DNA from: Synechococcales cyanobacterium bin59.metabat.ball.084
Lineage (GTDB): Bacteria > Cyanobacteriota > Cyanobacteriia > Cyanobacteriales > Chamaesiphonaceae
Reading direction: 5' to 3'
Assembly (NCBI GenBank): GCA_013297675.1
Contig: JAAFHZ010000035.1
Location: forward strand, 1-36,292
Length of the DNA stretch: 36,292 bases
Numbering within the stretch: the stretch's first letter is position 1; each line of letters opens with the position of its first letter. Positions 1 through 36,292 of the stretch are shown here, one piece after another. Position numbers and translations under genes: made by a program. Under the pieces are notes generated by a model that worked only from the letters and a program-made list of their open reading frames with translations, did not search any database and was not told the DNA's origin.

Positions 1-153
1 TTAGCTGGGGTCGATTGGCCAACATGAGCGAGCTGAGAAGAGGCTGGGTAATTGATGTAGAACAGTACAAAGTAGACTTTACATCCTTTTTCATAAGATC
101 AAAAATAAAAATTTGGACTATTAGAACTATCCAAAACAGTCAATTTTTGTAAA

Positions 154-173
154 GTCAGCCCGATCGGTCTGAC
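154..173. promoter_or_regulatory. imperfect 20-bp dyad upstream of ppsA
   Basis: This 20-bp stretch is palindromic except at one base pair (positions 6 and 15): arms GTCAG and CTGAC surround CCGATCGG. It sits about 75 bp before the ppsA start codon and could be an operator. The CGATCG core is abundant in this genome, so part of the symmetry may be chance. The rest of bases 1-246 shows no gene I can support; AAGGAA just before the ATG at 247 is a reasonable ribosome-binding site. Confidence 0.25.
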
Positions 174-246
174 AAAAACTTGATTTCCGGCGAAAATAGA
201 TTTAGCTACAGGCTAGCTATTTCTCTGCATTCAAGGAAAAAGAACC

Positions 247-2664
247 ATGCCAAACTCCACCGCTCTCGTCTTACCTCTCAGCGCCGTTGGAATTGCCGAT
301 ATTAGCATTGTTGGCGGCAAAAATGCCTCCTTGGGTGAAATGATTCAACAGCTTGCTAGTAAGGGTGTGAAAGTCCCGCTCGGCTTTGCCACTACCACCC
401 ATGCCTATCGGAGCTTCATTGAATCTGCTGGGTTAGGGGCTAAGCTGAAACATCTGTTTGCTGATTTGGATGTAGATAATTTGGCTAATTTGCAAGAGCG
501 GGGTAAAAAAGCTCGGTTGCTGATGATCGAAACGCCTTTTTCGCCCGAGATTGAAGCAGAGATTACTGCTGCCTATAGTGAACTCTGTTTGCAATATGGT
601 GCCGATACCGACGTGGCGGTGCGTTCTAGTGCTACTGCTGAAGATCTACCCGATGCTAGCTTTGCAGGGCAACAAGAGACTTATTTGAATGTGCATGGTA
701 TTACGGGAGTTTTGGAAGCCTGCCGCAAGTGCTTTGCTTCGATTTTTACCGATCGAGCAATTTCTTATCGTCACCAAAAGAACTTTGATCACTTAGAAGT
801 TGCCCTCTCCGTGGGAGTGCAAAAAATGGTGCGATCGGATTTAGCCTCTTCGGGAGTGATGTTTTCGATCGATACCGAAACTGGTTTTAAAGATGCGGCA
901 TTGATCACGGCTGCCTATGGTCTAGGCGAAACGGTGGTGCAGGGCGCGGTGAATCCCGATGAATATTTGGTGTATAAACCCAAGCTGCAAGCAGGCTTTC
1001 GGCCAATTATTGACAAGCGTTTGGGCAGCAAAGAAATCAAGATGGTCTACGATACTGGCGGTCTGAAGCTAACTACAAATGTGCCGGTACAAGAGGTCGA
1101 TCGGCAGCGGTTTGCTTTGAATGACGATGAAATTATGCAGTTGGCTAAGTGGGCTTGCCTAATTGAAGATCACTATTCTCAGGTACGAGGTGCGCTTACG
1201 CCCATGGATATTGAGTGGGCTAAGGATGGCCGCACGGGTGAGCTGTTTATTGTCCAAGCCCGTCCAGAAACTGTGCAGTCTCAAAAAGCTCAGACGGTGC
1301 TGCGTAGTTATCATTTAACCGGCAGCCAAAGACCAGCTCCGATCGCCGCCGGTCGAGCGGTAGGGGCGCTGATTGGCAGTGGGGTAGCAAGAGTAATTGT
1401 CGATGTACAGCAAATTGAGTTATTCCAAGCCGGTGATGTATTGGTAACTAGTCGCACAGACCCAGATTGGGAGCCAATTATGAAAAAAGCCAGTGCGATC
1501 GTGACTAATCAGGGAGGGCGGACTTGTCATGCGGCAATTATTGCGCGGGAGCTGGGAATTCCGGCGATCGTGGGCTGTGATGAAGCTACGGAGGCCATTC
1601 GATCGGGGCAGGCGGTGACGGTTTGCTGTGCGGAGGGCGAGGAAGGCCATGTGTATCCGGGAATGCTGCCTTTTGAGGTTAAGGAGGTGGAGCTAGACCA
1701 AGTGCCGCGCACTCGTACTCAGGTGATGATGAATTTGGGAAATCCCCAAGAGGCGTTTAGTTTGGCGGCGATTCCCAATGATGGGGTGGGGTTGACCCGG
1801 ATGGAGTTTATTATTGCCAACCATATCCAGGCGCATCCTTTGGCCTTGTTGAATTTCGATAAATTAGAAGATCAGGTGGCCAAGGTCAAGATTGCCAAGT
1901 TGACGGCGCAGTATACAAATAAAGCGGACTTTTTTGTCGATCGATTGGCCTATGGCATAGCGACAATTGCGGCAGCTTTTTATCCGAAGCCGGTGATTGT
2001 AAGGCTGTCCGATTTTAAGAGTAATGAGTATGCCAATTTGCTAGGAGGTCGGCAGTTTGAGCCGATCGAAGAAAATCCGATGATTGGTTGGCGGGGGGCT
2101 TCGCGCTACTATGACGATCGCTATAAAGATGGTTTTGCTTTGGAGTGCAAGGCGATGAAGCGGGTGCGGGATGAGATGGGGCTAACTAATGTGGTTTTGA
2201 TGGTGCCGTTTTGTCGAACTCCCGAGGAGGGGCGACTGGCGATCGCCGAGATGGCCAAGAGTGGTTTGGTGCAGGGAGTAAATGGGTTACAGGTGTATGT
2301 GATGTGTGAGCTGCCCAGCAATGTGATTTTGGCCGAGGAGTTTGCCCAGGTGTTTGATGGGTTTTCGATCGGCTCGAATGATTTGACTCAGCTAACTTTG
2401 GGCCTCGATCGCGATTCGTCGCTGGTGGCTCATTTGTTTGACGAACGCAGTCCGGCGGTGCGCAAGTTAATTCAGATGGCGATCGGAGTGGCAAAGCAGC
2501 AGGGACGCAAGATTGGGATCTGTGGGCAGGCTCCCAGTGATTATCCGGAGTTTGCAAGGTTTTTGGTGGAGCAGGGCATCGATTCGATGAGCCTGAATCC
2601 TGATTCGGTGTTAAAAACTACGCTGGAGATTGCGGAGGTTGAGGCTGCTGGATCTAAGTCGTAG
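247..2664 (+). CDS. ppsA: phosphoenolpyruvate synthase
   Basis: PpsA (pyruvate, water dikinase) makes phosphoenolpyruvate from pyruvate and ATP, giving AMP and phosphate, at the start of gluconeogenesis in the cytoplasm. At 805 residues it has the usual family length. The N-terminal nucleotide-binding domain begins near SIVGGKNASLGEM and includes RSSATAEDLPDASFAGQQE. The phosphohistidine domain carries GGRTCHAAIIARELG with the catalytic His at residue 428. The C-terminal PEP/pyruvate barrel contains GSNDLTQLTLGLDRD and the catalytic Cys759 in GICGQAPSDYPEF. The ATG at 247 gives a full N-terminus and follows an AAGGAA ribosome-binding site. It appears to be transcribed alone; the next plus-strand gene is 220 bp away. 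All key residues are present, so the call is firm. Confidence 0.97.
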   Translation: MPNSTALVLPLSAVGIADISIVGGKNASLGEMIQQLASKGVKVPLGFATTTHAYRSFIESAGLGAKLKHLFADLDVDNLANLQERGKKARLLMIETPFSPEIEAEITAAYSELCLQYGADTDVAVRSSATAEDLPDASFAGQQETYLNVHGITGVLEACRKCFASIFTDRAISYRHQKNFDHLEVALSVGVQKMVRSDLASSGVMFSIDTETGFKDAALITAAYGLGETVVQGAVNPDEYLVYKPKLQAGFRPIIDKRLGSKEIKMVYDTGGLKLTTNVPVQEVDRQRFALNDDEIMQLAKWACLIEDHYSQVRGALTPMDIEWAKDGRTGELFIVQARPETVQSQKAQTVLRSYHLTGSQRPAPIAAGRAVGALIGSGVARVIVDVQQIELFQAGDVLVTSRTDPDWEPIMKKASAIVTNQGGRTCHAAIIARELGIPAIVGCDEATEAIRSGQAVTVCCAEGEEGHVYPGMLPFEVKEVELDQVPRTRTQVMMNLGNPQEAFSLAAIPNDGVGLTRMEFIIANHIQAHPLALLNFDKLEDQVAKVKIAKLTAQYTNKADFFVDRLAYGIATIAAAFYPKPVIVRLSDFKSNEYANLLGGRQFEPIEENPMIGWRGASRYYDDRYKDGFALECKAMKRVRDEMGLTNVVLMVPFCRTPEEGRLAIAEMAKSGLVQGVNGLQVYVMCELPSNVILAEEFAQVFDGFSIGSNDLTQLTLGLDRDSSLVAHLFDERSPAVRKLIQMAIGVAKQQGRKIGICGQAPSDYPEFARFLVEQGIDSMSLNPDSVLKTTLEIAEVEAAGSKS

Positions 2665-2667
2665 AAT

Positions 2668-2823
2668 TTACTCGCTGATATCTTCTGCGACATTACCTAG
2701 TAACCAGTTGGCCGCAGTAGCTCGACGGGTTTCGGCAGAACCGAATTCGCCAATTTTGTAGCCTTTAAAATCTAGTTTTTCTTCTATCCAGATTATACCT
2801 GCCAAATTCCCAAAGACCAAAAT
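2668..2823 (-). pseudogene. C-terminal remnant of an unrecognised gene, apparently frameshifted
   Basis: On the minus strand a frame open for 51 codons ends in TAA at 2668. It reads like real protein (for example EEKLDFKGYKIGEFGSAETR, ending NVAEDISE) but has no ATG. A neighbouring minus-strand frame starting with ATG just upstream (near 2880) reads through PENLEFWSLGIWQV and stops about where the first frame becomes protein-like, which suggests one old gene broken by a frameshift. I do not recognise the family. It lies between the ppsA stop and the ART-like gene. Confidence 0.35.
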
Positions 2824-2885
2824 TCAAGATTTTCTGGCAGTGACCCCACAGAATATACTATGAGACATAGTGAAATCATGCAGTT

Positions 2886-3419
2886 ATGGACAACTCTCTG
2901 ATCGTATATGGATACCATGGCACCAGCCAAATTAAAGCCGTCAACATCCTGAAGCATGGATTCCTAGCTAGTGATAATGATTATGACTGGCTGGGCACCG
3001 GCATTTATTTTTTCCAAGATGCACCTATCCGAGCAAAGCAATGGGCAACACAACAGCATCCAAATAATCCAGCAGTAATTTGTGCAACAATTCAGCTAGA
3101 GAACTGTATCGATTTATTTGATGTGGGATGGCATCCTTCGCTCAAAAATATTTACAATCTTTTTATAGAGCGAAATAGATTGCTGAATCGAACTCTACCA
3201 CAACAGAGCCAGCGTAGCTCTAAGGCTCATCGCCTGGATTGTGCATTCTTGAATTTCGTCCATGAATTTGCTGTGAAACAAGGGCAACCTATTGACAGCA
3301 TCAGAGCAACCTTCATAGAAGGGGAAAGACTTTTCCCTAACTCAGCAATTTTTGACTTGGCTCATGTTCAGATTGCAATTCGGAATCCAACTTTGATCCA
3401 AAAATGTTACTTAATGTAA
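2886..3419 (+). CDS. putative ADP-ribosyltransferase-fold protein, possible toxin
   Basis: This 177-residue protein has the outline of a small ADP-ribosyltransferase. YGYHGTS (His11) resembles the first NAD-binding motif of diphtheria-toxin/PARP-type enzymes, and YDWLGTGIYFF (Tyr41) resembles the second. Near the C-terminus FIEGE (Glu145) and HVQIAIRN are further conserved-looking blocks; Glu145 or the Gln in HVQ could fill the third catalytic position. No signal peptide or membrane segment is seen. Nineteen bases downstream, behind a strong AAGGAG site, lies a 92-residue acidic protein, an arrangement typical of toxin-antitoxin pairs. That fold assignment comes from motifs only, and the toxin role and target are inference. 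A housekeeping NAD-using enzyme is the alternative. Confidence 0.6.
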   Translation: MDNSLIVYGYHGTSQIKAVNILKHGFLASDNDYDWLGTGIYFFQDAPIRAKQWATQQHPNNPAVICATIQLENCIDLFDVGWHPSLKNIYNLFIERNRLLNRTLPQQSQRSSKAHRLDCAFLNFVHEFAVKQGQPIDSIRATFIEGERLFPNSAIFDLAHVQIAIRNPTLIQKCYLM

Positions 3420-3438
3420 ATTATAAGGAGCAATCACA

Positions 3439-3717
3439 ATGATAGATATAGCCAAAACTACCGAGCTATTGGAACACTATTTTGTTAATGTAACGAACGA
3501 GCAGTTCGCTATAGATCTAGAAGAATTTTGCCCAGAACTGTTTGAAGATGAGCAAAACAGCAGCCTAGATACCAGATCACTAAACAACGAAGAAATTTAT
3601 CGTAGAGCCAAAGAAGACGGCAAATTAGAGATTGCGCCTAAACTTCTCCAAAAAGGATTTAGCCGCGAAGAAGTAGCAACAATTTTGGAGATAGACATTA
3701 ATCTCATTGCTTCATAA
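3439..3717 (+). CDS. small acidic protein, putative antitoxin or partner of the ART-like protein
   Basis: This 92-residue protein is rich in Glu and Asp and carries no recognised enzyme motif. Residues 17-37 (NVTNEQFAIDLEEFCPELF and onward) look like a conserved block. Residues 69-90, including KGFSREEVATILEIDINLI, resemble the short helical tails that end many cyanobacterial Rpn/PD-(D/E)XK-type proteins. AAGGAG lies 8 bases before the ATG, 19 bp after the ART-like gene, so the two are probably co-transcribed. The 3' end overlaps the convergent thiO gene by 14 bp. Size, charge and position suit an antitoxin, but nothing in the sequence proves it. Confidence 0.6.
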   Translation: MIDIAKTTELLEHYFVNVTNEQFAIDLEEFCPELFEDEQNSSLDTRSLNNEEIYRRAKEDGKLEIAPKLLQKGFSREEVATILEIDINLIAS

Positions 3718-4756
3718 ATCGCCGATAGTCACAGCTCAACAGTAATGGATGCATCTGATCGAACAGCAGATCAGCAATAATCTGCGCCGTAGCGGGAGCC
3801 AGTAAAATACCATTGCGATAGTGACCCGTGGCCAAAATCAACCGGGGATCAGCACTGTATCCTAAAATTGGCAACTCATCAGGCGTAGCCGGTCGAAAAC
3901 CCCACCATTCTTCCACCACCGGATACTTAGCCAAAGCCGGACAGAGCCGAATTGCCCGATCGAACAATCCCTGTACTCCCTCCGCAGTATTGCCAGTCGC
4001 AAACCCCACATCCTCACTAGTTGCCCCGATCACAATCCGCCCATCCCGGCGCGGCACAATATATATTTCAGTTCCAAACAGCACCGTATTCAGTGGCAAG
4101 TCTTCTCCATGCGGCACTTGTAAAGCAATGAGCTGTCCCTTGCGGGGCACCACCGGCACCGGTAACAGATCCTGACTCCAGGCACCCGTGGCTAAGATAT
4201 ATCGATCGGCCACCAGACCAGCCACCCCCTGAGATAGATCTTGCAGATCCTCTGCCGTCACCTGCACCCCAGTTTGTACCCGCACCCCCGCCGACTCGGC
4301 GGCGACTTGGATGGACTTATATAAAGCACGGTTATCTACCTGACCATCGGTATCAAACCAATATCCGCCCACTACTTCAGTTCCCAAATTGTCGGTGGGT
4401 AAGTGACCGACTAATTCCGCTCTGCTCTGCCAAGTAATCTGAGCATCAGTGGGTCGCTCATAACGGGGAGCCAAAATGCCGCATTCCCAATAGCCCGTAT
4501 CTAAACCAGTAGCCATCGTCAGCTTATTTGTCCAATCGGTATAAAGACTCCGACTCAAAGTACATAGATCCAGCAGGGCACCAGAAGGAATTTCTTCAGC
4601 TTGGGGTGCCAGCATCCCCGCCGCCGCATTGGCCGCCGCAGTTTGATAATCTTGGGTCAAAACAAGTACTTGTAAACCGCGCCAGCGCAATTCTAGGGCG
4701 ATCGATAGCCCAATAATACCGCCGCCAATTACAATTACCTCTGCTGCTTTGGTCAT
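3704..4756 (-). CDS. thiO: glycine oxidase ThiO, FAD-dependent
   Basis: ThiO oxidises glycine to iminoglycine, supplying the nitrogen and C2 unit for the thiazole ring of thiamine. The 350-residue protein opens with the FAD-binding fold VIVIGGGIIGLSIALEL (about residues 8-24), followed by NAAAGMLAPQ, characteristic of ThiO. The C-terminal FAD-contact region includes EEWWGFRPATPDELPILG and LATGHYRNGILLAPATA. Length matches stand-alone ThiO; some cyanobacteria have a longer ThiO-ThiG fusion, which is not the case here. The ATG at 4756 precedes the FAD fold directly. The gene is divergent from the permease operon starting at 4880 and overlaps the end of the small gene at 3439-3717. Assignment is strong. 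Confidence 0.93.
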   Translation of the reverse strand: MTKAAEVIVIGGGIIGLSIALELRWRGLQVLVLTQDYQTAAANAAAGMLAPQAEEIPSGALLDLCTLSRSLYTDWTNKLTMATGLDTGYWECGILAPRYERPTDAQITWQSRAELVGHLPTDNLGTEVVGGYWFDTDGQVDNRALYKSIQVAAESAGVRVQTGVQVTAEDLQDLSQGVAGLVADRYILATGAWSQDLLPVPVVPRKGQLIALQVPHGEDLPLNTVLFGTEIYIVPRRDGRIVIGATSEDVGFATGNTAEGVQGLFDRAIRLCPALAKYPVVEEWWGFRPATPDELPILGYSADPRLILATGHYRNGILLAPATAQIIADLLFDQMHPLLLSCDYRRFMKQ

Positions 4757-4879
4757 TTGTCATCCCAAGACTCTTGCTCCATCAGCAATTCTAGCCGAAC
4801 CTGTCCTGCAAATGCCGTCACTCGGTCAAGGCTGCGCGAAGGAGTATAGAATGAATAGAGCTTTTGGAGCCAGTTTTGA

Positions 4880-5875
4880 ATGGAACAGTTGAACAACGCT
4901 TTCACCCTTTTTCTCAGCTTACTGGTGGAAGCTATTCCCTTCTTGCTATTGGGAGTGCTGCTTTCCGGCCTGCTGCTATTTTTTGTCGATGAACGCAAGC
5001 TCGTAAAACTCGCCCCCAAAAATCCCATTCTGGGGGCATTCGTCGGGAGCTGCATTGGTTTTTTGCTGCCGGTATGTGAATGTGGCAACGTGCCAGTAGC
5101 CCGCCGGTTAATTGTCCAGGGAGTCCCATTACCAGTAGCTGTAGGCTTTTTACTGGCCGCTCCAGTGATCAACCCGATCGTGATTTGGTCTACCTGGATT
5201 GCCTTCCGCGATCAGCCAGAAATCTTGTGGCTGCGGATTATTTTTTCGTTATTGATTGCCACCATTATTGGCTGGGTCTTCAGTCGTCAAGGAGATGTAA
5301 AATCTCTGCTCCAACCGGCAGTGGCCTTGAGTATGGCCAAGCCCTTACCCGTAGAAGATCCCGAAAAACCTACTTTGCTGCGATCGGGCAATTTTATGTT
5401 AGGTGGTGGCGAAAGCCTAGAAGCCAAGATGGCTGCTAGCTTGGAGCGCAAGCCCCAGTTTTCTTGGTCAGAGCGGGGCAATATGCTGCTAGACAACACC
5501 ATGCAGGAGCTGCGGGAACTAGGCGGTATTTTGGTCTTAGGCAGCGCCTTGGCCGCCCTGATTCAGACTTTTACACCCAGAGAATTAATTCTGGGACTTG
5601 GCCAAGGTTCAGTATCTTCAGTTTTAGCCATGATGCTGTTGGCCGGATTGATTTCGATCTGCTCTACCGTAGATGCTTTTTTCGCGCTCTCTTTTGCGGG
5701 AGCCTTTACCAGCGGCTCACTGCTAGCCTTTTTGGTTTTCGGCCCGATGTTTGATCTAAAAGGAATTGGTTTGCTGCTCAGCGTATTTAAACCCAAAGCA
5801 ATTTTTTATCTATTTGCTTTAGCAGCCCAGCTAGTTTTTCTATTAACCCTGTTTGTAAATTTCAACGTTAATTAG
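4880..5875 (+). CDS. permease of the COG0701 / DUF318 (YraQ, ArsP-like) family
   Basis: This 331-residue integral membrane protein shows about eight hydrophobic segments in two groups, separated by a hydrophilic loop near residues 150-205. Family marks are LPVCECGNVPVARRLI with two closely spaced Cys, LLAAPVINPIV, and in the second half ISICSTVDAFFALSFAG followed by GPMFDLKG. Members transport substrates such as organoarsenicals or are of unknown specificity; the Cys pair hints at a metal or thiol-reactive ligand. It is followed after 14 bp by a TIGR03943 protein, the usual partner of this family. The pairing, as known from YcgR/YcgQ in Bacillus, supports a joint role in the membrane, but the substrate is unknown. 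Confidence 0.85.
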   Translation: MEQLNNAFTLFLSLLVEAIPFLLLGVLLSGLLLFFVDERKLVKLAPKNPILGAFVGSCIGFLLPVCECGNVPVARRLIVQGVPLPVAVGFLLAAPVINPIVIWSTWIAFRDQPEILWLRIIFSLLIATIIGWVFSRQGDVKSLLQPAVALSMAKPLPVEDPEKPTLLRSGNFMLGGGESLEAKMAASLERKPQFSWSERGNMLLDNTMQELRELGGILVLGSALAALIQTFTPRELILGLGQGSVSSVLAMMLLAGLISICSTVDAFFALSFAGAFTSGSLLAFLVFGPMFDLKGIGLLLSVFKPKAIFYLFALAAQLVFLLTLFVNFNVN

Positions 5876-5889
5876 ATAATGTTAATTAA

Positions 5890-6648
5890 ATGCTATTAAT
5901 CAGTCGCTTATTTAAAAGTTTAGATAAAAATTGGCTAGACGCGATCGCTGTTACTAGCTGGGGTGCATTGCTATTGAACTATTGGCTCAATGGCTCACTG
6001 AGTATTTTGATTCATCCTAGCTATTTTTGGTTAGCAGCTTTCACTGGTTTTGCCCTGTTAATTATTGGTTCGATCAAAGCCTACTTGTTATTTAAATATC
6101 CCCAAGTTAAACCTAGCACTGCTGGTCATGTGAGCCTACTCCCTGGCAACTGGGCGATCGGCCTATTATTAGTCACGGCGATCGCTGGACTATTGATCAA
6201 TCCCCGCGTTTTCACCAGCTCTAAAGCCATTCAGGGAGGCGTGACCGAAAACAGTGCGATCACCCGCTCTCAGCCCCAATCTTTCCGCAGCCAGGTCAAG
6301 CCCGAAAAACGATCACTGGTAGACTGGGTGCGGACTCTCAGCGCTTACCCAGAACCAGATACTTACAGCGGCCAGCAGGCCAATGTGAGCGGCTTTGTGG
6401 TGAATTCGGCGGAATTGGGCAGCAAATATTTATTGCTCTCGCGGTTTGTAATCACCTGCTGCGCTGCCGATGTCTATCCGGTGTCTTTGACCGTCAAACT
6501 GCCTGCCGATCAGCAATATCAGGCTGATACCTGGCTGGCCGTGACTGGCCAAATGGTCACTGAAACTATCAGCGGCAACCGTCAACTGATCTTAGTCGCC
6601 AAAAATATTAAGCCGATCGAGACTCCTCGTAATCCCTATGAATATTAG
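5890..6648 (+). CDS. TIGR03943 family (DUF1980, YcgQ-like) membrane protein
   Basis: This 252-residue protein has N-terminal membrane segments (roughly residues 17-75 and 85-108) and a soluble C-terminal domain. The C-terminal part carries SRFVITCCAADVYPVSL, the conserved double-Cys block of TIGR03943 proteins, with GFVVNSAELGSKYLL before it and TGQMVTETISGNRQLIL after it. It sits 14 bp after the COG0701 permease, the recurrent partner of the family, and its last codons overlap the next gene by 11 bp, so translation is probably coupled. The molecular function is unknown. A role in metal or thiol handling with the permease is inference from the shared cysteines. Confidence 0.85.
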   Translation: MLLISRLFKSLDKNWLDAIAVTSWGALLLNYWLNGSLSILIHPSYFWLAAFTGFALLIIGSIKAYLLFKYPQVKPSTAGHVSLLPGNWAIGLLLVTAIAGLLINPRVFTSSKAIQGGVTENSAITRSQPQSFRSQVKPEKRSLVDWVRTLSAYPEPDTYSGQQANVSGFVVNSAELGSKYLLLSRFVITCCAADVYPVSLTVKLPADQQYQADTWLAVTGQMVTETISGNRQLILVAKNIKPIETPRNPYEY

Positions 6649-8176
6649 ACCCCTCTCTCAACTCGATCGCGCGGCCTTGACTCTGATGGGCATTTTGATG
6701 GCTTTGACCGTCATTTTATTGGCCGTGGGCGATCGCAGCGCCCCCTATGTGCGGGAGTTTAGCTGGGCAAATCGTCCGGTTGGTGCCGAAGATAGCTCTT
6801 TTGCCCTGCGCTTTAGCCGATCGATGGATCGCCCCAAAGTAGCCGCAAAAATCCAGATCAAAACAGACCCCAGCAATCCCCAAAGCCAGTTTCAGCCCAT
6901 CAGTCAGGTGATGCCCGGAAAGATTAGCTGGTCGGGCAAAAAGATGTTGTACACCCTAAATTCTCCGATTCCTTACGGCCAATCTTATGAGCTAAAAATA
7001 CAAGATGTCACCGCAGCCAGCAATGATGGTAAGCCGATCGGCAAAGAAATCACGCCTTTTATCCAAGCATTTAACAGTAGAGAAAAAATGTTTGGCTATA
7101 TTGGCACGGAGGGAGCCGATCGAGGCCGGTTAATGATCCAGCGCTTCTCTCAAGCCTTGGCAACCCCCGAGAAATTGCCTGCACCAGTGGCCATTACTCC
7201 ACCAGAATATTTAGTGAAAGATTTTCGTTTTACGCCGGGAGGTGCCGGAGTATTTTTCAGTGCTTTATTGGCTAACAATGGTAATCAACTGCTTTCGCGC
7301 CAAAAAATATATCGCACATCAATTCAAAATCTAGGTCGAGATCTAAGTCAAAATTTAAGTCAAAGCCCAGAACTCAAACTAGTCTTAGATAGTAATGAAT
7401 ATCAAAATATTCGCTTTGAACTCTCCAACGATGGCAAAATTTTAGTTGTTCACCGAGTTGGCGTAAAAAACCCTAGTGACTTTGGCATTTGGGTAATTGA
7501 TGCCCAGCAAGGAACTACTTTGCAACGCATCAGTCAAGGCGGCAAATTCAAAATCACTCCCGATAGCGCTTCGATCGCCGTTTCCGAAGGTCAGGGTGTA
7601 GCTCTCAAACCCTTAGTTCCCGGTACTGATACTACCGAATTCATGGCTAAATATGGCCAGCTATTAAGTTTCTCCCCCAACGGAGCAGCAGCAGCCTTAG
7701 AAAAATACAACGATGATTCTAGTCGTGATTTGTTTTTAGTAACTAATCAAGGAGTAGAAAAGAAGCTATTAAATGTCAAAGGCGAAATCCAGGCCACCCA
7801 CTTTTCGGCTGATGCCCGCACCCTATACGCAATCACCGCAGAGTTCCCCCAGGGTATTGCAGAAAATGAAAACCTAGCAGACACCGGCAAATATAGCGCC
7901 CAACCCTATTTAATGTCGATCGACTTAACTACTTTCCAATCGGAGTCGTTAACTAAACTACCCCAGCAACAAGATACGGCACTAAGCCTCTCTCCTGATG
8001 GTCGATCGCTATTGCTGGATCAGGTCTTAACCGGAGGCACTAATCCAAAAATCTTGACGGCTGCCGATGGCCAACCGATCGAACGAGGCATGATCTCGAT
8101 GCTAGATTTATCACAGCCTAAAGCCCAGCCAAAGCTATTGCCGATCGCCGGTTTTAATCCACGCTGGGCACCGTAA
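6638..8176 (+). CDS. membrane-anchored protein with Ig-like domain and TolB-like propeller
   Basis: The 512-residue protein starts with a membrane anchor (about residues 12-32, TLMGILMALTVILLAVG). Next is a segment resembling the bacterial Ig-like domains of the SbsA/Big_5 type: SSFALRFSRSMDRPKVAAKI near residue 50, then ISWSGKKMLYTLNSPIPYGQ near 105. From about residue 160 onward, repeated strands such as FELSNDGKILVV, FKITPDSASIAV, LLSFSPNGAAAAL, THFSADARTLYAI and LSLSPDGRSLLL indicate a beta-propeller of WD40/PD40 type. The bulk should lie outside the cytoplasm. The start overlaps the upstream TIGR03943 gene by 11 bp, placing it in that operon. The function is unknown; it may sense or scaffold for the permease. 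The domain reading is moderately sure. Confidence 0.75.
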   Translation: MNIRPLSQLDRAALTLMGILMALTVILLAVGDRSAPYVREFSWANRPVGAEDSSFALRFSRSMDRPKVAAKIQIKTDPSNPQSQFQPISQVMPGKISWSGKKMLYTLNSPIPYGQSYELKIQDVTAASNDGKPIGKEITPFIQAFNSREKMFGYIGTEGADRGRLMIQRFSQALATPEKLPAPVAITPPEYLVKDFRFTPGGAGVFFSALLANNGNQLLSRQKIYRTSIQNLGRDLSQNLSQSPELKLVLDSNEYQNIRFELSNDGKILVVHRVGVKNPSDFGIWVIDAQQGTTLQRISQGGKFKITPDSASIAVSEGQGVALKPLVPGTDTTEFMAKYGQLLSFSPNGAAAALEKYNDDSSRDLFLVTNQGVEKKLLNVKGEIQATHFSADARTLYAITAEFPQGIAENENLADTGKYSAQPYLMSIDLTTFQSESLTKLPQQQDTALSLSPDGRSLLLDQVLTGGTNPKILTAADGQPIERGMISMLDLSQPKAQPKLLPIAGFNPRWAP

Positions 8177-8228
8177 AAAACTATAGAGTCTGCTTAAAAT
8201 TGGTGCCCCTTTGCTGGATAGACCCGCA

Positions 8229-8861
8229 TTATTCAGAACAACCTGTTTTAGCAATCCAATGGGGTTCTAAATATGGCAAGTCAGCGGGCAAATCAATATC
8301 AGGCAAGGGCGGTAGCCGCCAGATGGATAGCTGCAATCGATCGATGATCGCTAACGTTTCGGCAAATACGGTTGCCGTGCTCCAAGTAATTCCCTGAAAC
8401 AGCTCCGGCACCAGCCGCTGTAAACCGATTAAATAATACCCTCCGTCGATCGCCGGTCCAATCGCTACCACCTGATTTTGTAATTCAGCAAAACTCTGAG
8501 CCAATAATGCCGTAGTGATCCCTGGGCAGTCGGTGCCAATAATTATGACCGATCGATAGCCTTGTTCAAAAGCCGATCGAAAAGCTGCGCACATACGATC
8601 GCCCAAATCTCCAGCGGGCTGCTCTTGATACCGTAAGTCTGTTCCCAACCAGTCTTGCATTAATTCTTTTGTACCCCCCACATACCAAACTTCTATAGGG
8701 CAGGATACAGCCTTGGCTTGCTGCACCGTATGCTCAGCCATGCGCCGATGGAGCTGTGCAGCCCCTAACTCGCCCAAGGCTGGAATTAGGCGAGTTTTGG
8801 TTTTTCCTGGTTCAGGATAGCGAGTGAAAATAATTAAACAGTTAGCTGTCAGGCTCATCAT
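8229..8861 (-). CDS. TIGR04282 / DUF2064 family glycosyltransferase-like protein
   Basis: This protein of about 210 residues has the nucleotidyl/glycosyl-transferase A fold of DUF2064 proteins, a family that includes enzymes linked to arsenosugar synthesis. Marks are IIFTRYPEPGKTKTRLIP at the N-terminus, AGDLGDRMCAAF, the IIGTDCPGIT motif and GPAIDGGYYLIGL. The longest frame begins at a TTG (8885), but the ATG pair at 8861/8858 directly precedes MSLTANCLIIF and is preferred. It overlaps the end of malQ by about 20 bp on the same strand, so the two are co-transcribed. The substrate is not evident; arsenosugar synthesis is only a family association, although the window also has a COG0701 permease upstream. 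Confidence 0.82.
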   Translation of the reverse strand: MMSLTANCLIIFTRYPEPGKTKTRLIPALGELGAAQLHRRMAEHTVQQAKAVSCPIEVWYVGGTKELMQDWLGTDLRYQEQPAGDLGDRMCAAFRSAFEQGYRSVIIIGTDCPGITTALLAQSFAELQNQVVAIGPAIDGGYYLIGLQRLVPELFQGITWSTATVFAETLAIIDRLQLSIWRLPPLPDIDLPADLPYLEPHWIAKTGCSE

Positions 8862-10368
8862 CAGATGCCAACGCCTGTCTAGCAAAAGTCTCAGTCATGC
8901 TTAATAACTGCTGTTCAATCTCTGGGGTGAGCTGGTCATCGTGATAACGCCACTGCCAATTCCCCTCGATCGTCCCCGGAAAATTCATCCGGGCACTGCC
9001 ATCTAAGCCCAAGATATCTTGCATGGGAATAATGGCCTGATTAGCGATCGAACTAAAAGCAATCCGAATCAGATCCCAATGAATTCCGACACTAGAAATA
9101 CCTCCTAGGTAACGCAGCACCCGATCGCGCTCATAGCTCTCGGTCTGATTAAACCAGCCGACAGTTGTATCGTTATCATGGGTGCCGGTATACACTACAA
9201 AATTTCGATTATAGTTAAAGGGCAAAAAGCCATTGGCATTATCTGAGCCAAACGCAAACTGCAACACCTTCATCCCCGGAAACTCAAACTTATCGCGCAG
9301 TTCTTCTACCTCGGGCGTAATCACCCCCAAATCTTCCGCCAAAATTGGTAACTCTCCAAGCTGCTGCTCTAGCACCTCAAAAAACTCCATCCCCGGTGCG
9401 GTGATCCAGGTACCATCGATCGCTGTCAGTTCGCCCTGAGGCACCGACCAATAAGCCTCAAACCCCCGAAAATGATCAATCCGAATGATATCTACTAACT
9501 TCAGCAAAGCTTTAAATCGCCCAATCCACCAAGCATACTGAGTTTTTTGCAAATGCTCCCAGTTGTACACCGGGTTGCCCCAAAGCTGGCCAGTCTCACT
9601 AAAATAATCTGGGGGCACTCCGGCCATCTGGGCTACTAAGCCAGTTTCGGCCTCAAGCTGGAAGCTCTCGGGGTTTGCCCACACATCGGCACTGTCGTGA
9701 GCCACATAGATCGGAATATCGCCAATAATTTTAATCCCGGCTTCATTGGCATATTCTTTTAGCTCTAGCCATTGACGCTGGAAGGCAAACTGTACAAACT
9801 GAAAGTAGTAGACTCGATCGATCAACAGCTCACTATAGCTGTCGATCGCCGCTGCTTTCCGCAGAGCGATGTCTTTTGGCCATTCATACCAGGGAGTATC
9901 TTGGCAGTGTTCATGGACGGCCATAAACAGGGCGTAATCTGGCAACCAAGCCGCTTCCCGCTCAATAAAAGCATGGAATTCTTGTTCTTGTGTGGCAGTA
10001 CCCTGACTGCGAAAATTCCGACAGGCCGTATCTAAAATCTCAATTTTGGCTTCAATCACCCGATCGAAATCTACTTTATCTAATGGAAAATCTTTGAATT
10101 TCTCTAAATCCGCTGCTTTCACCCACCCTTCAGCCACCAATTTATCGGGGCTAATCAACAAAGGATTTCCGGCTAATGCAGAATAACACAGGTAGGGCGA
10201 ATTTCCGTAACCGGTTGGCCCTAAAGGCAAGGTCTGCCAGTAGCTTTGCTTGGTGCGCTGCAAAAAGTCAATAAATTTATAGGCTCCATCGCCCAAGTCG
10301 CCTACTCCATAAGGACTCGGTAAGGAAGTAGGATGCAGCAATACACCAGCGGAACGGGGGAAGGACAT
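8842..10368 (-). CDS. malQ: 4-alpha-glucanotransferase (amylomaltase, GH77)
   Basis: MalQ transfers alpha-1,4-glucan segments between chains and works in glycogen and maltodextrin turnover. The 508-residue protein begins SFPRSAGVLLHPTSLPSPYG and shows the GH77 motifs in order: LGPTGYGNSPYLCYS, GDIPIYVAHDSADVWANP, DIIRIDHFRGFEAYW with the nucleophile Asp, ILAEDLGVITPEV with the acid/base Glu, and YTGTHDNDTTVGW with the third Asp. The longest frame starts at a TTG (10395), but the ATG at 10368 gives the standard N-terminus MSFPRSAG. It is followed by and overlaps the DUF2064 gene. Length and catalytic residues are intact, so this is a firm call. Confidence 0.96.
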   Translation of the reverse strand: MSFPRSAGVLLHPTSLPSPYGVGDLGDGAYKFIDFLQRTKQSYWQTLPLGPTGYGNSPYLCYSALAGNPLLISPDKLVAEGWVKAADLEKFKDFPLDKVDFDRVIEAKIEILDTACRNFRSQGTATQEQEFHAFIEREAAWLPDYALFMAVHEHCQDTPWYEWPKDIALRKAAAIDSYSELLIDRVYYFQFVQFAFQRQWLELKEYANEAGIKIIGDIPIYVAHDSADVWANPESFQLEAETGLVAQMAGVPPDYFSETGQLWGNPVYNWEHLQKTQYAWWIGRFKALLKLVDIIRIDHFRGFEAYWSVPQGELTAIDGTWITAPGMEFFEVLEQQLGELPILAEDLGVITPEVEELRDKFEFPGMKVLQFAFGSDNANGFLPFNYNRNFVVYTGTHDNDTTVGWFNQTESYERDRVLRYLGGISSVGIHWDLIRIAFSSIANQAIIPMQDILGLDGSARMNFPGTIEGNWQWRYHDDQLTPEIEQQLLSMTETFARQALASDDEPDS

Positions 10369-10677
10369 AGAAAATTCTTGAAGGCAATCCCCCAAATGAT
10401 ATTACGGCAAGGTTTTTCATACAACTTTTAAATTGGAGGCCCAGCAATTCCAAATTCAAACAGGAGCAGGGGGCAGAGGCGTTCATTGTCGGTGACTGGG
10501 GAGCAACAGGGCGGAGACGCGGATGGTGTCTTGGATTGGATAAGCATTTTGGTTGGCCGGTGGGTGAATAAATCCACTATGGCTGGGGAACAATGCAAAT
10601 TTCTTGCACTGTAATTTTTAATTCAGCAAAATGGCGTAGATAGATAAAGCATACTATGAGCTTGTGTGCAATTCAAC
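10369..10677. other. intergenic stretch between malQ and the first PD-(D/E)XK gene
   Basis: About 309 bp lie upstream of malQ and downstream of the minus-strand gene ending at 10678. The promoter of malQ should be here. I see no convincing reading frame, hairpin or repeat. A 69-codon minus-strand frame overlapping the malQ start has no family character. Confidence 0.5.
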
Positions 10678-11280
10678 TCAAAAATTTTCGTCGCTAACCA
10701 TCCAGTTTAAAATGGCAAGCAGGTTATCAACAGGAGATAAGGAATATTCATTTGGATCGAGAAGCACTATATCTTGTTTCATTTGAAAAAAGTGCCATAG
10801 TGATCCACTGGTGACAATACCATATATATTTTTGATTGATTTGCCACGATTTTCGTTGAATTTTTTGGCTGCGACCATTTCGGCGATGCACTGACCCCAA
10901 CCGTCTTTTAGGACTCCTTTTTTGGCTTCTACCAAAGCAATGATAGGAGCCTCAATTATTAGTTCGTTGCCGTTGCGACTAATTAGGAAGTCACAAATTC
11001 CGCTTAGTCCGAGTTCTCGATCGACTGTAAATTCTTCGCCAGAAAAGACACTAACCGAGTTGTTTTTTAAATACCTTAGCTCTAACAAAATGGGGGCGAT
11101 GATGAATTCGGAGCGGGCTTTTTCTGACCCGGTAGTTTGAAAGGGCTTGCTTCTAATTATTGCTTGTTTTAAATATTCGCTGGGTGCGATCGGTTCTAAA
11201 TCAGAAAAGAATGGCTCAGAGCTGATTTGCAATGAGAATTTATCTCTGACTTCTTCTAGGGTAAAGTTACTGTATGGCAT
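10678..11280 (-). CDS. PD-(D/E)XK-type nuclease-fold protein (paralog 1)
   Basis: A 200-residue protein whose spacing of acidic residues fits the restriction-endonuclease fold: Glu58 in KARSEFIIAPILLEL, Asp97 in GICDFLIS, and Glu118-x-Lys120 in IIALVEAKKG, followed by GWGQCIAEMVAAKKFN. The C-terminal IYGIVTSGSLWHFF and LLDPNEYSL complete a pattern I associate with a common cyanobacterial family of unknown function. A close paralog lies at 12016-12624 on the same strand. The ATG at 11280 matches the paralog's start (MPY-NFT). Upstream lies a cluster of short repeats, the first copy only 10 bp from the start codon. Whether it cuts DNA is unknown; no methyltransferase or helicase partner is in the window. 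Confidence 0.7.
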   Translation of the reverse strand: MPYSNFTLEEVRDKFSLQISSEPFFSDLEPIAPSEYLKQAIIRSKPFQTTGSEKARSEFIIAPILLELRYLKNNSVSVFSGEEFTVDRELGLSGICDFLISRNGNELIIEAPIIALVEAKKGVLKDGWGQCIAEMVAAKKFNENRGKSIKNIYGIVTSGSLWHFFQMKQDIVLLDPNEYSLSPVDNLLAILNWMVSDENF

Positions 11281-11290
11281 AATTTTGGTT

Positions 11291-11322
11291 GCTCAATGCT
11301 TTATGGCATTAGTGGTTTAAAA
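11291..11322. repeat. dispersed ~32-bp repeat, copy 1
   Basis: The most diverged copy of a short repeat found four times between the two PD-(D/E)XK genes; it begins GCTCAATGCTTTATGGC and ends AGTGGTTTAAAA. It lies 10 bp upstream of the start codon of paralog 1, so it may form part of that gene's leader. Confidence 0.75.
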
Positions 11323-11338
11323 GTGACAACTATAATAT

Positions 11339-11370
11339 GCTCAACGCTTTACGGCATCAGTGTTTTAAAA
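11339..11370. repeat. dispersed ~32-bp repeat, copy 2
   Basis: Second copy, beginning GCTCAACGCTTTACGGC and ending AGTGTTTTAAAA, 48 bp from copy 1 start to start. Confidence 0.75.
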
Positions 11371-11406
11371 CGCATAAAAATGATACCACATATTAAAAAA
11401 ACAAGT

Positions 11407-11438
11407 GCTCAACGCCTTACGGCATCAGTGGTTTAGAA
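11407..11438. repeat. dispersed ~32-bp repeat, copy 3
   Basis: Third copy, beginning GCTCAACGCCTTACGGC and ending AGTGGTTTAGAA, 68 bp from copy 2 start to start. The core GCCTTACGGC can form a short GCC/GGC stem. Confidence 0.75.
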
Positions 11439-11446
11439 GAGCGGGG

Positions 11447-11539
11447 CTAGACCCCTGACCTAGAGCAGTCTCGTAGACACTTTTGCAAGCACCTGCGATC
11501 GAACCCACAATCAACACCTCTAAACTTCTTTACAGCCAT
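11447..11539 (-). other. 30-residue reading frame with a good ribosome-binding site
   Basis: A minus-strand ATG at 11539, preceded by GAGGAG at suitable distance, opens a 30-residue frame that contains four Cys and many Arg and Lys and ends at TAG (11447). No family is recognised. It may be a small peptide gene or the start of a decayed gene; the surrounding 260 bp show nothing else. A 12-bp direct repeat, TTGCAAGCACCT, occurs at 11483 and 11583, exactly 100 bp apart, and a small hairpin (AACCTTTA/TAAAGGTT) lies just upstream of this frame. Confidence 0.2.
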
Positions 11540-11711
11540 CTTATTATCTCCTCAAACCTTTACGTCTAAAGGTTTTGCAGCCTTGCAAGCACCTCTAGAG
11601 CGATCGCAACCCAGCAAACCATTAGTTCAAAGGCATCTCAGCCCATTTAGCAGCTCGATCAAACCACACAAGCAGAGGTACCTGCAAAAATTCTTACCCT
11701 GATTTTTTCAT

Positions 11712-11751
11712 GCTCAACGCCTTGCGGCATCCCAAGATAATCAGTGGTTTA
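11712..11751. repeat. dispersed ~32-bp repeat, copy 4, with insertion
   Basis: Fourth copy: GCTCAACGCCTTGCGGCATC, then a short interruption (CCAAGATAA-like bases around 11731-11740), then TCAGTGGTTTA. It lies directly at the end of the broken minus-strand frame at 11752-11985. Confidence 0.65.
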
Positions 11752-11985
11752 TCAACTCACTGTTAAAGTAGGCTGTTTAGGAGTCCAAGTCCAAGCTTCA
11801 TCTGGTGGATCTGTCGTTGGTTCCTCGATCGGCGCATACAGCAAACTCGTTGTTTGGCTATTATCCGATCAATCAATTCCCACCGTCAAACGATAAGAAC
11901 CCTTCATCGGCTTACCCTTAGCATCCATCTGCACATACCATTTTGCCAAAGGTGGAGCAGTTAAGATGTCAATTCGATCGAACAT
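11752..11985 (-). pseudogene. short gene interrupted by an in-frame TGA
   Basis: A minus-strand frame of 78 codons starts at ATG 11985 and ends at TGA 11752, with one internal TGA at 11869-11871 (codon 39). Both halves read like protein: LAKWYVQMDAKGKPMKGSY before the stop and NSQTTSLLYAPIEEP then DEAWTWTPKQPTLTVS after it. A single change from TGG (Trp) to TGA would explain the break, because the context GID-stop-SDN suits a Trp. The family is not recognised. It lies between the two PD-(D/E)XK paralogs, on their strand, so it may once have been part of the same cassette. A sequencing error is possible. Confidence 0.55.
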
Positions 11986-12015
11986 TAAAAATAAAACCAA
12001 AATCTACTTGGTGCC

Positions 12016-12624
12016 CTAAATATCGGCTTCAATTCTAACCATCCAGTTTAAGACTGCTAACAGTTGTTCGATCGGCGACAAAGAATATTCATTTGGATCA
12101 AGAAGAACTGAATTTTCGTGCATTTGTAAGAACTGCCACAGAGATCCACTAGTCACAATGCCATATATGTAATCTATTGATGTTCCTTTGGCCTCATTAA
12201 ATTTTCTGGCAGCGAACATTTCGGCTATACACTGACCCCAACCATCTTCTAACACGCCCTTTTTAGCTTCTACTAATGCCAAGATAGGTGCATTAACTTT
12301 AACCTGATCAGGCGATCGAGTAATTAAAAAATCGCAGACTCCATTTAAGCCCAGCTCTCTATCTACATTGAATTCTTTACCAGAGAAGATACTAATTTCA
12401 TCATTCATTAGCCTTTTTAATTCCATCAGAATCGGGGCAATAATAAACTCAGAGCGGGCTTTTTCAGAACCAGCAACTCTGGCAACTGGCAAAGTTCTGG
12501 ATAAAGTCTCTTGTAACCATTCACTAGGAAGCAAGGTCTTTAGTTCAGGGAGAAATGGCTTTGACTTAAATACCAATCCAAATTTATCTTCGACTTCATC
12601 AACGGTAAAGTTATTGTATGGCAT
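12016..12624 (-). CDS. PD-(D/E)XK-type nuclease-fold protein (paralog 2)
   Basis: This 202-residue protein is a clear paralog of the one at 10678-11280. Shared blocks are GSEKARSEFIIAPIL, VDRELGL then CDFLI, ALVEAKKG, DGWGQCIAEM, IYGIVTSGSLW and LLDPNEYSLSP. The acidic residues of the nuclease fold (Glu in SEF, Asp in CDFLI, Glu and Lys in EAKKG) are all kept. The longest frame begins at a GTG (12669), but the ATG at 12624 gives the MPYNNFT start that matches the paralog and follows a GAGG ribosome-binding site. The two proteins differ most in the N-terminal third and in the segment before ALVEAKKG. The function is unknown, and both copies look intact. Confidence 0.72.
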   Translation of the reverse strand: MPYNNFTVDEVEDKFGLVFKSKPFLPELKTLLPSEWLQETLSRTLPVARVAGSEKARSEFIIAPILMELKRLMNDEISIFSGKEFNVDRELGLNGVCDFLITRSPDQVKVNAPILALVEAKKGVLEDGWGQCIAEMFAARKFNEAKGTSIDYIYGIVTSGSLWQFLQMHENSVLLDPNEYSLSPIEQLLAVLNWMVRIEADI

Positions 12625-12755
12625 AATTAGAAACCTCAAATCCAATGGCTTCGGCCAAAATAGCAGCACCTACACTATAGCGTAAAAATGTACTGTATTT
12701 AACAGCCTACTAACATTAGCAGACACAGTTTTAATAACTTCCCCATAATTAATTA

Positions 12756-13901
12756 TTAGCCTAAATGTACCGGCAAAGTGAAGTGAAAGCTATTACCACG
12801 CGGAGATGAATCTACCCAAATTTGGCCAAAATGGGCGCGAATGATACTTTTGCACAGAGGCAAACCCAATCCATAGCCATCCTCCGACTCATCACGCCCC
12901 ATCCGATAGTACCGCTGAAAAATCAAATCGTAATCACTAGCTGGAATTGCTGGGCCATTATCGATCACGCTAATCTGCACCTTTTGACTAGTACGATGCA
13001 ACGCCACAACCTGAATCTTGCCGCCACTGGGAGTATATTTGCTAGCATTGTCCAACAAATTGATTAACACTTGGCGAATCCGATCGATGTCAGCATACAC
13101 AGGGGGCAAATCTTGGGGAATATCAGTCAGAAGCTGCTGCTCCTTCTGGTGGAATGGCTCAATCAATTGTTGAATCACCGTACTCAACAAATCACTAATA
13201 TTAAAACGGAGAGGAATAATTGGAATATCGACAACAGCGCCCTGGGATAAATGCAAAATATCCGAGACCAATCGATCAACAATCATGACCTGTTCTTTGG
13301 CGCGACTCACTAACTTCTGCATCAGCTCGGGCTGTAAATGAGTCGCCCGTAAATCGTTAGGGTCTCTGGCGATCGCCAGGGTATCGAGAGCCAAATTAGC
13401 TGCTGTCAGCGGGTTTCGTAGATCATGAGCCAAAATACTAATAGCCTGTTCTTTAAAGCGTAATTGCTCTTTTAAATCTTGCTGTTGTCGTCGCAGTCGA
13501 AACACCTCATCAGCTAACCGCACCATTTCTTGAATTTGGGTAATATCTGACACATTCTCGGGGATATTTTCAGAGCTAAGATCATCCTGAAGGTTATTTT
13601 CAGCTTCTTCGATCCAAGATGGCAGCCAGTTTTCTAGCTCAGAAATGATGTGATAACCCGAAAAGACTTGTCGTGGAGCTGGTGATAGTTTAATGAGAGT
13701 CGGCGTGGCTACTAGTTTGAAGTGCTCTGCTAAGGCGGGTTCTTGACTAACATCAATAATTTTCAACCCAGACTTCAGAGCATTCTTATCTAGGTAACTC
13801 AGTATTTTATAATATTCGGGTGTACTGCAATACCGATCATCTACAAACAGCAGGAGTTGTAAAGCGGTAGATAGATTAGATGCGTCGGAGAGTACCACCA
13901 T
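12756..13901 (-). CDS. sasA: clock-output histidine kinase SasA
   Basis: SasA reads the state of the KaiABC clock by binding KaiC and phosphorylates the regulator RpaA. The 381-residue protein has the diagnostic thioredoxin-like KaiB domain at about residues 14-97 (LQLLLFVDDRYCSTPEYYKI; LVATPTLIKLSPAPRQVFSG). A linker coiled coil (about 120-155) leads to the H-box ISILAHDLRNPLTAANLALD with His159. The ATPase domain has the N-box LINLLDNASKYTP, ISVIDNGPAIP and the G-box DGYGLGLPLCKSII. The ATG at 13901 fits the family start. No kai genes are in the window. No membrane segment is seen, as expected for a cytoplasmic kinase. Firm call. Confidence 0.96.
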   Translation of the reverse strand: MVVLSDASNLSTALQLLLFVDDRYCSTPEYYKILSYLDKNALKSGLKIIDVSQEPALAEHFKLVATPTLIKLSPAPRQVFSGYHIISELENWLPSWIEEAENNLQDDLSSENIPENVSDITQIQEMVRLADEVFRLRRQQQDLKEQLRFKEQAISILAHDLRNPLTAANLALDTLAIARDPNDLRATHLQPELMQKLVSRAKEQVMIVDRLVSDILHLSQGAVVDIPIIPLRFNISDLLSTVIQQLIEPFHQKEQQLLTDIPQDLPPVYADIDRIRQVLINLLDNASKYTPSGGKIQVVALHRTSQKVQISVIDNGPAIPASDYDLIFQRYYRMGRDESEDGYGLGLPLCKSIIRAHFGQIWVDSSPRGNSFHFTLPVHLG

Positions 13902-14062
13902 TGCAGAACCGGTATTAGCGAGATGCCTTGTAAATCAAAGTTTTCAAATTCAGCAGAAGATCCTACAGAAATCAGCTTTGATTTTGGGGTGAAGTATCAC
14001 AAAGTATAGTATTTAATTAGACCTTCTGAAAAGCCTAACGGTCAGAAACTGCCCCTAAACTG

Positions 14063-14614
14063 TCACACAGTATAATTACTCTCTTCTCCTTGGGCTGCTT
14101 GCCAACTACGCGCATCATAATACAAGTCTGCTAAAGAGATACTATCAACTGCTGCCTGCATCTTAGTTTGTAGCCTTTGCCACAGAGAGATCATCACCCA
14201 ATCGGCAGCTAATGCTGATTCCCCTATTTCTAGCTCTTTAGGAGAGAGATTAGTGTTACCAACCGAATCTACCGAACGAGAGCGTACTGCATCGTTCGCG
14301 GAGCGTTCCCGGAGGGAAATCGCATCAGTAATTGCCGGATTAGCATCTTCGGTGATCGACTCCCCCACTGCCGCCAAAATATCACCCACAAAGATTTGTC
14401 CTGGCTTTTTGGCCAATCGATAGCCGCCTTGTGCCCCCCGCACCGATGCTACCAATCCAGCTTGGCGCATTGCAATTAGTAGCTTTTCTAAATAGGGAGC
14501 AGGTAAAGCCTGCCGTTGGGCGATCGACTGAACCGAAGTAGGGCCGTAACCGGGCTGTAAACTCAAGTCTAGCAGAGCTTTGACGCTGTAACGACCGCGT
14601 GTTGTTAATTTCAC
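14063..14614 (-). CDS. Rrf2 family transcriptional regulator with an in-frame insertion
   Basis: Rrf2 proteins are small winged-helix DNA-binding regulators. The N-terminal domain is classic: MKLTTRGRYSVKALLDL, ALPAPYLEKLLIAMRQAGLV and RGAQGGYRLAKKP. The C-terminal SISLADLYYDARSWQAAQGEE matches the cyanobacterial subgroup I recall as Slr0846-like. There are no Cys residues, so a Cys-ligated Fe-S cluster as in IscR is unlikely. The start codon is GTG at 14614, fixed by the family N-terminus. At 183 residues the protein is about 30 longer than I expect; the extra segment (about residues 92-122) coincides with a palindromic repeat in the DNA at about 14269-14328. The gene faces away from the cyAbrB gene across a 335-bp region with a possible operator. 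Confidence 0.9.
   Translation of the reverse strand: MKLTTRGRYSVKALLDLSLQPGYGPTSVQSIAQRQALPAPYLEKLLIAMRQAGLVASVRGAQGGYRLAKKPGQIFVGDILAAVGESITEDANPAITDAISLRERSANDAVRSRSVDSVGNTNLSPKELEIGESALAADWVMISLWQRLQTKMQAAVDSISLADLYYDARSWQAAQGEESNYTV
14269..14328. repeat. palindromic repeat inserted in frame within the Rrf2 gene
   Basis: On the coding strand this reads GCGATTTCCCTCCGGGA, then ACGCTCCGCGAACG and further GC-rich inverted segments. It resembles the small repeats scattered through many cyanobacterial genomes (from memory, unchecked). It encodes ITDAISLRERSANDAVRSRS and adjoining residues, a polar stretch absent from other Rrf2 proteins as I remember them. It breaks neither the frame nor the flanking domains. 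Confidence 0.6.
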
Positions 14615-14651
14615 AAGTATCTAGTTTGAGGATAAAAAACTCTTAAGATAA

Positions 14652-14674
14652 GATATCCGCTAAGGTCGGTTATC
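14652..14674. promoter_or_regulatory. inverted repeat in the Rrf2/cyAbrB intergenic region
   Basis: GATATCCG and CGGTTATC form a dyad (7 of 8 positions pair) separated by 7 bases, 38 bp upstream of the Rrf2 start. The spacing suits a homodimeric winged-helix regulator, so autoregulation by the Rrf2 protein is plausible. The rest of 14615-14949 is AT-rich with no other gene supported; a 99-codon minus-strand frame there overlaps cyAbrB and is not credible. Confidence 0.35.
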
Positions 14675-14949
14675 ATCTACAAACAGCTTCTATATATTAA
14701 TATCACTTCGATGCAGTTTTTGGGGCAAGGAGTTTAAATTAAGCCAAAAAAATGACCCCAAAAAACTTTTTGCTAAAATCGCAAACAGAAAATTGTGATA
14801 CTTTAGTGTAATATAGTCTCGTTAACTGGCAGTAACGATCTAGAGTTTGAAATTTGTCTGACGGAATCATCTGAGTGCATGTCAGCAGAGTCTTACTAAA
14901 GATGATCGAAATTGCCCACCAAGTAAACCTTACCCTCAACTTGTATTCA

Positions 14950-15360
14950 ATGAATAAAAAGAAAGCTGCCGGTGCTGTAACCGCTATCCCCGTTCTCACT
15001 GGCGAAGAGCTATTACAAAAAGTCCGGGAATTGGGCAATATCAGTACTAAAGAGAAAGCTCGTCAGTGTGGCTATTCTACTGAAACCAAGAAAGGTGTTG
15101 AACGCGCTAATTTGATGAAATTCTACAATGCGCTGATCGATGCTGAAGGTATTCAGTTAGATGGCAAACAGAATCCTAATGGTCGTGGTGGTCGTGCACC
15201 GAGCAACAAAGTTACCGTCCAGTCCAACGGCAATATGTTAATTGGAGCTGCCTACACCAAGCGGATGGGCTTAAAAGAAGGCGATGCTTTTGAAATTACC
15301 CTGGGACGCAAGCATATTCGGTTGCGTCAAGTTGGTGGTGAAGATGAAGACGAAGATTAG
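14950..15360 (+). CDS. cyanobacterial AbrB-like transcriptional regulator (cyAbrB)
   Basis: cyAbrB proteins are abundant DNA-binding regulators found across cyanobacteria that influence carbon and nitrogen metabolism. The 136-residue protein has the family features: LTGEELLQKVRELGNIS, ARQCGYSTETKKGVERANL and FYNALIDAEGIQLD in the N-terminal half; GRGGRAPSNKVTVQSNGNML; and the AbrB-like end YTKRMGLKEGDAFEI followed by LGRKHIRL. It ends in an acidic tail (EDEDED). The frame is open from 14875, but the ATG at 14950 gives the family start MNKKKAAG and is preferred; no strong ribosome-binding site is seen at either. It is divergent from the Rrf2 gene and convergent with the ClC gene 8 bp downstream. 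Confidence 0.92.
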   Translation: MNKKKAAGAVTAIPVLTGEELLQKVRELGNISTKEKARQCGYSTETKKGVERANLMKFYNALIDAEGIQLDGKQNPNGRGGRAPSNKVTVQSNGNMLIGAAYTKRMGLKEGDAFEITLGRKHIRLRQVGGEDEDED

Positions 15361-15368
15361 TCTCTCAA

Positions 15369-17267
15369 TCAATCGGCTCTTAGCCCGATTTGATGTTTAT
15401 CCAGATGCATTCTAGTAATGGCTAAGCTGCAAGCCATACTGATATTTTCTCGATCGAGTACGCCCACAACTTCTGTGGGTGTTTCTTTGGTCACTACTGG
15501 CAGTTGATGCAAACCTCGGCCAGCCATTTTAGCCAGAGCAGTAGCCACAACTTCTTCTGGATAAGTATAAATAATTGGTTGACTGCAAATATCACTCAAC
15601 AACCGGTTTTGGGGTAAAAGTTCAGGGGCAGACTCCGAAAAATTACTCAATGCCCTATTAATATCTTCGATCGTCACAATTCCAATTATTGACTGCTCGT
15701 CATCTACTACTAGAGCGCTGCGCACATTTTTTGCCAAGAACATTTGAGCTGTGGTCAATAGACTAGTGTTGGTTGGCAAACTAAACCAACTTTGGGTCAT
15801 CACCTCGGACACTTGTAATCGATCGATCAACAAATTTTGGGGCTGTACACCTAAATCCAGTTGTTCTGGATTGAGGTTAGAATCCACCTGCGGATTTAAA
15901 GTGCTGTGGTTGAGATTTTTTACTGGATTTTTTACTGGCAGCGGAAATCGATCGACCAACCACATACTCAAACTTACACAAGCCATCAGTGGCAACACAA
16001 TCCGATAATCACGAGTCAATTCAAACATTAACAAAATAGCAGTAAGCGGTGCCCGTGCAGTAGTGGCCAACATCGCCGCCATTCCCACCATGGCATAGGC
16101 CGGAGGAGCAGCGATCGCATCATCTAGCAGCGGAAAAATTAACACCAAAGATTTAGCGTAGAAGGTGCCCATACAAGCCCCCAAAAACATTGAAGGCGCA
16201 AATAGTCCGCCCACTAAGCCACTGCCTAAGCTCACTGCCGTCATGATTAGTTTGGCTAATACCAAAGACCCCAACAACGCCAAAGAAAAGCCCACATCCT
16301 GAAGCATCGCCTCGACGGTTTCATAACCAATGCCTAAAATTTGCGGGAATTTTAACGCCACCAGCCCGACCAATAAACCGCCAATCGCTGGGGTTACTCC
16401 GATCGGTAAGCTGGCCATCGGCGACCAATACTGCCCGCGAAAGAAATCTCGCGACCACTGGATCACCGTTCTCAAGCTATAAGAGAGTAAGCTAATACCG
16501 AGTCCCAAGCCCAAATATATAGGCAGCTCCCAAGCCGATCGCACCTCATAAACTGGCAACTTAAAAGCAGGCTGGGCACCAACTCCTATTTGCTCAATTA
16601 AAGAAGAACTCACTGCCGCCAATACCACCACACTGACAGCGGAAGTTTCTAGAGTATTAACCAGCACTACTTCTAAAGCAAAAAATACTCCGGCGATCGG
16701 GGAATTAAATCCGGCTGCCACCCCGGCTGCGGCCCCCGCCGCTAACAACAAACGTCGTCGCTCTTGGGACACCCGCATGATTTGACCCAACCACACCCCA
16801 AAATTTGCGCCGATTTCTACGCTCGGTCCTTCTGGTCCTAAAGAAGCCCCTGTGCCCAAAGAAACTGCGGCTGCCAGCATTTTAATAATCCCCCGACTGG
16901 GCTGCATTTGTTCACCGGTTTGGGTGGCATCCAACATTCCGGCCAAATTTTTTCCTAGATCTTTCCAGTACCAGCGCAATAAGCCCACGGCGATCCCACC
17001 CACTACGGGGATCATTACAATCCACAGCTCACGACTGCCCCCCAGCCAATCATCTAAGCTTTCAAAGGCCAGATCATGAATGCGCTCAATCAGCAGCCGA
17101 AAAACTACTACTGTCGCTCCCGTAAAGCTGCCGATCGCCAGTGCTAACAGCAGCGACAGCGTATTTCCTGATCCGGGTAAACGCTCACTCCAGCTTTTGG
17201 GAGACCAAGAGTTTAGCCCCTGCTGCCAGAGAGAATGCCAGGAAAAATCGGGACGGTTTGCAAACAT
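15369..17267 (-). CDS. ClC family chloride channel/transporter with C-terminal CBS pair
   Basis: This 632-residue membrane protein has the ClC core followed by two CBS domains. Core motifs are GTGASLGPEGPSVEIG, containing the gating Glu; SPIAGVFFALEVVL; and GSGLVGGLFAPSMFLGACMG. About ten or more hydrophobic helices span residues 30-440. The CBS pair (about 485-620) includes VSEVMTQSWFSLPTN, VVDDEQSIIGIVTIEDINRA and LPVVTKETPTEVVGVLDREN and probably senses nucleotides or ionic strength. At the position of the internal proton Glu of E. coli ClC-ec1, the sequence appears to read Val (FFALEVV against FIIEEM), which would favour a channel or an altered coupling over a classic antiporter. The ATG at 17267 is used. 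A 15-bp tandem repeat lies just upstream. Confidence 0.93.
   Translation of the reverse strand: MFANRPDFSWHSLWQQGLNSWSPKSWSERLPGSGNTLSLLLALAIGSFTGATVVVFRLLIERIHDLAFESLDDWLGGSRELWIVMIPVVGGIAVGLLRWYWKDLGKNLAGMLDATQTGEQMQPSRGIIKMLAAAVSLGTGASLGPEGPSVEIGANFGVWLGQIMRVSQERRRLLLAAGAAAGVAAGFNSPIAGVFFALEVVLVNTLETSAVSVVVLAAVSSSLIEQIGVGAQPAFKLPVYEVRSAWELPIYLGLGLGISLLSYSLRTVIQWSRDFFRGQYWSPMASLPIGVTPAIGGLLVGLVALKFPQILGIGYETVEAMLQDVGFSLALLGSLVLAKLIMTAVSLGSGLVGGLFAPSMFLGACMGTFYAKSLVLIFPLLDDAIAAPPAYAMVGMAAMLATTARAPLTAILLMFELTRDYRIVLPLMACVSLSMWLVDRFPLPVKNPVKNLNHSTLNPQVDSNLNPEQLDLGVQPQNLLIDRLQVSEVMTQSWFSLPTNTSLLTTAQMFLAKNVRSALVVDDEQSIIGIVTIEDINRALSNFSESAPELLPQNRLLSDICSQPIIYTYPEEVVATALAKMAGRGLHQLPVVTKETPTEVVGVLDRENISMACSLAITRMHLDKHQIGLRAD
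15371..15390. terminator. hairpin at the convergent ends of cyAbrB and ClC
   Basis: AATCGGCT and AGCCCGATT form a stem with one bulged base within the last codons of the ClC gene, just after the cyAbrB stop. No T-run follows on either strand, so its role as a terminator is only suggested by position. Confidence 0.3.
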
Positions 17268-17297
17268 GAACAGGTCAAAACTAATAATCCTTTCATC

Positions 17298-17340
17298 TTA
17301 ATGTGGTTCCGGTTAGTGTGGTTCTGGTTAATGTGGTTTA
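17298..17340. repeat. 15-bp tandem repeat, about 2.9 copies
   Basis: Units TTAATGTGGTTCCGG, TTAGTGTGGTTCTGG and TTAATGTGGTTTA run head to tail between the stop of the DUF2993 gene and the start of the ClC gene, both on the minus strand. The last unit reaches the stop codon of the DUF2993 gene. It could arise by slippage; a regulatory role for ClC is possible but unproven. Confidence 0.8.
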
Positions 17341-18033
17341 CGGACGAATCCGGACTTGACCAGCACAATGTAGCTCTCCTGCGGCCAAAACCAGCTCTCG
17401 CAAATTTACTTCATCCCCCAGGTCGATCGAATAAGATTCCACCGGCTGACCAGCTAGCTCACAGTCGATTGTTAAAGGAGCCAAATGAATAATTCTGCCC
17501 TCCCGCAGCGCGATCCCCGTGCAGATATTAATGGGCACCAAGCGATCACCCTCTTGGATTTCTCCTTGTAAGATCAATTTATCGGTATTGATCTTTACCT
17601 GCTGCCAAACCAGCGTTCGATCCCCCTCTGGCAAAGCAATTACCTGGGCAATCAACTGGTTCACCGCCCCAGATAGTAGCGGTGCAGTCAAAGACGATAA
17701 CAAATCAGCATCGGCAATAGTGGCATCGATTTCTACTTCGATCGGCTGTAACACCCGCAGGGGCTTACCCCGCATTACCTGACGGAGATTGACTTCAATC
17801 TGATCGGCCAAGAGTTTAATTTTCTGTAAAGATATACCTCGATAGATAACGTTGGTGGCTAGGATAGAGATAGAGGGAATTGTCCCGGACAAGATCTGCC
17901 GATCTTTGGCCGCAATTTGGACATCTAAGCTGGCCACTTCGCTAACTTGGGTGCGCAGCCATGCCGCACAGGCTGGTGCTAGCAGAGAGCTAATAATGCC
18001 TTGGGGTTTAGAGCTTAAAGGCTGAGGATTCAA
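17338..18033 (-). CDS. DUF2993 (LmeA-like) family protein
   Basis: A 231-residue protein with the DUF2993 pattern: repeated amphipathic strands (SLDVQIAAKDRQILSGTIPS, ATNVIYRGISLQKIKLLADQ, MRGKPLRVLQPIEVEIDATI) that in this family form an elongated lipid-binding-type fold. Members in cyanobacteria are of unknown role; the actinobacterial LmeA acts in cell-envelope lipoglycan synthesis, but transfer of that function is not justified. The start must be TTG at 18033: it is preceded by GAGG at about 7 bases, an upstream ATG is followed directly by a stop, and no internal Met lies near the N-terminus. No clear signal peptide is present. The gene is divergent from the pseudouridine synthase. Confidence 0.8.
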   Translation of the reverse strand: MNPQPLSSKPQGIISSLLAPACAAWLRTQVSEVASLDVQIAAKDRQILSGTIPSISILATNVIYRGISLQKIKLLADQIEVNLRQVMRGKPLRVLQPIEVEIDATIADADLLSSLTAPLLSGAVNQLIAQVIALPEGDRTLVWQQVKINTDKLILQGEIQEGDRLVPINICTGIALREGRIIHLAPLTIDCELAGQPVESYSIDLGDEVNLRELVLAAGELHCAGQVRIRP

Positions 18034-18123
18034 ATTTCTACCTCTACATGGGAGAGAACCGATCTCTCATAGTAGCTGTTTTCCGGTAGTATCTTGGGAA
18101 CTATAGTGACAGGTCGATCTGCC

Positions 18124-18873
18124 ATGGCAGCTAGACTGCAAAAGATTTTATCTCAGTGGGGAGTCGCCTCCCGTCGTCGAGCCGAGGAGCTAATCCGCGC
18201 AGGGCGAGTTACAGTCAATGGTCGGATTGCCACCCTAGGTGACAGCGCCGATCCCGAAGTCGATCGAGTAGCGATCGATGGCCAGATACTACAAGCTCGT
18301 CCGCAGCGCTATTACTTCTTGCTAAATAAGCCCGCCGGAGTTGTTTCTACCTGCGATGATCCCCAGGGTCGATCCACGGTATTAGACTTACTGCCAGCCG
18401 ATTTGCGTCAGGGCATTCATCCAGTTGGTCGGCTTGATACCGATTCTACCGGAGCACTGCTGCTGACTAACGATGGTCAATTTACCTGTTTGTTGACCCA
18501 CCCCCGCCACCAGATTTCTAAAAAATACGAAGTTTGGGTAGCTGGCCATCCTAGCGATCAAACGCTGGATCGATGGGCGACCGGCATAGAGTTAGATGGC
18601 AAGGTAACTTTACCAGCTCAGGTCAAAGTACTGAGCGAGGATCAGCATAATACTCGATTGCAAATCCTATTGCGAGAAGGTAGAAATAGACAGATACGTA
18701 GGGTTGCTGAATTACTTGGTCATCCTGTGTTGAAACTAGATCGAACTGCGATCGGTGAAATTCCTCTTCATCTGCCTACAGCCAAATTGCTACGCGGTCA
18801 GTATCGATCTCTACTGGCAGCAGAAATAGCTTGGTTATCTACGATACTGAATTACCAAATAATCATTGACTAA
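18124..18873 (+). CDS. rluB: RluB/RsuA-type pseudouridine synthase
   Basis: The enzyme isomerises uridine to pseudouridine in ribosomal RNA. The 249-residue protein has an N-terminal S4 RNA-binding domain (about residues 2-60, ARLQKILSQWGVASRRRAEE, with RAGRVTVNG) and a catalytic domain with FLLNKPAGVVST, the motif GRLDTDSTGALLLTNDG with the catalytic Asp, and REGRNRQIRRVAELLGHPV. This arrangement suits RluB (23S rRNA) better than RsuA because the active-site block reads RLDTDSTGALLLTNDG, but the exact target base cannot be read from sequence. The longest frame starts at TTG 18094; the ATG at 18124 begins directly at the S4 domain and is preferred. Confidence 0.88.
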   Translation: MAARLQKILSQWGVASRRRAEELIRAGRVTVNGRIATLGDSADPEVDRVAIDGQILQARPQRYYFLLNKPAGVVSTCDDPQGRSTVLDLLPADLRQGIHPVGRLDTDSTGALLLTNDGQFTCLLTHPRHQISKKYEVWVAGHPSDQTLDRWATGIELDGKVTLPAQVKVLSEDQHNTRLQILLREGRNRQIRRVAELLGHPVLKLDRTAIGEIPLHLPTAKLLRGQYRSLLAAEIAWLSTILNYQIIID

Positions 18874-19011
18874 ATGAGAAAATCAAAATTTCTCGTCAAA
18901 AGTTGTGGTTCACCCTCTAAGATATTGTCTTAGCATCATCAACAATTTCACTCCTCAATTTTTTCGCACCGTCCCTTTTACTGCCAGACATTCCCTGGAA
19001 ATACCCAGCAC

Positions 19012-19767
19012 ATGACAGACCATCGCCCTTCCGCAGAAAAAATTGCCACCCTCCAAAATATCGGCTGTAGCCTCCGCCAATTGCGCCAGGAGCATTCGCT
19101 CTCGATAGAAGAGGTAGCCGAAAGAACCAGAATTCAGCCCCGTCTATTACGCGCCCTAGAAGATGGGCAAACGGATATTTTACCCGAGCCGGTTTACATT
19201 CAAGGCATGATCAAAAAATATGGCGAGAGTTTGGGAGTTAACTCCCTAGAACTAGCCAAAAGTGTGCCTGCCGATCAAATGCAGATTGTGCCCCTTAAGA
19301 GTAACCGTTGGGATGGCTTTAATCGTCCCCAAATACGGCCAGTGCATCTCTACCTTTCCTATATTTTTATGCTGTTGGCGGCTATTAGCGCCCTCTCTCA
19401 TTCTCTCAATAACTCCATTCAAAGTCTCGAAGCTGCTAATAAGCCTACCGATGCCAAGCTAGCCGCAGTTAAGAGCACGGAGACAGTAGCAGAGCAGCCC
19501 ACCGTAGCTGCGGCGGTAAATGAACCTTTGGAACTAGAAGTTAGCGCCAAGAGCGCATCTTGGGTAAAGGTTGTGGTAGACGGCCAACCAGCTTTTGAAG
19601 GTCGGCTAAACCCTGGTAATGCCAAAACTTGGACAGCTAAGCGCGAATTGATTCTCACTACTGGCAATGCCGGTGGACTGGTGGTGACTAAAAATAACAC
19701 CCAGCTTCCTGAGTTAGGTGCTCCCGGCGAAAAGCGCGAAGTAAAATTCCAATCGGAGAAATCCTAG
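19012..19767 (+). CDS. RodZ-like helix-turn-helix membrane protein with DUF4115
   Basis: RodZ-type proteins link the MreB cytoskeleton to cell-shape control. The 251-residue protein has an N-terminal helix-turn-helix of the RodZ kind (about residues 13-80: LRQLRQEHSLSIEEVAERTR, IQPRLLRALEDGQ, PVYIQGMIKKYGESLG), one membrane segment (about 112-130, HLYLSYIFMLLAAISALS), an Ala/Thr-rich linker and a C-terminal domain resembling DUF4115 (VSAKSASWVKVVVDGQPAFE; LNPGNAKTWTAKREL; TGNAGGLVVTKNN). The cytoplasmic HTH and external C-terminal domain match the family topology. Whether it serves in shape determination here is unknown; no mre genes are in the window. Confidence 0.85.
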   Translation: MTDHRPSAEKIATLQNIGCSLRQLRQEHSLSIEEVAERTRIQPRLLRALEDGQTDILPEPVYIQGMIKKYGESLGVNSLELAKSVPADQMQIVPLKSNRWDGFNRPQIRPVHLYLSYIFMLLAAISALSHSLNNSIQSLEAANKPTDAKLAAVKSTETVAEQPTVAAAVNEPLELEVSAKSASWVKVVVDGQPAFEGRLNPGNAKTWTAKRELILTTGNAGGLVVTKNNTQLPELGAPGEKREVKFQSEKS

Positions 19768-19797
19768 AGCGAAAATTTGTTTTCCGCACCAAAAACT

Positions 19798-19812
19798 TTT
19801 ACAATTTGTAAA
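19798..19812. promoter_or_regulatory. 15-bp palindrome upstream of zds
   Basis: TTTACAATTTGTAAA is a perfect palindrome around a central T, 31 bp before the zds start codon. It could be an operator or part of the 5' leader. A related TTTGTAAAGT string occurs upstream of ppsA (about 147-156). Confidence 0.3.
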
Positions 19813-19843
19813 GTAGACGGAAACAAATACTTTAGAGATACAC

Positions 19844-21295
19844 ATGCGGATTGCGATCGTTGGCGCTGGCTTAGCCGGTTTATCCACAGCAGTAGAGCTG
19901 GCGGATGCTGGACACCAAATAGAAATTTTTGAATCGCGTCCGTTTGTTGGCGGTAAAGTGGCCAGTTGGGTTGATCCTGATGGCAACCACATTGAGATGG
20001 GGCTGCATGTATTTTTTAACAATTACTTTAATCTCTTTGCCCTGATGAAAAAGATCGGGGCTTTTGAACATCTGCTACCCAAAGAGCATGTTCATAACTT
20101 TGTGAATAAAGGCGGCGAAGTTGGCCAGCTAGATTTCCGCTTCTTATTAGGAGCACCATTTCACGGACTCAAAGCTTTTTTTACCACTGGTCAGCTTACC
20201 TTTTTAGACAAGCTACAGAATGCTCTGGCTCTGGGCACTAGCCCGATCGTGGTGGGTTTACTGAATTACGAAAGCGGCATGAAAATGATTCGTGCCCTAG
20301 ATAACATTAGCTTCGCTGACTGGTTCCGCCAGCACGGCGGTAATAATCACAGTCTGCGCCGCATGTGGGACCCGATTGCTCTGGCCTTAGGGTTTATAGA
20401 CACCGAAAATATCTCGGCGCGGTGTATGTTGACCATCTTTATGATGTTCGCCGCCAAAACCGAAGCATCGAAACTGAACATGTTGGCTGGTTCTCCTCAA
20501 GAATACTTGCATGAACCAATCCTCAAATATCTGACCGATCGAGGCGTAAAAATTCATACTCGTCGCCAGTTACGAGAAATTAAATATGCTCATGATCAGA
20601 TCAATGGCTTAGTAATTGCTGATGGCGATCGGCTAGAAACCATTACTGCCGATGCCTACGTCTGTGCTTTAGATGTTCCTGGCATCCAGCGCGTCATCCC
20701 CACAGCTTGGCGAGAGCAAAAATTCTTCGACAATATTTTTGAGCTAGATGCCGTCCCAGTAGCCACCGTCCAAATGCGCTTTGACGGTTGGGTAACAGAA
20801 ATGAAGGATGCTCAGCAGCGTCAACAGCTTGAAAAAGCTGCTGGCTTAGATAATTTGCTGTATAGCGCCGACGTAGATTTTTCTTGCTTTGCTGACTTGG
20901 CTTTAACTAGCCCCTACGACTATTACAAAGAAGGTGAGGGATCGCTAATGCAGGTAGTGCTGACTCCCGGTGATAAGTTTATCCCCATGAGTAATGAAGA
21001 GATTGTGCAACACGCTCTCAAACAGGTCTTAGAACTATTTCCTTCGGCTCGGGAATTAAAAATGACCTGGTCAAGCGTGGTGAAATTAGCGCAATCCCTG
21101 TATCGAGAAAAGCCAGGGATGGACCTGTTCCGCCCCACTCAAGCTACGCCGATGCAGAATTTCTTTTTGGCTGGTAGCTATACGGCACAAGATTATATCG
21201 ATAGTATGGAGGGAGCGACGCTCTCGGGTAAACAGGCGGCAGCGGCGATTTTGGCAGTAGCCGACAAATTGCAGCCTCTAGCTACCCTTGTTTAG
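19844..21295 (+). CDS. zds: zeta-carotene desaturase
   Basis: Zds (CrtQ, plant type) introduces two double bonds into zeta-carotene to form lycopene via neurosporene, at the photosynthetic membrane, with electrons passing to quinone. The 483-residue protein opens with the dinucleotide-binding motif [20 protein letters not shown], then [20 protein letters not shown] and [19 protein letters not shown], which are typical of plant/cyanobacterial Zds. The C-terminal FAD motif is [20 protein letters not shown] followed by [11 protein letters not shown]. Length agrees with the family. The ATG at 19844 starts the Rossmann motif directly. An SRPBCC gene follows on the same strand after 57 bp, the same order I recall for slr0940-slr0941 in Synechocystis. 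Confidence 0.96.
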
Positions 21296-21309
21296 ACTAC
21301 TTTAGTCTA
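21293..21309 (+). terminator. hairpin at the zds stop codon
   Basis: TAGACTA, CTT and TAGTCTA form a perfect 7-bp stem that begins with the zds stop codon. There is no T-run, so it may only slow or stabilise the transcript; zds and the downstream SRPBCC gene could still share a message. Confidence 0.3.
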
Positions 21310-21352
21310 GACTGCCCTAGTTGAATTCTCAGATCTTAATTGGCACAAAAAA

Positions 21353-21790
21353 ATGGCTGAATGGCTAGAGCATAGCGTCCAAATTGAAGTAAACATCCCG
21401 ATCGATCAGGCTTGGGATATGTGGTCTAATTTGGAACTGATGCCAACTTGGATGAAGTGGATTGATTCGGTAAAAATATTAGCCGATAATCCGGAACTAT
21501 CCCGCTGGCGACTGGCCACAGGAGGCTTTGAGTTTACTTGGCTTTCTAAGATTATTAAAACTACTACTCACCAACTAATCCAATGGGAATCGGTGGATGG
21601 GTTACAAAATCGAGGGGCAATTCGCTTTTATGACCGGGGTACTAGCAGTATTGTAAAGCTCACGGTCGGCTATGCTGTTCCTGGTTTCTTGGCACTTTTA
21701 ATGAACAATGATTTCATCCGCAAAGCTGTAGAGGGCACCCTACAAGCTGATATGGAAAGATTCAAAGAATATGCTCAACGTCCCCAATAA
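21353..21790 (+). CDS. SRPBCC family protein (polyketide cyclase/START-like)
   Basis: A 145-residue protein of the START/Bet v1-like superfamily, which binds hydrophobic ligands in a single cavity. Typical features are the first strand HSVQIEVNIPIDQAWDMWSN, LELMPTWMKWIDSVKIL, WRLATGGFEFTWLSKII and the long C-terminal helix ending TLQADMERFKEYAQ. It directly follows zds on the same strand, as its counterpart does in Synechocystis, so a role in handling a carotenoid or in supporting the desaturase is an attractive inference, not a demonstrated fact. The ATG at 21353 is the only credible start. Confidence 0.85.
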   Translation: MAEWLEHSVQIEVNIPIDQAWDMWSNLELMPTWMKWIDSVKILADNPELSRWRLATGGFEFTWLSKIIKTTTHQLIQWESVDGLQNRGAIRFYDRGTSSIVKLTVGYAVPGFLALLMNNDFIRKAVEGTLQADMERFKEYAQRPQ

Positions 21791-21846
21791 TTGCAGTTTA
21801 TCGGCGAAAAACAACAGGGAATTTTGACACCATTAGACACCCGTAT

Positions 21847-21890
21847 TTTCATCGGTAGGGGCACAATGCATTGTGCCCCTACCGATGAAA
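21847..21890. repeat. 44-bp perfect palindrome between convergent genes
   Basis: Each arm is 22 bases, with no loop: the left half runs TTTCATCGGTAGGGGCACAA then TG, and the right half is its exact complement. The GGGGCACAATGCATTGTGCCCC core is, as far as I remember, a widespread small element in cyanobacterial genomes. Here it lies between the SRPBCC gene and the convergent natD-like gene, where it could end transcription from both sides, though T-runs are short. Confidence 0.85.
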
Positions 21891-21956
21891 TTTTCGATTT
21901 CTTTATGTATTCTGGAATCCATGATCAATGGCTAACAGTCCGTATTTTGCATCGAG

Positions 21957-22811
21957 TTACATCATGCCTTTAAATAGACCCTGCGGACGGAATAACAGAG
22001 TTAGTACCATTACCAATAGTGCTATGGCTAATTTGAAATCGGCACCAACGATCGGAAACGATAGCTCTTGTACCAACCCAATCACAAAGGCTCCAGCAAT
22101 CGCCCCATAAGGATTACCAATTCCCCCCAAAATTACTGCGGCAAACATCGGTAAGGTCAAATACCAGCCCATATTCAAACGCACTGCTTCTAGGCCATAC
22201 AAACCACCAGCCAAAGCAGTCAACGCCCCCGTAATTACCCAAGTCCAAAGAACTACCTGCTGCACATTAATTCCAGTAACTTTTGCTAAATCAGGGTCAT
22301 CCGCTACCGCTCGCATTGCTTTACCAATTTTGGTGTTTTGCAACAAGCAATGCAGCGCCACCATCGCCAATGTAGAAAGTACCAGCGTGATCACAGTGGA
22401 TGTTTTGATGTTTAAACCAGCTAGCTGAATCGGCAGATCTAGCGGCAGGTCATATTTCTGCGGCTTAGTACTCCAAATAAAGGCAATGCCGTTGCGAATA
22501 AATAACCCTAAGCCGATCGAAGCAATCATGATGGTAGTGGTGTTTGCTCGCTTCTTGCGCATGGGCTGCCACAGCAGCTTATCGGAAAGCAGCATCGCCA
22601 AAATTGTCCCCACCATGCCAATGGCGATCGAGATCCACACGTTTACGCCCAGACTATTTACCACCCAGGCCAAATAGGCACCCAAGGTCATAAAATCGCC
22701 GTGGGCGAAATTAGAAAGACGTAAAATACCGTAGGTGAGAGTCAAGCCCACTGCCGCTGGAGCGATGATGCTGCCCAGGGCAATGCCGTTGATCAGGAGC
22801 TGTGGGTCCAT
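21957..22811 (-). CDS. natD: branched-chain/neutral amino acid ABC permease (LivH family, NatD-like)
   Basis: This 284-residue permease belongs to the LivH family of amino acid ABC transporters. Motifs are GIALGSIIAPAAVGLTLTYG, RLSNFAHGDFMTLGAYLAWV near the N-terminus and MRAVADDPDLAKVTGIN, the cytoplasmic loop that contacts the ATPase, followed by AGGLYGLEAVRLNMGWY and VILGGIGNPYGAIAGAFVIG. Eight or so membrane helices are visible. The sequence looks like NatD of the cyanobacterial N-I neutral amino acid system, but the other Nat subunits are not in the window. The longest frame begins at GTG 22871; the ATG at 22811 gives the family start MDPQLLINGIALG. Confidence 0.85.
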   Translation of the reverse strand: MDPQLLINGIALGSIIAPAAVGLTLTYGILRLSNFAHGDFMTLGAYLAWVVNSLGVNVWISIAIGMVGTILAMLLSDKLLWQPMRKKRANTTTIMIASIGLGLFIRNGIAFIWSTKPQKYDLPLDLPIQLAGLNIKTSTVITLVLSTLAMVALHCLLQNTKIGKAMRAVADDPDLAKVTGINVQQVVLWTWVITGALTALAGGLYGLEAVRLNMGWYLTLPMFAAVILGGIGNPYGAIAGAFVIGLVQELSFPIVGADFKLAIALLVMVLTLLFRPQGLFKGMM

Positions 22812-22916
22812 GTGTTTGCCGATCGAAGTAGTAGATTGTTGCGACTGAAGAAATTTAACCACAAAGCGCACCTCAAAAAGTGTAGATCCAAGGTATTGGC
22901 AAAGTATTAGAGGTCA

Positions 22917-22937
22917 GCGATCGCCTATGGCGCAAGC
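22917..22937. repeat. short HIP1-containing hairpin
   Basis: The HIP1 octamer GCGATCGC at 22917 runs into a small stem CGCC-TAT-GGCG (22922-22932) followed by CAAGC. It lies between the divergent natD-like and ABC ATPase genes and looks like one of the small repeats common in cyanobacteria. Confidence 0.35.
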
Positions 22938-22985
22938 AAAGCTATCGTGCAATAATCGAAATCCCCTAAATATCCGTGAGTTTTC

Positions 22986-23621
22986 ATGCTGCTGCTCAAA
23001 AATCTCAGCTATCATCCACCTGCTGCCATGGCACCTATTTTGGGTGACGTGAATTTGAAGCTAGCCCCCCAACAGCTTGGTTTAGTGATCGGCTCCAGCG
23101 GTTCGGGGAAGAGTACTTTGCTAGAGCTGCTCTCTGGTCTGGCCAAGCCTACTAGTGGCAACATTATGTGGCGAGACCAAAATTTGGATTTAGAGAGCCT
23201 GCAACAGATGGCTGGTTTGGTTTTTCAGTTTCCAGAGCGACATTTTTGCACTAATACTATTTTGGAAGAATTGCGGCTCGGTCATCCGGCGATCAATAGT
23301 CCAGAAATTGGTCAGGCGTTGATGGATGTGGGTTTGGAGTCTTTGGCTTGGGATAAGTCGCCGAATGATTTGAGTGGTGGTCAGCAGCGGCGGCTGGCTT
23401 TGGCGGTGCAGTTAATTCGTCAGCCGCAAATTTTGTTGTTGGATGAGCCGACAGCGGGGTTAGACTGGTCGATGCGCCTGCAAGTGGTGAATTTGTTGGG
23501 GGAGCTGAAGAAAAAATGGACTTTGTTGGTGGTGACGCATGATGCTAGTGATTTGCAGGGGATTGCGGATTGTTGCTGGTCGATCGAGCATGGCAAGGTG
23601 TCGGTGGTAGGAAATAAGTAA
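22986..23621 (+). CDS. ABC transporter ATP-binding protein, ECF-like
   Basis: A 211-residue ATPase with all motifs: Walker A IGSSGSGKSTLLELLSGL, the Q-loop FQFPERHFCTNT, the signature LSGGQQRRLALAVQL, Walker B ILLLDEPTAGLD and the switch His in LLVVTHDASDL. The Q-loop FQFPE is typical of energy-coupling factor (cobalt/vitamin) ATPases, so it probably powers an ECF-type or related import complex. It is shorter than usual EcfA proteins (about 250-280 residues). No membrane partner lies beside it, so the substrate is unknown. The rsmG gene follows on the same strand within 30 bp. Confidence 0.88.
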   Translation: MLLLKNLSYHPPAAMAPILGDVNLKLAPQQLGLVIGSSGSGKSTLLELLSGLAKPTSGNIMWRDQNLDLESLQQMAGLVFQFPERHFCTNTILEELRLGHPAINSPEIGQALMDVGLESLAWDKSPNDLSGGQQRRLALAVQLIRQPQILLLDEPTAGLDWSMRLQVVNLLGELKKKWTLLVVTHDASDLQGIADCCWSIEHGKVSVVGNK

Positions 23622-23648
23622 TGAATTCTTTGGAATTTGGGGATTTTT

Positions 23649-24428
23649 ATGGATACTGATTTGATGGCGACTCAATTGCCTGTGATGTTGGAGGAATGGC
23701 AGTCTACGACTGGTTGGCAGCCGGGAGCTGCCCAATTGTTGCAGTTTCAGAATTTTTTTGATTTGGTGTGTTTGGCTAATAAGAGTTTGAATTTGACGCG
23801 GATTTTGGAGCCGGGGGATTTTTGGGAGAAGCATTTGTGGGATTCTTTGCAGCCGGTGTTGACCAAACCAGATTTACAGCGGGAATCTCAGGTGATTGAT
23901 CTGGGGACTGGTGGAGGGTTTCCGGGGCTGCCGATCGCTATTGCTTATCCCGATTGGGCGGTGACAGTGATGGATTCTACGGCTAAGAAAATTAGCTTTA
24001 TTGAATCAGGGCTGGCTACTTTGGAATTGACTAATGTAAAAACCGTGGTCGATCGGGCGGAGTCTTTGGCCAGAAATCCGCTCCATCGAGAGAGCTATCA
24101 ACTGGCTACCATTCGGGCGGTGGCTGAAGCAGCGGTCTGTGCCGAGTATGCGGTGCCTTTTTTGGCGATCGGGGGCACGGCGATTTTATATCGGGGGCGG
24201 TGGAGCGAGGCAGAAACAGTGACTTTAACCGGTGCAGTGGAGCAGTTGGGGGCAAAGATTACCGAGATTGCGGCTTATACAACTCCTTTAAGCCAAGGTG
24301 AGCGCCACTGCATTTATATCCAAAAAGAACTGCCCACTTCCAGCAAATTTCCGCGAGCCGTTGGCACCCCTAGCCAAAAACCCCTGAGCCAGCGCACAAC
24401 TATTGCAGCGCCGATTTTGCCCGGTTAA
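23649..24428 (+). CDS. rsmG: 16S rRNA (guanine527-N7)-methyltransferase
   Basis: RsmG methylates N7 of G527 in 16S rRNA using S-adenosylmethionine; its loss gives low-level streptomycin resistance in other bacteria. The 259-residue protein has FFDLVCLANKSLNLTRI, EKHLWDSL and the SAM-binding VIDLGTGGGFPGLPIAIA, then MDSTAKKISFIE and ATIRAVAEAAVCAEYAVPFL. The C-terminal 25 residues form a Ser/Thr/Arg-rich tail beyond the usual end. The longest frame starts at TTG 23637; the ATG at 23649 is preferred. It follows the ABC ATPase by 27 bp, so the two may share a transcript although no functional link is evident. Confidence 0.94.
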   Translation: MDTDLMATQLPVMLEEWQSTTGWQPGAAQLLQFQNFFDLVCLANKSLNLTRILEPGDFWEKHLWDSLQPVLTKPDLQRESQVIDLGTGGGFPGLPIAIAYPDWAVTVMDSTAKKISFIESGLATLELTNVKTVVDRAESLARNPLHRESYQLATIRAVAEAAVCAEYAVPFLAIGGTAILYRGRWSEAETVTLTGAVEQLGAKITEIAAYTTPLSQGERHCIYIQKELPTSSKFPRAVGTPSQKPLSQRTTIAAPILPG

Positions 24429-24531
24429 TACTGGTGAATAGATACAATTGTTGACATTATTCGGTTGCTCCTAGGCAATCCCATATAAGATAGAAACGAT
24501 TCCTGCAATCTACCCCGACTCTAAACCAGAC

Positions 24532-26286
24532 ATGTCTAGCCAGTCATCTACCCGTTACCTATGGGCTGCCGATCCTCAGGCCGCCTGGATTCCTGCCGAT
24601 AAGCTAGTAGAAAATCGCTATCATGTCATGTCTCCCCAGCTCTGGCTGGATACCAAAAGCGCCGAGCGACCCGAAGCTCTGTGGCCATTGCCCGATCGAG
24701 CGCGTCCTTATGCTCACCTCAGCCGCTATCGACTGCACTTGCCTCAGCTTTATGGTTTTTGTTCTCTAGGTAGAGCGGGTAATGCGGTAGAAATTCCGCT
24801 GTTGGACAACGTGCCGATCGATGTCAATGGTGCTTTGTTACCGGCCTTAAGCGAAGTGTGGCCAGCAGGTACCGCGCTGCAACAAATCCACTGGCTCTGG
24901 CAAATTGTGAATCTGTGGCAGCCGTTGGTAGATACTGGCGTGGGTTATAGCCTGTTAGATGGCAAAAATATTCGAGTGCAAGATTGGCGAATTCGGCTCT
25001 GTGAACTGTTGCCCGACGCTGTTAACCCCGCTGGGCGCAGTAATGTAATTGGTTTGGCTGGTCTGTGGCAAGCTTTGGTTCCCCAAGCTCAACCAGCCGT
25101 AATTGAGGCGATCGAGCCACTAATGGAACAAATGCAGGTAGGCAAAATTGCCGTGGCCGATTTGGCTTTGGCGATTAACGATTGTCTGTTGGCTCAGGCT
25201 GCCGCTCTGCCTTTGACCGTCACGATTGCTGGTGGCACCGATCCAGGCCACGATCGGCACAACGAAGACAGCTACTATCCCTCGATCGAAGATGGGGGGC
25301 AGCCACTCAGTAATTACTTGGGCATTGTTTGCGATGGAGTAGCCGGTCATGAGGGCGGTGAAGTGGCTAGTCAAATGGCAGTGCAGTCTTTACAGCTCCA
25401 GATGCAGGTATTTTTGCAAGATATTGTGCAAGAAACCGAAATATTGGCTCCGAATCAGGCGATCGAGCATATTCAAGCAGTTTTGCGGGTAGTTAATAAC
25501 TTAATTTCTAGCCAAAACGACGAGCAAAACCGCGAAAGTCGGCGCAGAATGGCCACTACCATGGTGATGGCCTTGCAGCTACCCCAACAAATACGACAAG
25601 AACATGGGGTTGGTAATTCTCACGAAATATATATTGCCCATGTGGGAGATAGTCGTGCTTACTGGATTACTCGGAACTCCTGCCAATTATTGACCGTGGA
25701 TGATGACGTAGCTCAGCGGGAAGTGCAGCGCGGTAAAAGTATGCCCTGGCAGGCCGCTGGCCGCATCGATGCCGGGTCTTTGACCCAGGCTTTGGGTATG
25801 AAAAATAGCGCCAACTTACAGCCGATGGTGCAGCGACTAATGGCGATCGAAGATGGCGTATTATTACTCTGCTCTGACGGTTTGAGCGATCGGCGGTTGG
25901 TAGAAAGATCTTGGTCAGACTATGTGCCCTTGATTTTAGATGGGGAGCTGCCCTTAGATATGGCTGTCACTGAATGGATCGAGCAAGCCCGCATTGATAA
26001 TGGTCATGACAATACCTCTTTGGTATTGATGCACTACAACGTCACGCCACCCACCATAAAAGAAGCAGAGCCGATCGAGCCAGAGATTATTAATAAACCC
26101 TGGTGGCTGCAAAAAATTATCCAAAATTTCTTGTTGATCGAAATCATCGCCGGAGTTTTGGTGCTATTGATTGTGGGTGGTTACTTTCTACGGCACAATC
26201 CCTTTCAAAAACGTTCGCAACTACCGCCAACTCCTACGATTAGTCCAGCTAACCCGCCGAATCCTGTCACTATTCCCAACCCCTAA
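24532..26286 (+). CDS. PP2C-family protein phosphatase with C-terminal membrane anchor
   Basis: This 584-residue protein carries a PP2C-type Ser/Thr phosphatase domain in its middle (about residues 232-507). Metal-binding motifs are present: GHDRHNEDSYYPS, IVCDGVAGHEGGEVASQ, IAHVGDSRAYWI, LLLCSDGLSDRRL and GHDNTSLVLMHY. The first 230 residues form a domain I do not recognise, with many Trp and Leu; it may be a degenerate kinase-like or regulatory module. Near the C-terminus one membrane helix (about 540-562, FLLIEIIAGVLVLLIVGGYF) is followed by a Pro-rich tail, so the enzyme should be anchored with its phosphatase in the cytoplasm. The LysR gene starts 2 bp after its stop. Confidence 0.88.
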   Translation: MSSQSSTRYLWAADPQAAWIPADKLVENRYHVMSPQLWLDTKSAERPEALWPLPDRARPYAHLSRYRLHLPQLYGFCSLGRAGNAVEIPLLDNVPIDVNGALLPALSEVWPAGTALQQIHWLWQIVNLWQPLVDTGVGYSLLDGKNIRVQDWRIRLCELLPDAVNPAGRSNVIGLAGLWQALVPQAQPAVIEAIEPLMEQMQVGKIAVADLALAINDCLLAQAAALPLTVTIAGGTDPGHDRHNEDSYYPSIEDGGQPLSNYLGIVCDGVAGHEGGEVASQMAVQSLQLQMQVFLQDIVQETEILAPNQAIEHIQAVLRVVNNLISSQNDEQNRESRRRMATTMVMALQLPQQIRQEHGVGNSHEIYIAHVGDSRAYWITRNSCQLLTVDDDVAQREVQRGKSMPWQAAGRIDAGSLTQALGMKNSANLQPMVQRLMAIEDGVLLLCSDGLSDRRLVERSWSDYVPLILDGELPLDMAVTEWIEQARIDNGHDNTSLVLMHYNVTPPTIKEAEPIEPEIINKPWWLQKIIQNFLLIEIIAGVLVLLIVGGYFLRHNPFQKRSQLPPTPTISPANPPNPVTIPNP

Positions 26287-26288
26287 AC

Positions 26289-27242
26289 ATGCGTCAATCG
26301 ACCCTCCATCAGCTCAAGGTTTTTGAAACCGTCGCTCGACTAAGTAGCATCACCAGAGCAGCGGAGGAGCTATCTCTCACTCAGCCTACAGTTTCGATGC
26401 AGGTCAAACAGTTAGCCAAAAACATTGGGACTCCACTGTTTGAGCAGGTTGGTAAAAAGCTTTATCTCACAGCGGCTGGTCAAGAGCTAGCTACCACCTG
26501 TCAAGAGATTTTTGAGCAGCTCTCGCAGTTTGAAATGAAAGTCGCCGATTTACAGGGAATGAAGCGAGGACGGCTGCGCTTAGCGACGATTACTACTACC
26601 AAGTATTTTATTCCTCGGGCATTAGCTCCTTTTTGTAAGCTATATCCCGGCATTGATGTCACGCTCGAAATTACTAATCATGAGCGAATTATCAGCCGGA
26701 TGAGCGAAAACCTGGATGATTTATACATCCTCAGCCAGGTGCCAGAAGGACAAGACACCACTTCGAGCGTCTTTTTGGTGAATCCTTTGGTGGTGATGGC
26801 TCCCAAAGATCATCCCTTAGCTGGACAAAAAAATATCCCGATTACCGCTCTACAGGGAGAAGCTTTTGTGATGCGGGAAGCTGGTTCTGGTACCAGAAAA
26901 GCGGTAGAGCATTTATTTGAGGAGCATCAAGTTTCGGTACGGGTGCGGCTAGAGTTGGGCAGCAACGAAGCCATCAAGCAGGCGATCGCCTGTGGATTGG
27001 GGTTATCGGTGCTCTCTCGCCATACTTTTGGCCCCGAGTCGATCGCCCTGGGCTTGACTATTTTAGACGTACAGCATTTTCCGATCGATCGTCACTGGTA
27101 TATTGTCTACCCCAATGGCAAGCAGCTCTCGATCGTCGCTGATACCTTTCGGCAGTTTTTACACGAAGAAAGCAACAAGCTGGTTGGTTCTATTTTTGAG
27201 TTGTCTCCTGCGGTACTTCCTGCAAAGGAAATTTTGGAGTAG
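26289..27242 (+). CDS. LysR family regulator of the CmpR/NdhR/RbcR group
   Basis: A 317-residue LysR-type regulator. The winged helix at residues 3-62 reads LHQLKVFETVARLSSITRAA and LTQPTVSMQVKQLAKNIG, close to cyanobacterial CmpR, NdhR (CcmR) and RbcR, which control inorganic-carbon uptake and Calvin-cycle genes. The effector domain includes RLRLATITTTKYFIPRALAP, FVMREAGSGTRKAVEHLFEE and RLELGSNEAIKQAIACGLGL. Which of the three paralogs this is cannot be decided here, because the targets are not adjacent. The gene begins 2 bp after the PP2C stop, so it is probably co-transcribed with it. Its last 53 bp overlap the convergent amidase gene. Confidence 0.92.
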   Translation: MRQSTLHQLKVFETVARLSSITRAAEELSLTQPTVSMQVKQLAKNIGTPLFEQVGKKLYLTAAGQELATTCQEIFEQLSQFEMKVADLQGMKRGRLRLATITTTKYFIPRALAPFCKLYPGIDVTLEITNHERIISRMSENLDDLYILSQVPEGQDTTSSVFLVNPLVVMAPKDHPLAGQKNIPITALQGEAFVMREAGSGTRKAVEHLFEEHQVSVRVRLELGSNEAIKQAIACGLGLSVLSRHTFGPESIALGLTILDVQHFPIDRHWYIVYPNGKQLSIVADTFRQFLHEESNKLVGSIFELSPAVLPAKEILE

Positions 27243-28035
27243 TGCCAGGAGAAGTTACATTAACTGGGGTTTTGCGGGCAGGTGGATTGGCCAGCGGGGT
27301 AGATTTTTGAGAATTCAAAGAAACGTTACTACCTCTATCTAAGTACTCCAAAATCCCTTGGGCAATGGCATCGGCCATGCGCTCACGGTATTTTTCATCA
27401 GCTAATTTCACTGATTCGGTGGGGCTAGTCAAATAACCAACTTCCACTAAAATTGCCGGAATTTCTGATTTGCGCAGCACCAAAAAGCGCGCGCTCCGCA
27501 CTCCCCGATCGAGCAATGGCTCATCGCGATCTGCACCCAGTACACCAATAATATTGCTGTGGACAATGCTGGCCAATTCTAAACCACGATGATAGTGGTA
27601 AGTCTCTAAACCATTTACATCTGGCCGGTTATCGATCGAGTTGGCATGGATGCTGACAAAAATGTTGGCTCCGGCTCTGCGAGCCATTACCACTCGCTCA
27701 TCAAGACCAACAAAGTAATCGCTATCGCGGGTTAGCTGGGTGGCCACACCTTTTTCTTCCAGAATCTTGGCTACCCGTAAAGAGATCGGCAAAATTACAT
27801 CTACTTCTCGTAATCCATCCAGACCGATCGCCCCAGGGTCTTTGCCGCCGTGACCCGGATCAATGGTTACTAAGATTTTTTCAGATTTTTGACCCACTAA
27901 CTTGGTGCTAGCTTGGGAATTGGCATTTTCGGCAGTGCCGGGTTGTAATAGTGCGCTGGCTGGTGCTGCTAAAGGAGAAAGAATTGCCGCCAGACTACAA
28001 AACAAGACCCATGATTTGGGCAGTGAGTGAACCAT
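27190..28035 (-). CDS. N-acetylmuramoyl-L-alanine amidase (Amidase_3, AmiC-like)
   Basis: The enzyme cleaves the amide bond between MurNAc and L-Ala in peptidoglycan, as in septum splitting or cell-cell communication. The 281-residue protein has an N-terminal signal segment (about residues 7-29, cleaved near APASA) and the Amidase_3 zinc site: His62 in TIDPGHGGKDPGA, Glu77 in LREVDV and His130 in VSIHANS, with the catalytic Glu198 in AILVEVGYLTSP. After about residue 240 there is a polar, Pro/Thr-rich tail. That tail is encoded partly antisense to the 3' end of the LysR gene over 53 bp. Family members with an AMIN domain are longer; none is seen here. Confidence 0.93.
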   Translation of the reverse strand: MVHSLPKSWVLFCSLAAILSPLAAPASALLQPGTAENANSQASTKLVGQKSEKILVTIDPGHGGKDPGAIGLDGLREVDVILPISLRVAKILEEKGVATQLTRDSDYFVGLDERVVMARRAGANIFVSIHANSIDNRPDVNGLETYHYHRGLELASIVHSNIIGVLGADRDEPLLDRGVRSARFLVLRKSEIPAILVEVGYLTSPTESVKLADEKYRERMADAIAQGILEYLDRGSNVSLNSQKSTPLANPPARKTPVNVTSPGTTPKFPLQEVPQETTQK

Positions 28036-28166
28036 TAAATTTAGTAATGAAGGACAGTTGTTGCCCGCACTTGAAGAATATAGTCAAACCTGACCAAATC
28101 GCGTGCCGGTAGATTGCCAAGTGATGCCTTACAGATTTTACACACTTATCTGATATTTTGATTTAC

Positions 28167-28808
28167 TCAGAGCAAACTTGGTTCCCCGTTTGTAAGAATA
28201 AATTGGCGAATTGCCTGTAACTCTTCCAAAACGATCGTATGCCCCATGTCAATCTCTTGATATTCTACCCTTGCTCCCCATGTTACTAACGCACTACGTG
28301 TTCGCCAAGCCTGTTCAATGGGGACTACCTCGTCTTGACGGCCATGCAAGATTGCGATCGGGGGACAAACCTGGGGGGCAGCAATTTCTGGATGCAGATA
28401 GCCGCTCATGATAATTAAACCGGCTAAAGGTAAGTTTAGACCCACTTCTAGGGTCATGGCTCCGCCCTGAGAAAAGCCCAATAGCCAAGTTTTGGCTAAA
28501 GGCACACCGGTTTGCTGGGGTAGATCTTGAATCCAAGCAAGTAATGCTTCTCGACTAGTGGCTAATTCTTGGCGGCTAGTATCAGTCAATTCACCAGCAC
28601 CGGTAAAGGAATACCACATTTTGCCAGTAGGCGTAAGCTGATGGTCAAAAAGTCCGTTGGGGAGTAAATATTGGTGAGTGGGCAGCCGGAAGTAGGGTAT
28701 CAATGGTTCTAGATCTTGCTGATTTGCTCCCCAGCCGTGGAGTAATACAATGTTGCCCAAGGGCTGTGCTGAATCGAGAGCTGGAACAGTGATAACGTCT
28801 AAAGCCAT
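28167..28808 (-). CDS. alpha/beta hydrolase, carboxylesterase type (YpfH/Est family)
   Basis: A 213-residue esterase of the phospholipase/carboxylesterase family. The oxyanion region is IVLLHGWGANQQDLEPL; the nucleophile elbow is LLGFSQGGAMTLEV; the triad is completed by Asp in GRQDEVVPIEQAW and His in EIDMGHTIVLEEL. No signal peptide is seen, so it should be cytoplasmic. The natural substrate cannot be told; relatives hydrolyse short acyl esters or acyl-protein thioesters. It is divergent from the heme oxygenase gene. Confidence 0.88.
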   Translation of the reverse strand: MALDVITVPALDSAQPLGNIVLLHGWGANQQDLEPLIPYFRLPTHQYLLPNGLFDHQLTPTGKMWYSFTGAGELTDTSRQELATSREALLAWIQDLPQQTGVPLAKTWLLGFSQGGAMTLEVGLNLPLAGLIIMSGYLHPEIAAPQVCPPIAILHGRQDEVVPIEQAWRTRSALVTWGARVEYQEIDMGHTIVLEELQAIRQFILTNGEPSLL

Positions 28809-28926
28809 GAGATTAGGATAGTAGATTGATTTTAAAGAAACTTAATAAAAGCTTTTCACAATTCATCATAAGCTGAGATTATGCTGGGATTATCCTTGCG
28901 GCATTATTATTCAAAATATTTTTATC

Positions 28927-29643
28927 ATGACCTCCAATTTATCAACCAAGCTGAGAGAAGGTACCAAGAAATCCCATAGCATGGCTGAAGGCACCGGCTT
29001 TATTGCCTGTTTCCTGAAGGGCACTGTGGAAAAGAATTCTTACCGCAAACTGGTAGCTAACTTGTACTTTGTATATGCAGCGATGGAAGAAGAAATGGTG
29101 AAACACCAACACCATCCGGCGCTGTCCAAACTATTTTTCCCCGAACTCGATCGCAAGCTTAGTCTGGAGCAAGACCTAAGCTATTATTTTGGGTCGAACT
29201 GGAAAGACCAAGTTGCACCTTCAGCAGCGACGAAAGAATATGTTGCCCGTATTCATCAAGTTGCTGATCAAGACCCCGAGCTATTAATTGCTCATCTTTA
29301 CACCCGCTATATGGGTGACTTATCTGGTGGTCAAATCTTGAAAAAGATTGCCCAAAACGCGATGAACTTAAGCGATGGCCAAGGCACTTCGTTTTATGAG
29401 TTCGATCGAATTTCTGATGAAAAGGTTTTTAAGGCCAACTACCGTCAGGCAATGGATAATCTGCCGATCGATGAAGCGAAGGCCGACCTGATTGTAGATG
29501 AAGCTAACGATGCTTTTGGCAAGAATATGATTATGTTTAAGGAGCTAGAAGGCAATCTGATCAAAGCGATCGGCGTGCAGCTCTTCAATATGCTCACCCG
29601 CAAGCGCAGCAAAGGCAGCACTGAGCTGGTCACTGCTGAATAG
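28927..29643 (+). CDS. ho1: heme oxygenase (biliverdin-forming)
   Basis: Heme oxygenase opens heme to biliverdin IX-alpha with ferredoxin as reductant, the first step to phycobilin pigments. The 238-residue protein has the proximal ligand His17 in LREGTKKSHSMAEG and the distal helix MGDLSGGQILKKIAQ; YFVYAAMEEEM and ELLIAHLYTRYMGDLSGG are typical. Length matches cyanobacterial HO-1. The oxygen-regulated paralog HO-2 cannot be fully excluded from sequence alone. A strong intrinsic terminator follows 24 bp after the stop, so the gene is its own unit. Confidence 0.95.
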   Translation: MTSNLSTKLREGTKKSHSMAEGTGFIACFLKGTVEKNSYRKLVANLYFVYAAMEEEMVKHQHHPALSKLFFPELDRKLSLEQDLSYYFGSNWKDQVAPSAATKEYVARIHQVADQDPELLIAHLYTRYMGDLSGGQILKKIAQNAMNLSDGQGTSFYEFDRISDEKVFKANYRQAMDNLPIDEAKADLIVDEANDAFGKNMIMFKELEGNLIKAIGVQLFNMLTRKRSKGSTELVTAE

Positions 29644-29667
29644 TAAACATGGTTTAAAGCATATTTG

Positions 29668-29691
29668 GCGCGTCGATCGACGCGCTTTTTT
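29668..29691 (+). terminator. intrinsic terminator of heme oxygenase
   Basis: The palindrome GCGCGTCGATCGACGCGC is self-complementary over its full 18 bases and is followed by TTTTTT. It lies 24 bp after the stop of the heme oxygenase gene, a textbook rho-independent terminator. Confidence 0.9.
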
Positions 29692-29711
29692 CTTCAGTAC
29701 TTTGGTGAACT

Positions 29712-30752
29712 ATGAAAATCAAAAAATGGTGGACTTTTGTTCTGACGGCTCTGAGCTTGCTCTTGCTGGTATTGGGTTTGAATGCCTGTTTTGCTGCTGG
29801 AGATGCTAAAACAGCCCAGTCTACGACTTCCTTATTAGCCAAGGCGGCAGCTCCAGGCTTTGGTCTGCCGATCGACTGTAAGCTGGGCAAAGATTGTTTT
29901 GTGATGCACTATGTCGATCGCGACCCCAGCAAAGAAGCTGTAGATTTTGGCTGTGGTCGCCAAACCTATGATGGTCACAATGGCACCGATTTTGGCATTG
30001 CCAATTTACAAAGAATGAATGCTGGAGTCTCAGTGATTGCCGTAGCCGATGGCAAGGTATTACGGGGACGAGATGGAGTAGCAGATGTTTTGATTGCTAA
30101 TCAGGCCGAGAAGGCTGCTGTGCAGGGCACCGAATGCGGCAATGGATTAGTAATAGATCATGGCAATGGTTGGACTGCTCAGTATTGTCATTTACGCAAA
30201 GGCAGTGTGGTCGTTAAACCGGGCACTCCAGTCAAAAAAGGAATGGTTTTGGGTTTGGTGGGTGCTTCGGGGCTGGCTTCGTTTCCCCATGTGCATTTGA
30301 CGGTGCGCTATCAAGATAAAGTGGTAGATCCATTTGTGGGAGTAAATGAGAGCAAGAGCTGCGCCATTGCTCGTAATCCGCTCTGGTCGATGCCGGTTGG
30401 CTATGTGCCCACTGGTTTAGTAAGTGCGGGGTTTGCTCCTCAGCCACCTAGTGATTTGGAGGTATGGCAAGGTAAATACGAAAACCCCACTATTGCTAAC
30501 GGTTCTCCGGCGGTGATTTTTTGGGTGCATAGTTATGGGGTGCTAACAGGTGATCAAGAGCGATTGCAGCTATTTAATCCTCAAGGAGAACTAGTGGTAG
30601 ATAACCAAAAAGTGATTAATGATCCAGCGCGTAGCTATATTAGCTATGGTGGTAAGCGCAAGTTTACCGCTGGTAAATGGCGAGGAAAATATCAAGTCAC
30701 CAGAAATAATCAAGTAGTTATCCAGGCCGATCGAGAAATTTTGGTGCGGTAA
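29712..30752 (+). CDS. M23 family metallopeptidase, probable lipoprotein
   Basis: M23 peptidases cut cross-links in peptidoglycan. The 346-residue protein starts with a signal sequence (about residues 6-25) ending LGLNAC, a near-consensus lipobox with Cys26. The LytM domain has the zinc site His89-x-x-x-Asp93 in YDGHNGTDFGI and FPHVHLTVRY, with YCHLRKGSVVVKPGTPVKKG between. The C-terminal 110 residues (from about 235) form a separate domain with VIFWVHSYGVLTGDQERLQL and ending in ADREILVR; I do not recognise it. The CbiG-domain gene starts at the very next base after the stop. The zinc ligands suggest it is active and not a degraded scaffold. Confidence 0.88.
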   Translation: MKIKKWWTFVLTALSLLLLVLGLNACFAAGDAKTAQSTTSLLAKAAAPGFGLPIDCKLGKDCFVMHYVDRDPSKEAVDFGCGRQTYDGHNGTDFGIANLQRMNAGVSVIAVADGKVLRGRDGVADVLIANQAEKAAVQGTECGNGLVIDHGNGWTAQYCHLRKGSVVVKPGTPVKKGMVLGLVGASGLASFPHVHLTVRYQDKVVDPFVGVNESKSCAIARNPLWSMPVGYVPTGLVSAGFAPQPPSDLEVWQGKYENPTIANGSPAVIFWVHSYGVLTGDQERLQLFNPQGELVVDNQKVINDPARSYISYGGKRKFTAGKWRGKYQVTRNNQVVIQADREILVR

Positions 30753-31280
30753 GTGGTTAAGCTATGGCTAGGCGTTGGTTGTCAGCAAGGAGTTAGCAGC
30801 GAGTCGATCGAATCTGCTATTTTCCAAACCCTGGCTCTCCAAAATCTCCAGATTAGTGATGTAATTGGGGTGGCTTCGATCGATCGCAAGGCCCAAGAAC
30901 CCGGACTTGTGGCAGTCTGTGCCAGGTACCATTGGCAATTCCAAACCTATAGTGCCGCTGAATTAAATAATATTCAGATCCCGCAACCATCCAACACCGT
31001 AGCTCAATTAGTAGGAACCAATAGCGTGGCTGAGGCCGCTGCCATGTTAGCTAGCGGCCAAGAACTATTAGTGAGGAAGCAAATATATTCGATCGTCCTT
31101 ATCGCAGGTTGCGGACAAGTTTGGTCTAGTACAAGGCAAGGCTCCGAGGTCGCCTCGGAGCAAACCTTTGCCGCACGTGAGGTTGCCTCAGACCCGTGCG
31201 TGGCAGGTCGCGAAGCTATCGGCGGTAAGTTTATTACAGTGGCGATCGCTCCCATGAACCCAACAAACGGTGTTCCCTGA
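30753..31280 (+). CDS. CbiG C-terminal-domain protein (cobalamin biosynthesis) with repeat insertion
   Basis: The CbiG C-terminal domain family takes part in the anaerobic-type cobalamin pathway, where full CbiG opens the lactone ring of cobalt-precorrin-5A; stand-alone domains are named CobE. Motifs are WLGVGCQQGVSSESIESAIF, GVASIDRKAQEPGL and NSVAEAAAMLASG, then LLVRKQ, with the last strand FITVAIAP at the end. Between LLVRKQ and that strand about 45 extra residues lie over two palindromes in the DNA (31135-31200), so a repeat has apparently inserted in frame. The start is GTG at 30753, directly after the M23 stop codon. The stop codon and last codons lie inside a second repeat (31269-31301). 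Confidence 0.8.
   Translation: MVKLWLGVGCQQGVSSESIESAIFQTLALQNLQISDVIGVASIDRKAQEPGLVAVCARYHWQFQTYSAAELNNIQIPQPSNTVAQLVGTNSVAEAAAMLASGQELLVRKQIYSIVLIAGCGQVWSSTRQGSEVASEQTFAAREVASDPCVAGREAIGGKFITVAIAPMNPTNGVP
31135..31200. repeat. two tandem hairpins inserted in the CbiG-domain gene
   Basis: The first hairpin has arms GCTCCGAGG and CCTCGGAGC around TCG (31141-31161). The second has TGAGG-TTG-CCTCA flanked by GCACG and CGTGC (31173-31199). Both share the core GAGGTYGCCTC, so they look like two copies of one small palindromic element. They stay in frame with the gene. Confidence 0.8.
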
Positions 31281-31301
31281 GCGGAGTCGAACGGAAACAC
31301 C
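31269..31301. repeat. hairpin with the TGAGCGGAGTCGAA loop
   Basis: Arms GGTGTTCC and GGAAACACC pair with one bulge around a loop containing TGAGCGGAGTCGAA, a motif I remember as recurrent in bacterial intergenic repeats. The stop codon TGA of the CbiG-domain gene (31278-31280) lies inside it, so the repeat fixes the end of that protein. Confidence 0.75.
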
Positions 31302-31361
31302 TTTGAACTTCCATCTCATCCAAGCAAACCCGCAAAAGCCAATGATATCAAGAGTTTCACA

Positions 31362-31970
31362 ATGACCAAAATTCTAGATAGCACCCAATCCTACACCTTC
31401 AGCAAGATATTTGATCTGCGGATTTCAGCAGATGATTTAGCCGCAGAATTTGGATATACCTTAACTCGTAAAAGACTAACACTGCCCACCTACACCGGAA
31501 ATCTGGAGCAGCTCGATGCCTTACAAGCCAGAATCGAGCGAGTCTTGCCCTATGTAGACTTAGCCAACGAAATGTCTCGGCGGGAAGTATTGATCTCTCA
31601 AGTAGTCTTAGAGCTGGTTCACTACACCAAAGCCCAACTCAAAATCGAATACTCGATCAAAGTCACTAATCACTTACAGGGATATCTAGATTACTTACTG
31701 CGTAGTCACACTGAGCTATTGGTCATCGAAGCCAAGCATCAAGATCTGGATTATGGCTTTACCCAGCTAGCTGCCGAAATGATTGCTCTCGATCAGTGGG
31801 ATCGTACTCCTGACCAACCAACTCTCTTGGGTGCTGTCACCACGGGTAAAGTCTGGGAGTTTGGTTTGTTGCATCGTGCCACTAAGCACATCGAGCAAGG
31901 TCTAGACAGCTATCGTGTCCCAGATGATTTAGATCCGCTCATGCGTATTTTGGTGCAGGCTCTGTCTTGA
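31362..31970 (+). CDS. PD-(D/E)XK-like protein of unknown function
   Basis: A 202-residue protein with a pattern of the restriction-endonuclease fold: Glu75 in SRREVLISQV or Glu84, Asp110 in GYLDYLLRS, and Glu123-x-Lys125 in ELLVIEAKHQDL, followed by the helix FTQLAAEMIALDQW and LLGAVTTGKVWEFGLL. The last part resembles the end of the two paralogs at 10.7-12.6 kb (VTSGSLWHFF there, VTTGKVWEFG here), so the three may share a common fold, but overall similarity is weak. There is no nearby methyltransferase. An IS630-type transposase remnant follows directly. Activity is unknown. Confidence 0.65.
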   Translation: MTKILDSTQSYTFSKIFDLRISADDLAAEFGYTLTRKRLTLPTYTGNLEQLDALQARIERVLPYVDLANEMSRREVLISQVVLELVHYTKAQLKIEYSIKVTNHLQGYLDYLLRSHTELLVIEAKHQDLDYGFTQLAAEMIALDQWDRTPDQPTLLGAVTTGKVWEFGLLHRATKHIEQGLDSYRVPDDLDPLMRILVQALS

Positions 31971-31972
31971 CG

Positions 31973-32140
31973 TTCGATCGCGCAGCGTTTACTTTGAGAT
32001 CGATAGGAGCAAGAACATATAAAGAATTAGATGAAGCTATTAAAGCAGCATATTCACAAATATCAATTGAAAATACTCGGAACTGGTATGCTCATGGATG
32101 CTATTGCAATTCACCTTTTGAAAGTGTCTCAGGCAGTTAA
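31973..32140 (+). mobile_element. IS630-type transposase remnant (C-terminal end)
   Basis: A short frame, without a start, reads TLRSIGARTYKELDEAIKAA, then AYSQISIENTRNWYAHGCYC and ends at TAA (32138-32140). This is the typical C-terminus of IS630/Tc1-mariner-like transposases in cyanobacteria (RTYxELxxAI, then NWYAHxxYC). The catalytic part is missing; the upstream side runs straight into the PD-(D/E)XK-like gene. The terminal repeat of the element was not identified; bases 32141-32260 show nothing else I can support. Confidence 0.7.
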
Positions 32141-32260
32141 AGCGCATAAATGCACTAGTCAATCTGATTAATTCACTTTACCCGAGACAGAACCGCTATA
32201 CTCACATCTAAACCTTTTTTTTGCTCATGCTTTATTATTACACCGACCTGTCAAGGGATC

Positions 32261-32725
32261 TTAATTTTCATTCACTAATGAAAGCAAGAGTTTTTGAGGA
32301 CGTGCTTCTAGAATGTGGTGATATCGATCAGGGTAGTTCTTAAAGCAGTGGCGTTCGTACTCATACCAATTCATCTCGGCTTTTTCTAGGTTACAGGCTC
32401 GACAAATTACCCAGAAGTTTTGAAAGTTCATGGATAGCCAAGGATACTGAGCACGGGGCATTTTGTGGTCAATATTTTTACCACCTCTTAAATAATGAGC
32501 ATCACCACAAACCGGACAAGTTGGAGTTGAATGATCTGCTACCCATTTTTTACTTATTGGTGTAGAACCTAATTCTGGATCTGCTTGGACATATCGCCAA
32601 TTGTCATATTTTCGGTAGTCTTCAAGGTCTGCACTAGTTAGTCGATGATATCTTTTGCGACCAATTTTATCGACCATCTCGAAGAGTGTTTTTAAATCGG
32701 CATTTTTTAGGTCTTGTTCAATCAT
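32261..32725 (-). CDS. HNH endonuclease family protein
   Basis: A 154-residue protein with a complete HNH finger: structural Cys70 and Cys73 in CPVCG, Asp86-His87 in NIDHKMPRAQYPWLSMNF, Asn103 in FQNFWVICRACN with Cys108 and Cys111, and Lys115. The N-terminal region (about 1-60) has the segment DLKTLFEMVDKIGRK, which resembles NLEDLFLEVDRIGKK in the protein encoded just upstream. The ATG at 32725 lies 21 bp after that gene's stop, so the genes are probably co-transcribed. HNH nucleases of this size occur in phages, mobile elements and defence systems; the target is unknown. The gene is the last of a minus-strand run that starts at the Uma2 gene. Confidence 0.82.
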   Translation of the reverse strand: MIEQDLKNADLKTLFEMVDKIGRKRYHRLTSADLEDYRKYDNWRYVQADPELGSTPISKKWVADHSTPTCPVCGDAHYLRGGKNIDHKMPRAQYPWLSMNFQNFWVICRACNLEKAEMNWYEYERHCFKNYPDRYHHILEARPQKLLLSLVNEN

Positions 32726-32746
32726 GATAAGTTCAAAGAAGATAGG

Positions 32747-33169
32747 CTAATTGGTGTAATAAGTTTTTTGTTGTTTGGATTTTTGCCATGTCTTTGGGGA
32801 GCAATTGTGGCTAAAGTTGATTATTTCTGGTTCGTTATCAGGAAAAATTTGATCAATTATCTCAGAGATCTGTTCAGCTTCAGAAGCCATTGCTACTTGA
32901 AATGCTTGAATTCCTTCAGGATCTTGATACTTTTTACCAATTCGATCAACTTCTAGAAATAGATCTTCTAAGTTCCATTCTTTGAATTCTTTCAGGCTCT
33001 GAATTTTGTCAGACAAAGCAATAACATTATCCCAACCTACATTGTGATAGCCATTTGCTCTCAGCCAATCACAATCAGTCTGGGGTAAATGACCTTGCTT
33101 ATTACGGTTGTCTTCTTGTAACTCTTTGTATCCCAGTCCTTTGTAACTTTTAACTTTGCTATTTTTCAT
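32747..33169 (-). CDS. unknown protein sharing a motif with the adjacent HNH nuclease
   Basis: I do not recognise this 140-residue protein. Residues 32-56 read DCDWLRANGYHNVGWDNVIA, a compact aromatic-rich stretch, and residues 66-80 (NLEDLFLEVDRIGKK) match residues 10-24 of the HNH protein (DLKTLFEMVDKIGRK) at 8 of 15 positions. The rest is mostly charged helix with an Asn/Lys-rich end. No signal peptide or membrane segment is present. The longest frame begins at TTG 33181; the ATG at 33169 is preferred because GAGG, part of the preceding gene's stop region, stands 6 bases before it. The close spacing (8 bp after the coiled-coil gene) indicates one operon. Confidence 0.6.
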   Translation of the reverse strand: MKNSKVKSYKGLGYKELQEDNRNKQGHLPQTDCDWLRANGYHNVGWDNVIALSDKIQSLKEFKEWNLEDLFLEVDRIGKKYQDPEGIQAFQVAMASEAEQISEIIDQIFPDNEPEIINFSHNCSPKTWQKSKQQKTYYTN

Positions 33170-33177
33170 ATTTAACC

Positions 33178-33978
33178 TCAACCCAGTAAAGATTGGTAGA
33201 TTTTAGCCAAAACCTTTTTTATTTCGCTCTCCTCACTCCTCAAAATGTCTTTGACATTTTTGGATAAATTGAGTCGAATAGCATCTACCAGATCTGTTAG
33301 GCGCTTATTATCTTTCTTTAACTCATGGTTAACTTTAACAAGTTCATTATTACTAGCATCAAGCTGTTTGACTTTTGAACTCAGTTGTAATTTCTGTTCT
33401 TCTAAGGTCTTAACCTGTTTCACTAACTGTTGCCGTTCTGATGGCACGGTGGTTTTGAGTTTGCTCAATTGTGAATTTTTTTTCTGTAGCTCCTCGCGCT
33501 CCTTCTCCAAGTCTTTTAAACGCCTGTTATCCTGCCTTAGCTCATTATTAACTTTAACAAGTTCATTATTACTAGCATCAAGCTGTTTGACTTTTGAACT
33601 CAGTTGTAATTTCTGTTCTTCTAAAGTTCCAACCTGCTCCACTACTCGTTGATGTTCTGATGACACAGCGGCTTTAAGATTGCTTGGTTGTGAATTTTTT
33701 TTCTGTAGCTCTTCGTACTCTTGCTGAAGTTGAATAGCTTTTTTCTCGGCATTGCTGCGCTGACGACCATAAAGAGCATTATTTTTACCTAAAGCACTAT
33801 TCTTGTCTGCATAAGCAGCAAGTATTTTCTCCAAGCTTACGTTACCTTGAGAAAGCATACTCAGAAGTTGCCGACATTCATCTGCTGTTAGCTCTTCGCT
33901 AATATTTTTGTTGATTTTGTACCTATCTTTGAGTACTGTCTGAAGCTCACTCTTTGAGTTTTTGGTCAGGGCAGGCAT
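33178..33978 (-). CDS. coiled-coil protein with a 73-residue internal duplication
   Basis: A 266-residue, highly charged protein. The first 90 residues (from PALTKNSKSELQTVLKDRY) form a small domain with ISEELTADECRQLLSML that may be DNA- or protein-binding. The rest is predicted coiled coil with two near-identical copies of a 73-residue unit: EELQKKNSQ, TLEEQKLQLSSKVKQLDASN and NELVKVN recur, in DNA at about 33322-33420 and 33541-33640 with an exact 219-bp offset. An upstream ATG at 34011 would add MCFINIFLILA; the ATG at 33978 is preferred because the extra segment is unlike the rest. It follows the Uma2 gene by 86 bp and precedes the unknown and HNH genes. Its function is unknown; such proteins often act as scaffolds or sensors. 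Confidence 0.65.
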   Translation of the reverse strand: MPALTKNSKSELQTVLKDRYKINKNISEELTADECRQLLSMLSQGNVSLEKILAAYADKNSALGKNNALYGRQRSNAEKKAIQLQQEYEELQKKNSQPSNLKAAVSSEHQRVVEQVGTLEEQKLQLSSKVKQLDASNNELVKVNNELRQDNRRLKDLEKEREELQKKNSQLSKLKTTVPSERQQLVKQVKTLEEQKLQLSSKVKQLDASNNELVKVNHELKKDNKRLTDLVDAIRLNLSKNVKDILRSEESEIKKVLAKIYQSLLG

Positions 33979-34064
33979 GGCTAAGATCAGGAATATGTTT
34001 ATGAAACACATTTCTAGCAGTACTGAAGCTTATCCGGATTATTTACTTAACGAACTGACCATAC

Positions 34065-34682
34065 CTACCACATTTTACTCAAACCCAACACAAAACCGGG
34101 CAGCACCTCATTACAATCGATCGAACTTGGAGCCTCCAGCACTTCTACCTCTTGCCCCGATCGGTAAATCTCCAACTGTTTGTTCTTTGGGTTAATCAGC
34201 AAACCCAGCTTTACTCCCAACCTTTGATACTCCTTCATCTTGTCCTGCAATGGCTGCAAATTATCTGTAGCAGAACGCAATTCAATTAAAAAATCAGGAA
34301 CTACCGGGATGAATCCCACAATTTTCACCCCCTCTAGCCGCGATTTCTCAATCCAAGAAACATCTGGTGCGGGCTTGCCGCCGCCCAACGCTGTAAAATC
34401 ATACCCACCCGATGAATCAAATACCCGGCCTAAATTAGTCTGCCGATTCCAAATAATTACATCAGCAACTAAATCACCATTTTTTTCACTACTTTCACCA
34501 CCAGCAGGAGCCATAACAATCAATTCTTTATTGGGGGTCAACTCTAAACGCAAATCAGGATTATTGGCACAGAGCCGATCGAACTGCTCTGGTGTGACAG
34601 TCAAAGCCGTATTTCTGACATCCAGCAGCAATGGCTGAGTATCTGTGTCAGTGGACTGAGTAGGAGCTACAGCAACTATCAT
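34065..34682 (-). CDS. Uma2 family (DUF820) putative restriction endonuclease
   Basis: Uma2 proteins are PD-(D/E)XK-type and very numerous in cyanobacteria; their role is unsettled. The 205-residue protein shows the family order: VTPEQFDRLCANNPDLRLEL, IVMAPAGGESSEKNGDLVAD, WNRQTNLGRVFDSSGGYDF, KPAPDVSWIEK (catalytic Asp), VPDFLIELRSATDNLQPLQD (Asp and Glu), MKEYQRLGVKLGLLINPKNK and the C-terminal end VLPGFVLGLSKMW. The longest frame starts at TTG 34709; the ATG at 34682 follows AGAGG at 5 bases and is preferred. The coiled-coil gene lies 86 bp downstream on the same strand, so this could be the first gene of that run. An intrinsic terminator upstream separates it from Hsp20. Confidence 0.85.
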   Translation of the reverse strand: MIVAVAPTQSTDTDTQPLLLDVRNTALTVTPEQFDRLCANNPDLRLELTPNKELIVMAPAGGESSEKNGDLVADVIIWNRQTNLGRVFDSSGGYDFTALGGGKPAPDVSWIEKSRLEGVKIVGFIPVVPDFLIELRSATDNLQPLQDKMKEYQRLGVKLGLLINPKNKQLEIYRSGQEVEVLEAPSSIDCNEVLPGFVLGLSKMW

Positions 34683-34794
34683 AAAACCTCTAAACATCTC
34701 CAGAGTCAAGGCTGTGTGTTATTTTAACACAGCACTTAATTTGTTTCAGACGCAAGTAACAAACCAAAATTGGTATTAAAAACTTCTAATCGAC

Positions 34795-34819
34795 AAAAAA
34801 GCCGCTGAGTTCAGCGGCT
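34795..34819 (-). terminator. intrinsic terminator of the Hsp20 gene
   Basis: On the minus strand AGCCGCTGA and TCAGCGGCT pair as a 9-bp perfect stem with a two-base loop, followed by TTTTTT. It lies just downstream of the minus-strand Hsp20 gene and marks a transcription boundary before the Uma2 gene. Confidence 0.9.
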
Positions 34820-34837
34820 GGTGATTACTCAAAGTTG

Positions 34838-35260
34838 CTAGTGGGTGATTTCGACTTTGACGATTTTGTCTTTGTCTTCAACCAATTTGGGCAAGGTTAG
34901 TTGTAAGACTCCTTGCTCATACTTGGCAATCACTTGATCGTGCTGGACTTTTTCTGGCAGCGAGATAATTCGTTGAAATTTGCCGTAGCGGAGTTCCGAT
35001 CGATTGCTAATTTCGCCTTCGGTTTCTTTGGCCGATCGCTCACCAATAATAGTGATAGTTTTGGCAGTAGCTTGCACATCGATGTAAGCGGGGTCTACAC
35101 CAGGGAGGTCTAAATAGATAATAATATTTCGATCGGTTACGATCATTTCCGCCGCAGGAGTAAAGCCTAAATGTTGAGAATCTGCACCTTCACATAGCCA
35201 TTCCATCTGTTGCTGTAAAACGTTCAGATCGTGGAGTGGTGCCCATTTAATAACTGTCAT
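34838..35260 (-). CDS. small heat-shock protein, Hsp20/alpha-crystallin family
   Basis: Small heat-shock proteins hold unfolded proteins in a refoldable state and in cyanobacteria also protect membranes under heat. The 140-residue protein has a short N-terminal arm and an alpha-crystallin domain from about residue 38: MIVTDRNIIIYLDLPGVDPA, IDVQATAKTITIIGERS, SELRYGKFQRIISLPEKVQH and EQGVLQLTLPK. The C-terminal IxI-type anchor is not obvious (VKVEITH). It has its own terminator on the downstream side. Upstream, the leader from 35261 to the next gene may contain a thermosensor, but I cannot fold it reliably. Confidence 0.92.
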   Translation of the reverse strand: MTVIKWAPLHDLNVLQQQMEWLCEGADSQHLGFTPAAEMIVTDRNIIIYLDLPGVDPAYIDVQATAKTITIIGERSAKETEGEISNRSELRYGKFQRIISLPEKVQHDQVIAKYEQGVLQLTLPKLVEDKDKIVKVEITH

Positions 35261-35376
35261 ATTTTTGACCCTTGAAATATAGTTAGTGGGGTCGAAAACT
35301 TTATTTCTTCGACTTGTTAATAGGCTAACAAGGTGATCAGAGTTAAATTGTTCGGTTGCTTGGTATATCTTGGTTC

Positions 35377-36292
35377 CTATTCCCGTACCGGAGTTGGTTG
35401 CTCAGATTTCTCAAATGTTGTTGGTTGGGTACTAGTCTGCATTGCGGCCATCCGCTCACTTACCCAATGACGAATTTTTTTGCTCCAAGAGCTGGCTAGG
35501 GGCGGAACCTGATTAGTAACTTGTTTTATTTTTATTGAGGTGGTGTGCCATAGTTTTTGTCCGATCGCTTTTAAGTCTATGGCTTTTTCACTGGTGGCTG
35601 GGGGCAAAGATAGGGAGTCTGCTGGGGCGATCACTTCGCCAGAGGTGATTTGATCGGGAGATTTTGTAGCTACTGGTTTGGATGATAAAACGGTGGGTGT
35701 TGGAATTGGAGTTGTTTTTGTGGCTGTTGATGGGGCGATGGCTTCGGCTGTATTTTCAGCCGCCGCAGGTGAATCGATCGTCTGGGGGGAAGTTGCTACA
35801 ATTGGTTGCTGTGTTTTTGTAGCGGGAGGATTAGAGCTGGTTGGTGGAGGTTGGATTGGAGGCAGCAGGGCGATTGCTGGGGAAGATATTTTGGGCGGCA
35901 GGTTGGGAGAATTGGCCGCGATTTCTTTTCGCTCTGGATTATTTATTGCTGGTGGCAGGCTCAGCCTGAGATCGCTTGTGCCTTTGGCGGTAGCTTGAGG
36001 TGTTACTGGTAAAGGCGATAGCTTTGAAACAAGATTTCTTGGATTGTTTTGCGCTCCCGAATTACCATAGATGCCGGGATTGCTCTGCGCTCCCGAATTG
36101 CCATAGGTGCCGGGATTGTTCTGCGCTCCTGAATTGCCATAGGTGCCGGGATTGTTCTGCGCTCCTGAATTGCCATAGGTGCCAGGATTGTTCTGCGCTC
36201 CTGAATTACCGTAGATATTGGGATTATTCTGCGCTCCCGAATTGCCATAGACATTGGGATTATTCTGCGCTCCCAAATTACCGTAGACATTG
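35377..36292 (-). CDS. repeat protein with GAQNNPxxYGNS units, 5' end beyond the window
   Basis: The frame is open to the window edge at 36292, so the N-terminus is missing. The visible 304 or so residues begin with seven 12-residue repeats (consensus GAQNNPGTYGNS with Asn/Gly/Ile/Val changes), encoded by seven exact 36-bp DNA units. Then follows a Pro/Thr/Ser/Ala-rich linker (about 115 residues) and a basic end with KLWHTTSIKIKQVTNQVPPL and KKIRHWVSERMAAM. Low complexity and the absence of a catalytic motif suggest an extracellular or envelope protein, but no signal peptide can be checked. The family is unknown. Confidence 0.75.
   Translation of the reverse strand, partial: NVYGNLGAQNNPNVYGNSGAQNNPNIYGNSGAQNNPGTYGNSGAQNNPGTYGNSGAQNNPGTYGNSGAQSNPGIYGNSGAQNNPRNLVSKLSPLPVTPQATAKGTSDLRLSLPPAINNPERKEIAANSPNLPPKISSPAIALLPPIQPPPTSSNPPATKTQQPIVATSPQTIDSPAAAENTAEAIAPSTATKTTPIPTPTVLSSKPVATKSPDQITSGEVIAPADSLSLPPATSEKAIDLKAIGQKLWHTTSIKIKQVTNQVPPLASSWSKKIRHWVSERMAAMQTSTQPTTFEKSEQPTPVRE
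36041..36292. repeat. seven 36-bp tandem repeats inside the repeat protein gene
   Basis: Units of exactly 36 bp start at 36041 and fill the window to its end (36041, 36077, 36113, 36149, 36185, 36221, 36257). On the plus strand a unit opens GGATTGTTCTGCGCTCC. Because 36 is a multiple of three, all copies stay in frame. More copies probably lie beyond the window. Confidence 0.95.

Follow-up and report, generated by a model that had tools for sequence, protein, structure and literature searches.

Septu (PtuA/PtuB) and the retron Ec78 PtuAB system each employ a small HNH effector, and they are among the described systems closest to the locus presented here; statements in two reports have the PtuAB-kind effectors of Septu and of retrons acting on tRNA (PMC13096335, PMC11555353). 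Lamassu and Wadjet place a long coiled coil beside a nuclease gene, and HNH homing endonucleases combine an HNH domain with presence/absence polymorphism. In the current work, we describe a cassette encoding a coiled-coil protein (CC), a small helical protein (MID) and an HNH nuclease, found in a cyanobacterial sequence of 36,292 nucleotides (the window, meaning the whole stretch analyzed). Two of the three proteins, CC and MID, lie outside every family in the libraries that we searched. An earlier note on the same DNA had proposed a four-gene run that also included a Uma2 nuclease and could be a defence module.

Organization of the locus

All four open reading frames named in the earlier note were found on the minus strand, and their features are as follows.

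34065-34682, minus: Uma2 gene with an ATG start; alternative TTG at 34709
33178-34011, minus: CC (coiled-coil) open reading frame; the start according to homologues is the ATG at 33978
33178-33978, minus: CC from ATG 33978, 266 aa, a predicted coiled-coil rod with a class-II head (sequence and model of homologue L025)
33751-33978, minus: N-terminal portion of CC forming its exchangeable class-II head, 'INKNIS..L..(E/D)EC' (profile A6, E 6e-30)
33318-33715, minus: 219-bp tandem duplication in the CC rod (homologues mostly 194 aa)
33181-33324, minus: conserved C-terminal tail of CC (alignments)
32747-33169, minus: MID, a 140-aa helical protein without known family (model pLDDT ~95 over residues 11-60)
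32900-32971, minus: MID C-terminal motif 'LE.LF.EADRIG.KY', in common with the HNH N-terminus (hhalign)
32261-32725, minus: HNH nuclease, 154 aa
32612-32695, minus: HNH N-terminal motif, in common with MID (hhalign)
32381-32518, minus: HNH catalytic and zinc core (alignment of 44 sequences)

The intergenic distances were as described, at 8 bp, 21 bp and, between CC and Uma2, 53 or 86 bp; because homologues begin where the ATG at 33978 lies, the last of these is 86 bp. The terminator proposed as one boundary of the run (34819-34800) is a real sequence but sits just 3' of an HSP20 gene. The transposase remnant proposed for the far side fits the segment at 32077-32200, which recurs at ~20 places in the host genome, many of them at contig ends, and is consistent with an IS remnant. 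An Rfam scan of the cassette found no RNA. Elsewhere in the window, a PD-(D/E)xK nuclease-like gene (31362-31970, plus strand) that is convergent with the cassette matches a Cas-associated PADLOC model (E 4.5e-26), and Rfam identifies a CRISPR direct repeat, CRISPR-DR33, at 11405-11441 (minus strand).

A conserved unit of three genes

CC, MID and HNH constitute one unit of three genes, not four. Searching 60 relatives with the HNH protein yielded four loci with the identical gene trio in the same order, at ~50% HNH identity, and when the HNH alignment was run against 84,980 species of bacteria and archaea, 69 loci were returned, every one of them cyanobacterial (69/69). The CC-MID-HNH order is kept in 62 of the 68 cyanobacterial loci with a full type-A HNH, all of which were found by HNH alone. 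Type-A loci without a complete trio lie at contig edges (L048 and L075) or are decayed copies (L053, L065 and L070), and L079 is an additional fragmentary locus. Spacing is tight, with a median of 12 bp from CC to MID and 11 bp from MID to HNH, and no conserved fourth gene was found in the flanks of the 62 cassette loci. Type-A MID occurs in 62/390 genomes of the class and divergent MID types in ~20 more; the layout, variants included, is present in about a fifth of the sampled cyanobacterial genomes. Conserved order across genomes, which the earlier note had put forward as a check, thus speaks strongly for CC, MID and HNH and against Uma2. That the neighbors are unrelated and share no function is barely credible: only Uma2, the fourth gene, is incidental, and for the other three this reading is already refuted by order, strand, spacing, joint presence and joint loss, retained in more than 60 genomes and across divergent types.

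The Uma2 protein of the window belongs to PF05685 (E 3e-38). Its host genome (4.6 Mb) contains 88 Uma2 genes, a large expansion of this putative nuclease family, and Uma2 accounts for just 2 of the 144 nearest flanking genes of other cassettes. With so many copies in its own genome and so few beside the cassette, a Uma2 gene at this position is expected by chance, and its candidacy as a fourth component was therefore rejected.

Genomic sites, gain and loss

Across cyanobacteria, gain and loss affect the cassette as a whole. In one genus, for example, two genomes (G258 and G311) carry it directly after thiG, in three others (G169, G333 and G297) the site stands empty at ~20 bp, and in a further one (G220) an 844-bp deletion has removed CC and the MID N-terminus, with the HNH open reading frame intact. 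The right border at this site is the HNH stop codon, and the left border lies just past the thiG stop codon; at this site, the sole one inspected, no target duplication, inverted or terminal repeats, or transposon ends were visible. In genus g137, MID is present in 7/28 species. Most flanking genes (324/460) have no homologue in the flanks of other loci, and the recurrent sites are recA/xseA, between which about ten Nostoc cassettes lie, and another common to L016, L031 and L034. A few cassettes sit on cyanobacterial plasmids, and HNH and MID queries gave no match among 50,697 phage records.

In a genome of another genus (G444; L211:2003-3718), a remnant of the CC head is left beside cysK, at a place that holds a type-B cassette in its congeners, and the remnant adjoins a gene with weak N6-methylase-like matches; the flanks of this type-B site in G444 and G438 were unusable as an empty site, the region being rearranged. 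Shortly before the CC start, head-I Nostoc loci at unrelated sites (L016, L030, L031, L040, L044, L057 and L064, among others) display, by eye, a palindrome like GTAATATAAATTAC, which is perhaps an operator travelling with the cassette.

The coiled-coil protein and its exchangeable heads

The AlphaFold model of the L025 homologue predicts two short helices followed by a single helix of 150 residues; it had no Foldseek match below E 2, which is not proof of a new fold. Class-II CCs are exactly 194 aa long in 26/35 cases, lengths of 180, 187 and 208 being off by whole heptads, and the CC of the window is longer because of its 219-bp tandem duplication. In the near-identical cassettes L013 and L014 (Cuspidothrix and Dolichospermum), the CCs differ by an 87-aa coil duplication, indicating that rod length changes fast. 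Neither CC nor MID had a family match in Pfam, NCBIfam, PHROGs, PADLOC or PDB, nor an ATPase family match beyond coiled-coil similarity, and no NTPase or recognized sensor domain was found in the cassette proteins.

At least four divergent sequence types repeat the trio layout. Types B and C were reached via weak MID hits, and types E and F via the head-I profile. Type B has a long insert in its HNH before 'TLDHK.NKARCPE', and the type-C HNH lacks the zinc cysteines that are usual. Type D carries class-II-like heads and a less clear middle gene, type E combines a coil, a MID that looks like a winged helix by eye and a short HNH, and type F differs in gene order; each of them (with the reservation on the middle gene of type D) retains a protein made of head and coil, a small protein in the middle and an HNH. 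A winged helix in the type-E MID was looked for in Pfam, where DUF3173 alone was hit and weakly so (best E 5e-4), and among PDB sequences, with nothing convincing.

Two heads that look unrelated, I and II, occur among type-A CCs, either one joined to a common tail. Over 92 residues, the CC head of a type-E locus (L163) shares 67% identity with type-A heads, whereas a BLAST search with its MID finds no type-A MID even at E 10. Likewise, two type-B loci (L126 and L120) are alike in tail (40%), MID (40%) and HNH (51%) and do not share heads. On the MID and HNH tree, the head label needs 9 changes, and a single head-I clade is mildly rejected by the AU test (p 0.037); with a p of only 0.037, this tree test is weak, and the L163 and L126 comparisons, being independent of the tree, are the stronger. 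These comparisons show exchange of CC heads, among homologous tails as well as across cassette types.

MID and the HNH nuclease

In the MID model, an N-terminal domain of three helices is predicted with confidence, alongside a helical hairpin and a floppy tail, and Foldseek and VIA-align found nothing above noise for it (best Z 4.3), again not proof of a new fold. The MID C-terminus and the HNH N-terminus have in common the motif 'LF.(E/L)AD.IG.K(R)Y' (hhalign prob 88.6, E 2.7e-6), which suggests that the two proteins may pack alike or on each other. A portal-like phage protein of 1049 aa (L249:4279-7428, IMGVR_UViG_3300032322_002342) carries the MID C-terminal domain at residues 567-635 (E 2e-23). 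A 57-aa open reading frame of Leptolyngbya phage Lbo402-yong5 (L262:353-526, OR994056.1) weakly resembles the MID motif (E 4e-3), a likeness that could be chance.

The catalytic DH..N..N and the zinc cysteines of the HNH superfamily are present in HNH, and nine residues (C70, C73, D86, H87, N103, C108, C111, N112 and K115) are invariant in 44 aligned sequences. The HNH of the window falls just below the PF01844 cut-off (E 0.0015), and members of types B, D and E lie above it. Among the PADLOC HNH models, its core matches PDC-M01B (E 9e-11) and PtuB (E 4e-8); against PtuB chains, the similarity is weak (E 0.05-1) and confined to the core. HNH open reading frames are also found where CC is missing and MID is either cut short or missing too, as in L065 (where HNH stands alone), G220 and L053.

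Possible functions

We favor, at roughly even confidence, the reading that CC, MID and HNH are one accessory nuclease system, gained and lost as a unit and directed most probably against phage or plasmid DNA, since its patchiness, its turnover as a whole, the exchange of its heads and its nuclease effector are all in keeping with an anti-invader system. We infer a complex in which CC would oligomerize into a rod, its small N-terminal head would sense something that the invader makes or presents, and its conserved tail would hold MID. MID, in turn, would dock the HNH nuclease via the helical motif common to both, and the docked enzyme would then cut nucleic acid; its target may be DNA or RNA, such as the tRNA reported for PtuB. 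The defence module suggested earlier is compatible with these properties, but the clustering near defence genes that was predicted with it was not clearly seen. PADLOC families made up a handful among the 144 nearest neighbors, and the 115 genes lying 6 kb or more from the cassette likewise gave a handful. These tallies are per family, with the exact number of distinct genes not countable, and defence genes showed no clear systematic enrichment beside the cassette over the more distant genes. Most neighbors look like housekeeping genes; individual copies lie between cas4-cas1-like and cas5-like genes in a locus that is CRISPR-like by eye (L120, type B) or directly beside a C5 methylase (L224).

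The housekeeping neighbors, together with the Nostoc cassettes between recA and xseA, would suit a host module for DNA maintenance (an accessory to recombination, repair or competence) in which CC and MID guide HNH to intermediates of DNA. Junction resolvases, T4 endonuclease VII for one, are among the HNH enzymes, and the type-E HNH weakly matches the profile of that enzyme (E 0.02). We nevertheless consider such a role rather unlikely, given that the cassette is patchy within genera (7/28 species) and leaves clean empty sites, that head exchange suggests diversifying recognition, and that the recA-xseA position is confined to one clade. A toxin-antitoxin or abortive-infection module, with CC and MID restraining a self-toxic HNH, is unlikely: the operon is compact, and PtuB-type HNH effectors, to which the cassette HNH is weakly related, can cleave host tRNA according to statements in PMC13096335 and PMC11555353, but the intact HNH open reading frames that survive without CC and with MID cut or missing, which a free toxin should forbid, argue against a classical toxin, and three genes with the nuclease last would be unusual for a toxin-antitoxin pair.

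Varied chromosomal sites, plasmid copies and precise gain and loss with a right border at the HNH stop codon could also point to a selfish element, homing or transposon-like, with HNH as its driver. This is quite improbable, however: there is no fixed target site, the sites differing rather than representing one homing target, no target-site duplication or terminal repeats are seen at the thiG site, no recombinase is present, placement is intergenic, and a homing element would have no use for a rod whose heads can be exchanged. Returning to the anti-invader reading, we advance more tentatively, and with some doubt, that these cassettes belong to an undescribed and diverse group of cyanobacterial immune modules—each a rod that takes exchangeable recognition heads, together with an adaptor and an HNH and without an NTPase—in which heads are swapped between otherwise unrelated effector cassettes, and that the MID-bearing portal-like phage protein might join this conflict. 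Species pairs that differ in the presence of the cassette make the module directly testable.

Comparison with known systems

No description of the CC-MID-HNH set was found in the libraries searched or in the open-access literature, and the remark of the earlier note that no described system with this set is known is borne out by all of the libraries searched. PtuB is among the best, though weak, matches of HNH, but the match is limited to the HNH core, CC and MID are without a Septu counterpart, and the cassette lacks both a PtuA-like ATPase (absent from the CC and MID family searches and from the conserved flanks) and the reverse transcriptase of the retron. The PADLOC candidate PDC-M01 resembles the cassette through its component M01B, whereas that match spans ~70 of 154 residues and no other component matched CC or MID in the PADLOC scan. 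LmuB and JetC, of Lamassu and Wadjet, match CC through coiled-coil similarity only, and the cassette CCs, at 150-280 aa, have no ATPase heads or hinge. Unlike HNH homing endonucleases, the cassette has dedicated CC and MID partners and occupies intergenic, varied sites. No restriction-modification methyltransferase is conserved across the 62 loci, the C5 methylase being found at one copy. Thus, the cassette is not Septu, for want of an ATPase, and not restriction-modification, for want of a methylase; if it acts in defence, it would offer a recognition head that is separable and exchangeable, used with no energy-consuming sensor and outside typical defence islands.
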